Part shown: in pieces, positions 1 to 52,852 of the stretch | How the letters are laid out: every line of letters starts with the position of its first letter | How positions within the stretch are numbered: position 1 is the first letter of the stretch | Assembly (NCBI GenBank): GCA_024638965.1 | Contig: JAHEJI010000001.1 | Coordinates: 30,080 to 82,931, forward strand | From: Planctomycetaceae bacterium | GTDB taxonomy: Bacteria; Planctomycetota; Planctomycetia; Pirellulales; Pirellulaceae | Length of the DNA stretch: 52,852 bases | Reading direction: 5' to 3' | The notes under the pieces: generated by a model | What the model was told of the DNA's origin: nothing | Databases searched by the model: none | What the model saw: the letters and a program-made list of their open reading frames with translations, nothing else | Position numbers and translations under genes: made by a program

Positions 1-35
1 GCGGCAGGAGCCTTGACCTCCCGAATTTGCGCATC

Positions 36-1079
36 TTATCGGTTGCGCGAGGGTGGTGGTTGAGAAGCGCTTTGATTGTCAGTGGATGGCGGGCTGTTGA
101 CGTGAATCGTCATTTCAACGCGACTTTGTGGTTGCAGGATCCAGTGCTGAGTGTTGGTTTCGTAACGGTTGTCAATTTCCGCGACAACCAGATAAAGATT
201 GTTGCCGCGTTGCTCCAGCTCCGTCTGAACGACCCTGCCGGAAAACGTCTCCACGCGACCGCGTGCCAATTTGACCGATACGGTAACTGGTTTTCCATCG
301 ACTTCGTAGGGGTCCCATTCTTTGGCACTAACTGTTCCGTGAACGCGAAGTCGGCTTAATGGAGCGATCCGCATAATTTTTTCACCCGCGTTGACCCATT
401 CGCCAGGATCTTTGTAGATCTTAAAGACATGACCGTCGACTGGGGAGGTGATTTTGTGCCGGGCGATACTGTCGTGAGCGGCGTTTACATTGACAAGTTC
501 CGTGTTTGCCTCAATTTCCGCAAGTTCCTTGGAATTTCTTGCGCTCGTCAACTCGTGCACCGAAATGTCGCGCGAGTATTTTGAACGCTGGGCTTCTTGT
601 TTTGTTTTCGACCCCTTGCCCCATAGCCTGTAGTTCGTTTCATATTCGCTCTGCGTGAGTTTTAGCTTATCTTCCGCAGCTTGAATTTCAGTTGGGTCGG
701 TTGCTCGACGGGTTGCCAATTCATGCTTGAATTTGGCTTGCTGCAGCGCGCGCTGCGACATTTGATCGTCGATATTGGCAAGCAACTGGCCAAGTTGGAC
801 CGGCTGATTTTCGACGACGAGTATGTCTTTGAGCAGTCCTGTCTCTCGAGCTGGAACATCGACATCAACTATCAACTGCACCACGCAGGCAATGATCGGA
901 GACCCATCGGGAGCCGTTTTGGATGCAAAACTCGAACTACCCGATTCGGTTGAACGATAAACAGCAGGGCGCTGGGTACCCGAGAAATCCTGATTTTGAG
1001 CAAAGGTGATTTGGCCAGACAGACAAACACACAAAACAAAAACAGCACAAAAGGCGATCGAAAATCTCTGCGTCTTCAT
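36..1079 (-). CDS. HlyD-family periplasmic adaptor protein
   Basis: This is a periplasmic adaptor (membrane-fusion) subunit, 347 residues from the chosen ATG at 1079. An N-terminal hydrophobic signal (about residues 7-27, ending near TFAQ) is followed by a first barrel-sandwich half with 'VDVPARETGLLKDI', a roughly 100-residue alpha-helical hairpin, the second half 'ITSPVDGHVFKIYKDPGEWV', and a beta-barrel. The tail is Ser/Pro/Gln-rich. A start at 1160 would put 27 charged residues before the signal peptide, so the internal Met is preferred, although its ribosome binding site is weak. It lies downstream of a GAF-HlyD gene and a DUF456 gene on the same strand. In planctomycetes such adaptors often occur with an M50/lipoyl-domain membrane protein, which may lie beyond the left edge (inference). 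Substrate unknown. Confidence 0.8.
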   Translation of the reverse strand: MKTQRFSIAFCAVFVLCVCLSGQITFAQNQDFSGTQRPAVYRSTESGSSSFASKTAPDGSPIIACVVQLIVDVDVPARETGLLKDILVVENQPVQLGQLLANIDDQMSQRALQQAKFKHELATRRATDPTEIQAAEDKLKLTQSEYETNYRLWGKGSKTKQEAQRSKYSRDISVHELTSARNSKELAEIEANTELVNVNAAHDSIARHKITSPVDGHVFKIYKDPGEWVNAGEKIMRIAPLSRLRVHGTVSAKEWDPYEVDGKPVTVSVKLARGRVETFSGRVVQTELEQRGNNLYLVVAEIDNRYETNTQHWILQPQSRVEMTIHVNSPPSTDNQSASQPPPSRNR

Positions 1080-1304
1080 TGATTTATCCAATTCAACAAT
1101 TTTTTTGTTGGAGTCTGATCGTGATCTCGGAAAATGTCGAGGTGATCTAAAAATCGGCACTGGCCATTACCGAAATTGAGAGCTTCGGATGATTAGAGCT
1201 GACGGAGGGTCGATTGTCCGGCTTTGACTGCAATTATAGGAGCTAGCAGTTTTAAGCAACAGTAATATTTAGTTGGTTTCCCAATCAAAATCATACACAG
1301 ACGG

Positions 1305-1838
1305 CTAAAAAAATAGGCTTACGATCGCGACGATCGCCATTACCGAACCGAGTGTGATCTTTCCGACCGTACCCAGCATGCGTCCAACGAATGCTGCGCC
1401 GCCAATCTTCAGGCTTGATTTCATCGGCTTTCCAGACAGCTTCTCAACCAAAGTTGCACCAACGAGTGCCCCGATGCACGCAAAAAGCACGCTGCCGATG
1501 ATCCAGCCAACAACCGGAATCGGCAATCCAAACACGGCTCCAACGATTCCACCGAGGATTGAGCCGACCAATGATGCGGTTGCGCCCTTTTTAGACCCGC
1601 CCAGCCCCTTCGTGCCGACAATGGAGGCTCCAAACTCGATCACCTCTCCAACGGATGCCAAAACTACTAACACGACCAAGATGGTCCAGTCGGCCTCATA
1701 TGGTTCTTGACTTGGACCAAGCCATATCCAGACGGCTGCAATCAGAATGATCATCCAGTTACCCGGCAGGCCGAACAGATTGGTCACCCAAAATACCATC
1801 ACGGCTAGAATAAAAAGGGTAATCCAAACGTAAATCAA
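1305..1838 (-). CDS. DUF456 family membrane protein
   Basis: A 177-residue integral membrane protein with about five or six hydrophobic segments. It has the DUF456 layout: an N-terminal hairpin with 'FGLPGNW', a central 'GASIVGTKGLGGSKKGA' stretch before Gly-rich helices, and 'GLPIPVVGWIIGSVLFACIGA' near the middle. The length is typical of the family. Molecular function is unknown; the Gly-rich helices resemble small glycine-zipper membrane proteins. It sits between two HlyD-type genes on the same strand but is separated from each by more than 200 bases, so co-transcription is uncertain. Confidence 0.75.
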   Translation of the reverse strand: MIYVWITLFILAVMVFWVTNLFGLPGNWMIILIAAVWIWLGPSQEPYEADWTILVVLVVLASVGEVIEFGASIVGTKGLGGSKKGATASLVGSILGGIVGAVFGLPIPVVGWIIGSVLFACIGALVGATLVEKLSGKPMKSSLKIGGAAFVGRMLGTVGKITLGSVMAIVAIVSLFF

Positions 1839-2171
1839 AGCAGTACCTGTGTTACTGTTACGGCAATCAATTTCTAGTTAAGCTGACCGCATGTTCGTTT
1901 CGTTTAACCGCGGGGGCAACACCCAATGCAATGGCACTTACTTTAGTTCCAACCTCTCCCAAAGTTTGGGAGAGGTCGACGTCTCAGCGTCGGGTGAGGG
2001 TTGTTGATTCCGCAAGGAATCTTTTCGTTTCCCTCTCCCGGACCCTCACGTGTCGTCGGAAGAGTGTCGAGTCGCCGTCAAGTATGTGCCATTGGGGCAA
2101 CGCCCCGCGAATCGAAAGGCAAAACGCGGCCCGTTGGGCAACGGTTAACGAAGGGACCTATGTTCGACGAA
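1839..2171. repeat. Structured dispersed repeat with inverted ends (copy 1)
   Basis: This 333-base gap holds no gene. The ends carry imperfect inverted repeats: TTCGTTTAACCG near 1895-1912 and a reverse-complement-like TTAACGAAGG near 2144-2155. Inside is a perfect 11-bp palindrome CCTCTCCCAAA/TTTGGGAGAGG (about 1951-1973). The 22 bases at 2034-2055 recur exactly, in the opposite orientation, at 32008-32029. No transposase is present. It could be a MITE-like or REP-like element; short direct repeats of a target site were not found. Confidence 0.55.
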
Positions 2172-4376
2172 CTAAAACCAGAACATCACACTTGATTGTA
2201 CCGTTTCGATTAGCTCATGAAACACGACGTAGCCGATCGAGCGTTTTCCGCAGTGAACTTTGGCAGTGACACGGGTTCCTGAACGCAACAAATCTTCAGG
2301 CACTTGCTGATTGTTAAAAGCGATTCGAACCAGAGCCGAGTTTCCGTCGTCCGAATGAACTTCGAGCTTCTGATCGACCGACACAACTCGGCCTGTGAAC
2401 TCTTCGCCGGGATGGGAGACGAGAGCAAACGTAACTTGGAGTGGGTTTTTTGCGTTACGGATCGAGGTCATGAGATGGGCCACGCGTCTCTCGAGCATTT
2501 CCAGTTCGATCTCCCATTCCGTGTCTGGATCCACGATGGTGATCAAGTTCTGGCCACGATTTACCGGGCGGCGGAGCAGGTTCTGACGAACTTGCCAATT
2601 GACCACACGACCGCGTGCCGGGCTGCGGATTTCCAACAGCTTCTCCTGATTCCGCTTAATCTCCAAACGACGTTGCAGGCTTTTTTCCTCTACCTGGGCT
2701 TTGGAGAACTCGCCGCTGAGCATAATGGCGTCGATGCGATCCATGTCTTCGACCCGTGAAAACTGTAGGGTATCCATTTGCTTCCGTGTTCGATTCAACT
2801 CTCCCTCGAGGTGATCGATTTCGACTCGCAAATCGTTGTTTGACATCATTGCTAATGTCTGTCCCTCATCGACAATCGCGTCAGAGCCATTGGGGATCAG
2901 GATTTCCTGCAACACTCCATCCACTTGAGCAAACACCTCGTGCTGGATCTGTGGTTTCAAGACACCGCTCGCTCCCAAGGCAAATGCATACGGATACCAA
3001 CACAAAAATGCAACGACTAACCCAAGCGTGGCGATCGCAAATGTGGTCTTGACCAGATTTCCGCCACGGAACAGCGACATCAATCGCCCCAACGCTCGCC
3101 AGACCGGCATGAGGAAAATGCCATTATGCTCGAACGAGTTCGTTAACGCGGTTTGACTGTGTTCGACCACAATTTCTACTCGTTTCTCGAGCGTGGGCGA
3201 AATTCGAGAGTCTTTCAGTTGCTCAACGATGATCGCGCCGATCGGCTTGCCAACCGCCGTCGCGTTCGTCGCTGATTCACTATCGAGCGGTTGAACTTCC
3301 TTAAGCGGGACAATCGCCAGCATCTTGCTGTGGGATTTGTCCACGTAGTCGTGGAGCTTTTTTTCGATTTGGGGAGGCAGGTCCGAATCGTCGCCGTTGT
3401 ACCACAGAGACTTTCCCGTGCGACATACACTTGTGGCCAAACCACCGAGCTTTTTGACTTGTTCCGCGCGACGCTCAATCGAATCGAGCCCGCTGACGCT
3501 ACGGATGCGCATTCGCCGACCTTGCGCAATCGCCACACTGACCCGATCACAGTCGATCAGGCGGCGACCTTCATTCGCAATCGTGTAAACCGTCTGATCT
3601 GTGTCGAGCCCCTGGTGAACAGTTCGAATGAACTGTTCCAGTTGTTGCCACATGGATTGTTGTTCGGCGAAAGATCGGAGCCTTTGATTACTTAGATACT
3701 CGCTGGCGATCTCACACATCTGATTCAAGAATCGCAAATAGCCGCGTTGTGTGGTGGGGCCAGCCCCCGATCGCTGGAAGATTTCGACCAGTCCGATGGG
3801 TTGCTGATCAATTATCAGCGGTCCCACGACGAGCAAATATTCAGTCGGGTTTCCAGCATCTTCGTCACTCGCGGTTCCGGACTGCGGGGCAACCAACATC
3901 GGTTCGCCTGCTTCAACCAATTTGTTCAGAAGCTGACCGTGCTGCTTTTGCGCTTGCTCGTCGTCAGCGAGCGTCGTCTGTTTCAAGTTGATTTGGTAAT
4001 GCAGCTGTAACGGTGAATCCTCTGCATCACGGATCCAAATTGCTCCCCCAACCGAGGCGAGTGCGCTGGCCGTCCGTGTCAAGAAGCCTTCAAAGAAGTC
4101 TTCTCGACTACAATCGGTCTTAGCTAAGACCGAAATCTCTTGAACGAGCGCGCGAATCTGCTTCTTGGTTCGATTGACCAACTGATCGTCGAGCAGGTTT
4201 TCTGACTCGGGTCGGTTTTGAAAACGCGACGGAACGTCTGGACTGACATCCGATTGGACCGTTGCCCGAGAATCGTTGGAAGTTCCACTCATGGGAACGG
4301 GTTTGCCAAAATCGGCGTGAGGAGCGGTCGATGGTGTTTCGTTTGTCATGATGTGTGCGTTTGCAGTGACGCCCAA
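2172..4376 (-). CDS. GAF-domain HlyD adaptor, inner-membrane protein
   Basis: A 734-residue protein joining cytoplasmic sensing to a periplasmic adaptor. Approximate order: acidic, Pro/Ser-rich N-terminus (1-60); GAF domain (85-225); second GAF domain (255-415, with 'LIDCDRVSVAIAQGRR'); one transmembrane helix (444-465, 'FAIATLGLVVAFLCW'); biotinyl/lipoyl-like barrel-sandwich ('VFAQVDGVLQEILI') split by a coiled coil; beta-barrel with 'FTGRVVSVDQKLEVH'. The GAF pair is presumably cytoplasmic and may sense a small ligand controlling export (inference). Met10 is an alternative start with little effect. It is the first of three minus-strand genes with a second HlyD protein. GAF-HlyD proteins are characteristic of planctomycetes; no substrate can be assigned. 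Confidence 0.8.
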   Translation of the reverse strand: MGVTANAHIMTNETPSTAPHADFGKPVPMSGTSNDSRATVQSDVSPDVPSRFQNRPESENLLDDQLVNRTKKQIRALVQEISVLAKTDCSREDFFEGFLTRTASALASVGGAIWIRDAEDSPLQLHYQINLKQTTLADDEQAQKQHGQLLNKLVEAGEPMLVAPQSGTASDEDAGNPTEYLLVVGPLIIDQQPIGLVEIFQRSGAGPTTQRGYLRFLNQMCEIASEYLSNQRLRSFAEQQSMWQQLEQFIRTVHQGLDTDQTVYTIANEGRRLIDCDRVSVAIAQGRRMRIRSVSGLDSIERRAEQVKKLGGLATSVCRTGKSLWYNGDDSDLPPQIEKKLHDYVDKSHSKMLAIVPLKEVQPLDSESATNATAVGKPIGAIIVEQLKDSRISPTLEKRVEIVVEHSQTALTNSFEHNGIFLMPVWRALGRLMSLFRGGNLVKTTFAIATLGLVVAFLCWYPYAFALGASGVLKPQIQHEVFAQVDGVLQEILIPNGSDAIVDEGQTLAMMSNNDLRVEIDHLEGELNRTRKQMDTLQFSRVEDMDRIDAIMLSGEFSKAQVEEKSLQRRLEIKRNQEKLLEIRSPARGRVVNWQVRQNLLRRPVNRGQNLITIVDPDTEWEIELEMLERRVAHLMTSIRNAKNPLQVTFALVSHPGEEFTGRVVSVDQKLEVHSDDGNSALVRIAFNNQQVPEDLLRSGTRVTAKVHCGKRSIGYVVFHELIETVQSSVMFWF

Positions 4377-4731
4377 AAAAAGAGGCGGGTTCAGAAATTA
4401 GCGGCGAACTTTCTCGGAATTGAACGGATGATGCAACATCGACTTGGATTCTGATGCCGTTTGACAGCAGTTGATTCGAAGAAATATGGCTAAATGCCCT
4501 ATTTGCTTAACTGATAGCATTGGGCGAAGGTTCGAGATCGTTCGCCCTCGTTCGCCCGGTTCTGGCCGGCCGGTCAAACGCGAATTCGTCGTATGTCAGT
4601 GAAACGATCCACTGTATTACGAGGTTTTCGGGCGACGTATCGCCAGTACCGCGACTGGCGATTACGATGGGCGGCGGAAGAATTCCGGCACATTGCGGCA
4701 ATCGTCAACACCCAGGGAACGCGGCGTTAAG
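4377..4731. other. Divergent intergenic region
   Basis: 355 bases separate the minus-strand GAF-HlyD gene from the plus-strand rhomboid gene, so promoters for both should lie here. I see no convincing -35/-10 pair, operator or RNA gene. Short open frames on both strands lack ribosome binding sites and protein-like composition. Confidence 0.5.
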
Positions 4732-5721
4732 ATGAGATTGATAGGGGAATTGAGCGAAGAGAGTCTCGCGAAAAGATTTGCGGCTTATATGATGACCGAA
4801 AACATCTCGCCAAAAATTGAAGAAAGAGATGGAGTATGGGAGGTTTGGGTCAAGGAAGAAGACGAACAGGAACGCGCGCTCGAAGAATTCAACAGGTTCC
4901 AAATTGATCCTGATAATTCACGTTACCAAGGCGTGCTTGAAAAGGCGGCTGAAATCGCGAGAGAAGAAGAGAAAAAACGGCGACAGTTTCAGAAAAACGT
5001 CGTCCAGATTTCCAGGAAAGGGGGTGTGGCCCGGCGAACTCCACTGACGATTTTGTTGATCGTTCTGTGTTGCGTGGTTGCCTTGTTGACAAACTTCGGT
5101 TACGCCGACATGGGAAAAAATGATACGCTTCAAGCGCTTTCATTCACATCCATTGCTCCACCGGAGGCAGAGCTGGTTCTGCAGAAATATGATAACGACA
5201 TCGAGAATTCAAATGTTCGCTTGGCCAGCATTAAACGCGGTGAAGTCTGGCGACTCATCACGCCGATTTTCATTCACTTTGGATCCATGCACATTCTTTT
5301 TAACATGTTGTGGCTGTTCCAATTCGGGAGGATGATTGAAATCCGGTACGGCATGTTTTGGATGGCCGTGCTGGTCGTGGTCGTTGCGTTGATATCGAAC
5401 CTATTTCAATGCCTGGTACCGGAAAAAGTTGGCGGGTCGGTTCCCGGCATGGCGAATGGTCATTTGATTATGGCGTTGGGCGGCATGTCTGGCGTCGTAT
5501 ACGGATTGTTTGGCTTCATCTGGGTAAAGTCCCTGGTGGATCCAGCGAGCGGTTTTCGATTACAACAGTCGACGATCATTATTTTGGTGGCATGGCTTTT
5601 TGTGGGATCATTTTTCATGGGCAACATCGCCAATTGGGCTCATGGTGCGGGTTTGGCGATGGGGATGATTGCTGGTTATCTTCCCCTGAATATTGGAGAT
5701 TCGCCCGCGACGCGCACCTAG
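4732..5721 (+). CDS. GlpG-like rhomboid intramembrane serine protease
   Basis: A 329-residue rhomboid-family intramembrane protease. Residues 1-70 form a soluble domain like the GlpG N-terminal domain ('WEVWVKEEDEQERALEEF'). Residues 70-100 are a charged linker, and six or seven transmembrane segments follow from about 104. The catalytic dyad is visible: GMSG at 251-254 (Ser253) and His304 in 'NWAHGAGLAMG'. The 'HILFNMLWLFQFGRMIE' segment matches the HxxxN element that supports the oxyanion hole. The ATG at 4732 is chosen because it begins the GlpG-like 'RLIGELSEESLAKRF'; an in-frame ATG at 4693 adds 13 unsupported residues. Substrates cannot be predicted. Confidence 0.88.
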   Translation: MRLIGELSEESLAKRFAAYMMTENISPKIEERDGVWEVWVKEEDEQERALEEFNRFQIDPDNSRYQGVLEKAAEIAREEEKKRRQFQKNVVQISRKGGVARRTPLTILLIVLCCVVALLTNFGYADMGKNDTLQALSFTSIAPPEAELVLQKYDNDIENSNVRLASIKRGEVWRLITPIFIHFGSMHILFNMLWLFQFGRMIEIRYGMFWMAVLVVVVALISNLFQCLVPEKVGGSVPGMANGHLIMALGGMSGVVYGLFGFIWVKSLVDPASGFRLQQSTIIILVAWLFVGSFFMGNIANWAHGAGLAMGMIAGYLPLNIGDSPATRT

Positions 5722-5729
5722 CCTGGTGG

Positions 5730-5770
5730 AATGCCAGGTTTGTCGTCCCGCCTTCAGGCGGAAATTTCCG
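5730..5770. repeat. Short palindromes after the rhomboid gene
   Basis: CCTGG...CCAGG is followed by the perfect palindrome CCGCCT-TCA-GGCGG, in the 3' untranslated region of the rhomboid gene. They could act as a weak terminator or belong to a REP-like element; no T tract follows. Confidence 0.35.
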
Positions 5771-5833
5771 GCCAAAGCGGGCCCTGCGAACTACCCAATT
5801 CAGGTTGGAAGCTCCACGAGCTCGGTGATAACT

Positions 5834-5861
5834 AAAAAAAGCTCGGCAGTAACCGAGCTTT
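5834..5861 (-). terminator. Intrinsic terminator, minus strand (partly bidirectional)
   Basis: A perfect 9-bp stem AAAGCTCGG/CCGAGCTTT (5838-5846 with 5853-5861) has a 6-base loop. Read on the minus strand, it is followed by an uninterrupted T tract (complement of 5834-5840). It therefore terminates the secreted-protein gene ending at 5890. On the plus strand the stem is followed by GTCTTTGTC, so it may also weakly stop rhomboid transcription. Confidence 0.85.
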
Positions 5862-5889
5862 GTCTTTGTCGTAATACGCTTGATTTGGC

Positions 5890-6996
5890 TCAACGTCTCA
5901 GGCTGTTTTCGCCTGTCGCTTGGGGTTGCTCGAGGAGCGCGTTGCTTGATAGATCGACGCGCTTCCATCCGATTTGCGTAGGGGGGCGTCGGAACAGGGT
6001 GAAAAAGTCTTTGAGTGCGTCCAAGTGGCTGTTGACCTTTCGATTGGCAAACTCAAAGGATTGCTTGGTTGGGTTGTTGGTCGCGTGGTAGTTGGGTGCG
6101 TACATCACAAGCGAGTTTGGCAAACAGTCGTCTCGTGCCAAAATGATCTCCAGCTTTTTGTAGATCCGAGCGTCTTCGATTCGTTTTGGATACGCCTCCA
6201 ACCAATATGCATTGTCGACGCCGGCCGGAGTGACCGGACGGATCCAATAGCGATCCAGGATCAGTTCGGTGTCCGCTCCAAACAGGAAAAAGGGCAGAGG
6301 GCTATTGATCAGTCCGTTGCCTTGATGCTCAGGTGGGATCTTGACTTCGTTCAAACGTTTGTTGGCGTAATCGTATTGGTAAATAGCACGCCCGTCACAA
6401 ATCCATTTTTCGCGATGTTTTTCGATATCGAGTTGCGTGTATTTGGGTTCTTCGCCGGCCTGTATCGGTGGCGCATCAAAGTTCCAACACTCATCCGTTT
6501 CAAATCGTCCTTGGTCAGGTGTTGCAAAATAAAGCTTGCCAAGCGAAATGTTGGATGGGAACAAGTGGTTATTCCTGGGATCTCGGACGTTGCAATCTTC
6601 CGGGTTGTAGGTTCGCCGCGTAAATTCACAGGATGACCGTTTGACTTGTTCACTGCTGTGTTGCCAGTAGACAAGCACGTCGTTAACGTGTTTTGCCTCA
6701 GCATCAGAAAGCGGAAATCCCTCAGGAAGCTGAGGCTGGAAATTGTCGCCGTTGGGAACGGTGGTCAAGGGATTATTGCGCTCTCGCTGTTGTTGCGTAA
6801 TTGCGTCCTGCATTGCCCGCATCTGTTCGGGAGTGGTTTGCTGTTGTTGCCTCGCGGTGACGGGTTCCTGAGGAGAAGCCGTTCTTGCTGTATTTTCTAA
6901 TTGCCGCTGATATTGCTGCGTTTGATTGTTCTGTCCCAAAACCAGACTTGGGATCAACAACACAAAGCAAAAACAAAAAGATTGGCAAGAGCGCAT
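5890..6996 (-). CDS. Secreted TIGR03009-like protein
   Basis: A 368-residue exported protein that resembles the planctomycete TIGR03009 family (recognised from memory; function unknown). A signal peptide spans residues 1-21 ('FCFCFVLLIPSLVLG'). A Gln/Thr-rich low-complexity linker runs to about residue 85. The rest is a mixed alpha/beta domain containing 'VNDVLVYWQHSSEQVKRSSC', 'KLYFATPDQGRFE', 'KWICDGRAIYQYDYANKRL' and 'LPFFLFGADTELILDRYWI', a pattern reminiscent of LolA-like beta-sheet carriers (weak inference). The start is supported by AAGGAAGA about 7 bases upstream of ATG. It is transcribed alone toward the terminator at 5838. Confidence 0.7.
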   Translation of the reverse strand: MRSCQSFCFCFVLLIPSLVLGQNNQTQQYQRQLENTARTASPQEPVTARQQQQTTPEQMRAMQDAITQQQRERNNPLTTVPNGDNFQPQLPEGFPLSDAEAKHVNDVLVYWQHSSEQVKRSSCEFTRRTYNPEDCNVRDPRNNHLFPSNISLGKLYFATPDQGRFETDECWNFDAPPIQAGEEPKYTQLDIEKHREKWICDGRAIYQYDYANKRLNEVKIPPEHQGNGLINSPLPFFLFGADTELILDRYWIRPVTPAGVDNAYWLEAYPKRIEDARIYKKLEIILARDDCLPNSLVMYAPNYHATNNPTKQSFEFANRKVNSHLDALKDFFTLFRRPPTQIGWKRVDLSSNALLEQPQATGENSLRR

Positions 6997-7158
6997 AAGA
7001 TCTTCCTTGATTTAATGGGCAAGCATGTGCCAGCAGATTTGGTTGGCGAGTCTAACAAGTGGACGCTTGCCAACCTAGACGAATTTGAATTCGCTAGCGA
7101 GTCCAGGATTAGGGCAATGTCATCATCGCGCAGCGGAAATAATCGCTTGGAATCCCGT

Positions 7159-7983
7159 CTAGCCGTTTTTGAGAGCATCGACAACGATCGCCTTCAAGTT
7201 AGGTGCTGCGATTTCGGCAGCATCGACGACTTTTTGACCGGAAGTGGCTTCCATGGAATCGGGATTAGCGACGTTGGTAATCACGGACAGACCGAGAACT
7301 CGGATTTCATATTTGGCGGCAACACACACTTCGGGCACCGTTGACATTCCTACCACGTCGGCACCGATTTGCCGCAGAAAACGGTATTCGGCACGAGTCT
7401 CGTAATTGGGACCAAGCATCGCTGCGTAAACCCCGCGATGGACTGCGAAGCCGTTTTTTCGGGCGCAACGTTCTGCGATTTTCATCAACGCGTGGTCGTA
7501 AACATCGCTCCGATGTGACGCTCGTCCGCGGGAGGGTTCGTTGTACATGTTGGGCGTCGAGCGAAACATGAGATTGATATGACTTTCGATCAGCATAATA
7601 TCGCCGCTGTTCATTTTGGGATTCATTCCGCCGGAGGCATTACTGACAACCAGCACTTCGACTCCCAGCCGTTGCATCATGTGAATCGGAAGCGTGGCCG
7701 AATCTACCGGGTAACCCTCGTACAAATGGAAGCGACCCTGCATTGCGACAACGGGAGTCCCAGCGAGCGTTCCGCAAATGAGTTGGCCTTTATGGCCGAT
7801 TACCGTACTGCGAGGAAAGTTTGGAATATCACCGTAGTCGATCGTCAACTCAGTGTCGATTGCATCGCCCAGTTTTCCCGCACCGGTACCCAGAATGATT
7901 CCATGCCGGGTTCGGCTTGCGAATTGCTCGCGAATAAAATTGGCGGATTGGTTGGCAGCTGTGCAAAGCTGTTGAGGATTCAT
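7159..7983 (-). CDS. Purine nucleoside phosphorylase, Asn-type (paralogue 1)
   Basis: This 274-residue enzyme belongs to the trimeric PNP/MTAP family, which cleaves purine nucleosides with phosphate to a free base and ribose-1-phosphate in purine salvage. Visible family elements are 'GIILGTGAGKLG' (phosphate loop), 'IGHKGQ', 'GRFHLYEGYP', 'VVSNASGGMNP', 'GPNYETRAEYR' (base-binding Glu) and 'VVGMSTVPEV'. The specificity segment reads 'SVITNVANPDS'. Its Asn matches human PNP Asn243, which selects 6-oxopurines (inosine, guanosine). It begins 11 bases after its paralogue ends, so the two are almost certainly one operon. Confidence 0.93.
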   Translation of the reverse strand: MNPQQLCTAANQSANFIREQFASRTRHGIILGTGAGKLGDAIDTELTIDYGDIPNFPRSTVIGHKGQLICGTLAGTPVVAMQGRFHLYEGYPVDSATLPIHMMQRLGVEVLVVSNASGGMNPKMNSGDIMLIESHINLMFRSTPNMYNEPSRGRASHRSDVYDHALMKIAERCARKNGFAVHRGVYAAMLGPNYETRAEYRFLRQIGADVVGMSTVPEVCVAAKYEIRVLGLSVITNVANPDSMEATSGQKVVDAAEIAAPNLKAIVVDALKNG

Positions 7984-7994
7984 GCGGACGAGTC

Positions 7995-8819
7995 CTATGC
8001 CTCTTCGGCCAAAACGCCCGTTACCAGTTTCGACAATTTTGGTTCGGCCTCGTTCGCGACTCTGATGATCTCGTTTACATCAGCCGGTTCGAGGGCGTCG
8101 GGCAGACAAAGGTCGGTGATGACCGAAAAACCGACCACTCTCATTCCACAATGGACTGCCACAATGACTTCTGGAATCGTCGACATACCGACGACATCTG
8201 CTCCGATGGTTCGCAAGAACCGGTATTCGGCTCGCGTTTCAAGATTAGGTCCGGCCACTCCGACCAACACGCCTTTGTGAGCAACAATATCTTCCGCACG
8301 AGCAATTCGCAGTGCCCGATCGATTAATTCGTGCGAATACGGCTCGCACATGTCGGGAAAACGCGGCCCGAGACGGTCATCATTGATTCCGATCAGCGGG
8401 TTGTCGCCCATCAGGTTGATCTGATCTTCGATCAACATGATGTCGCCCTTGGCATAATAAGGATTCAGTGCGCCGACTGCATTGGAACAAACGAGCAAGT
8501 CTGCACCTAACGATTTCATCACGCGGACCGGCAGGGTGATTTCTTTTAGCGGGTATCCCTCATACAAATGCAAACGGCCTTGCATGGCAACGACGGGAAG
8601 CCCATTCAGTGTGCCACAAACCAGCTGGCCTTTGTGCGAAAGGGCGGTGGAGCGCGGAAAGTTCGGGATTTCGCCGTAGTCGATGGAGGCGGCAACTTCG
8701 ATCTTTTCGACTAACGGGCCCAGGCCAGTTCCAAGAATGATTCCGACGGCAGGCTTTTGAGACCACTTGCTTTTGATGGCGTTCGCCGCTTCGGTAATTT
8801 TGTCAAACAGATCGAGCAT
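7995..8819 (-). CDS. Purine nucleoside phosphorylase, Asp-type (paralogue 2)
   Basis: A 274-residue trimeric PNP/MTAP-family enzyme and the upstream partner of the tandem pair. Motifs: 'GIILGTGLGPLV', 'LSHKGQ', 'GRLHLYEGYP', 'VCSNAVGALNP', 'GPNLETRAEYR' and 'VVGMSTIPEV'. The base-specificity segment is 'SVITDLCLPDA': Asp replaces the Asn typical of 6-oxopurine enzymes, as in MTAP. Known human PNP Asn-to-Asp variants accept 6-aminopurines, so adenosine or methylthioadenosine-type substrates are predicted (inference). The Met at 8819 gives exactly the paralogue's length; an upstream Met at 8855 would add 12 residues. Confidence 0.92.
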   Translation of the reverse strand: MLDLFDKITEAANAIKSKWSQKPAVGIILGTGLGPLVEKIEVAASIDYGEIPNFPRSTALSHKGQLVCGTLNGLPVVAMQGRLHLYEGYPLKEITLPVRVMKSLGADLLVCSNAVGALNPYYAKGDIMLIEDQINLMGDNPLIGINDDRLGPRFPDMCEPYSHELIDRALRIARAEDIVAHKGVLVGVAGPNLETRAEYRFLRTIGADVVGMSTIPEVIVAVHCGMRVVGFSVITDLCLPDALEPADVNEIIRVANEAEPKLSKLVTGVLAEEA

Positions 8820-8964
8820 TGATTTTTTGCCTGTAAAGTACGCGATTCCAGGCAAGCAGGTTAACCGATCCGCAAACCAGTTCTCAAGTGGTCAACACGA
8901 TCGAAGGACACGCGCACGGAAACTCAAGGTCGTCAACTCGCTATCGAAACTTGTCTTTTTGCAT

Positions 8965-10395
8965 CTACCGATTTGATTCGGTCGATGGTTTTGAAGCCGA
9001 ACGACCTTGTTCGGACTCGGCTGTTTTATTGGCAAGGGGCTTGAATAGCGTTTGATTCACCAATACTCTGTCTGCCGTTGCAAAACGATCAGCCATGGTC
9101 CGCTCCATCGTGAATGCAAAGGTCAATCGGCGACCGTCGGAGTTGGCAACATGGTAGTAGATCCACGTGATCGGCACTTTTGATTCGATCCCGTCCACCT
9201 GGACTCGCAATGCCGTGAGGTTATTGGTGGTCTTCAACTCCTGGGAATCGATGACGTCGGCAGACTCTTCGGCAGCCACAATCTTTTCGACTTCGGACTT
9301 AAAGTCAGCAAGTTTCAAGGGCTGGTCTGCGGGTCGCGAGGGAAGCGTAACAACATTGCATTGTGCCAATAATTCTCCATTGTCCAGATATCGCAGGACG
9401 GCAGCATCGGTTTCAGATGCAATAACTCGCCAACGCGGATCATGGGTGATTTGGAAATTGCCTTGGTCGGATTCCCATTTCAATTTCCTTTCAATTCGTT
9501 TGGCTTTGGTTTTGGACAATGCGTCATTTGAAAGTTCCGGCACTGAAATTTTGGGCGAGACTTTCAAGGCGATTTTCGTTTGACCCTCAAAGCCAGGTGC
9601 GACTTGACCGGGGCTTCGATTTTCGCGAATATTCGTTCGAATCGCGGTAAGCTGCTTTTTCTCCAGATCGATCAGCGAGAACCCACTGACTTGCATTTCG
9701 GTCGTGACATCATCGACCTCGGCTTTGATGGAACCGACAATGTGGATTTTCGCAACATTCTTCGTTACCGATTTTAAGACCAGCTCAATTTCGTTTTCGT
9801 AAACGCGTTCGACCGCCAAGAAGTCGGCGATGGCTTCTGAGGAGATTTTCCATTTGTCACCGGTCTTTACGTTTCGTTTGTTGAAGAGATGAACAAAGGA
9901 CAACGGATCCGCGGGGTTTCGGATCAGTTCGAGTTCGTTTTGCTTGAGAACATCAGAAATGGACGCCATTTGAAGTCGTTGGAAAGAACTGGGTTGGATA
10001 CGAGCTACGATCAGCCTGTTTTCATCCGAAAGTGCGGATTTGGTTGAACCCTTGTCGATTTTGATATCTGCCTTCGTTTCGCGGTAGATTCGAATGGCTT
10101 GCAGATCTTGCTTTTTGCCCGTGAAGCGCTGGTCAAAATCGAGTTTGGCGACGACTTTCAGAGGTACGGTCCGAGCACCTTCGTCCTGCCCGGCATTGTC
10201 CACAATGACGACTCCAGTGTGTTCAAATTGAGCAGTGACCTGGTGAATATCGCCACTTTCAAATTCAACCAAGATGTCAACCGGGTCTTCAGCCGAGACA
10301 GGTTTCGAGTTAACACCCCCAATGAGACCGAGAATTGAAGCAAAAACCAGCCAAGATGACAGTCTAAACATCGAAATTTCGTGATTCTTTAGCAT
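8965..10395 (-). CDS. Unrecognised exported protein
   Basis: I do not recognise this protein (476 residues from the ATG at 10395; 468 if the next ATG at 10371 is used). It has a hydrophobic signal segment ('SSWLVFASILGLIGGVNS') with likely cleavage before 'AEDPVDI'. The mature part is rich in beta strand and charge and contains no Cys motif. The N-terminal section 'VEFESGDIHQVTAQFEHTG' resembles a small beta-sandwich, and the C-terminal part has 'FQITHDPRWRVIASETDAA'. The C-terminal 20 residues are polar and probably disordered. It stands alone on the minus strand, divergent from the sigma-factor gene. A periplasmic or surface role is likely; nothing more specific can be supported. Confidence 0.7.
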   Translation of the reverse strand: MLKNHEISMFRLSSWLVFASILGLIGGVNSKPVSAEDPVDILVEFESGDIHQVTAQFEHTGVVIVDNAGQDEGARTVPLKVVAKLDFDQRFTGKKQDLQAIRIYRETKADIKIDKGSTKSALSDENRLIVARIQPSSFQRLQMASISDVLKQNELELIRNPADPLSFVHLFNKRNVKTGDKWKISSEAIADFLAVERVYENEIELVLKSVTKNVAKIHIVGSIKAEVDDVTTEMQVSGFSLIDLEKKQLTAIRTNIRENRSPGQVAPGFEGQTKIALKVSPKISVPELSNDALSKTKAKRIERKLKWESDQGNFQITHDPRWRVIASETDAAVLRYLDNGELLAQCNVVTLPSRPADQPLKLADFKSEVEKIVAAEESADVIDSQELKTTNNLTALRVQVDGIESKVPITWIYYHVANSDGRRLTFAFTMERTMADRFATADRVLVNQTLFKPLANKTAESEQGRSASKPSTESNR

Positions 10396-11014
10396 TTTTC
10401 TTACTTTTTCCCCAATATTTGGATACTGGTACCGAAAACACGGCAACATTGGATTCGAGTCCGTTCCAACCCCTTCCATAGCTTTTGACTAATAATCGGT
10501 CAGATTCTCATCTCAAATCGAACAATCTCGTTTCCTTTCGCAACCTTTGTCTTGGTTTGCGGTTTGCTATCAAAGGGGCTCCCAACGTGCTACGCATGAA
10601 CGGCTGATTAGGCAATCGCTGATTTTGAAGAAAACAGTGAGATTTGGTCCAAATCCGTGAACATGGAATGAGTTTTGCAGAACTACCGAATAGATCGTCC
10701 TGATTGCTGATCATGGCAGTGGGGCGAGTTGAGCTTTGGTTGTCCCGCCGGCGTTTTTGCGGTCAAAGGTTTGCTTCAAAAGGCTGTAAATCGAATAAAG
10801 GTTGACACACCAGAGTGTTACGACAAATGAATTGAACATTTTCGAAGATTTGACGTAACAATTTCGGCTGACATGACGTCATCGGAATGAGAAAGCAAGA
10901 TCAGGAGGATCTCAAAATGAGGAACTTTACCGGCGCGATTTCGTCCAATTGACAGCGTCTCAATTTCAGATGGCTGTCGAGAAATGAGATTGCCCGGGAA
11001 CAAAGAGGTTGAAT
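10396..11014. other. Long divergent intergenic region with a small upstream ORF
   Basis: About 620 bases lie between the exported-protein gene and the sigma gene. The only notable element is a very short ORF with a perfect AGGAGG (10903-10952), listed separately. TGACATGACGTCATCG near 10870-10886 contains a TGACGTCA-like palindrome of unknown meaning. No RNA gene or repeat was recognised. Confidence 0.45.
10903..10952 (+). promoter_or_regulatory. Possible leader ORF (11 codons) before the sigma gene
   Basis: A perfect Shine-Dalgarno AGGAGG (10903-10908) lies 8 bases before ATG 10917, opening MRNFTGAISSN and a TGA stop at 10950-10952. The sigma gene starts 62 bases later. Consensus ribosome binding sites are uncommon in this window, so the ORF may be translated as a leader or upstream regulatory peptide. 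The codons contain no obvious run of one amino acid that would suggest classical attenuation. Confidence 0.35.
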
Positions 11015-12706
11015 ATGCACACCACCTATAAATGTGAATCCATTCGTCAGCTCCGCGATCAACAGGTTCGATTTGCGCCCCGAGAGAAGAAGATCGAACA
11101 AATTGATGCCGCTGAAAGATTGCTTGCCGATCTTCAAGATGACAAAAACTATAACTTTGAATTTGTCTGTTATCGAGTGACATCATTTCGGCCGGAAAAT
11201 GCACCGATTGTGAAAATTAGTGGCCCGAATCTGCGACACGATTTGCTTTCGTTTATTGAGGACCTTTCGGAGTCTGCCAATATCAGCGCCGAAGAATTCG
11301 GACAACCCGTTCACACGGTCGACGATCTGAGCAAGATGTTTAACGTTTCAACGAAAACGATTTCACGATGGCGCCAACAGGGACTCGTCAGCCGCAAACT
11401 CATTTTTGACGGTGGGCGAAAACGAGTCGGGTTCCTTCATAGTAGCGTTGATCGGTTTGCCAAGGCGAACCGCGACAAAGTAAGACGGGGCGAACGATTC
11501 AGTCAACTGACAGCTGGCGATAAGGACGAGATCATTGATCGCGCTCGTCGACTCGCTCGGGCCGGTGGTTGTCCTGCTGAAGTGACGCGTCGAATCGCGA
11601 AACACATGAGTCGTAGCGTGGAGACGATTCGTTACACGATCAAGCAGTTCGATCAAAAACATCCAGAAATGGCGGTCTTCCCTGATCAAACCGGTGTTTT
11701 GAACCTGGAAATGAAAGAGCGAATTTACGCGGACTTTCAGACGGGGAGATCAGCCGAGTCGATTGCTAGACGTTACTGTCGCACTAAGACAACCGTCTAC
11801 CGCGTCGTTAACGAAATGCGTGCGATGAACATCATGGAGCTACCATTGGATTTCATGGACAATGCGGAGTTTCATCGCAAGAGTGCTTATAAACGAATTG
11901 TTGAATCCGCGATGCCGGTTCCAGAAAAGGCAACACGTCGAACGAAGCCTCCGGCAGGATTGCCGCGATACTTGGCCTCGCTTTATGAGCATCCGTTGTT
12001 GACTCGTGAACAAGAACAGTACCTGTTCCGCAAGTTCAACTTCCTCAAATGCAAGGCTCGTCAACTTCGAGACAAGCTTGATGTGACGCGTGCTCGTTCG
12101 GGCGAGATGGATGAAATTGAGCGCCTGTATGATGAGGCTGTCAAAGTTAAAAACAGGATTGTTCAATCGAACTTGCGACTGGTGGTTTCGATTGCCAAAC
12201 GGCATGTTGCATCCAGTGACGACTTCTTCCAGCTCGTCAGCGATGGAAACATGTCGCTCATTCGAGCGGTTGAAAAATTTGACTACGCTCGAGGCAACAA
12301 ATTTAGCACCTATGCGAGTTGGGCGATTATGAAGAATTACGCCCGCACGATTCCGGGTGAGTTCAAGCAACGGGATCGGTTCCGTCCAACCGCCGAAGAG
12401 ATGTTCCTGGCGAAAGCCGATCAACGGTCCGATCGGTACTTGCTTGAATCACAGCAGGCTCAACGCTCGGAACAAGTTAGTCAGATTTTGGCGAGTCTCG
12501 ACGATCGTGAGCAGAAGATTATTATTAGTCGTTTTGGGCTGGATTACAGCCAAGAGCCGCAAACTTTGAAAGAAGTTGGAGCTGAGCTGGGAGTCACGAA
12601 AGAGCGGATCCGCCAGATTGAGGCCCGGGCTCTGAACAAGCTTCGAGTAGCGGCGAAAGAAGAGAACATCGAACTTCCAGAAGGGATGTTGGATAGCGAA
12701 AACTAA
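11015..12706 (+). CDS. Sigma-70 family factor with N-terminal HTH domains
   Basis: A 563-residue RNA polymerase sigma-70-family protein of a planctomycete type. Residues 100-150 form a MerR/excisionase-like HTH ('DLSKMFNVSTKTISRWRQQG'). Two further HTH-like units lie near 187-212 ('RRIAKHMSRSVETIRYTI') and 248-270 ('ESIARRYCRTKTTVYRVV'). Regions 1.2 and 2 occupy about 325-450 ('RIVQSNLRLVVSIAKRH', 'FSTYASWAIMKNYAR'), and region 4 about 490-550 ('ELGVTKERIRQIEARAL'). Region 3 is nearly absent. The three N-terminal HTH units replace region 1.1 and may give extra DNA recognition or a regulatory function (inference). ATG 11015 fits AAAGAGG 6 bases upstream better than the TTG at 11009. A terminator follows. 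Confidence 0.88.
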   Translation: MHTTYKCESIRQLRDQQVRFAPREKKIEQIDAAERLLADLQDDKNYNFEFVCYRVTSFRPENAPIVKISGPNLRHDLLSFIEDLSESANISAEEFGQPVHTVDDLSKMFNVSTKTISRWRQQGLVSRKLIFDGGRKRVGFLHSSVDRFAKANRDKVRRGERFSQLTAGDKDEIIDRARRLARAGGCPAEVTRRIAKHMSRSVETIRYTIKQFDQKHPEMAVFPDQTGVLNLEMKERIYADFQTGRSAESIARRYCRTKTTVYRVVNEMRAMNIMELPLDFMDNAEFHRKSAYKRIVESAMPVPEKATRRTKPPAGLPRYLASLYEHPLLTREQEQYLFRKFNFLKCKARQLRDKLDVTRARSGEMDEIERLYDEAVKVKNRIVQSNLRLVVSIAKRHVASSDDFFQLVSDGNMSLIRAVEKFDYARGNKFSTYASWAIMKNYARTIPGEFKQRDRFRPTAEEMFLAKADQRSDRYLLESQQAQRSEQVSQILASLDDREQKIIISRFGLDYSQEPQTLKEVGAELGVTKERIRQIEARALNKLRVAAKEENIELPEGMLDSEN

Positions 12707-12743
12707 CCTTGGTCCATGCCTTGCCTTAGTTCAGGAGATTCTC

Positions 12744-12771
12744 AGCCGGTTGCCGATTCAACCGGCTATTT
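12744..12771 (+). terminator. Intrinsic terminator of the sigma gene
   Basis: A perfect 9-bp stem AGCCGGTTG/CAACCGGCT has loop CCGATT (12744-12767) and is followed by ATTTTCG. It lies about 40 bases beyond the sigma stop codon. Confidence 0.75.
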
Positions 12772-13076
12772 TCGTATCAGAGGATTGTGGCGTTTTGAAC
12801 CACTGTTGCGTTTTGGGACTCAATTTTTCGTTTCGAGTGAAGAAACGGCGAAAAGTCGCTCTGACCCGAATGGACCGAAGCGACGGTCTCTCGTATTGGC
12901 GAAGTCATGTCGCCGAATGGAATGCTCTCGCAGGAGCGGCACTGCTTTCCATCAAAACACGAAAGGAATAGGGGGGAAGGCAATCCTGTTGTCGCCCGAT
13001 TTATGTTGTCGCCCGATTTGAGGATCAGATTCGCAAGATCCGAACCTCTCCAAGCCGGTTGGGGTCCAATTTCGTA
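12772..13076. other. Intergenic region upstream of the tRNA-tuf operon
   Basis: No gene is supported here. It contains a 17-base tandem direct repeat (12987-13020) about 57 bases upstream of the candidate -35 box. Open frames in this stretch lack ribosome binding sites and family resemblance. Confidence 0.5.
12987..13020. repeat. Tandem 17-bp direct repeat
   Basis: Two adjacent copies of TGTTGTCGCCCGATTT plus one base (12987-13003 and 13004-13020) differ only in the last base (A versus G). The position upstream of a stable-RNA promoter suggests a possible activator site, but a simple local duplication would look the same. Confidence 0.8.
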
Positions 13077-13104
13077 TTGCGGGGCATTTGGATTTAGATA
13101 TATT
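13077..13104 (+). promoter_or_regulatory. Candidate sigma-70 promoter for the tRNA-tuf operon
   Basis: TTGCGG (13077-13082), a 16-base spacer and TATATT (13099-13104) predict a start about 25 bases before mature tRNA-Thr, a sensible precursor leader. The AT-rich stretch is the only promoter-like one in the gap. Confidence 0.4.
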
Positions 13105-13135
13105 TACCAAACTTCACTTACTTTGCTGAAATTGC

Positions 13136-13208
13136 GCCAGCGTAGCTCAGTTGGCAGAGCAGCGGTTTTGTAAACCGCAGGTCGTGGGTTCGAACCCCTC
13201 CGCTGGCT
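13136..13208 (+). tRNA. tRNA-Thr (anticodon UGU)
   Basis: A complete cloverleaf: acceptor GCCAGCG/CGCTGGC with discriminator T, D-arm GCTC/GAGC, anticodon stem GCGGT/ACCGC around loop TTTGTAA (anticodon TGT), and T-arm GTGGG/CCCCT with TTCGAAC. No encoded CCA. First of four tRNAs before tuf, in the same position as E. coli thrU. Confidence 0.97.
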
Positions 13209-13286
13209 TTTTTTCGCGTCGTTTGGCCAATACCGGTCTTTGCTTTGGCTGGTGAACAGGTAAAGTGCTGTGGTTTTTTAAGGCTT

Positions 13287-13368
13287 GGGGGGTTACCGAA
13301 GCGGTCAAACGGGACAGACTGTAAATCTGTTGGCTCAGCCTTCGCAGGTTCGAATCCTGCACCCCCCA
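13287..13368 (+). tRNA. tRNA-Tyr (anticodon GUA)
   Basis: A class II tRNA of 82 bases: acceptor GGGGGGT/ACCCCCC with discriminator A, anticodon stem ACAGA/TCTGT around CTGTAAA (anticodon GTA), a long variable arm (TGGCTCAGCCTTC region), and T-loop TTCGAAT. CCA is not encoded. It corresponds to E. coli tyrU in the conserved cluster. Confidence 0.97.
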
Positions 13369-13614
13369 CTTATCAGAATTAGTAAATGCGGTGGATTTGC
13401 TTAAAATAACTGGCCCAGGGGAGCGTGATTGCGTAACATTTTGCGGAAAATCGCGGAGTTGGTCCAGATTCGAATATGCGTTGCGATTGTAGGATTTTCA
13501 CCCAGATTCTTGAGAACATCCATTGGGGTTTTCGCTCAATTTGATACATTGATTGATTAACTCGATTGCGGCTCATAAGTGGACCTTGTGCCATTGGGGG
13601 TTGCGTTGTGTTTA

Positions 13615-13685
13615 GCGGGTGTAGCTCAATGGCAGAGCCCCAGCCTTCCAAGCTGGTTGTGAGGGTTCGATTCCCTTCACCCGCT
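13615..13685 (+). tRNA. tRNA-Gly (anticodon UCC)
   Basis: 71 bases: acceptor GCGGGTG/CACCCGC with discriminator T, anticodon stem CCAGC/GCTGG around CTTCCAA (anticodon TCC), T-loop TTCGATT. CCA is not encoded. About 245 bases separate it from tRNA-Tyr; no gene is seen in that spacer. Confidence 0.97.
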
Positions 13686-13741
13686 CATCGTATTGATGGG
13701 GACGATTGAACGCACTTCCGGAGATTCTGCGGCTGTAACTG

Positions 13742-13813
<72 letters not shown>

Positions 13814-13915
13814 CTGATTGTTCGGCCTTTGGGTCGATTTGTGGTTCGACTTTCGGGTCGGGTTGTTTAGCTTGGTTATCGATAATAGAAGAAAACAGGT
13901 AGGGTTTAAAAAAAC

Positions 13916-15112
13916 ATGGCCAAGGAAGAATTTAAGCGGACAAAGCCGCATGTGAACGTCGGCACGATTGGTCACATTGACCATGGTAAAACGACTTTGA
14001 CAGGCGCGATACTTGCAGTTCAAGCGGCGAAAGGTTTGGCGGAAGCAAAAGGATATGCTGAGATTGCCAAGGGTGGCACGGTCCGCGACGATACAAAAAC
14101 GGTGACGATCGCAGTTGCCCACGTAGAGTATGAGACAGAAACTCGTCACTACGCCCATATCGATTGCCCTGGACACGCTGACTTTATCAAGAACATGATC
14201 ACCGGTGCCGCCCAGATGGACGGTGCGATTCTGGTTGTCTCGGCCGCTGATGGACCGATGCCTCAGACGAAGGAACACGTTTTGTTGGCTCGTCAGGTTG
14301 ATGTTCCAGCGCTGGTTTGTTTCCTCAACAAGTGCGACTTGGTTGACGATGATGAACTTCTTGAGCTGGTCGAGATGGAGGTTCGTGAGTTGCTCAGCAA
14401 GTATGATTTTGACGGCGACAATGTTGCCATCATCCGCGGTAGTGCTTTGCCCGCTTACCAAAACCCCGGTGATGCCGAGGCCAATAAGTGCATTGGTGAA
14501 TTGATGGATGCGATTGACACGCAAATTCCTGAGCCCGTTCGTGAAGATGAACGGCCTTTCTTGATGGCGATTGAAGACGTCTTCTCGATTGAGGGTCGCG
14601 GTACGGTTGCGACGGGTCGGATTGAGCGCGGCGTTGTGCGGACCGGCGAAGAGGTTGAAATCATCGGTCTTGAAGCCGAGCCACGCAAGACGACTTGCAC
14701 GGGTGTCGAGATGTTCCGAAAAATCCTCGACGAAGGTCGGGCTGGCGATAATGTTGGTTGTCTGCTTCGTGGTGTTAAGCGAGAAGAGATTCAGCGCGGT
14801 CAGGTATTGGCTAAGCCAGGTTCGATCACTCCCCACCTCAAGTTTGAAGCCGAGATTTACTGCTTGAGTAAGGATGAGGGTGGACGACATACTCCATTCT
14901 TCAGCGGTTATCGTCCGCAGTTTTACTTCCGTACAACAGACGTGACAGGCACGGCGAATCTGGTGGGTGCCGAAATGTGCATGCCGGGTGACAATGTGCG
15001 GCTGTCGGTGGAATTGCATAAGCCGATCGCAATCGACGATGGTGTCCGTTTCGCAATTCGCGAAGGTGGCCGAACGGTTGGCTCGGGTGTGGTGACAAAA
15101 GTTCTCGACTAG
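13916..15112 (+). CDS. tuf: Elongation factor Tu
   Basis: The GTPase that delivers aminoacyl-tRNA to the ribosome; 398 residues. G1 is 'GHIDHGKT' (19-26), G3 'DCPGHAD' (83-89, catalytic His87) and G4 'NKCD'. The barrel domains II and III are complete ('[19 protein letters not shown]'). The switch I segment is unusual: where most bacteria have RGITI, this protein reads KTVTI (residues 61-65), preceded by GGTVRDDT. The Mg-coordinating Thr (Thr64) is kept. From memory, related Pirellulales share this variant. An AGGTAGGG about 11 bases upstream supports the start. It follows four tRNA genes and is probably co-transcribed with them, as in E. coli tufB. Confidence 0.98.
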
Positions 15113-15248
15113 TCGGGAGTGTAAATGGGCCGAGTTGGAGGGCTCTTGAGGCATTTTGGGGCGTCGCGTGATTGGTTTCGCGCGGCGCTTTCGGTGCAAA
15201 TATTGAAAGCGAAAAGCGAATAGGAATTGGCGTGTTCTGCTCAAGAAT

Positions 15249-15321
15249 AGGGGTGTAGCTCAATTGGTAGAGCACTGGTTTCCAAAACCAGCGGTTGCGG
15301 GTTCGAGTCCCTCCGCCCCTG
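15249..15321 (+). tRNA. tRNA-Trp (anticodon CCA)
   Basis: 73 bases: acceptor AGGGGTG/CGCCCCT (one G-U) with discriminator G, anticodon stem CTGGT/ACCAG around TTCCAAA (anticodon CCA), T-loop TTCGAGT. It is followed directly by CCA (15322-15324), the only tRNA here with an encoded 3' CCA. A tRNA-Trp between tuf and secE is common across bacteria. Confidence 0.97.
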
Positions 15322-15406
15322 CCATTGGGCTGACATTTTAAATTCGAGTCAAAACTAAATAATCGCGAACGCCGTCATCATGGCGGGTTTGTTAGTGAGG
15401 TGTCCC

Positions 15407-15865
15407 GTGAGTTCGATGGCGAAGCAGAAGCAGAAAGTAAGCCAGGAAGGCAGTGCGAGCTTTTGGGCCGAGCTGTTTCGAATTGGGTTATATAAGCCCA
15501 ATCAGGGCAGGATTGTTCGTCAGGTGACATTTTTGGCGATCGCACTTGTGGCTCTTTTGGCTGGCTACGAGATGTATCGAACCGGTTGGTTTACAGGTTA
15601 TTTCCAGGGTTCGAAGTATTTTTCGTTGATTGCTTTTTCGGCGATTGGGATCTGGTTTGCGTATCGGGTCGTGAATTACACGGCCTTTGCGGATTTTCTG
15701 ATCGCCGTTGAAGCGGAAATGAACAAGGTTTCGTGGCCAGCGAAAACCGAGTTGTGGAATGCGAGCGTCGTGGTGATGTTCGTTATTTTTGCCATGGCCG
15801 GTTTATTGTGGGTGTTTGACATTATTTGGTCGTTTTTATTCCAGTTGATCAACATTCGGTACTAG
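15407..15865 (+). CDS. secE: Preprotein translocase subunit SecE
   Basis: The small essential subunit of the SecYEG translocon; about 152 residues. Three transmembrane helices are visible ('FLAIALVALLAGYEMY', 'SLIAFSAIGIWFAYRVV' and the C-terminal one), the same topology as the long E. coli SecE. The conserved amphipathic signature 'EMNKVSWPAKTELWNASV' precedes the last helix. The start is uncertain: GTG 15407 has GAGG 6 bases upstream, whereas ATG 15416 is too far from it and ATG 15380 has none. It ends 4 bases before nusG, in the usual secE-nusG pairing. Confidence 0.93.
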   Translation: MSSMAKQKQKVSQEGSASFWAELFRIGLYKPNQGRIVRQVTFLAIALVALLAGYEMYRTGWFTGYFQGSKYFSLIAFSAIGIWFAYRVVNYTAFADFLIAVEAEMNKVSWPAKTELWNASVVVMFVIFAMAGLLWVFDIIWSFLFQLINIRY

Positions 15866-15869
15866 GTAA

Positions 15870-16742
15870 ATGGACGACAAAGCGGTAACGGATGAGCAGT
15901 CTTCGGAATCGGGGGTCGACGAGTCGGCTGTCGCTGAGGGAGTTGCGCCTCAAGTGGCAGACGTTCAGTCACTCGACGAAGGATCGGACGAGTCTGTTGT
16001 CGATGCTCCGGAAGAGGACGCGGGAGTCGTCGAGGAAACCGGCGAGGTGGTCGAAGAAGATCTAAACGAGTTGGGTTTTTCAGCCGAAGAGATCGTGACC
16101 GACGATGACCTTGAGGACGACGAAGAAGATGAAGATGCGTCGCCGATTGAGGAGTTCGTCGACGAAGCGGCTGTGATCGAGCCGACTGATGAATCGGAAA
16201 TGAACTGGTATATTCTCAAGGTTCAGGTTAACCGAGAAAACTCGATCTGCGATGCCTTGCTGCGGCGTGTCAAAGTAGCCGGACTCGATTCGTATTTCGG
16301 TGACATCTTGGTTCCCACCGAGGATGTTCGCGAGTTTACAAAATCGGGAAAACAGCGAATCGTAAAACGAAAACTCTATCCCGGCTACATCGTTGTCAAC
16401 ATGGTGATCAACGATGACAGCTGGTTCCTGGTGCGGGAAACCCCCGGGATTGGCGACTTTACAGGTGCCGCCGGCAAACCCGCGCCGCTCACACCGGAAG
16501 AGATTGCTCGAATTATTTCGACGACGAGACCCGAAGTGGAAGAGCAGAGTGAAGAAAACATAAAGACTTCGATCAGGTTCAAGGTTGGCGATCGAGTGCG
16601 TGTCAAGGAAGGTTATTTTCAGAACTACGAAGGTGAAGTGTCCTCTATCGATGAGCGGAATGGCCGGATTACGGTAATGATCAATATTTTCGGCCGCTTA
16701 AATCCAGTCGAACTGGATCATTGGCACGTCGAGAATTTGTAG
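15870..16742 (+). CDS. nusG: NusG with a long acidic N-terminal extension
   Basis: Transcription elongation/termination factor NusG (Spt5 family), 290 residues against about 180 in most bacteria. Residues 1-110 are a low-complexity, highly acidic extension rich in Asp, Glu, Val and Ser. The NGN domain begins at 'MNWYILKVQVNREN' (about 111) and contains 'KRKLYPGYIVVNM' and 'VRETPGIGDFTG'; the KOW domain contains 'VGDRVRVKEGYFQNYEGEV' and ends 'PVELDHW'. The NGN domain binds the beta' clamp and the KOW domain binds Rho or S10. The internal Met at the NGN boundary would give a standard-length NusG, but the extension is in frame, continuous and strongly biased, so it is probably real. Confidence 0.95.
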   Translation: MDDKAVTDEQSSESGVDESAVAEGVAPQVADVQSLDEGSDESVVDAPEEDAGVVEETGEVVEEDLNELGFSAEEIVTDDDLEDDEEDEDASPIEEFVDEAAVIEPTDESEMNWYILKVQVNRENSICDALLRRVKVAGLDSYFGDILVPTEDVREFTKSGKQRIVKRKLYPGYIVVNMVINDDSWFLVRETPGIGDFTGAAGKPAPLTPEEIARIISTTRPEVEEQSEENIKTSIRFKVGDRVRVKEGYFQNYEGEVSSIDERNGRITVMINIFGRLNPVELDHWHVENL

Positions 16743-16787
16743 GCTTCGTGAATTGGAATCTCGCCAGACAGATTGGAAAACAGATTA

Positions 16788-17213
16788 ATGGCAAAACAAA
16801 TAACAGGGCAGGCGAAATTTCAGGTGCCTGGAGGACAGGCGACTCCTGCTCCGCCGGTCGGTACTTCGTTGGGTAGATTTGGAATCAATCTGGGTCAGTT
16901 CGTTCAGCAGTTTAATGATCGAACCAAGGAATATAACGGCACACCGATTCCGGTAATTGTCACGGTTTATAACGATCGCACATTTGACTTTGTTACCAAA
17001 AGCCCACCCGCTGCTTCGCTGCTGAAAATGGCGGCTGGTATTGCCAAGGGTTCAGGAGTCCCCAACCGGGACAAAGTTGCCACGGTCAATCGAAAGCAAA
17101 TCGAGGACATTTGTGAAAAGAAGATGGCCGACTTGAATGCTCGTGACCTTGACCATGCGTGTCGAATGATTGAGGGAACCGCCCGCAGTATGGGGATTAT
17201 TGTCGAGTCTTGA
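16788..17213 (+). CDS. rplK: 50S ribosomal protein L11
   Basis: L11 of the GTPase-associated centre on 23S rRNA; 141 residues, the standard length. Conserved segments are 'TGQAKFQVPGGQATPAPPVG' near the N-terminus, 'VTVYNDRTFDFVTKSPPAA' and 'IEGTARSMGI' at the C-terminus. ATG 16788 matches the family N-terminus; an upstream in-frame ATG at 16773 adds five extra residues. It follows nusG by 45 bases in the standard nusG-rplK-rplA order. Confidence 0.97.
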   Translation: MAKQITGQAKFQVPGGQATPAPPVGTSLGRFGINLGQFVQQFNDRTKEYNGTPIPVIVTVYNDRTFDFVTKSPPAASLLKMAAGIAKGSGVPNRDKVATVNRKQIEDICEKKMADLNARDLDHACRMIEGTARSMGIIVES

Positions 17214-17290
17214 GTTGGAATTGAAGGATTGTCGATCGGAACGAAGGACCTAAACAATACAAATTTTGCCGCACGGCGGTTACGAAAACG

Positions 17291-17965
17291 ATGACAAGAT
17301 CAAAAAGATACAAAAATTTAGCGGAAACACTTCCTTCCGATCCGGTTGCTTTGTCAAAGGCAGTTGAGATTCTGAAGGGGTTTGATGGAGCCAAGTTCGA
17401 TCAAGCGGTTGAAATTCACATGCGATTGGGCATCGATTCCAAGCAAGCGGACCAATTGGTTCGCGGGTCCTTGGTGTTGCCTCATGGCATCGGGAAAACT
17501 CAGCGCGTGGTCGTGTTCGCTCGTGGACCGGTTGCCGATGCGGCAACCGAGGCAGGGGCGGATGCTGTTGGACAGGAAGATCTTGCCAAAAAGATCACCG
17601 ACGGCTGGTTGGACTTTGATGTCTGTATTGCTTCACCAGACATGATGGGGATTGTCGGTCCGTTGGGCCGGGTGTTGGGTCCCCGAGGATTGATGCCTTC
17701 ACCACGTGCCGGAACTGTTACGCCGGACGTCGCTGAAGCCGTAAAGGAATACAAGGCTGGTAAAGTTGAATTCCGAAATGACGACGGTGGTAATGTTCAT
17801 GCGGTCGTCGGCCGGTTGAGTTTTGATAACAAGAAATTGGAAGAAAACATTTCAGCATTCATCGATTTCGTGAATTCACTAAAACCAAATGCGTCCAAGG
17901 GCACGTATGTCAGAGGCGTGACCGTCGCCGCGACGATGAGCCCAGGCGTGCAAGTCGCTGCCTAG
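17291..17965 (+). CDS. rplA: 50S ribosomal protein L1
   Basis: L1 of the ribosomal L1 stalk, 224 residues. Family motifs: 'RSKRYKN', '[14 protein letters not shown]', '[17 protein letters not shown]' and the signature '[15 protein letters not shown]'. In many bacteria L1 represses its own rplKA message; no obvious L1-site mimic was identified in the rplK leader by eye. A strong hairpin lies in the spacer downstream. Confidence 0.97.
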
Positions 17966-17986
17966 CATTTCGCAAACTGAAACCAG

Positions 17987-18009
17987 CGACCGCCTGATCC
18001 AGGCGGTCG
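17987..18009 (+). promoter_or_regulatory. Hairpin in the rplA-rplJ spacer
   Basis: A perfect 9-bp stem CGACCGCCT/AGGCGGTCG encloses a 5-base GATCC loop, 19 bases before rplJ. Only AAAATAAG follows, so it is not a classical terminator. It may be an attenuator, an RNase III site or part of an L10 leader. Confidence 0.55.
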
Positions 18010-18027
18010 AAAATAAGAGTCATATTC

Positions 18028-18549
18028 ATGAGTAAGTATGTAAAAGACCTGTTGGCCAAAAACATCGGCAACCGCCTTGACGGCGTTGAGGATTGTGTGT
18101 TGGCCAATGTCGTTGGTTTGGACGCCAACAAGACCACCGTTCTTCGCAAGCGATTGCGCGAGAAAAACATTGGCTTGCTGGTGATCAAGAACAGCCTTGC
18201 GCGTCGTGCGACAGAGGGAACTTCATTGGCTCCGGCTTTTGAAGGTCTCAACGGGAACGCGGCAGTCATGTGGGGTGCCGAAGATTTTGTGTCGCTCGTC
18301 AAAGAAGTTGCCGAACTGGACAGGGATGACGAGTTCGAACAATTCAAGGCGCGCGGCGGTGTCATGGACGGAGAACAGCTCTCTTCAGAGCGCGTTCTCG
18401 AAATCAGCAGATGGCCGAATCGTGCTGAACAGCTCAGTTTGCTGGTCGGTCAAATCCTTGGTCCTGGTTCGCAATTGTCGGCTCAGATCAAGGGTCCTGG
18501 TGGCAAGCTTGCCAGCCAGATCAAAGAGATTGTGGAAAAAGGCGAGTAG
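18028..18549 (+). CDS. rplJ: 50S ribosomal protein L10
   Basis: L10, the base of the L7/L12 stalk; 173 residues. The N-terminal rRNA-binding domain has 'LRKRLREKNIGLLVIKNSLARRA', and the C-terminal helix ending 'GGKLASQIKEIVEKGE' should carry the L12 dimers. It precedes rplL as usual. L10-L12 autoregulation at the rplJ leader is known in E. coli; here the leader has a compact hairpin. Confidence 0.97.
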   Translation: MSKYVKDLLAKNIGNRLDGVEDCVLANVVGLDANKTTVLRKRLREKNIGLLVIKNSLARRATEGTSLAPAFEGLNGNAAVMWGAEDFVSLVKEVAELDRDDEFEQFKARGGVMDGEQLSSERVLEISRWPNRAEQLSLLVGQILGPGSQLSAQIKGPGGKLASQIKEIVEKGE

Positions 18550-18642
18550 AACTCGTTCAAATAAACGTAACAAAAATATTGATCAATTGACATTGGGGGC
18601 CTGGTCCCGCCTGGGCGCTCGAATAAGAAAGGTGACGCAGAG

Positions 18643-19050
18643 ATGTCTGAAGAAACAGCAACAATCGAATTTTCCGATTCAGCCAAAACACTTGGTGATC
18701 AAATCGCCGAGCTAACGCTGAAAGACGCAAAAGAACTAAGCGACTATTTGAAAGAAGTTCACGGTATCGAAGCTGCAGCCGGTGGTGCGGTTGTGATGGC
18801 CGGAGGTGCAGGCGATGCCGGAGCCGCCGTTGAAGAGCAAACGGAATTTGACGTCGTTTTGACAGGATTCGGTGATAAAAAACTTGATGTTGTCAAAGTC
18901 GTCAAAACCATCACCGGTGCTTCTTTGATGGAAGCCAAGAAAATGGTTGAAAGCTGCCCAGCGACGCTCAAGGAGGGTGTTTCGAAAGAAGACGCCGGAA
19001 AGATTAAAGCGGATGTCGAAGCAGCCGGTGGCAGCATCGAACTGAAGTAG
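18643..19050 (+). CDS. rplL: 50S ribosomal protein L7/L12
   Basis: The stalk protein that recruits translational GTPases; 135 residues. The layout is an N-terminal dimerisation helix ('GDQIAELTLKDAKELSDYLK'), an Ala/Gly-rich hinge ('GGAVVMAGGAGDAGAA') and the C-terminal domain ('EFDVVLTGFGDKKLDVVK', 'GLKEAK'-type segment read here as 'SLMEAKKMVESCPATLKEG'). The sequence is normal for the family. Confidence 0.97.
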   Translation: MSEETATIEFSDSAKTLGDQIAELTLKDAKELSDYLKEVHGIEAAAGGAVVMAGGAGDAGAAVEEQTEFDVVLTGFGDKKLDVVKVVKTITGASLMEAKKMVESCPATLKEGVSKEDAGKIKADVEAAGGSIELK

Positions 19051-19418
19051 TTCAGTCCGAAATGGGGTTTGCGCTGCAGATCAGGATGGCTTCTGCAGCG
19101 ACCACCCACCCAGTTAACTAAGCCAATCCAGTGTTTTGTTCGTTTGTAGTCGCGTGCAAGACAACCAGCGTGCCAACCTAAAAAGCGGTCCGATTTTTGG
19201 CCGCCCAGACGATTGTGAATGTATGCGCGTCCATGCCACACCAGATTCAGTCGTACGTTGGGAGCCAACAATACGGTCGTGGTGTGTATTTGTCGTTCGT
19301 TCATTCATCTCGTTTCCTGGCGGCTTGTTTCCAATCCGCCCAGCTGTATTGCATTTCAACCCACAGCGACCGAATACCGTTCGGTTTGCTTGATAATTGA
19401 CCTGGAGATTCCGCGCTT
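19051..19418 (+). promoter_or_regulatory. rplL-rpoB leader with hairpins
   Basis: A 368-base gap without a gene. A 9-bp stem CGCTGCAGA/TCTGCAGCG with an 11-base loop (19072-19100) follows rplL. A smaller stem ACCGAA/TTCGGT (19369-19385) lies just before rpoB. This arrangement parallels the partial attenuator and processing site between rplL and rpoB in E. coli. No confident -35/-10 pair was found. Confidence 0.5.
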
Positions 19419-22400
19419 ATGGCAACCCCAATTGAGCGACGATTGCAGCCCCATGCGGTTCGACGTTTTGGAAGCGGACGTGACTATCAAGTCCCGCCCG
19501 ATCTGACCAAAATCCAAACGCACAGCTACAAAGCGTTTCTGCAAAACGATTTGGATCCTGAAAAACGAAAATCCTCCGTTGGCATTGAAAGTGTCCTGCA
19601 GGAGATTTTTCCGATTGAGAGTTACGACAAGAAACTCAAGTTGAGCTATGTCCGATACGAACTTGGCAAACCTCGTTATACGCCCGAGGAGTGTCGTCAA
19701 CTTCGCTTGACTTACGGTCAACCCTTCCGCGTCTGGTTGCGTCTGGAAAAAGAACAGCCGATCGAGGAAGAGGTTTTCCTGGGTGATATTCCAATCATGC
19801 TCGGTGGCGGTGAATTTATCATCAACGGCGCCGAACGGGTTGTCGTCAGCCAATTGCACCGGTCGCCAGGGATCGACTTCGTGATGGAATCCGATACCAC
19901 TTCGGACCGCAAGCTGCCAAGTTGTAGAGTGATTCCGGAACGGGGTAGCTGGATCGAAGTCAACGCGACGAAAAAGGATGCGCTCACGGTTCGAATTGAT
20001 CAAAGCGGAAAATTCTCCGCGATCACGTTGCTGCGGGCAATGGATCCTCGGTTCAGCGAGGATTCCGATATCATTCGCGCGTTTTATGATTCGACGAAAG
20101 TCAAAGTCGTTGACGGAAGAAGCGCTTCAAAAATTGAAGGCAAGGTCGCCGTTGATGATATCATCTATCCCGGCACGTCGGAGCGGGCAGGCGAAATCAT
20201 CGTCGACGCCGGAACCAAGATCACCAAAGAAGCTGCCGAATTGATTATCGCAGCCAAAGTCAAGGTCATTGAGATAATTGCAGCTCCTCGGTCGCCGTTG
20301 ATTTTCAATTCGTTGGCCGAAGACAATACGTCCAGTCACGAAGAAGCCTTGCTGCGGATTTATCAACGACTGCGTCCGGGCAATCCGCCGGCACTTGAAA
20401 AAGCACGCACCTTGTTTACAGAAAAGTTCTACGATCCGAATCGTTATCGATTAGGTAAAGTTGGCCGCTTCCGAATTAATCGAAAATTGGACCTCGGAGT
20501 TTCTGAAAAAGAAATGACTTTGCGTCCGGACGATATTCTGGCGTGCATCAAGTACATCCTTGAGCTTTCGACTCCCGGTAACGATGCCTATGTCGACGAT
20601 ATTGACCACCTGGGTAACCGTCGATTGCGAACCATCGATGAATTGGCGTCCGACGAACTTCGTAAAGGTTTCTTGAAACTTCGCCGGACCGTGCAGGAAC
20701 GGATGAGCATGAAGGAAGTTGACGACATGACGCCGCGCAGTCTTGTTAACCCCAAAAGCGTTTCTGCCGCAATCGATTATTTCTTTGGCCGGGGTGAACT
20801 ATCGCAGGTCGTTGACCAGACCAATCCGTTGTCACAATTGACGCACGAACGTCGTTTGTCGGCTCTTGGTCCTGGCGGTTTGAATCGAAAACGAGCAGGT
20901 TTCGAAGTTCGCGACGTTCACATCTCGCACTACGGTCGGATTTGTCCAATCGAAACGCCGGAAGGTACGAATATCGGGTTGATTTCGAGTCTCGCAATTT
21001 TTGCGAGTGTCGATGACTACGGATTCCTGGTAACACCTTACGCCGTTGTCAAACAAGGCAAGATCACCGACGAAATTTTCTGGCTTCGTGCCGACGAAGA
21101 GTCGGAAGTCAATGTTGCTCCGGCCGATACTCTGGTCGAAGACGGACGGATTGTGGGTCTGAAACAACTCGGTGGCAACATCATTGCGCGATACAAGGCC
21201 GACTTTTCGTTAGTGCGACCGGAAGAAGTCAGTTATATCGACATCGCACCCGCCCAAATGGTAGGTGTTTCAGCGGGTTTGATTCCGTTTCTGGAGCACG
21301 ATGATGCGAACCGCGCTTTGATGGGTTCCAACATGCAGCGACAAGCTGTCCCATTGCTGGTTGCTGAACCACCCATCGTGGGCACCGGTCTGGAAGTTCC
21401 GGTTGCGGAAAATTCGAGCATGGTTGTTAAGGCTGAGCGGGCAGGAAGAGTGACTTATGTTGACTCGACGCATGTCGAAATTGGCAGCGATGTTTATACG
21501 CTCAAAAAATATGTTGGATTGAACGAGCGAACTTGCCTGAACCAGAAGCCGCTCGTGAGTCCCGGGCAGAAAGTCGAAAAAGGCGATGTAATTGCCGATG
21601 GTGCTGCGACCTACAAAGGGCAACTGGCTCTCGGTCGCAACGTGCTGGTCGGTTTTATGTCGTTTGATGGTTATAACTACGAAGACGCGATCATCATCAG
21701 TGAGGAACTGGTCAAGAACGACACCTACACTTCGATTCATATCGAAGAATTCGATGTCGAGATTCGCGAAACCAAACTTGGTCGCGAGGAATTCACTCGC
21801 GATATTCCGAACGTCAGCGAAAAGGCACTGCGCAACCTGGACGAAAACGGGATTATTCGGGTCGGAACTTATGTCAAACCGGGCGACATTCTCGTTGGCA
21901 AAGTTTCCCCAAAATCCAAGACGGAATTGACGCCTGAAGAAAAACTATTGCATGCCATCTTTGGTCGAGCTGGTGAAGACGTCAAAAACGACTCGCTCGA
22001 AGTTTCGTCCGGAATCGAAGGCATCGTGATAGATACCCAGCGATTTTCGCGCCGTATGAGTCTATCGGAAGAAGAAAGAAAAGTTTTCGAGAAAGACCTG
22101 AAGGCTGCGGAAACTGAAGGCAACGAGAAAGTTGCCGAAGAATTCGCAACGATGATCGACGCAATGGAAAAAGTCACAGGTAAAACCATGACTGACGACG
22201 ATGAAACACCATTGACACGCGATCAAAGCTCAAAGTTTATCTCCGAGAAAGCTGCTTATTTCCGCCTCTCATCGGTCACCGATCGTATGCGCAGCGATGA
22301 CAAAATCAAGCAGATCGAGCAGATTTACGCGGAAATGTGGCCTGGGGTCGAAGCTTCAATTGACGCCCGTGACCGAACCGTCAACAGCATGAAACGGGGC

Positions 22401-23156
22401 GACGAGCTTCGCAGTGGTGTATTACAGATGGTCAAGGTCTACATTGCAACCAAACGAACCATTTCGGTTGGCGACAAAATGGCGGGCCGACACGGGAACA
22501 AGGGTGTGATTGCCAAGATTCTGCCGGTTGAGGACATGCCATATCTCGAAGACGGGACGCCACTTCAGATTCTGCTGAACCCACTCGGCGTACCCAGCCG
22601 AATGAATGTTGGCCAGATTCTCGAGACCCACCTTGGCTGGGCAGGTTCTAAACTTGGTTTTCAGGCGATTACTCCGGTGTTTGATGGTGCGACCGAAGCC
22701 GAGATCAACGAGGTTTTGGCCGAGGCTGGATTGCCTGGCCATGGAAAGTGCACCTTGATCGACGGGCGAACCGGTGAACCATGCGGGCAGGAAACGACGG
22801 TCGGCTACATCTATATGTTGAAACTGCACCACTTGGTGGACGACAAGGTTCATGCTCGAAGTACCGGACCCTACTCCCTGATTACGCAGCAACCACTCGG
22901 CGGAAAAGCCCGCTTTGGTGGTCAGCGTTTCGGTGAGATGGAGGTCTGGGCACTTGAAGCCTACGGTGCGGCTTACATCTTGCAGGAATTATTGACGGTG
23001 AAGAGTGACGATGTGGAAGGCCGGACCAAGATTTACGAGTCGATGGTCAAGGGTGAAAACACACTTGAGGCCGGCACGCCTGCGAGTTTTGATGTACTCA
23101 CGAACGAGATTCGTGGTCTTGCACTCAACATGCAATTGGAAAAACGACGCAGCTAA
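19419..23156 (+). CDS. rpoB: RNA polymerase subunit beta
   Basis: The catalytic beta subunit, 1245 residues, intact in one frame. The rifampicin-pocket region reads '[19 protein letters not shown]', keeping the residues equivalent to E. coli Asp516, Ser522, His526 and Ser531 while residue 518 is Thr. Other landmarks are '[16 protein letters not shown]', '[20 protein letters not shown]', '[14 protein letters not shown]' and the C-terminal '[15 protein letters not shown]' that contacts beta'. It starts with ATG; GGAG lies about 12 bases upstream. Confidence 0.98.
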
Positions 23157-23186
23157 AAATATTGATCCTAACAACAGCGAACCTTT

Positions 23187-23219
23187 CGAGTGAACCAGAG
23201 TCTGTTTCTGGTTCACTCG
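23187..23219 (+). promoter_or_regulatory. Perfect 13-bp hairpin between rpoB and rpoC
   Basis: CGAGTGAACCAGA (23187-23199) pairs fully with TCTGGTTCACTCG (23207-23219) around loop GTCTGTT. No T tract follows (CCCAAACAACGG). It resembles an RNase III site, mRNA-stabilising element or protein-binding structure rather than an intrinsic terminator, since rpoC must be transcribed through it. Confidence 0.75.
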
Positions 23220-23257
23220 CCCAAACAACGGTCCAAAACAACAAGGAGCAGGTGACT

Positions 23258-26200
23258 ATGGCAACTGCCGACACCTCATACGATCGAATTAACGACTACG
23301 CATCGGTAAAGATCAGCCTCGCGCGGCCCCACGATATTCGCAGTTGGTCGATGGGCGAAGTCAAGAAACCCGAAACGATTAACTATCGAACCTACCGCCC
23401 GGAAAAAGACGGACTGTTCTGTGAACGGATTTTTGGTCCGGAAAAGGACTGGGAATGTGCCTGCGGCAAATACCGTGGGATGAAATACAAAGGCATGATC
23501 TGCGATCGTTGCGGCGTCAAAGTGACTCACTCGCGTGTGCGTCGCAAACGCATGGGCCACATTGAATTGGCTGCCCCCGTCGTGCATATCTGGTTCTTTA
23601 AAGCGATGCCCAGCCGGCTGGGCAACTTGCTGAACATGAAGACTTCGAGTCTTGAGAAAGTGGTGTATTTCCAGGACTATGTGGTCACCGATCCGGGGAC
23701 GACCGATCTGGAAAAGCAACAACTGCTGACCGAAGAAGAATATCGAGCAGCCAAGGCCCAATATGGCGATGGTAGCTTCACCGCCAACATGGGTGCCGAA
23801 GCCGTTCGGGAACTGTTGTCCGATCTCGACCTTGTCAAACTGTCAGATGATTTGCGCGTTGAACTTGCCGAAACGGGCTCGAAGCAGAAACGAAAAGACT
23901 TCACCAATCGATTGAAAATCGTTGAGTCGATTCGGGATAGCGATAATAAGCCTGAATGGATGGTCCTCGACGTCATCCCCGTCATTCCTCCGGATTTGCG
24001 CCCGCTCGTATTGCTTGATTCTGGCAACTTCGCAACGAGCGATTTGAACGACCTTTATCGCCGTATTATCAATCGTAACAACCGCCTTCGCAAACTTGTC
24101 GACTTGAATGCGCCGGAAGTCATCATTCGAAACGAAAAACGAATGTTGCAACAATCGGTGGACGCCCTGTTTGATAATAACCGCTGCAAGCGACCGGTCC
24201 TCGGAAGTAGCAATCGTCCATTGAAATCTTTGACCGATATGATCAAGGGTAAACAGGGACGTTTCCGTGAAAACCTGTTAGGCAAACGTGTCGATTATTC
24301 GGCTCGTTCGGTCATTGTGGTTGGCCCTCGTCTTAAACTGCACCAATGCGGGTTGCCGAAAAAGATCGCGCTCGAACTTTATCAGCCGTTTATCATCCGC
24401 AAACTGAAAGAACTGGGTCACGCGGACACGATTAAAAGCGCCAAAAAGATGCTTGAGCGCAAGGATGAAGAGGTCTGGGATATTCTTGAGTTTGTGATCC
24501 AGAATCATCCTGTGATGCTCAATCGTGCTCCGACGCTTCACCGCATGGGGATCCAGGCGTTCGAACCAACGCTGGTCGAGGGGAATGCGATTCACCTGCA
24601 TCCGCTGGTCTGCAAAGGATTCAATGCGGACTTCGATGGCGACCAAATGGCGGTTCACCTTCCGCTTTCGATTGAAGCCCAGGTTGAAACTCACACCTTG
24701 ATGCTTTCGACCAATAATATTTTTGCTCCGTCCAATGGTCGGCCGATCATGAGCCCATCGCAGGATACGGTGATGGGCTGTTATTACATCACGCTTGCTC
24801 TCCCGAATCAAAAAGGCGAAGGCATGGTTTTCGCATCACTCGCGGAAGCCGATACCGCGTTTGCACAGAAGGTCATCTCAGTTCACGCTCGAATCAAAGT
24901 GCGATTGCCGAAAGACCGTTTTGTCCGCATCGACGAAGAAAATCGGCTGCCGAGCCAGATTATTGAGACCAGTTACGGTCGCATTCTGTTCAACATGATG
25001 CTTCCTGACGGCATGGATTTTTACAATTATCCGCAGAAAAGTGGTGACCTCGCCGTCGTGATTTCTGATTGTTATCAAGAGTTGGGTCGCCGCGCGACAA
25101 TCAACCTCCTGGATGATATGAATCAGCTCGGTTTCCGCGAGAGTACTCGATCGGGTCTTTCTTTTGCGACCGACGACCTGGTAACGCCGGAATCCAAAGA
25201 GAAGATCGTTGCCGATGCTGAAAAAGAAGTGCTCAAGTTTCGTAAGCATTACGATCGCGGCGTGATCACCGAGCAAGAGCGTTATAACAAGGTCTTGGAT
25301 ACCTGGACGCATGCTCGCGAACAAATCACCAAAGAAATGATGGATGCCATGAAGGAGGATGATCGTGGCGGCCTGGGCTATGTAAATCCAGTGTTTTTAA
25401 TGGCTCATTCGGGTGCTCGTGGTGGTGTCGAACAAATTCGCCAGTTGGCCGGGATGCGGGGCCTGATGGCCAAGCCAACCGGTGAAATCATCGAAACGCC
25501 CATTAAGGCCAACTTCCGCGAAGGCCTGACGGTTCTGGAGTATTTCAGTTCGACACACGGTGCGCGAAAAGGTCTGGCCGATACCGCGCTCAAAACAGCT
25601 GACTCGGGTTACCTGACCCGGAAACTGGCTGACGTCGCGCAAAACGTGGTCATCACGATGGACGATTGTGAAACGACTCGCGGAATTACCAAGGGTGTTA
25701 TTTATCGAGGCGAGCAAGTCGAAGTTCGCTTGGCAACCGCGATCAACGGTCGTGTCTCACGGCAGAATATCGTGAACCCTGTGACGGATGAAGTGATCGT
25801 TCGTGAGAACCAAATGATCACGCCTGAGATCGCGCGGAAGATTGAGGAAATGGGCTTGGAGAAGATCCAGGTGCGAAGTCCGATGACGTGTGCGGCATCA
25901 CTCGGTGTTTGCCGAAAATGCTACGGCATGGACATGTCGACCGGCGCCGAAGTCGAGGAAGGAATGGCCGTCGGAATTATCGCAGCCCAGAGTATTGGTG
26001 AACCCGGTACGCAGTTGACGATGCGGACCTTCCACATCGGTGGTGTCGCGGGTACCGTCACCGAAGAAAGTGAGAAACGAAGTAAGAAGGCGGGTGTCGT
26101 TAAGATTACGCGGATGCGATATGTCACCAACGACAAAGGCCAGACCGTTGTCTTGACCAGAAACGGTGAAATCGCAATTCTCGATCCTCGAGGGCGTGAA

Positions 26201-28584
26201 CTCGAAATCCACAAAGTCCCCGCCGGTGCGTACCTGCATGTCAGTGAGGATCAGGAAATTAAAGAAGGTACGATCCTATGCCAATGGAACCCACACGCCA
26301 TTCCGGTTCTTTCGGAAGTCGCAGGCCGAATTCGCTATGAAGACATCGTCGAAGGCGAAACGATGTCGGAAGAGAAAGATGTCAGTGGAACCGTTCGTCG
26401 AAGTATCATCGACTTCAAAGGCGACATGCATCCGCAGATCGTTGTTGAAGACAGCGATGGTCGACCGCTCGACGTCTATTATCTCCCGGAGCGAGCCCAC
26501 ATCGTGGTCAACGAAGGCGATGAAATCTCCGCTGGTTCGACCGTGGCAGAAGTTCCGCGTGAGGCATCTGGTATTTCCGATATTACCGGTGGCCTTCCTC
26601 GGGTTACCGAGATTTTTGAGGCGCGGAAGCCGAAGGATCCTGCCGTTCTCTCGCAAGTCGACGGGGTCGTCGAAATCTTGAGCGAAAAGAAACGTGGTAA
26701 ACGGACGATCATGGTCAAAAGTGAGGCCGGTGAAGAATATGAACACCTGGTCCCACCGGGAAAAGATTCCGCGTTCACTCCGGTGACTTTGTCAAAGCCG
26801 GTCAACAACTGGTTGACGGCCCGCTGGTTCCTCACGACATTCTCGAAGTTTCCGGTGAAGAGGCGGTTCAGCAATACCTCGTCCACGAGGTTCAGAGCGT
26901 TTATCGAAGTCAACGCGTTGAAATCAACGACAAACACATCGAAATCATCATCGCTCGTATGCTCCGTAAAGTTAAGATCGAAGACGCGGGTGATACAACC
27001 ATGCTCCCAGGTCTGATTTGCGATCGGTTCGACTTCTTGAAAGAGAATGAAAAACTCAGCAAATGCTTGAAGATCAGCGACAAAGGCGACAGTGATTTCG
27101 ACAAAGGTCGTATCGTTCCCAAGTCGGTCATGGAAGAGACAAACTCAAAGATTGAAATGCTGGGCGGCAAACCTGCCAAGGGGGGCAAGCCAAAACCTGC
27201 GACATTCAGCACTCAGCTACTGGGAATCACAAAAGCGTCCGTGCAAAGTTCGAGCTTCATATCGGCCGCCAGTTTCCAGGAAACAACCAAGGTGTTGACC
27301 GAAGCCGCACTCGGCGGAAAAGTCGACAACCTCGTCGGTCTTAAAGAAAACGTGATCCTGGGACACTTGATTCCTGCCGGTACGGGTTTCCGCACCTTCC
27401 AGGAATCGGAAGTCCAATACAACCTCGAAGCGATGCGCGAAATTGCCTCTGCTCCTTCGAAGGCACTGGAAACTAGCTTTCCGTTGTTGGAATCAGGTAG
27501 TACCGATGGAACTTCGATGCAAGCTCAGCAGTCTCAAGGTTTTAGCCAGCCGTCGACAACTAGTTCGCTGGATGAACTGATGGGTAACGCCGGCGCTCAA
27601 ATGGAAATGGCGGGTGTTCAAGATGCCCCGTCGACCATTGATATGACACAAGATACGATTCCAACCGATTTTGGGTCACCTTCCGATATGGGTTTGGGAT
27701 CAGTCCCGCCGACAGAAGAAACGGGACTTGCAATGGGCGGAGGTGGCTCTATTGGAGATGGGCCAATCATCCATGAGGCTTTGCCAAAAGATGATCTCAC
27801 CCTGATCGAAGGGATTGGTCCCAAAATCGCCGAGCTATTAAATTCGGCCGGAATCACGACCTATACTCATTTGGAAGCGAGTTCACCCGATCATCTCCGC
27901 CAAATTCTGGCGACTGCTGGTGGTAGTTTCACCGTCCATGATCCTGAAACCTGGCCTCCTCAAGCGGCTCTGGCGGTAGCGGGCGAGTGGGACAGACTGA
28001 AAGCATGGCAAGACTCGCTTCACGGCGGTGTCGAGACAGTCGCATCAACTGGCGTTCATGAAGACCTCACTCAGATTGAAGGAGTCGGTCCGAGAATTCA
28101 GGAACTATTATATGGACAGGGAATCACCTCCTATTCCCAGTTGACAGCAACCGATCCCGATTTGATTCGTCAAATCCTGGTCGGATCCGGAATGGCCGCG
28201 CACGATCCTTCTACGTGGCCAGCCCAGGCGGCTCTGGCGGCCAATAACGAATGGGATAAGCTCAAAGAATGGCAGGATCAGCTGGACGGTGGCCGTTCAG
28301 CCGATCAGGTTGACACTGCTGCTGAGCAACCTCAGGAGAATTTGCAGGCCATCGAAGGGATTGGCCCGACCATCGAAAAATTGCTGTATGCGGGGGGAAT
28401 TACGAGTTACGCGGTACTCGGTGCGACCGACGTCAGCCGTATTCAGGAAATTCTCGTTGAGGCAGGTGGTCTGCTGGCAACCAGAGACCCTTCGACTTGG
28501 CCCGATCAAGCCAAATTGGCTGCCGCTGGTGAATGGGACAAACTCAAGGCTTGGCAAGACGAGTTGGACGGCGGAATTGCCTGA
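23258..28584 (+). CDS. rpoC: RNA polymerase subunit beta', -1 frameshift and triple H3TH tail
   Basis: Catalytic beta' subunit; 1775 residues if read with one -1 shift. AAGGAG lies 9 bases before ATG 23258. Landmarks: N-terminal zinc site Cys67/69/82/85; active-site NADFDGD (456-462, Asp458/460/462); second zinc site near '[12 protein letters not shown]'; an SI3-like insertion (about 931-1107). The frame runs open to a stop at 27016, but homology leaves it at '[10 protein letters not shown]' (residue 1169) and resumes in the -1 frame as '[19 protein letters not shown]'. The -1 frame is open to 28584. Conventional beta' ends near residue 1405; a polar linker and three repeats of about 80 residues (starting near 1512, 1602 and 1693) follow. 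Each has a DLxxIEGIGPxIxxLL helix-hairpin-helix and a 'DPSTWPxQAxLAAxxEWDKL' segment, like COG3743 H3TH domains. Confidence 0.9.
26758..26764 (+). other. Slippery heptamer G GGA AAA at the rpoC frame change
   Basis: In the incoming frame the codons are CCG GGA AAA GAT. The heptamer fits X XXY YYZ; after a -1 slip the codons read GGG AAA AGA TTC CGC, giving G-K-R-F-R. Possible stimulators downstream are CCGGTGAC/GTCA-AAG-CCGG (26780-26801, 15 bases after the heptamer) and GTCAAC/GTTGAC (26801-26817). No Shine-Dalgarno-like stimulator is obvious upstream. A missing A in the A run would give the same frame relation. Confidence 0.7.
27790..28578 (+). repeat. Three tandem H3TH/HhH repeats encoded in the rpoC tail
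   Basis: Coding repeats begin at 27790, 28060 and 28333 (periods about 270 bases). Each encodes a helix-hairpin-helix with 'IEGIGP' or 'IEGVGP', an 'GITxY' turn, a Trp-Pro motif 'TWPxQA' and a closing 'EWDxLKxWQDxLxGG'. The DNA copies have diverged, so the duplication is old and kept at protein level. Confidence 0.9.
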
Positions 28585-28677
28585 ACTCCAAACGCATCCG
28601 GAGCTTGTCAGTCGGCAAAAACCACGATTAGAGCTTGACAGTACCCCTTAATGCATTAGTTTTACGTGCTGCGATTG

Positions 28678-28710
28678 GGCCGGCGTTTTGCCGGGCCGCC
28701 TGTATTTTTT
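28678..28710 (+). terminator. Possible rpoC terminator or rpsL attenuator
   Basis: Stem GGCCGGC/GCCGG-CC with one bulged G and loop GTTTT (28678-28697), then 7 bases and a T6 run (28705-28710). It sits 15 bases before rpsL. The offset T tract makes full termination doubtful; partial attenuation is possible. Confidence 0.4.
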
Positions 28711-28725
28711 GGAATCAAATCAACC

Positions 28726-29091
28726 ATGCCCACGATAAATCAACTGGTTCGCAAACGACGAAAGTCAAAGCGTAAGTTCACAAAAGCGCCAGTTTTGGAC
28801 CGTTGCCCTCAAAAGCAAGGCGTCTGTTTGCAAGTGCGAACGATGACACCCAAAAAGCCAAACTCTGCACTTCGAAAAATCACTCGGGTACGGTTGTCAA
28901 ACGGTAAAGAAGTCACGGTCTACATCCCTGGCGAAGGTCACAATCTTCAGGAACACTCGATCGTTCTTGTCCGTGGTGGGCGTGTTCGCGACTTGCCAGG
29001 TGTTCGGTACCAGGTTGTTCGCGGTGCACAGGACACGTTGGGTGTGGAGAACAGAAAACAGTCTCGCAGCCGTTATGGCGCGAAAAAGTAA
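28726..29091 (+). CDS. rpsL: 30S ribosomal protein S12
   Basis: S12 of the decoding centre; 121 residues. It starts with the family sequence '[13 protein letters not shown]'; an upstream Met at 28666 is rejected. Motifs: '[20 protein letters not shown]' (streptomycin-relevant Lys), '[13 protein letters not shown]' and '[15 protein letters not shown]'. It begins the str cluster rpsL-rpsG-fusA directly downstream of rpoC. Confidence 0.98.
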
Positions 29092-29118
29092 CAGCAATCC
29101 AAAAAGAACCGATCGATC

Positions 29119-29589
29119 ATGGGACGAATCACCTCCAGCCGAACTCAATTAAAACCAGATCCGAAGTTTGATTCGATTCTGGCAAGCAAATTTATTAATT
29201 GCTTGATGTGGGACGGCAAAAAAACCATCGCGCAAAACGTTTTTTACGACGCGCTGGATGAAATCCATAAACGTATTCCCGACCAGGAACCGATCGAAGT
29301 CTTCACACAAGCGATTGAGAACGTGAAACCTCATCTTGAGGTTCGCTCCAAGCGTGTTGGTGGTGCTTCGTATCAAGTACCGATGCAAGTTAGCCGTTCA
29401 CGGCAGCAAAGCCTGGCAATTCGTTGGGTCCTGAACGCGGTTCGAGACAAGAAGGGTCGTTCGACCCATTTGAAACTGGCCGACGAGTTGACCGCCGCGT
29501 TCAACCGGGAAGGCGCAGCAATGACCAAACGCGAGAATACGCATCGGATGGCCGATGCAAACAAGGCATTTGCTCATTTTGCATGGTAA
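29119..29589 (+). CDS. rpsG: 30S ribosomal protein S7
   Basis: S7, the primary assembly protein of the 30S head; 156 residues. Motifs: '[22 protein letters not shown]', '[16 protein letters not shown]' and '[20 protein letters not shown]'. It follows rpsL by 27 bases. A terminator hairpin follows, so fusA may be transcribed separately. Confidence 0.98.
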
Positions 29590-29604
29590 ATCGAACATTT
29601 TTCC

Positions 29605-29635
29605 AACCGCTTTGTCTGGGATGAGGCGGTTTTTT
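29605..29635 (+). terminator. Terminator after rpsG
   Basis: Stem AACCGC/GCGGTT (29605-29610 with 29626-29631) followed by TTTTC. The 15-base loop is large, but the T tract and position between rpsG and fusA fit a terminator. Confidence 0.6.
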
Positions 29636-29752
29636 CATGCGCACAAGAGATTTGGGAGATTCTGGAAGCTCACCAAAAAGTGAGATTTGGTAAAAAACGA
29701 AGAGCCGTTTACGGCACAAAAGAGTTCAATTGAAGAAATAAGCGGTGGCGTC

Positions 29753-31831
29753 ATGGCCCGAAAACTGGAAAACCTGAGAAATATTGGCATCATTGCTCAT
29801 ATCGATGCGGGTAAAACGACCGTCACCGAACGGATGCTGTTTCTAAGTGGCAGTAAGCATCGCGTGGGCAAAGTCGATAGTGGCAATACGACGACCGACG
29901 ACGACGAAGAAGAGCAAAATCGCGGGATCACGATTTACTCCGCCTGTGTCACATTTGACTGGAAAGATATCCACATCAACCTGCTTGATACGCCCGGTCA
30001 CGTCGATTTTACGGCCGAAGTTGAACGTAGCCTGCGAGTCCTTGACGGTGCCGTCGTTGTATTTAGCGCTCGCGAAGGTGTCGAAGCTCAGAGCGAAACC
30101 GTGTGGCGACAGGCCGATCGTTACAAGGTTCCCCGGATCGCGTTTATCAACAAACTCGATCGAGAAGGAGCCGACTTCGAACGCGTTTTTGGCGAGATTC
30201 AAAGCCGCCTGGATGCAAATCCAGTCGCCGTCCAAATCCCTGTCGGCGAGGGTCCTGCGCATATCGAAAACCCGTTTCGGGGTATTATCGATTTGATCAA
30301 GATGAAAATGCTGACATTCGATGACGAAGGAAAAAAAATAACCGAGTCCGCGATTCCTGAAGATCGGCTGGAGTTGGCTCAGGCGTGGCGTAACCGGATG
30401 ATCAATGTGTTGTCCGATCACAGTAACGAAGTGATCGAGTTAGTGCTTTCTGAAGAACCGATTCCCAACGAATTGATGAGAAAAGTGCTCAGGGCGGCCA
30501 CGCTGGAACAGTTGATTCAGCCCGTCTTGTGTGGTTCGGCCTTACACGGAATCGGTGTCCAAGGCGTGCTTGATGGTGTCAAATACTATTTGCCCAGCCC
30601 GCTTGAGCGACCTCCGGTTGAAGGCACCCATCCAAAAACGGAGAAGCTGGAATCGCGCAAACCGGTATCTTCGGAGCCGTTTTGCGGGTTAGTGTTCAAG
30701 ATTTTGCCTGCCAAAACAGGAGACCTGTACTGGATTCGAGTTTATTCAGGCGAGCTGAAATCCAACACACGTGTTTATTGTCCGGGTCGAGACAAGAAAG
30801 AAAATATCGCTCAACTGTGGCAAATCCACGCAACCAAAAAGGATCGCGATGGACAAGTTGATTCCGTCGTTTGCGGTGATATCGTCGGCGTAATTGGACC
30901 CCGTTTCGCCGTCACCGGGGATACACTTTGCGATCAAAAATTCCCTGTCCAGCTCGAATCGATTGATTTCCCGGAAACGGTAATCGAAATGGCAATCGAG
31001 CCGGAAACGACTGCAGAACGGAATAAACTGGAAAATACACTCGAGATGTTGAAGCGTCAAGATCCGACTTTCAAGGCCCGCGAGAATCCAGAGACGGGTC
31101 AGACTTTGATCGCCGGCATGGGGGAGCTTCATTTGGAAATCATCAAGAACCGACTGCTTCGAGATTTTAATCTGAACGTCAAGGTTCATAAGCCGCGTGT
31201 TTCGTATCGAGAAACGATATCCAAACCCGTCACGATCACCGGTGAGTGCCATCGCCTGGTGAACGGACAACAATTGTTTGCCAAACTCGAACTGAAAATG
31301 GAGCCTGACGACAGAGTTGATGCAGGCGTTTCCATCCGAACGGCAGGGGTTGCCGGCAAATTGTCTGGTGAGATCATGGAAGCCGTGCGCCAGGAACTCA
31401 CGGCCCGCGGTGAAGGAGGCGGCGTGATTGGGAGTTTTCCATTGGCGAAAATTCGGGTCTCATTGTTGGACGCCCAAGTCAATGAAGATTCCAACGAAAT
31501 GGCGTTTAGCATCGCTGCCGGCGAGGCTTTCGAAGCGGCCCTCAATCAAGCCGGTCCGCAACTCCTTGAACCCATCATGAAACTCACGATCACGACGCCA
31601 GACGAATATTATGGTGAGTTTGTCAGCGATCTTTCGCAGAGACGAGCGCAGATTGTCAGCACCGATAATAAGGGTGGAATGACATATATCGTGGCCCATG
31701 CGCCGTTGGGTGAGTTGTTCGGCTATTCGAATGCCATGCGAAGTCTCAGTCAGGGCCGCGCCGGAAGTTCAATGGAACCCCTGGAATACGCGCTCGCTCC
31801 GGCGGAAGTTGCAAACGCGTTCGGTTTGTAA
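29753..31831 (+). CDS. fusA: Elongation factor G
   Basis: The translocation GTPase, 692 residues with all five domains. G1 is 'AHIDAGKTT', switch I ends 'EQNRGITI', G3 'DTPGHVDF' and G4 'NKLD'. The C-terminal domains include 'GGVIGSFPLAKIRVSL' and 'YGEFVSDLSQRRAQI'. Switch I is unusually acidic (TTTDDDEEEQ where E. coli has a Trp-Met segment), and the next strand reads 'ACVTFDW', which recalls the spirochaete/planctomycete and mitochondrial EF-G2 branch. Subfamily is not settled by eye. GGTGG 6 bases upstream supports ATG 29753 over ATG 29687. The conserved position after rpsG suggests the housekeeping copy. Confidence 0.93.
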   Translation: MARKLENLRNIGIIAHIDAGKTTVTERMLFLSGSKHRVGKVDSGNTTTDDDEEEQNRGITIYSACVTFDWKDIHINLLDTPGHVDFTAEVERSLRVLDGAVVVFSAREGVEAQSETVWRQADRYKVPRIAFINKLDREGADFERVFGEIQSRLDANPVAVQIPVGEGPAHIENPFRGIIDLIKMKMLTFDDEGKKITESAIPEDRLELAQAWRNRMINVLSDHSNEVIELVLSEEPIPNELMRKVLRAATLEQLIQPVLCGSALHGIGVQGVLDGVKYYLPSPLERPPVEGTHPKTEKLESRKPVSSEPFCGLVFKILPAKTGDLYWIRVYSGELKSNTRVYCPGRDKKENIAQLWQIHATKKDRDGQVDSVVCGDIVGVIGPRFAVTGDTLCDQKFPVQLESIDFPETVIEMAIEPETTAERNKLENTLEMLKRQDPTFKARENPETGQTLIAGMGELHLEIIKNRLLRDFNLNVKVHKPRVSYRETISKPVTITGECHRLVNGQQLFAKLELKMEPDDRVDAGVSIRTAGVAGKLSGEIMEAVRQELTARGEGGGVIGSFPLAKIRVSLLDAQVNEDSNEMAFSIAAGEAFEAALNQAGPQLLEPIMKLTITTPDEYYGEFVSDLSQRRAQIVSTDNKGGMTYIVAHAPLGELFGYSNAMRSLSQGRAGSSMEPLEYALAPAEVANAFGL

Positions 31832-31907
31832 AGCGCAAATGCGTTCGCTAATTCCAAATTTTTCCATTTTTGGCGCGAAAATCGAGAAGTTGCATCGTTT
31901 CTAGTTG

Positions 31908-32040
31908 AACAGCGACATGTTCTCGTTTAACCGCGTGCCCATCGGGCCGCGCGGGGCGTTGCCCGAAGGGCACTTACCTGACAGCGACTTTACAACCTCT
32001 CTCCCGGCGACACGTGAGGGTCCGGGAGATAGAAACTAGA
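31908..32040. repeat. Structured dispersed repeat (copy 2)
   Basis: The spacer after fusA carries a second copy of the repeat family at 1839-2171. Shared parts are CGTTTAACCGCG, GGCACTTAC, and a 22-base exact match in the opposite orientation (32008-32029 versus 2034-2055). TCTCCCGG/CCGGGAGA forms a hairpin here. The copy is about half as long as copy 1. Confidence 0.6.
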
Positions 32041-32083
32041 TGTGACGAACAACCGTATTAGCCCTCGATTTGATCGGAAGAAA

Positions 32084-32854
32084 ATGAAAAATCCAATATT
32101 GATCCTGGTATTTGCGCTGATGGCGTTTTCCACTTGGTGCAATTCATCGCTTGGCCAAGTTGACGAGACCGAAGCAGAAGTTGAGGTGTTCGAAATCGAC
32201 TTTAAGGGCGGTAGCATCACTGAATACGTGAACCTTCTTCGTGATAAACCAAATTTTGGCAACGAGGGACCGGAGGATTTGAGCATCGTTGTTACCGAAA
32301 GTGCAAAGGACTTTCGGTTGCCTGAAATTAGGGTCAAAACGAATATGACCGGTGCGCTCGGGATCATGGAAGGTTGTTCGACCGACAATCAACAAGTTGT
32401 TCTGGAAATGGACCCTTCCGGCAACGTGCAAATGGTTCGAGTCGAGAGTAGCGAGCCAACGATCGTGACAGTCGTCAATGCTAAGCAACTGCTATCTACG
32501 ATCGACCGGAAGGAACTGCTGGACGCGATTGAGATGGGATTGGAAATGCAAGGAACCATATCCAGAGTAGAACTCAAGCTGCACGAGGGAACGGGATTGC
32601 TTTTTGCCAAGGGCACCAAATCCGGGACGGGACTTGTACATGAACTTGTCAACGAGCTTTCACCGCGCCCGCGTTCTTCCGGTGGCGGTCGGGTTGGATT
32701 TGGCGGGATTCTAGGTGACGCGAGTTCGGCAAGGGGGCTTGAATCGGGAGGGGGCGCAGGCGGCCTAATCGGCGTCCCCAAAAATGGAGGTGACAAGGAC
32801 TCCGGCGAGAAATCGAGTTCTGCGAAACGCAAACCCGGCGGGTCTGGGCGATAA
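32084..32854 (+). CDS. Secreted protein with Gly-rich C-terminus
   Basis: Not a family I recognise; 256 residues. A signal peptide covers 1-24 ('ILILVFALMAFSTWCNSSLG'). The mature domain contains 'EVFEIDFKGGSITEYVNLL' and 'IRVKTNMTGALGIMEG', reminiscent of the small alpha/beta STN/N0 modules of secretin N-termini (weak inference). Residues from about 205 are rich in Gly, Ser and basic residues and likely disordered. ATG 32084 is preferred over GTG 32042 because it places the signal peptide at the N-terminus. A 12-bp hairpin follows its stop codon, and an ECF sigma gene lies next on the same strand. Confidence 0.65.
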   Translation: MKNPILILVFALMAFSTWCNSSLGQVDETEAEVEVFEIDFKGGSITEYVNLLRDKPNFGNEGPEDLSIVVTESAKDFRLPEIRVKTNMTGALGIMEGCSTDNQQVVLEMDPSGNVQMVRVESSEPTIVTVVNAKQLLSTIDRKELLDAIEMGLEMQGTISRVELKLHEGTGLLFAKGTKSGTGLVHELVNELSPRPRSSGGGRVGFGGILGDASSARGLESGGGAGGLIGVPKNGGDKDSGEKSSSAKRKPGGSGR

Positions 32855-32867
32855 CGTCGAAATTTAG

Positions 32868-32894
32868 CCAGAACGAAACCCTGTTTCGTTCTGG
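32868..32894 (+). terminator. 12-bp hairpin, terminator-like
   Basis: A perfect stem CCAGAACGAAAC/GTTTCGTTCTGG has loop CCT. It is 13 bases after the secreted-protein stop and is followed by ATTCGTGTTGTATTT, a broken T-rich tract. It probably separates that gene from the sigma gene. Confidence 0.6.
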
Positions 32895-32911
32895 ATTCGT
32901 GTTGTATTTCA

Positions 32912-32917
32912 TATAAT
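32912..32917 (+). promoter_or_regulatory. TATAAT -10 box before the ECF sigma gene
   Basis: A perfect TATAAT lies immediately upstream of the sigma ORF. The -35 position falls in the arm of the preceding hairpin (TTCTGG) and is weak. If used, the transcript would start near 32924 and be almost leaderless for TTG 32938. Confidence 0.35.
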
Positions 32918-32922
32918 CAACG

Positions 32923-33531
32923 TTGCCGGACTCAACCTTGACCATCACCCCTCAGGGGAATCGGGAATCGCGATCGTTCGATCTGATCGAACCGGCGTGG
33001 CTTGAGGTAACTCGGGAGATGAAGCAGGGCGACCCGAATGCATTTGCCCTTTTTTACGAAAAAACATTTGAACCAATGTTCAGCGAGGTCAAGCGACTTG
33101 TCGAACGTGATGAGCAAACGACACTGGACATCGTTCAAGACGCCATGCTCAAGGCCATTCGTTGTATCAAACCACTCGACGACGAACGGTCCGTGGTTGC
33201 CTGGTCACGTGCGGTGGCCAAGAGTACGGCCTACGATTGGCTTCGAAAACATGCGCGACGAAAAGAAGTTTCCTACAACGACGAACTCGAAATTCCAATC
33301 GACGAGAGTGATGTCAAGATTCCAGATGCGGCACGGATCGAGTGGATTGAGCAGCAGTTGCTCCAGTTGCCCGTGGAGTTGCAGAATATGATTGCCTTTC
33401 GGTATCGAATTGGGTGGTCTCTTCGACGTATTGGGCAAGCATTTGGGCTTAAAACGGGTGCCGTCGACGGTCGCATCGGACGTGCAATCCGAATTCTTCA
33501 AGAAAAAGCCAAGCGAGAGTTTCATGATTGA
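32923..33531 (+). CDS. ECF-type RNA polymerase sigma factor
   Basis: An alternative sigma factor of the ECF class; up to 202 residues. Region 2 begins near 'MKQGDPNAFALFYEKTFEPMF' and includes 'DIVQDAMLKAIRCI' and 'AVAKSTAYDWLRKHARRKE'. Region 4 has 'LPVELQNMIAFRYRIGWSLRRIGQAFGLKTGAVDGRIGRAI'. The start is uncertain: TTG 32923 or 32938, or ATG 33019, but homology appears to begin before 33019 ('PAWLEVTREM'). The stop overlaps the next gene's start (CATGATTGA), implying translational coupling. In ECF systems the coupled gene is often the anti-sigma factor. Confidence 0.85.
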   Translation: MPDSTLTITPQGNRESRSFDLIEPAWLEVTREMKQGDPNAFALFYEKTFEPMFSEVKRLVERDEQTTLDIVQDAMLKAIRCIKPLDDERSVVAWSRAVAKSTAYDWLRKHARRKEVSYNDELEIPIDESDVKIPDAARIEWIEQQLLQLPVELQNMIAFRYRIGWSLRRIGQAFGLKTGAVDGRIGRAIRILQEKAKREFHD

Positions 33532-33940
33532 TCAATCAAACAATCGAATTCAGCTTTCCGAATCAGGCCAGCAACGCCGCCAGCAAATGTTGACGGAGCT
33601 GCAAGGCGAATTAAAGCGGCGGCACCTTCGCCATCAACGTTTGAATGGATTTGCGGCGGTCACTGGCGGAATGCTGGTCATCGCGATCGTGACCTGGACT
33701 TTACTGGTAGGCACAAACATTAACGACATGGTTGTCGATCAGACCGCTCCCGAACCGAAATCCATCGATTTGGTCGATCGGCATTTGAGTTCCGCACCAA
33801 GAATTGCGGAGTATAAGAAAGTCGTTTTTGAGACAATCGACGACGAACAAATGCTACAAACGCTTTCTGAGCTGGGTTGTCCGGCTGTGTTGGGACGTGT
33901 CGGAGGAGAACTCACCATCGTACCGCAGACAAGAATGTAA
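33524..33940 (+). CDS. Small single-TM protein coupled to the ECF sigma; possible anti-sigma
   Basis: 138 residues: a basic, Gln/Arg-rich cytoplasmic segment ('QQRRQQMLTELQGELKRRHLRHQR'-type region, residues about 13-38), one transmembrane helix ('FAAVTGGMLVIAIVTWTLLV') and an extracytoplasmic domain of about 75 residues. No zinc anti-sigma (HxxxCxxC) motif is seen. Overlap of 8 bases with the sigma gene and this topology suggest a membrane anti-sigma or sensor (inference only). ATG 33524 is chosen; the longer open frame from 33392 overlaps the sigma gene. Confidence 0.65.
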   Translation: MIDQSNNRIQLSESGQQRRQQMLTELQGELKRRHLRHQRLNGFAAVTGGMLVIAIVTWTLLVGTNINDMVVDQTAPEPKSIDLVDRHLSSAPRIAEYKKVVFETIDDEQMLQTLSELGCPAVLGRVGGELTIVPQTRM

Positions 33941-34251
33941 GGTTGCGCCGAGTCAAAACGTGGCAACAGGATTCGGGTTCAGCATCAGGGGTTTCTCGTT
34001 CTTCAGTCACTCAAGGGAGTTCTGATTATTAGAGCGCGTTTGGTTTAAGTTTGGCGTGTTTTCGTCGGTTTCGCCCCGGCAATCAGAACGCCACGACCGC
34101 TCTTCGTCCGTGCGACACGCACTAGAAACGGTGGCGTAATGACGAACTTTGTAAGGATCTGAACAGGATTTCGTCAAATAAGTCGTGTAAGATGAAAATC
34201 CGTGCAAAACACGCGTTTTTTGGGGAGTTTCTTCACGCGCAAATTGGTTCA
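33941..34251. other. Intergenic region before thioredoxin
   Basis: No gene is supported in this 311-base stretch. AAAAC-ACGC-GTTTTTTG near 34205-34221 is a weak hairpin with T tract that could end leftover transcription. The thioredoxin promoter begins at 34252. Confidence 0.45.
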
Positions 34252-34279
34252 TTGACGCTGTTGATGGGATGGGTAAAAT
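34252..34279 (+). promoter_or_regulatory. Sigma-70 promoter of the thioredoxin gene
   Basis: TTGACG (34252-34257), a 16-base spacer and TAAAAT (34274-34279) match the housekeeping consensus well. The predicted start near 34286 gives a leader of about 93 bases. Confidence 0.65.
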
Positions 34280-34378
34280 CCCTCTACGTCTACGCGTGAA
34301 GATCTATCTAAATACACCTTTTATCCAAATCCGTTTGGCACAAACTCAAAACGAATATTCGACGACTTGGAGACCATC

Positions 34379-34702
34379 ATGGCCGCTGAATTTACTGCTG
34401 ATAATTTTGAAACCGAAGTTCTTAATTCGGAACAACCCGTACTTGTCGATTTTTGGGCAGCTTGGTGTGGACCTTGTCGTCAGCTGACTCCCGTCGTAGA
34501 AGAATTAGCCAGTGAGAACAACGATGCCAAAGTTGGAAAACTTGACGTCGATGCGAATCAGGACCTGGCCATGAAGTATGGCGTGACTAACATTCCAACG
34601 ATCCTGGTCTTTAAAGATGGTGAGATCGTAGAACGTCTCCAAGGCGTACAACCAAAAACGAAGCTTCAAGAAGTTTTGGATGCTCACAAGGCAACGGCTT
34701 GA
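34379..34702 (+). CDS. trxA: Thioredoxin
   Basis: The general disulfide reductase of the cytoplasm; 107 residues, standard size. The active site 'WAAWCGPCRQ' places the redox pair at Cys30 and Cys33; the cis-Pro loop is 'TNIPTILVFKDGE'. GGAG 6 bases before ATG 34379 fixes the start (the in-frame TTG 34367 overlaps that site). Its own promoter and a strong terminator make it monocistronic. Confidence 0.97.
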   Translation: MAAEFTADNFETEVLNSEQPVLVDFWAAWCGPCRQLTPVVEELASENNDAKVGKLDVDANQDLAMKYGVTNIPTILVFKDGEIVERLQGVQPKTKLQEVLDAHKATA

Positions 34703-34732
34703 AGAGCAGACCATTACAGCTCCATTGCACAG

Positions 34733-34762
34733 CCGTCTTTCGAATGAAAGACGGTCTTTTTT
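34733..34762 (+). terminator. Thioredoxin terminator
   Basis: A perfect 9-bp stem CCGTCTTTC/GAAAGACGG with loop GAAT, then TCTTTTTT. It is the clearest plus-strand intrinsic terminator in the window. Confidence 0.92.
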
Positions 34763-35063
34763 GCCAGCCAGGATTTCTCTCGTAGGCCAGAACAAAGTCG
34801 CGTATGTGCTTTGCCGGAACAGCGCACACGCCACTAATTCAACTTGCAAACTGTTGGTGCGTAGCTTCCAGAAAAGCGGCTGCAGATCCGATAATTACAC
34901 CGTTTGCTCGACGCCACCCTACCGCCTGTCAGAAACGCGGGTTCAGTTTAACCGGCCTTGAGACGGAACAATAAGCGAGTAATTCATGAGTCGACTCTCT
35001 ATTCATAAGCTACAGTTTTAGTCGCCCTGTGTTTTCGTTTTTGCTCCGGACTCAATCAGTTTT
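34763..35063. other. Intergenic region before the GT87-like gene
   Basis: Three hundred bases without a supported gene. A tiny ORF at about 34986 has no ribosome binding site. No clear promoter, repeat or RNA gene was recognised. Confidence 0.45.
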
Positions 35064-36362
35064 GTGACTCAGGTTTTTCAACAATTTGATGCCTTTTTCA
35101 ATCTTCCAAAGGCGAGCAGTCGCGGTTCCGTTCGAATTCTGCTGATGCTGCCGATTGTAATTGTCGTTACGATATTCACGTTGTCGCCCAATTACGATTT
35201 TGCCCAACGACGAAACTCACCGTTGGGAGGTGACTTTCTGCAGGAATGGGTTGGCGGGCATATCGTGACTTCAGAACAGTCACGCCATTTGTACGAACTC
35301 GATTATTTCAAATCCGTGCAGCACGACGAATCGCTGGTGGGGTTTCATTGGCCGTACGAAAAATATTATCCAGCGATTTATCCTCCGTTTTATTACCTTA
35401 TTGTCAGTCCGTTGGCAGCGCTCGATTATCGAACAGCTGCGATCGTCTGGGGGATTTTGTCAGCGTTGGCATTGATAGCGAGCGGCGAATTGGCAATCCG
35501 GTTTTTTCCGCCTTGTCGCCCATATATAGGGTATGGGTTTCTCTTGGCCATGTTATTTGCGCCCCTGTTGACGTGCCTAAACATCGGACATAAGTCGACT
35601 TTTCTATTGCTGATTTTGACGAGCACTTTTGTCTTGTTGTATCACAAACGCTTTCGTTGGGCGGGCGTGGTATTTGGATTGATGGCCTTCAAACCGCACC
35701 TGGCTTTGCTCATTGGCGTCACGATGCTGATCAAACGGCAATGGAATTTTGTGTTCGGCGCCGCGATCACGGTAACTTTTCTGATCGGGCTTTCGTTCGT
35801 TGCGGGTCCGGGACTGTGCAGGGACTACGTTGGAGTCGTCTTGGGAACAGGCGATTATGTGCAGACGGGCGGTTATGACCTTGCCGACGCACACAGTTTG
35901 TGGGGTGCGACCCAGAATGCCTTACAAGGACAATCGGTCTTGATGGTCACGACCTTGACGGCGATCCTTTCATTGATTGTCGTGGGACTATTGGCTTCTA
36001 TTTTCCAAGGAACCATCGAAACCAATTCGCCGCGGTTCGCATTTCAATTTGCGGCGATGGTGCTTGCGACGGTTTTGTTAAGCCCGCACCTCTATTTTTA
36101 CGACCTGACCGTTTTGTTGTTGCCGTTACTTCTGGTGCTTGCGGCGAAGGATTTCGTGCCGGAGCAATCCAGAAATTTGGCCGTTTACTTGGTCGCTCTA
36201 TCGGTGATGATTCTTTTTGGTGCGGGTACGTTCAAAACAATCGCCACGTCTACTTTGACTCAGCCGAGCGTGCTGTTGGTTGGTGGATTGCTCGTGGTGT
36301 TAGCTAGATTGTGTCAAGCAACACCAGGTTGGGGGCAATTTGTTCGATCTGTCGCGCCATGA
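35064..36362 (+). CDS. GT87/DUF2029-type polytopic glycosyltransferase
   Basis: 432 residues with about ten transmembrane helices. The pattern is that of the GT87 (DUF2029) polyprenyl-phosphate-mannose-type glycosyltransferases: an early periplasmic acidic motif 'GGDFLQEWVGG', 'YPPFYYLIVSPLAAL', 'NIGHKSTFLLLILTSTF' and 'AFKPHLALLIG'. Such enzymes add sugars to lipid or surface glycans; acceptor and donor are unknown here. The GTG start has only a weak ribosome binding site. Its 3' end overlaps the convergent PTS Enzyme I gene by 59 bases. Confidence 0.8.
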   Translation: MTQVFQQFDAFFNLPKASSRGSVRILLMLPIVIVVTIFTLSPNYDFAQRRNSPLGGDFLQEWVGGHIVTSEQSRHLYELDYFKSVQHDESLVGFHWPYEKYYPAIYPPFYYLIVSPLAALDYRTAAIVWGILSALALIASGELAIRFFPPCRPYIGYGFLLAMLFAPLLTCLNIGHKSTFLLLILTSTFVLLYHKRFRWAGVVFGLMAFKPHLALLIGVTMLIKRQWNFVFGAAITVTFLIGLSFVAGPGLCRDYVGVVLGTGDYVQTGGYDLADAHSLWGATQNALQGQSVLMVTTLTAILSLIVVGLLASIFQGTIETNSPRFAFQFAAMVLATVLLSPHLYFYDLTVLLLPLLLVLAAKDFVPEQSRNLAVYLVALSVMILFGAGTFKTIATSTLTQPSVLLVGGLLVVLARLCQATPGWGQFVRSVAP

Positions 36363-38061
36363 ATTTTTTGACTTGTGAGGTCGTTTTCAACTTCATGACG
36401 GACTGCACAATCTGTTGCGCGTCGTGAACCGAAATCTGACTGGCAAGTTGTTTGATCGACGGAATGAATGCCGGACTCATGCTGAAACGGCGGAGCCCCA
36501 TGCCCATCAAGAGGATGAACGCTTTCGGAGTACCAGCCATTTCGCCGCACACGGTCACCGGCTTGTTAGCTTCGATACAGGCCCCGATCACATTCTTCAA
36601 CACGAGTAGAACCGGCGGAGCGAGCGGTTGACAAAGGTGGGCAACTTTCGGATTGTCCCGGTCGGCAGCCATCAAGTATTGCACCAGATCGTTCGAGCCA
36701 ATGGAAACGAAATCGATCAGGTCCAGCATCGAATCGATCGACACGGCGGCTGCGGGAACTTCCAACATCATTCCAACGGGGAGTTCTTTCGTTTTAATCC
36801 CTCGATTGTTTAGCGATTTGTACGCCCGGCGGACCATGCTTTTCAGTTTTCGAATTTCTTCGACAGTGGTCACCATCGGAAACATCATCCGCACATTACC
36901 ATCGGGAAACTCGCTGGCGACCCGGACAATCGCGCGAATTTGAGTGTTGAAAAACTCGGGGTGTTCGAATGACAGTCGAATGCTTCTCCAACCCATAAAC
37001 GGATTGGCTTCCTGATGATTCTGACCGAGGTATGCGATGGTTTTGTCGCCACCAATATCAAGTGTGCGAATCGTAACGTTGTTATTTGGGCTCGCCTCGA
37101 CGATACTTCGATACGTCTCGTACTGTTCGTCTTCATCTGGAACATCTGGATGCGTCAAATACAAATATTCGGTTCGATAGAGACCAATTCCTGATGCTCC
37201 CATCGCAACAGCGGCTTTCGCGTCTGGGAGAAGGTTGATGTTGGCTTGAAGTTTGAGGCTGATTCCGTCCGCCGTAACCGCGGGGTGATCTCGGTTTTCA
37301 GCAAGATGGTCTTTGAGATCGAAAAACTCTCTTTCCAGTTTGCGGAATGCGGCAAGCGACTCTGGATTCGGATTGATTTCAACATGACCATCGCGACCGT
37401 CAACGACAATCGTGTCACCTGTATTTACACGCCGCAATACGCCCTTAATACCGGAAACGGCTGGGATACCACGGCTTCTGGCAATGATTGCAGCGTGGCT
37501 GGTTTGGCTGCCGGCCTGCGTCACAATTCCACGCACATCGATTTCGCCAAGAGCGACAGCCTGTGAGGGCAGTAATTCATCGGTCACAACAATTAGCGGC
37601 CCGTCTAGATATTCTGTTTTCGGGTTGACCGCATCTGACAAGAAACTACCCAAGCGAATGATGACGTCACGAACGTCGTTGAGTCGCTCTTTGAGATATT
37701 CGTCATTGGTCCTCGTGAATAACTGTGTATATTCGCCCAACAGTCGGTGAAGTGCCGCGGGTGATGTCATCCGCTCGTCTACGATCCAGGAGCGGATCTT
37801 GTTGGTGAAGGCGGCGTCTCGAAGAATAGCCTGATGGACCGTGAAAATCGACGCCTCGTCATGCCCGACTTGAGACTCAACCTTGATCTCCAGAGCTCGA
37901 AGCTCGGCTGTGGCTTTGTCGCGAGCGTATTCGTAGTTCGCCAACTCGGCGGTGACTTCGGAATCTTCCAGCCGCTTCGTATCGGGATTCACGAATATCT
38001 CGTGAACCACGTAGGCCGTGCCTATGGCGACTCCCGGTGAAACTGCTATTCCTCGACGCAT
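36304..38061 (-). CDS. ptsI: PTS Enzyme I (phosphoenolpyruvate-protein phosphotransferase)
   Basis: 585 residues. Enzyme I takes phosphate from PEP onto a His and passes it to HPr. The swivelling phospho-His domain has 'TQAGSQTSHAAIIARSRGIPAV' split around His189. The PEP-binding barrel includes 'GIGLYRTEYLYL', 'RTLDIGGDKT', 'NPFMGWRSIR', 'FVSIGSNDLVQYL' and 'VCGEMAG' (catalytic Cys). The N-terminal helical domain binds HPr. No HPr, EIIA or sugar EII gene is adjacent. Planctomycetes generally lack sugar PTS permeases, so a regulatory phosphorelay is more likely than uptake (inference). Confidence 0.95.
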   Translation of the reverse strand: MRRGIAVSPGVAIGTAYVVHEIFVNPDTKRLEDSEVTAELANYEYARDKATAELRALEIKVESQVGHDEASIFTVHQAILRDAAFTNKIRSWIVDERMTSPAALHRLLGEYTQLFTRTNDEYLKERLNDVRDVIIRLGSFLSDAVNPKTEYLDGPLIVVTDELLPSQAVALGEIDVRGIVTQAGSQTSHAAIIARSRGIPAVSGIKGVLRRVNTGDTIVVDGRDGHVEINPNPESLAAFRKLEREFFDLKDHLAENRDHPAVTADGISLKLQANINLLPDAKAAVAMGASGIGLYRTEYLYLTHPDVPDEDEQYETYRSIVEASPNNNVTIRTLDIGGDKTIAYLGQNHQEANPFMGWRSIRLSFEHPEFFNTQIRAIVRVASEFPDGNVRMMFPMVTTVEEIRKLKSMVRRAYKSLNNRGIKTKELPVGMMLEVPAAAVSIDSMLDLIDFVSIGSNDLVQYLMAADRDNPKVAHLCQPLAPPVLLVLKNVIGACIEANKPVTVCGEMAGTPKAFILLMGMGLRRFSMSPAFIPSIKQLASQISVHDAQQIVQSVMKLKTTSQVKKFMARQIEQIAPNLVLLDTI

Positions 38062-38220
38062 TCAGAGAATCTACCACCGTCGCTGAGTGCTGACAAACGC
38101 CAATTGGGCGATGAGCAGAGAAAGGCCCAAGGACCGTCAAATTCAACCTCTGGTTGCTGTTGAGCCGCTTGGATAAACACTTTTGCCCGGGTTTTTCACC
38201 AATTGTGGGCTTGTTTGTCA

Positions 38221-38249
38221 TTGAGGGAAAAAGGCTGTCTTGTTATATT
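38221..38249 (+). promoter_or_regulatory. Candidate promoter of the fatty-acid-like cassette
   Basis: TTGAGG (38221-38226), a 17-base spacer and TATATT (38244-38249) are followed by the palindrome GGCCAACTTTGGCC. The cassette starts about 90 bases downstream. Confidence 0.4.
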
Positions 38250-38343
38250 GGGCCAACTTTGGCCGATGCGTGTTTTGCGGGTTGATCACGTCAAAACAAC
38301 TGTTTATTGGCTTGATTATCAAACCACTGAATTGGCCTAAGAC

Positions 38344-38877
38344 ATGCGTTTTTCCCAGCTTGACCGAATTATTTCGCTGGAAAAAGGAAAATCGATCACG
38401 GCGGTGAAATGCCTTTCACTGTCGGAAGATTACTTGCAAGACCATTTTCCAAGATTTCCGGTAATGCCCGGAGTTTTAATGGTCGAAAGCATGTTTCAAG
38501 CCAGTATGTTCCTGGTTCGTGCGACGACCGATTTCAAGTATTCCACCGTTGTTTTGCAAGAGGCGAAAAACCTCAAGTTTCAAGGTTTTGTGAGACCTGG
38601 AGACCAGCTCGAAGTTCATTCTGAAATCAAATCGATCGATGGACCGCTGACGAAAATGAAAGTCACCGGTTCGATCGACGGCGAAACAGCCACGTCGGGT
38701 CGTCTGGTTCTGGATTGTTACAACTTGGCCGAACGTGAAGGTTTGGATCCAGCGATCGACAATTTCATGATTCGCGAATTTCGCTTAAAGTTCAGGCAAC
38801 TTTGCCATCAACTTGATCCGTCACATCGGTCAGCTTTGGCGACGGTGTCCGCGGTAGCAGCGAGTACAAATCCATAA
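38344..38877 (+). CDS. FabZ-type 3-hydroxyacyl-ACP dehydratase
   Basis: A hotdog-fold dehydratase of 177 residues, presumably acting on hydroxyacyl-ACP. The active-site segment 'QDHFPRFPVMPGVLMVESMF' has the catalytic His and the helix Glu of FabZ. The C-terminus extends about 25 residues beyond typical FabZ. No clear ribosome binding site precedes the ATG. It heads a four-gene same-strand run with an ACP, a second hotdog protein and a ketosynthase. Confidence 0.87.
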   Translation: MRFSQLDRIISLEKGKSITAVKCLSLSEDYLQDHFPRFPVMPGVLMVESMFQASMFLVRATTDFKYSTVVLQEAKNLKFQGFVRPGDQLEVHSEIKSIDGPLTKMKVTGSIDGETATSGRLVLDCYNLAEREGLDPAIDNFMIREFRLKFRQLCHQLDPSHRSALATVSAVAASTNP

Positions 38878-38950
38878 CCGAGTTCGTAATCCGACTCGAT
38901 TGCGTTAAATTCCTCAGATTCCAAAAATTCCAACACGGAGACAATTACGA

Positions 38951-39337
38951 ATGCCTATCAATGAAGAGGTGTTTGGCAAAGTCAGAGAAACTCTAGTCGA
39001 TGCTTTGGGCGTTGATGATGATGAGGTGACTGAAGATGCAACAATGGTCGGAGACTTGGGTGCAGAATCCATTGACTTTCTGGACATAGTTTTCAAGCTT
39101 GAAAAGACATTTGATATCCAGATTCCCAGGGACGAATTATTCCCTGATGATATTTTGACGAGCGCGGAATACGTTCAAGACGGCAAGGTGACACCGGAAG
39201 GTCTTTCCAAATTGAAAGAGCGTATGTCGTTTGCAGATTTGACGAAGTTTGAGCAAAATCCGCTCGTTCAGGATTTTGGTAATCTGTTAACCGTCAAAGA
39301 CTTGTGTAACTACGTGACGGAAAAGACCGCTGCCTAG
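38951..39337 (+). CDS. Acyl carrier protein with an internal insertion
   Basis: 128 residues against about 78 for primary-metabolism ACP. The phosphopantetheine Ser is Ser40 in 'GDLGAESIDFLDIVF', followed by the recognition helix 'LEKTFDIQIPRDELF'. About 45 extra residues lie between helix III and the last helix ('LLTVKDLCNYVTEKTAA'), including 'LKERMSFADLTKFEQNP'. The flanking dehydratase-like and ketosynthase genes suggest a dedicated carrier for this cassette rather than the housekeeping ACP. Confidence 0.88.
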   Translation: MPINEEVFGKVRETLVDALGVDDDEVTEDATMVGDLGAESIDFLDIVFKLEKTFDIQIPRDELFPDDILTSAEYVQDGKVTPEGLSKLKERMSFADLTKFEQNPLVQDFGNLLTVKDLCNYVTEKTAA

Positions 39338-39429
39338 GCTGGTCAGCGAGCGGATTTATGGAAATTTCTTGCCGATCGGGACGCACCTGGTCGGCTTACT
39401 TTCATCTGTGTGGTTGGGGCCTGATCCTG

Positions 39430-39969
39430 ATGCGGTGGCTTTGGATTGATCGGTACACTGAATTCATCAGTGGCAAAAGTGCAGTTGCGATCAAGAACGT
39501 GACTCTCAGTGAGGAAGTTGTTGATGATTACGCACCCGGACGGACATTCTTGCCGAACACTCTGATTATCGAGGGAATGGCACAAACTGCGGGTTTGTTG
39601 GTAAGCCAGATCGGCAATTTTCTTGATCGTTTGGTGCTCGCCAAAATACAGTCAAGCAAGTTCTATTTTCCGGCCTATCCCGGCGACACGCTGACTTTTC
39701 GAGTCGCATTAGAACGTCAAGATTCCGAAGGAGCCTTTGCAGTTGGAACGACGCATCGAGGCGAAGAGTTGCAGGCTGAAATCAGTTTGATGTTTGCCAA
39801 GTTACAAGATGTGCGTTTCGCCAACGTGGAATTGTTTGAGCCGGCGGAACTGTGCCGGATGTGCCGCTTGTTGAGAATTTTCGAAGTCGGTGTCAATGTG
39901 GATGGTAGCCCCATCCAGGTTCCCAAGCACATGATTGAGGCGGAAAAAGCATTGCTTCTTCAAGACTGA
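39430..39969 (+). CDS. FabZ-like hotdog protein lacking the catalytic His
   Basis: 179 residues, with the FabZ/FabA fold: 'FISGKSAVAIKNVTLSEE', 'LPNTLIIEGMAQTAGLLVSQ' and 'QSSKFYFPAYPGDTLTF'. The His of the dehydratase motif (HFP) is replaced: the segment reads 'VDDYAPGRTFLPN', with Tyr in its place, while the helix Glu is kept. It may be a non-catalytic partner of the upstream FabZ-like protein or have another acyl-ACP activity. ATG 39430 begins the homologous part; ATG 39358 adds 24 unsupported residues. Confidence 0.82.
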   Translation: MRWLWIDRYTEFISGKSAVAIKNVTLSEEVVDDYAPGRTFLPNTLIIEGMAQTAGLLVSQIGNFLDRLVLAKIQSSKFYFPAYPGDTLTFRVALERQDSEGAFAVGTTHRGEELQAEISLMFAKLQDVRFANVELFEPAELCRMCRLLRIFEVGVNVDGSPIQVPKHMIEAEKALLLQD

Positions 39970-40196
39970 TTGTTTCGCAACGGGGTAGTACTGATGCCGC
40001 CGAGACTCAGATTCTGATTTCGTCGACTCAAGAGTGCTCACGTTGAACGCGCCTGCCAGCCGAAAAATGGCCAAGCGTGCCTGTCCGAGGGCATCTTGCC
40101 CACTCTTTCGAGATAACTTAGCCAACCTAACTGTCAGTTTCTGTTATCATTCAAGTAACAATCACCGTTCCCGTTTAGTTCCCAAGGCGTTGTATT

Positions 40197-41492
40197 ATGA
40201 TTGCTCCCCGTGACCGTCGACGAGTTGTCGTTACAGGTATCGGTGTTATAAATCCTTTAGGCAACGATGTCGAATCGGTTTGGTCAGCAGTCAAAGAGGG
40301 AAAATCGGGAGTCGCTTACACCACTATTTTCGACGCGAGTAAGTTTCCCACCAAGATTTCAGCCGAGGTCAAAAACTGGGACATCAGCGATGCCGGCGAA
40401 AATCCAGCGGACTGGAAGTACCGTGGACGCCATACCAAATTCGCCGCAGGAGCTGCCAAACAGGCCGTTTCCGATTCGGGGGTGATGGACGCGATCAAAA
40501 ATCCGCGTCGCTTGGGTGTCTACATGGGAAGTGGCGAAGGCAATCAGGACTTTATGTCATTTGCGGCTATGATGGCCGCGGCCCTGGATGATGAAGGCAA
40601 TCTGGACCTGGTCAAGTTCACCAAAAAAGGGCTGGAAACGCTCAATCCGTTGATGGAACTCGAGCAAGAACCAAGTATGCCGGTGGGGCATATTGCCAGT
40701 ATGTTTGACGCTCAGGGCCCCAATTCGAATTGTCTGACCGCTTGTGCCGCCAGCAGCCAAGCCGTCGGTGAAGCAAGTGAAATCATTCGCCGCAACGAAG
40801 CTGACGTGATGCTCTCAGGCGGCACGCACAGCATGATCCATCCCTTTGGGGTCACCGGATTCAATTTGCTCACCGCCCTATCGGAAAACAATGACAATCC
40901 GACAAAAGCCTCTCGACCGTTTGATCGCTTGAGAGACGGATTCGTTCTCGGCGAAGGTGCGGCGATGGTGGTTCTCGAAGAATTGGAACACGCGCGAATT
41001 CGCGGCGCACCCATTCTCGGCGAAATCATCGGCTACGGTTCGACAGCTGACGCCTTTCGAATCACCGACATTCATCCAGAAGGCCGCGGTGCGATTGGTT
41101 GCATGAGAATGGCGCTGCAGGACGCAGGACTGAACCCGGAACAAATCGATTACGTAAACGCCCACGGAACCAGTACTACGGTTAATGACAAGGTCGAGTC
41201 AAAAGCCTGTCACGAAGTGTTTGGCGAACACGCCATGAACGTCCCGGTCTCAAGTACCAAAAGCATGATGGGGCACCTCATCGCCGCAGCCGGAGCGACG
41301 GAGTTGATTATGTGTCTCATGGCCATTCGAGACAACGTTTTGCCACCCACGATCAATTACGAGAATCCTGATCCACTCTGTGATCTGGACTATATCCCAA
41401 ACGAAGCTCGCGAAGCCGAATGCAATTACGCACTAAACAACAGTTTTGGTTTCGGCGGGCAGAACATCACCGTGATTGCCTCTAAGTTTTGA
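40197..41492 (+). CDS. Beta-ketoacyl-ACP synthase, FabF type
   Basis: 431 residues of the KAS I/II family, which condenses acyl-ACP with malonyl-ACP. The catalytic triad is Cys183 ('NCLTACAASSQA'), His323 ('NAHGTST') and His360 ('KSMMGHLIAAAG'). The C-terminal 'NNSFGFGGQN' is the gating Phe loop. A stretch near residues 118-160 is longer than in E. coli FabF and may shape the acyl pocket. A gap of 227 bases separates it from the hotdog gene, but direction and content suggest one functional cassette. Confidence 0.92.
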   Translation: MIAPRDRRRVVVTGIGVINPLGNDVESVWSAVKEGKSGVAYTTIFDASKFPTKISAEVKNWDISDAGENPADWKYRGRHTKFAAGAAKQAVSDSGVMDAIKNPRRLGVYMGSGEGNQDFMSFAAMMAAALDDEGNLDLVKFTKKGLETLNPLMELEQEPSMPVGHIASMFDAQGPNSNCLTACAASSQAVGEASEIIRRNEADVMLSGGTHSMIHPFGVTGFNLLTALSENNDNPTKASRPFDRLRDGFVLGEGAAMVVLEELEHARIRGAPILGEIIGYGSTADAFRITDIHPEGRGAIGCMRMALQDAGLNPEQIDYVNAHGTSTTVNDKVESKACHEVFGEHAMNVPVSSTKSMMGHLIAAAGATELIMCLMAIRDNVLPPTINYENPDPLCDLDYIPNEAREAECNYALNNSFGFGGQNITVIASKF

Positions 41493-41578
41493 AGCGAGAA
41501 GCAAGAAGCGAGAGAGGCTTGTGAAGAGTCAAGAGTGAAGAGAGTCGACTTTTGACTCGCCGCTAGCCACTCGCTTCT
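41492..41578. repeat. AAGCRAG heptad repeat with inverted partner
   Basis: Three heptads AAGCGAG, AAGCAAG, AAGCGAG begin at the fabF stop (41492-41512). AGAAGCGAG (41504-41512) pairs with CTCGCTTCT (41570-41578), with an inner GAGTC/GACTC stem. It could end fabF transcription or be a mobile or low-complexity element. Confidence 0.6.
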
Positions 41579-41581
41579 CCC

Positions 41582-41609
41582 AAAAAAAAGCCACCAATTT
41601 CTCGGTGGC
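41582..41609 (-). terminator. Intrinsic terminator, minus strand
   Basis: On the minus strand GCCACC/GGTGGC (complement of 41590-41609) is followed by eight T residues (complement of 41582-41589). It ends the exported thioredoxin-like gene. Confidence 0.85.
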
Positions 41610-41646
41610 CGATTTCCAGTGGATTCTTGGTTACGGAGGTTGTTGC

Positions 41647-42195
41647 CTACCGTGAAGATGCTTGTGCGACGAGGTCCGGTTTTCGACGAGGTTTCACGAC
41701 AGTTGAAGCTTTGTATATCCAATTTGACGGGCCGCCTGCCACATAGCCGGTCTTGCCAATGAGTTGTCCGTCTGACGAGACAAACAAGACGGTTGGGTAA
41801 GCATTGACATGTTGTCCATATTTCTGTTTTAGAAGTTCGTTTTGCTTGCGAAGTTTTTCTGGAAGCTCATAAGTCACGGGAAAATCAACTTCTACTTTTA
41901 TCACATGGTCAGTCGACCAGCGGGCAAAATCGTGAGTTTTGAAAACTTCATCAGCTAGTCGGTTGCACCACCCACACCAATCGCTGCCGGAGAACACAAG
42001 CATGATTGGGCGCCCGGTGCGTTCAGATTGTGCGACTGCGATTTCGTAGTTCGAAACCCATTGGGCATAAGGACGATTATGATTTGGCTGTTCGCTTTGC
42101 ACAACGGATGAACCGAAAAGTGCCGTTATCGTTAATATACAAAGTGTGAATAAGAATTGGCTCTGTGATCTACCGTTGGCAAATACCTGTCTCAT
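41647..42195 (-). CDS. Exported thioredoxin-like protein
   Basis: 182 residues with an N-terminal hydrophobic signal ('FLFTLCILTITALFGSSVV') and a thioredoxin fold. The redox motif is 'GSDWCGWCNRL' (Cys74 and Cys77), followed by 'VEVDFP' and a cis-Pro loop 'VNAYPTVLFVSSDGQ'. The CGWC motif and location suggest an extracytoplasmic thiol-disulfide role; the partner is unknown. ATG 42195 is chosen because GGAG lies 9 bases upstream and the signal peptide follows; the open frame to 42471 adds 92 residues of poor composition. Confidence 0.82.
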   Translation of the reverse strand: MRQVFANGRSQSQFLFTLCILTITALFGSSVVQSEQPNHNRPYAQWVSNYEIAVAQSERTGRPIMLVFSGSDWCGWCNRLADEVFKTHDFARWSTDHVIKVEVDFPVTYELPEKLRKQNELLKQKYGQHVNAYPTVLFVSSDGQLIGKTGYVAGGPSNWIYKASTVVKPRRKPDLVAQASSR

Positions 42196-42521
42196 CTCGG
42201 TTCTCCGGTTGGCTTGGTGCTCGTCAAAGTTGACCAGAGAAATTGCAAGCTGCATGCCTACGCCCGGAGCCTCTTCGAGGAATCCGATGACCCGGGGATG
42301 TAGGCCCCTGGTCTGAGTCGCGTTGTAGTTGTTGTATGGAACGTTAGCGGTGAAAACGCCACAACCCGAACCGACAATGGGCCAAACCGAATCATCGATC
42401 AGCTTGTACGTTTCGAAAACGCACCGGGCTCGTGTAGATTTTGCGCACACCATCGTGTCGTTTGATGCCAAGAAACAACATCATGTACGCTTGGTGGCCC
42501 GCGAACTGTTACTGCGTTACG
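42196..42521. other. Intergenic region with a nested palindrome
   Basis: No supported gene. 42256-42305 forms a nested structure: GCCTAC/GTAGGC outside, CCCGG/CCGGG within, and CCTC-TTC-GAGG at the tip. It may be a terminator-like or REP-like element at the end of the coiled-coil gene's transcript. Confidence 0.4.
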
Positions 42522-44672
42522 CTAGGCAGCTTTTCGGCGCTTCGCAAAATAGAATCTGGCCGCTTGGCCGATCCAGTCATCGCGGTCAATTCGGTCCTTG
42601 AATGCCAGCAGAGTCGAGAATTCTTGAACTGTTTTATCTTCCCAATGCATTATTTGCTTGAAAGTGTAAATACCGTATTCATTCAGCCGTTTTTCAAGCA
42701 CTTCTGCAATTCCCGAGATTAGCTTCAAATCGTCTGGCGAATTTGGAGCTTCGTCGTAGACCACACCTCGTTTAGCATCTCGGCGCGTCCGTCCACCGTA
42801 CTCCGAATCAACCTGCTCACCAAACTGTAGAATAACGGCCTGACTTTGATCCTGGCTAAGTGTGTTAATCTCCGCTCGCAAGGCTTCGATTTCTTTTCGC
42901 TGGTTTTGAAGATCCGAAAATGCCTGATCACGCTGAACAATCAGTGCGTTGACGCGCGTTTTGATTTCCTCGTTTTGATATCGAGACATTTCGTCCGATT
43001 GCGAAGTATGCAATTCAGCTTGCAATAGTCGAGCTGACAATTCATTGCGTTCTTGTCGCAAAGCATCGATTTCCATCACTCGCTGTTCAAGCAGTGAAGA
43101 TCCGCGCGAATAGTTTTCTTTGAGCGAGTTCAGTTGTTGTCGCAGCTCATCACGTTCGAGAGCCAAAGACGCGTTCTCGGAACGGAACGATTCAAGCTCC
43201 GAAGACAGCTCATCTCGTTTTGATTTGATTTTTTCAAGTTCCAGCGAGCGTTCTTTGAGACGCGTGGTGCTTTCCGAGTGGTTCTGCTGTAGTCGAGTCA
43301 GACCAGATGCCAACTGGTCTCGTTCGCTGGTTAATTGGGCAATTTCTGCCGCCCGTTCCTCCAGTCGACTCGCTGCCCGCATTTGACTTTGTTCCATGGT
43401 TGCAATCTGCGTCGCAAGCTGGTCGCAGGCCCGGTTCGCCTTGGCGATCTCCGCTGTTCGCTGTTCCAGCTGGCTGGTTGCCTGCTCAGAAGCATTTTCC
43501 ATCTCTTGAATTCTGGATGTCAATTCACCACGTTCGCGTTCCAGCTGCTCAATCTCCGTCCGGATTTCGTGGATCTCGGATTGCATTTGGTGTTTCACAT
43601 CTTTGGCGGAGGCCTCGATTTCCAGTCGAGAGTCTCTTTCATCGCGCATCTGGATTGCAAAGTCGTCTGATTTTTCTCGCAACTGCCGAATGGTCTGTTC
43701 CTGATTTTCAAGACGTGTTCGCAATGCCGAAATCGTCTCGTTAAGTTCCTTCTGGGCAAGCAGCGAGCTGTCACGTTGAGCCGTCAATTGATGCAAGCGA
43801 TCCTGGCTGTTTTCGAGAGATTGTTCCAAGGAAACACAACGAAGCTTGACAGCTTCAGAGGCGGCGGTCGTCTCCTCAATCTTGGACAACAACAGCTGTT
43901 GATCTTCAAGTTGATTTCGCGCGTCGCGCAGCGATTCTTCGGCAAGTTTTTTGGCCGACAACGCGGCCGCACACTGGCCACGTGATTCCTTCAACAGCTC
44001 ACTATGGCTGCGCAGCGAACTCTCTAGCGAGACGTATTCTTTTTCGAGCCCGTTTTCGTTTTGACGCGCCGTCAGCAACAGCGAATTCAGTGTCGCCAGC
44101 TCGGACTGTAGCTCGGCGATTTGAGCCTCGGCAGCATGTAACTTCTCTGCCGCACGCTCATTTTCAACAGTAAGCTGTTTGACATCCGTGGTCCGGTGTA
44201 GCAGATCGGTCTCCAACCGTTTATGCTTCTGACGCCATTCATTGTCGACCTGGCCTAGTTGTTCAAGATTTCTCTGTTGTTCCTGATGAAGTTGATCTTC
44301 AGTCGTCATCCGCTGATGTTTTTCTTCGTCCAGCTGAATTTGCGTTTCTTCGAGCCGCTTTCGGCTGGAACAAATGTCTGCCTCGAGAGCAACGCGGTCC
44401 AGTTGAAACTGTTCGCGTCCGGCCGCCAGATCATCGCAAAGTTCCTGGAGAATATGCAGCTTGCCCTTCTGACTGGAAAGATCATTAATTAGAGAGCTGT
44501 GTTCGATTTTGTACTGTTTCAACGAAGCCAAAAGGTCTTCATTGTCCTGTTGCAGTTGCGATTGAAGCGCATCATCTTGTGTACGATCACGGTACCACAA
44601 GAAGTAGCCAATCAGCATTCCTGCGAGTACGAGGAACAGACCTGTCAGTATGGGCATAATTGTTTCGGGCAT
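42522..44672 (-). CDS. Membrane-anchored coiled-coil protein with C-terminal H3TH domain
   Basis: 716 residues. Residues 6-27 form one transmembrane helix ('ILTGLFLVLAGMLIGYFLW'). About 35-610 are a continuous coiled coil rich in Gln, Glu, Leu and Arg with internal heptad-like repeats ('LTSERDQLASGLTRLQ', 'LEQRTAEIAKANRACDQLA'). The C-terminal 70 residues (from about 647, 'DDLKLISGIAEVLEKRLNEYG') resemble the helix-hairpin-helix/H3TH domain repeated in the rpoC tail. The coiled coil could extend the C-terminal DNA-binding-like domain from the membrane into the cytoplasm, for example in nucleoid organisation (inference). No function is established. Confidence 0.8.
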   Translation of the reverse strand: MPETIMPILTGLFLVLAGMLIGYFLWYRDRTQDDALQSQLQQDNEDLLASLKQYKIEHSSLINDLSSQKGKLHILQELCDDLAAGREQFQLDRVALEADICSSRKRLEETQIQLDEEKHQRMTTEDQLHQEQQRNLEQLGQVDNEWRQKHKRLETDLLHRTTDVKQLTVENERAAEKLHAAEAQIAELQSELATLNSLLLTARQNENGLEKEYVSLESSLRSHSELLKESRGQCAAALSAKKLAEESLRDARNQLEDQQLLLSKIEETTAASEAVKLRCVSLEQSLENSQDRLHQLTAQRDSSLLAQKELNETISALRTRLENQEQTIRQLREKSDDFAIQMRDERDSRLEIEASAKDVKHQMQSEIHEIRTEIEQLERERGELTSRIQEMENASEQATSQLEQRTAEIAKANRACDQLATQIATMEQSQMRAASRLEERAAEIAQLTSERDQLASGLTRLQQNHSESTTRLKERSLELEKIKSKRDELSSELESFRSENASLALERDELRQQLNSLKENYSRGSSLLEQRVMEIDALRQERNELSARLLQAELHTSQSDEMSRYQNEEIKTRVNALIVQRDQAFSDLQNQRKEIEALRAEINTLSQDQSQAVILQFGEQVDSEYGGRTRRDAKRGVVYDEAPNSPDDLKLISGIAEVLEKRLNEYGIYTFKQIMHWEDKTVQEFSTLLAFKDRIDRDDWIGQAARFYFAKRRKAA

Positions 44673-45033
44673 GACGAGATTCCGTGTCGTGCGTTTACCT
44701 GTGGTCTAAGATCACATGGTGGGATTCGGATTGAGCGAGTTGAAAAGTATCAAACGCTAGCTAATGTGTTAAAAGAAAACGACGGTATCGTTTATTAGGC
44801 TCGGATAAATTGCCCCGAATTCTTAAGTAAATTTTGCTAGGCAATCCGTTCCGGTCATAATTTTGCGTTTTTTCAAGGAATCTTTTCGCTCAACAGCAGG
44901 TCTAGCTTCGCGAGTCCCTAGCCGTCGAAAGCTGCGCAGCTCGTTTTTCGTTCAAGAAAGCAATCCAAATAGTTGACGGACCTGATCATTATGTATACTG
45001 TACTAGAACAATAGTACAGCAAGGTCTCAAATC
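44673..45033. other. Divergent intergenic region
   Basis: 361 bases between the coiled-coil gene and the GntR operon. The right end holds the operon promoter and operator (listed separately). AACGA-CGGTA-TCGTT near 44780 is a small hairpin. No other feature was recognised. Confidence 0.45.
44973..45019 (+). promoter_or_regulatory. Promoter and inverted-repeat operator of the GntR-ABC operon
   Basis: TTGACG (44973-44978), a 15-base spacer and TATACT (44994-44999). A perfect 8-bp inverted repeat CTGTACTA-GAACAA-TAGTACAG (44998-45019) begins within the -10 box and covers the expected start point. It is well placed for repression by the GntR protein encoded 15 bases downstream. Confidence 0.7.
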
Positions 45034-45402
45034 ATGTTTTTCAATATCAACCCCAGCAATGGGGTGCCGGTTTATGAGCAGGTCTCGCGCCAGATTCTGT
45101 TTGCCGTTGCCGCCGGTGGTTTGGCGAGCGGCGAGATGATTCCATCGGTGCGGGAAATGGCTCGGCAACTGGCCATTAATCCGAATACCGTAGCGCGGGC
45201 ATACCGACAATTGCAGGATCAGGAGATTCTGGAAACGGTTCGAGGTGAAGGGATGGCCGTCGCCAAGGGTGCCCGGGCCAAGTGTAAATCTGTCCGCACC
45301 AAACTGATTCGGGAGCAGATCGCGCAAGTGCTCAGGGCGGCCCGACAAAGCCAACTGTCGGACGAGGAGATCCGAAAAATGGTGGAGTCGGAATTGAAGT
45401 AG
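45034..45402 (+). CDS. GntR-family (YtrA-type) transcriptional regulator
   Basis: 122 residues, typical of the short YtrA subfamily: an N-terminal winged HTH ('PVYEQVSRQILFAVAAGGL', 'PSVREMARQLAINPNTVARA') and a short C-terminal helical dimerisation tail with no metabolite domain. This subfamily usually represses an adjacent ABC transporter operon, and here an ATPase and a permease follow at once. The inverted repeat over its own promoter is the probable operator. Confidence 0.93.
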   Translation: MFFNINPSNGVPVYEQVSRQILFAVAAGGLASGEMIPSVREMARQLAINPNTVARAYRQLQDQEILETVRGEGMAVAKGARAKCKSVRTKLIREQIAQVLRAARQSQLSDEEIRKMVESELK

Positions 45403-45453
45403 TGAAATTCATCTGGAAACAGAGGCAAAGCCGAACTCAGGCGAGGAGAAAGA

Positions 45454-46410
45454 ATGGCACATATAATCGAATTGAATTCAGTCTGTAAGAAGTTTGGTCG
45501 TACCGTTGCAATGGATCAGATCTCAATTGCGGTTCCCAAAGGCGTCGTCTTTGCTCTGCTAGGCGAGAACGGGGCTGGCAAGACGACTGCGATTCGCAAT
45601 ATTCTCGGATTGCAACAACCCGATTCAGGTTCGATTCAAGTCCTGGGACTGGATCCCCAACGAAACGGAGTGGAGGTTCGACGTCGGATCGGATATGTGC
45701 CGGACACGCCTTCGCTTTATGATTGGATGAAAGTCAGCGAAATTGGCTGGTTCACAGCGGGTTTTTATCCGGACGGTTTTAACACTGAGTTCCAAAAGCT
45801 TTGCCAGCAATTCGAAATACCGCTGGATCGCAAGATTAAACAGCTTTCCAGAGGCGGTCGAGCCAAGGTCGTTTTGGCACTTGCGATGGCCCACATGCCA
45901 GAGTTGTTGATCCTTGACGAACCAACATCGGGGCTGGATACGATGGTGCGCCGCAAGTTCCTCGAAAGCATGGTTGATGTTGCTGCCGAAGGGCGAACGG
46001 TCTTGCTTTCCAGCCATCAAATCCCGGAAGTGGAACGAGTTGCCGATTACGTCGCGATTGTGAATGAAGGTAAAGTCCTTGCCAGTCAACGCCTTGATGA
46101 GTTGAAGCAGCAACTGGAACGGTGGGTCATCACATTCGATACGAGCGAGGCGCGGATACCTGAGTTCAATGCCTTGATTATGACGCACGAAGGGAAGGGG
46201 AGTCGTCGCCAACAATTGGTTGTTCGCGATCCCGACCCCAATGCGTTGTGGCAGCTGCGGGACCATCCTTCGATCCTTGAGGTTGAAGTCCACGTTCCGT
46301 CCTTGGAAGAGATTTTTATTGCGTATATTAAGGCGGGATCACAACCTCTTCCCAAACATGAATCCAATCCATCCACAACGTCGGTTAATGATGGAGGCAC
46401 TCGTGAATAG
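45454..46410 (+). CDS. ABC transporter ATP-binding protein
   Basis: 318 residues. Walker A 'GENGAGKT' (37-44), a degenerate signature 'LSRGG', Walker B 'LLILDEPTSGLD' and H-loop 'SSHQ' are visible, so ATPase activity is expected. The C-terminal 100 residues resemble the accessory domain of YtrB/CcmA-type export ATPases. GAGGAGAAAG precedes the ATG. Its stop overlaps the permease start by 8 bases. With the GntR gene this looks like an inducible ABC-2 exporter, possibly responding to envelope stress or antibiotics (inference). Confidence 0.93.
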   Translation: MAHIIELNSVCKKFGRTVAMDQISIAVPKGVVFALLGENGAGKTTAIRNILGLQQPDSGSIQVLGLDPQRNGVEVRRRIGYVPDTPSLYDWMKVSEIGWFTAGFYPDGFNTEFQKLCQQFEIPLDRKIKQLSRGGRAKVVLALAMAHMPELLILDEPTSGLDTMVRRKFLESMVDVAAEGRTVLLSSHQIPEVERVADYVAIVNEGKVLASQRLDELKQQLERWVITFDTSEARIPEFNALIMTHEGKGSRRQQLVVRDPDPNALWQLRDHPSILEVEVHVPSLEEIFIAYIKAGSQPLPKHESNPSTTSVNDGGTRE

Positions 46411-49306
46411 CCTCGTTAACCGCCGGCTAATCTGGAAGGAATGCCGCGAATTGACGCCGCTGATGCTTGGTTGCTGCGCGGCGTTTGTTTTGACATTGGC
46501 CGGTTGGATTTTCTCTTGGTCCGGAGAGTGGGGCGACTTCTCCATTTTCGGGCCCACAAACCAACTCATTCCGATGCTGAACATGTTCGTAAACACCTGC
46601 GGCATCCTAATCGCGGTGAGTCTTTTTGTCCCGGAACGGGAAAACAAAACGGCTGAGCTGTTAAGCCATTTACCTGTGACCGGATGGGGGATTGCCAGAA
46701 CCAAACTCATCTTTGGTTTCCTGTTGTTCTTGGGCTTCGGTGTGTTTTGCTATTGCCTCGTTGGAATCGCGGGATTTTTTGCAGGAGTTCATTCGGACTT
46801 TTGGCCTTTTTTGAGTGAGCTTTTTGATGACCTGCTGCTTTCTTTGGAGTGCTTTTTCTGGGGCGTGTTTTGGTCATTGTCTTTGAAGCGAACGATCTAC
46901 GCGTTACTGTTGGCTGCAAGTACTGTAATTGTGATAGCGGGTATCGCCAGCCTGTTGGTGCCGTATGGAGTGCCTGTCAATGGAACAGCGAACATGGGCT
47001 GGGTGTTTCGCATTCCAGTATTTTTTGTTGTCGTGTTTGCAGTGCTTACGATGGCAAAAGGGTGGCTCAAAGACGAAACCAAACTGAAAGTACGCGGCAG
47101 CATCAAGTCGAGCACACCAGTCGAACTATCCGTTGACATTTCACCGCGGCCTCGCGGAATACTAACTTCGCTGCTGTGGCAATCTTTTCGGCAATTCCGA
47201 ATGCCACTTATTTTTGCAATCGGGATACTGACAATATTGGTCTGCACGTGGATATTTTGGCAATCGGAGCCATTCCCCGGACTTGCAGTCGTAACAGCTG
47301 TCATTCTGTTTTCGGTGCCGGTGGTATTCTCCGGTTTTACGTTTACGTTCGATCAACACGACAAAAACTACCGGTTCTTTCAACAACAATCCGAGTTCGC
47401 ACGCTGGCTTTGGTTTGCGAGACTCATTCCGCCAACTTTGCTGGGGATAGCGTGCTTGCTATTTGCTGCATTTTTGATTTCCCCTGAGCTGGTAAACGAC
47501 AATTGGGATGCCGATCTAGGCATGTTCGCGGAATATTACTTGCAACCAACTGAATACGTCATTATGAACTTGACCGTTGTTAAGTTCGGGATCGTCGTAT
47601 TCTGCGCATTGGCGTTGGGTCAGTTTTTTTCCATGTTTGTTGAATCGTCTCTATTGTCAGTGGTCAACTGCCTCGCATTTGGAGCCACATTGGGTGGTTG
47701 GTCGCTTCTGCTGATTTATTGCGATGCCAGTTTTTGGATATTTCTATTTCCAATTGGCGTGATCTTGTTGGGTGCGACTTGGTGGGCTGCTCCCCGCTGG
47801 TTGGCCGAAAAATCGTCCGCATGGGATCGCATGTTTCCGTGGATCGCGCTGGCAACGGCTGGAGTCGGTGTGATGGCTGGATTCATGTACCATCGCGCCA
47901 CAGATGTTCCTCCGATTGCAGCAAACGCGATGGTTCAGCCCATCACTTATGAAAAGATTGTTTCTGATGCAAAAGTCGACGCTCCGGGTCTTCCATCGGA
48001 AATGATCGAACCGGCAAGGCTGTTGAATCAAGCAATTAAGGGATTGTACACACCCAAGCTCTTGGCCACTGCTCACGGCCGGGGCAACGAATATGAATTA
48101 TCTGACTGGAGTTGGTCATATGTAGACCTGCTTGATAGGTCAGACGACGAAGTTCTTGATCAATTCGTGGAAAAAAACAGGGAAGCCTTGAGTTGTATTT
48201 ATGAAGCTGCGAAATATGAGAATTGGCATTCGTTTTATGAGCCCGATTCTCTGCATAATCGCGGCCGCCAGAATTTGATGCTTCGCTCGCTGGTAAAAGC
48301 CGACTTTGGTTACCGAATGCGACGAGACGATCTTGACGCTGCGATGAAGAGCGTATTGACGCTTTATCGAATTGACCAGAGCATCGGACGAATGAACTTT
48401 GGCGTAATATCTTTGATGATGGAATGGAGTGGGCATCCAAATCAGAATTCTGAGCTTATCAAGGAAATGCTCGAAGAGTTATCAACTCTATCGGCAACCT
48501 GGTCATGCCTTGACTTTAACGACAATAAAAAATTAAACGTTCAAAACGAATGCCAAGCGGCGGCAGAGGGAGATTATCTGAGCAGCTTACCCCAGATCGT
48601 CAAACGGATGTTCTGGTTCATGCCTTGGGAATTGGAACGAGCAAAAAGAGTAAGTTTTCACTTGATCGACCATACGGCGGTCTGGGCCGAAGATATTAGC
48701 ATGCTGTACCAGGATCCACGGGCGAGTATCGGCGCTGTTGGTTGGAATGCCGTCTATTCTTCTTTGTCGATTCCGCCTGTGTTACGACAAGCCCGAACAA
48801 GCCCCCTGATTTCGAAATATGTATTGAATGCACCGATCTGGTGGCTGCAGGATCTCCAGCTAATTCGGTATGCTCAAATTCGCCTGGCCCTTGATGCTTA
48901 TCGATTGGACAACGGCCACTATCCAGAAACGTTGAATCAACTGACTCCAGACTATTTGGAAACACTGCCTTGTGACGTGTACTCGGGTGGTGATTTTGCG
49001 TATTCGCCGACCGGCCTGAGCCATCCAGTGTTTTGGAGTAGACGCCCACAACAGAACTTGGCGAATGTCGGCACAAATCGAGATTGGAATCCGGTCGTGA
49101 CGCCCGCCAGCTTGATCGAATCGGGTCCATTTCTGTTTCCCTGGCCCTCCAGCGGAGGTGAAAGTTTGTTTGACTGCGAATATGTCGTCGAAGACGAAGC
49201 AGGAACGGAAATCGAACGCAAACAGATTCGATGCTATAACTATTGGGGCAACGTGCCAATCGCTGTATCTGGTTTGGATTTTCGCTTGGTCGACCCGAAC
49301 AAGTAG
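46403..49306 (+). CDS. ABC-2 permease with large C-terminal soluble domain
   Basis: 967 residues from GTG 46403, which has GGAGG 5 bases upstream and overlaps the ATPase stop; ATG 46388/46391 are alternatives. About twelve hydrophobic helices span residues 15-540 ('LMLGCCAAFVLTLAGWIF', 'LIPMLNMFVNTCGILIAVSLF' and others), which fits two ABC-2 half-permeases. The last 420 residues are soluble. Near the end 'LDAYRLDNGHYPETLNQLTP' followed by 'SGGDFAYSPTG' matches the motif of type II pseudopilin-like and DUF-type planctomycete proteins. The fused domain is unusual for an ABC-2 permease and may sense or bind the substrate. Confidence 0.83.
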   Translation: MNSLVNRRLIWKECRELTPLMLGCCAAFVLTLAGWIFSWSGEWGDFSIFGPTNQLIPMLNMFVNTCGILIAVSLFVPERENKTAELLSHLPVTGWGIARTKLIFGFLLFLGFGVFCYCLVGIAGFFAGVHSDFWPFLSELFDDLLLSLECFFWGVFWSLSLKRTIYALLLAASTVIVIAGIASLLVPYGVPVNGTANMGWVFRIPVFFVVVFAVLTMAKGWLKDETKLKVRGSIKSSTPVELSVDISPRPRGILTSLLWQSFRQFRMPLIFAIGILTILVCTWIFWQSEPFPGLAVVTAVILFSVPVVFSGFTFTFDQHDKNYRFFQQQSEFARWLWFARLIPPTLLGIACLLFAAFLISPELVNDNWDADLGMFAEYYLQPTEYVIMNLTVVKFGIVVFCALALGQFFSMFVESSLLSVVNCLAFGATLGGWSLLLIYCDASFWIFLFPIGVILLGATWWAAPRWLAEKSSAWDRMFPWIALATAGVGVMAGFMYHRATDVPPIAANAMVQPITYEKIVSDAKVDAPGLPSEMIEPARLLNQAIKGLYTPKLLATAHGRGNEYELSDWSWSYVDLLDRSDDEVLDQFVEKNREALSCIYEAAKYENWHSFYEPDSLHNRGRQNLMLRSLVKADFGYRMRRDDLDAAMKSVLTLYRIDQSIGRMNFGVISLMMEWSGHPNQNSELIKEMLEELSTLSATWSCLDFNDNKKLNVQNECQAAAEGDYLSSLPQIVKRMFWFMPWELERAKRVSFHLIDHTAVWAEDISMLYQDPRASIGAVGWNAVYSSLSIPPVLRQARTSPLISKYVLNAPIWWLQDLQLIRYAQIRLALDAYRLDNGHYPETLNQLTPDYLETLPCDVYSGGDFAYSPTGLSHPVFWSRRPQQNLANVGTNRDWNPVVTPASLIESGPFLFPWPSSGGESLFDCEYVVEDEAGTEIERKQIRCYNYWGNVPIAVSGLDFRLVDPNK

Positions 49307-49399
49307 GCCACGAACAAGCGCAGCGCTGTTCCGGCATTGCCATGCGTTCTTCCGCCTTCCAAACTCAAATGTTGAACGGCTCGGAGTATCGTCCAAAAT

Positions 49400-50515
49400 C
49401 TAAACCGTCAACATCCGATCGCGCGAGGCGATTTGCCAGCGATCGACGACTTTGCCGGCTGAAACCACGTGCGCGAATTGATGGACGGCGGAAGTCGGGC
49501 AAGCGTGGGTTGGAATCGCGATCAAACAGTCGCCAAGCTGATAGGAACTGGCAAGCTCGGACTGAACAACAATGTGCTCTTCAGTTTGCTGGAGTTCGAC
49601 CGCGTCCGGCAAATCGGGAAACCAAAGGCGTTTTCCTGCGGGCTGATCGGCTGCACATGACTTGTGTCCGACATCCAAAGTTAGCTGTCCATCGCGATTG
49701 TTACTGATCACACGAGTCAGAATTCCCGCCGCCGGTTTGAAATCCATTTCGGGAAAAATCTCAACCATTTGCGCATCATGAAGAGTCGTCGTGCCAGGAC
49801 TGAGCTGAACATTCGGTTCGCCTTTGTCGGCCAAAATCGGAAACGAACCGGTCCCGGCTGTAACGACTCGGGGGACAGGCAATCCGTTCAGCAAGACTTG
49901 ATCGCGAAAGCTTGTAAATCGAAACCAGCATTCGTCAACGGCGTGTTTCCGATCATCGAAATCGGCTTGGCGATTGTGACCGTCGTACCAGTGCAGCCCG
50001 CCGGGGCGGATTCCGGGTCGACTGAGCGTCATCTCGTAAAGCTCGATTGCGTCGGGTCCGATTTGGATGCCAGTTCGACCCATTCCCGTATCGAGGTCCA
50101 ACAGCACATCGAGCTCACAACCGCCAGCGTCCACCGCGGCGGACAAGGCTTCGAGGGCGTCGGGATTATCGACAATTGTCGCGAACTTCACCTGCGGAAA
50201 CTTGTCCATCAATTGAATCAGACGGCGAACATTGGGACCGACCAATTGATAGGCGATAAAGACATCTTCGACCCCCACATCACAAAGCATTTCAGCTTCG
50301 GCAATCGTCGCGCACTTGTGGCTCTTTATCCCAAGTTCTATCTGCATCTTCGTAATTTCGCGGGTCTTATGCGTCTTGCAATGCGGACATAAGCGATCGG
50401 GTCCACCCGCGATACGGATCATCTCTTGCAGATTGTGAACCAGCAAATCACGAAAAATCACCAGCCCCGGTGAATAGATCTGACTCACGTCTTCAATCTC
50501 ATACGGCGGTTTCAT
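49400..50515 (-). CDS. D-threonine aldolase / D-serine dehydratase-type PLP enzyme
   Basis: 371 residues of the fold III (alanine-racemase-like) D-threonine aldolase and eukaryotic-type D-serine dehydratase family. The PLP Lys is Lys47 in 'CPHCKTHKTREI'; the metal pair is His337-x-Cys339 in 'IPTHACPTSAVH', the zinc site of this family. 'DLDTGMGRTGIQ' and 'GTGSFP' contribute PLP phosphate contacts. Which reaction (retro-aldol or dehydration) is not decided by the sequence. ATG 50515 is chosen; the frame extends to 50608 but that part overlaps the metG promoter region. Confidence 0.88.
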   Translation of the reverse strand: MKPPYEIEDVSQIYSPGLVIFRDLLVHNLQEMIRIAGGPDRLCPHCKTHKTREITKMQIELGIKSHKCATIAEAEMLCDVGVEDVFIAYQLVGPNVRRLIQLMDKFPQVKFATIVDNPDALEALSAAVDAGGCELDVLLDLDTGMGRTGIQIGPDAIELYEMTLSRPGIRPGGLHWYDGHNRQADFDDRKHAVDECWFRFTSFRDQVLLNGLPVPRVVTAGTGSFPILADKGEPNVQLSPGTTTLHDAQMVEIFPEMDFKPAAGILTRVISNNRDGQLTLDVGHKSCAADQPAGKRLWFPDLPDAVELQQTEEHIVVQSELASSYQLGDCLIAIPTHACPTSAVHQFAHVVSAGKVVDRWQIASRDRMLTV

Positions 50516-50619
50516 AGCGTGCTGTACCCTTCGCTGAAGTCGATATTGGGCTAAAATCTTCTCTTCTTGACACCACTTAAAAGCCGCCCAACCAAAGGCC
50601 GCTTCCATCGGATACTATT

Positions 50620-52713
50620 ATGAGCAAACGCAGGATTTTGGTAACCGCTGCGTTACCCTATGCAAACGGACCCATTCACCTCGGCCACCTTGTCGAGTAC
50701 ATCCAGACCGATATATGGGTGCGTTTTCAAAAGCTTCGCGGCCACAATTGCGTCTTCATGTGTGCCGATGATACGCACGGCACGGCGATCATGATTCGGG
50801 CTCGAAATGAAGGCCGCTCCGAAGAAGAGGTAATCGCCGAAGCGAGCGAAGATCATCAACGAGATTTTGCCGGGTTTCATATCAGCTTCGACAACTACGG
50901 TAGCACCCATAGCGAAGAAAACCGCGAAATTTGCGGCGAAATCTGGAATTCCATTCGCCAAGCTGGTCTGGTCACAGAAAAAGACGTCGAACAGCTCTTC
51001 GATGCCGAGCAGGGGACCTTTCTGGCTGACCGTTTTGTGCGGGGCACTTGCCCGAACTGCAAGGCGGAAGATCAACCGGGCGATAATTGCAGCAAGTGTG
51101 GAACGACTTATGGCACGGCAGACCTGATCGATCCGGTCAGCACGCTTTCGGGTACGAAGCCCGAAGTGCGAACTGCCAAACACTTGTTTATCGAACTTGA
51201 ACAGCTTCACAATTTCCTGGACGAGTGGACGCAATCCGGAGATCACTTGCAGCCGGAAGTTGCCAACTATCTAAAAGGGCATTTTCTGGGCGTTCCTGAC
51301 AGCGAAGAAGGCTCAAAGCCACTTCGAGACTGGGACATTTCTCGGCCCGCTCCCTATTTTGGCTTCGAGATTCCCGACAGCCCAGGCAATTACTGGTACG
51401 TCTGGTTTGATGCACCGATTGGTTACATTGCTTCGACCAAACAATGGTGTGAGAAGAATGGCGAAAACCTGGCTGACTGGTGGCGAAGTGACGACACCGA
51501 GATTCATCACTTTCTGGGCAAGGACATCACGTATTTTCACACACTCTTTTGGCCCGGAATGCTCAAGTCGGCCGGATTCAGTTTGCCCACCAAAGTTCAC
51601 ATCCATGGATTTTTGACGGTTAACGGTGAGAAGATGTCAAAAAGCAAAGGGACGTTTGTCAAAGCGTCAACTTACTTGAAACACCTCGATCCCTCAGCCC
51701 TCCGTTATTTTTATGCAAGCAAACTCGGATCGCGACTGGACGACATTGACATGAACCTGGAAGAATTCACCGCCAAGGTGAACTCCGACTTGGTCGGCAA
51801 AGTCGTCAACCTTGCCTCGCGAAGCGCGAAGTTTGTAAAAGACACCGGGCTCTCGGCAACGTACCCCGACGACGGGGGCCTGTTCGAATACGCGGCCAAC
51901 ACAGGTGATCAAATCGCAGATGCCTACGAAAACTGCGAATACAGTAGAGCAATGCGGCTAATCTTGGAGCTTGCAGACCGAGCCAATCCATTTGTGGAAA
52001 ACGCGGCTCCCTGGACGATCAAAAAGGATCCCGGACGTGCGAGCGAGCTGCAGGACGTGTGCACCGTAGCGCTCAACCTGTTTCGCCAACTGGTAATTTA
52101 CCTTGCTCCTGTGATTCCTGATTTGGCTACAAAGACGGGTGCATTGTTGAATTCGCCCATTGAGAATTGGGAGCAATCAAAGACGCCGCTGGTGGGAACT
52201 TCGGTTGCCAAATTTAAACACATGATGAAACGAATTGAACTAAAGGAAATAGATGCCATGGTTGAAGAAACGAAAGCAGAACAGGCAGCCGAAGAAGCTC
52301 TTGAGAATGCGCCGGCAGAACTTGCGGCGGTTCTCGAAAAGTACGGTGACAGTGATGTTCCGCTCAAAGACGAACCGCTAGCCGAAGAATGCACGATTGA
52401 CGACTTCATTAAAGTCGACTTGCGCATCGCCCGCGTTGTCAAAGCCGAACACGTAGAACAAGCCCGCAAGCTCTTGAAGCTGACCCTTTCACTTGGCGGT
52501 GACAATCAACGACAAGTGTTTGCCGGTATCAAGGCGGCTTACCAACCGGAAGATCTGGAAGGTCGATTGGTGGTGATGGTTGCCAACCTGAAGCCTCGCC
52601 AAATGAAGTTTGGCTTGAGCGAGGGCATGGTCTGTGCTTCTGGCGCCGGCGGTGAAGACGTGTTTTTGCTCAGCCCTGACAAAGGCGCTGTACCGGGCCA
52701 AAGAGTGCATTAG
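50620..52713 (+). CDS. metG: Methionyl-tRNA synthetase
   Basis: Charges tRNA-Met; 697 residues. The class I signatures are 'HLGH' (20-23) and 'KMSKS' (338-342). The zinc knuckle has Cys144, Cys147, Cys157 and Cys160, so it is the four-Cys (MetG1-like) type. After the anticodon-binding helical domain and an Ala/Glu-rich linker (about 545-590), a C-terminal OB-fold tRNA-binding domain ('[20 protein letters not shown]', '[18 protein letters not shown]') is present. It is divergent from the PLP enzyme gene with about 100 bases between starts. All domains are complete. Confidence 0.97.
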
Positions 52714-52714
52714 C

Positions 52715-52830
52715 GAGGTCGGAGGTCGGAATTCGGAGGTCGGAAATCGGAGCATCGGTCATTGGACATTCGACATCGGGATTTGTTCATTAGTCATTTG
52801 AACTTGGTCATTGGTCATTTAAAAAATGTC
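52715..52830. repeat. Heptad and TGGTCATT-type low-complexity repeats after metG
   Basis: Five heptads follow the stop codon (GAGGTCG, GAGGTCG, GAATTCG, GAGGTCG, GAAATCG; 52715-52749). Then come variants of TCATTGG and TCATTTG up to about 52830. Similar heptads occur after fabF. The last bases of the window hold nothing recognisable. Confidence 0.7.
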
Positions 52831-52852
52831 TCTAACTTGGCTCACTGATCGA

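Follow-up and report, generated by a model that had tools for sequence, protein, structure and literature searches.

A 716-codon gene of the marine planctomycete Mariniblastus (Pirellulaceae) encodes a predicted inner-membrane tether with a single N-terminal membrane helix, a coiled coil of some 580 residues and a C-terminal helix-hairpin-helix-like domain, which profile and tree place as a homologue of the repeats that end RpoC in the same genome, but of another subtype. We call the tether subtype T1 and the RpoC subtype T2. The architecture, the conservation of both ends around a variable coil, the homology to the RpoC repeats as a separate subtype and the loss of a hairpin glycine were all computed. 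In the most economical account, to which we give about an even chance, the single helix would anchor the protein in the inner membrane and the T1 domain would act as a protein-docking head; RNA polymerase is one candidate partner, a guess that is testable. The gene lies in the window (the whole stretch of DNA analysed, 52,852 nucleotides), with the following features.

42522..44672, reverse strand: tether gene of 716 codons, with membrane helix, long coiled coil and C-terminal T1 domain (open reading frame, translation, orthologue matches, dN/dS).
44592..44651, reverse strand: N-terminal membrane helix, about residues 8–27 (hydropathy peak).
44427..44465, reverse strand: conserved box that opens the coil, residues 70–82, GKLHILQELCDDL (N-terminal orthologue alignment).
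42843..44582, reverse strand: coiled-coil region, residues 31–610 (Pro/Gly content, heptad power, 35-residue identity peak).
42744..42770, reverse strand: conserved segment preceding the domain, residues 635–643, RGVVYDEAP (alignment A1, below).
42525..42734, reverse strand: T1 helix-hairpin-helix-like domain, residues 647–716, hairpin GIAE (NCBIfam tails, RpoC-repeat profile match, model).

A reading of the DNA made earlier without database searches (hereafter the sequence-only reading) had noted that the last 70 residues of the 716-residue reading frame start with DDLKLISGI and contain GIYTFKQI, which the translation confirms; its membrane-tethering coiled coil of nearly 600 residues is backed by the hydropathy peak, heptad power and Pro/Gly content. 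The hydropathy peak, at residues 8–26, is the only one in the protein and is followed by YRDR. In 21 of 24 orthologues (G007 and G024, which are without the N-terminus, are excluded from this count) the membrane helix is flanked by more Lys and Arg on its C side than on its N side, so that the positive-inside rule predicts an N-out/C-in orientation, with the rest of the protein cytoplasmic. Residues 31–610 include no Pro and 8 Gly; power at 3.5 residues is 0.110, as compared with 0.070 ± 0.007 (maximum 0.093) in 300 shuffles, and the autocorrelation of residue identity peaks at 35 residues, or five heptads. A helix rises 0.1485 nm per residue; if straight and continuous, the 580-residue coil, predicted to be cytoplasmic, could thus reach ∼86 nm, and would carry one T1 domain at its tip. 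Between the gene and its counterpart in the near relative G024, dN is 0.024 and dS 0.115 (532 shared residues, 94.7% identical).

A whole-protein search found matches in 24 of the 27 other genomes of the genus (in all counts, Mariniblastus); no tether was detected in G019, G023 and G027, whose assemblies are incomplete, and the match in G014 is a 104-aa end fragment only. Outside the genus, the same search matched 2 of 32 genomes, G031 and G033. Orthologues have kept the membrane helix, the nearby box (GQLNVLQQLCDDW in many) and the C-terminal 80 residues, and in the segment before the domain G4 and P11 are invariant in all 26 rows of A1, the alignment of tether domains from which the G014 fragment was left out. 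Reading frames range from 319 to 921 aa, with both ends conserved and the coil variable in length; in the longest, the 921-aa frame of G026, the membrane helix comes at residue 122, and this frame is probably over-extended. No neighbouring gene is common to all 26 loci and the window, and gene context therefore allows no partner to be deduced. Close genomes have local neighbours in common in sets of two to five, and one neighbour cluster is present in nine loci at varying positions, with a 3-keto-disaccharide hydrolase match in both members tested. Among the top-listed papers, judged by their listings, we found none on this membrane coiled-coil protein.

The three repeats that the sequence-only reading had placed on RNA polymerase are there: the C-terminal rpoC reading frame has GITTY, GITSY and GITSY where the tether has GIYTFKQI. 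In the window they lie as follows.

27790..28029, forward strand: RpoC tail repeat 1, T2, hairpin GIGP.
28060..28293, forward strand: RpoC tail repeat 2, T2, hairpin GVGP.
28336..28575, forward strand: RpoC tail repeat 3, T2, hairpin GIGP.

The tail repeats match PF14520 (HHH_5). Both the RpoC core and the tail repeats were detected in 26 of the 28 genus genomes, including that of the window (not shown in G012 and G014). The 32 genomes outside the genus gave RpoC core matches only, with no tail repeats on RpoC, and the T2 profile found just two weak places among them, in the G033 tether and in G042. Counted by profile rather than by a pattern requiring GhG, 68 repeats come from 21 of the 28 genus genomes, the tails of seven being left out; most genomes have three or four, G009 has two and G027, with a broken frame, one. 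Tandem acidic helix-hairpin-helix repeats ending RpoC in a genus look like a finding of their own: we found no paper on helix-hairpin-helix in the RpoC of Planctomycetes, and none on a C-terminal RpoC extension of planctomycete RNA polymerase. A three-row model of the repeat (pLDDT 61) was too poor for use. In the window the rpoC frame is broken near 26.76 kb (26700–27020; open reading frames 23162–27016 and 26959–28584). The break probably stems from an error in sequencing or from a recent change, because in the close relative G024, at 97.5% DNA identity, rpoC is one open frame of 1808 aa.

Profile–profile comparison of A1 with the RpoC repeats (A2, 17 rows) was significant, with 97% probability and E 8.6e-11; the score, 56.8, lies above all of 200 column-shuffled controls (maximum 18.3) and above a reversed profile (13.5). 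A broader T1 alignment, A3, gave 98.5% probability and E 1.6e-15 against the RpoC repeats. Its 64 rows derive from 80 T1 loci, the best 80 of 231 confirmed by the T1 profile, of which 17 were left out, being near copies or one of two giant proteins made of repeats, L145 and L152. A tree of 96 domains, built on 66 columns and poor in its inner forks, splits these 64 T1 rows from 32 T2 rows with support 100/100 and places the window domain with T1, not with T2. The second half of T2, DP.TWP.QA...WD.L..WQ.ELDGG, is absent from the window domain. Described earlier as a divergent copy of the RpoC-tail domain, the tether domain is thus homologous to it by profile match, but the tree makes it a member of a separate subtype rather than a diverged RpoC repeat.

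T1 is a widespread accessory domain with a helix-hairpin-helix fold. The isolated window domain matches NCBIfam families of NuoE (NF009040, E 3.1e-17), L21 (NF008915 and NF008916, E 3.1e-15), PhaH (NF045508, E 4e-12) and S2 (NF008966, E 1.5e-11), with scores that all fall below the whole-protein cut-offs because only the tail of the host protein matches. Two PDB chains have the T1 sequence, 9wqv (complex I 41 kDa subunit, E 2.1e-10) and 8yy9 chain O (E 7.1e-8). Among the fetched loci, Pfam identified some T1 hosts as a NuoE-type 2Fe-2S protein (L137), L21 (L144, L163) and S2 (L167), and in the verrucomicrobial record L125 as the membrane subunit NuoJ (PF00499), so that the complex I subunit that bears T1 differs between phyla. 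The hosts of T1 include subunits of complex I and of a photosystem, ribosomal proteins and membrane tethers. Pfam gave no match to the isolated domain at E ≤ 1, and its matches to the whole tether protein were all below their cut-offs. We found no paper linking the C-terminal extension of NuoE to helix-hairpin-helix, nor one on helix-hairpin-helix in RC-LH1.

Other arrangements were seen in passing. In the verrucomicrobial proteins L125, L128 and L133 a C-terminal T1 is combined with membrane helices, of which four or five are predicted, and the giant verrucomicrobial frames L145 and L152 (at least 2168 and 2823 aa) have 19 and 23 tandem T1 domains. In one planctomycete family (L104, L106, L109) HlyD-type membrane fusion proteins have an N-terminal T1-like domain ahead of a membrane helix; the hairpin of this domain is changed too, and 6 of 197 other genomes of the class were matched, three of the six being inspected. 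Relatives have further T1- or T2-bearing proteins (L234–L241, L244), several with a predicted membrane helix (e.g. L236, L237, L241, L244). None of these turned up in the window's own genome (assembly 88.6% complete), where the four places of the T1 profile at E ≤ 0.001 are the tether and the three RpoC repeats.

The T1 hairpin of the tethers is altered. The second GhG glycine is missing in 25 of the 26 A1 rows (GIAE, as in the window, GIAT, GITE and similar) and kept only in G033 (GIGQ); the RpoC repeats have GIGP or GVGP in 68 of 68 cases (21 of 28 genus genomes). Among the 64 A3 rows, from the best 80 of 231 loci and grouped by record title (L186, titled Thalassovita, counted with Bacteroidota), GhGP is absent from all 19 planctomycete rows, present in 4 of the 10 from Verrucomicrobiota and universal in the 11 from alphaproteobacteria; in the Bacteroidota group 23 of 24 rows have it and one has GIGS. 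Loss of the hairpin therefore tracks lineage, not membrane anchoring as such. The mean net charge of the RpoC repeats is −7.7 (−10 to −5, 57 distinct) and that of the 62-residue T1 core −3.0 (26 rows, −5 to 0). Of the sequence-only interpretation, homology and membrane tether stand as computed, but a DNA target shared by T1 and T2 is poorly supported, given the 25 of 26 tether domains without the second glycine and the acidity of the RpoC repeats.

We consider it unlikely that T1 binds DNA without sequence preference and so links nucleoid and membrane, as the sequence-only reading had suggested. DNA-binding members do exist in the fold family, the nearest sequence-profile matches after the T1 chains are to DNA polymerase IV, in its thumb (E 0.011–0.014), and the window domain with its basic C-terminal end, KRRK, has a net charge of +1. 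Nevertheless, that end is not kept (full-domain charge −5 to +2 across 26 rows), 24 of the 26 cores are acidic and the other 2 neutral, and the glycine that is missing belongs to the GXG called essential for duplex contact in a review (PMC6320978). FAAP24 is described as keeping its GhG hairpin at the putative DNA site (PMC3905867); passages of PMC3581485 concern another domain.

Less likely still, in our estimate, is self-association, in which T1 heads pair or cluster and the protein forms a structural scaffold or filament beneath the membrane. Domains of the same fold pair in ERCC1–XPF, according to the same review (PMC6320978), the coil is long with a 35-residue period, and beyond the weak RpoC matches the window's own genome has one T1 copy (E ≤ 0.001). 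T1 also sits, however, on NuoE, NuoJ, L21 and S2. For these hosts we know of no tip-to-tip assembly.

The AlphaFold2 model of T1 (pLDDT 88.4, pTM 0.79) found nothing with Foldseek at E ≤ 0.001, and chains 9wqv and 8yy9, which have the T1 sequence, are not among the Foldseek matches listed. In a second structural comparison, with 48 chains, NusA of Planctomyces limnophilus came first (Z 7.6, 78 residues, rmsd 2.9) and NusA AR2 next (Z 6.4, 63 residues, rmsd 2.6), with mitoribosome chains, polymerase iota and Rad51 close behind as near ties; all neighbours lie below Z 8, where by the tool's own note likeness may reflect common arrangement only. The modelled fold weakly resembles the NusA acidic repeats, a protein-binding module; according to PMC6614801, the dual helix-hairpin-helix domain AR2 has SuhB and the alpha-CTD of RNA polymerase as binding partners.

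With its DNA-gripping loop lost, the T1 tip more likely docks onto a protein, possibly a carrier of the sister domain, and we lean towards protein rather than DNA as the target. T1 in this lineage has given up the glycine hairpin used for DNA, and most likely docks onto protein as the NusA acidic repeats do. A docking head is favoured by the two conserved ends in frames of 319–921 aa, the charge bias at the membrane helix (21 of 24), the hairpin loss (25 of 26), the slightly acidic core, NusA as best structural neighbour among the 48 chains, and the presence of T1 as the terminal domain in other assemblies that are large or membrane-bound (NuoE, NuoJ, L21, S2, photosystem protein-O). Against it stand the empty Foldseek result at E ≤ 0.001, Z values below 8 with DNA-contacting folds (Rad51, polymerase iota) nearby, a window-domain charge of +1 that does not disfavour DNA, a profile match to NusA (E 0.15) that falls behind DNA polymerase IV, and the failure of BLASTP to align T1 with the tail of the genome's own NusA.

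In Mariniblastus, T1 is on the membrane tether and T2 on RNA polymerase; elsewhere both occur on one chain, in 16 of the 80 T1 host proteins (best 80 of 231 loci). The 16 records are titled Saprospiraceae, Chitinophagales or Phaeodactylibacter (Bacteroidota), and 12 of them have an N-terminal membrane helix predicted at the threshold used. Being joined in this way points to roles that are related, or to membership of one complex, and is not proof that T1 binds T2. A membrane–transcription link through protein contacts is possible and gains indirect support from these fusions. Its specific form, in which the T1 head at the end of a ∼80-nm coil holds the acidic T2 repeats of RpoC and transcription would therefore run on a leash from the envelope, is the least likely of the readings considered here, and we regard it as doubtful. 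In the genus, the RpoC tail (26 of 28 genomes, against 0 of 32 outside) and the tether (24 of 27) occur together, as they do in the genomes of L111 and L124, and the contact of NusA AR2 with the alpha-CTD is a precedent (PMC6614801). Among 149 Bacteroidia genomes, each place being given by hand to its better-scoring profile, 5 have T1 and 9 have T2, 3 being common to the two sets; with the chosen genome left out, the 148 divide into 2 with both, 2 with T1 only, 6 with T2 only and 138 with neither (Fisher p 0.015, uncorrected for ancestry). However, the genus pattern is one evolutionary event, a fused chain may mean two separate ligands, the Pirellulaceae G031 and G033 lack a true T2 although they have T1 tethers, and G019, G023 and G027 have the RpoC tail with no tether detected in their incomplete assemblies. 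Furthermore, the rpoC frame is near-complete (1435–1468 aa) in seven Bacteroidota genomes, none of which has a T2 place on it. If T1 and T2 do bind, a group of budding bacteria would have a physical link between transcription and membrane; the split here and the natural fusions elsewhere offer, through binding, a direct experimental way into the role of the domain.

Compared with the tether domain, the RpoC-tail repeats share a homologous first half, DDL..I.G.......L...GI.(S/T)(F/Y), and differ in their own second half, the GhGP hairpin and strong acidity. NusA AR2 is acidic and weakly similar in fold (Z 6.4 over 63 residues, below the tool's caution level), and the genome's own NusA tail, read by eye, likewise has no evident GhG; NusA differs in being a soluble elongation factor whose tail gives no BLASTP alignment. 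The tails of NuoE, L21, PhaH and S2 are the same domain by profile over its whole length and are C-terminal as in the tether, whose host is in contrast a membrane coiled coil and whose hairpin is GIAE instead of GhGP. Protein-O of the Dinoroseobacter shibae RC-LH1 (8yy9 chain O; PMC12079452) also combines a membrane anchor with a C-terminal T1, but has two short membrane helices within the photosystem and a flexible loop instead of a long coil, and keeps a GVGP hairpin. In that paper only residues 8–59 of protein-O are traceable, the T1 part being untraced; its authors remark that NuoE and other proteins have the C-terminal domain too, and call the functions of such domains obscure (PMC12079452). 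Saprospiraceae proteins such as L156, L169 and L185, records of no named family, likewise have a membrane helix, a coil and T1. They tentatively share with the tether an N-terminal signature, GLL.G.LLW.R, which in four Bacteroidota proteins scores 18.2–28.2 bits, each above the best of its own 100 shuffles (15.5–19.3), and which is tentative because coil composition is common to both sides. Unlike the tether, they keep GhG in T1 and carry T2 after or before it on the same chain.
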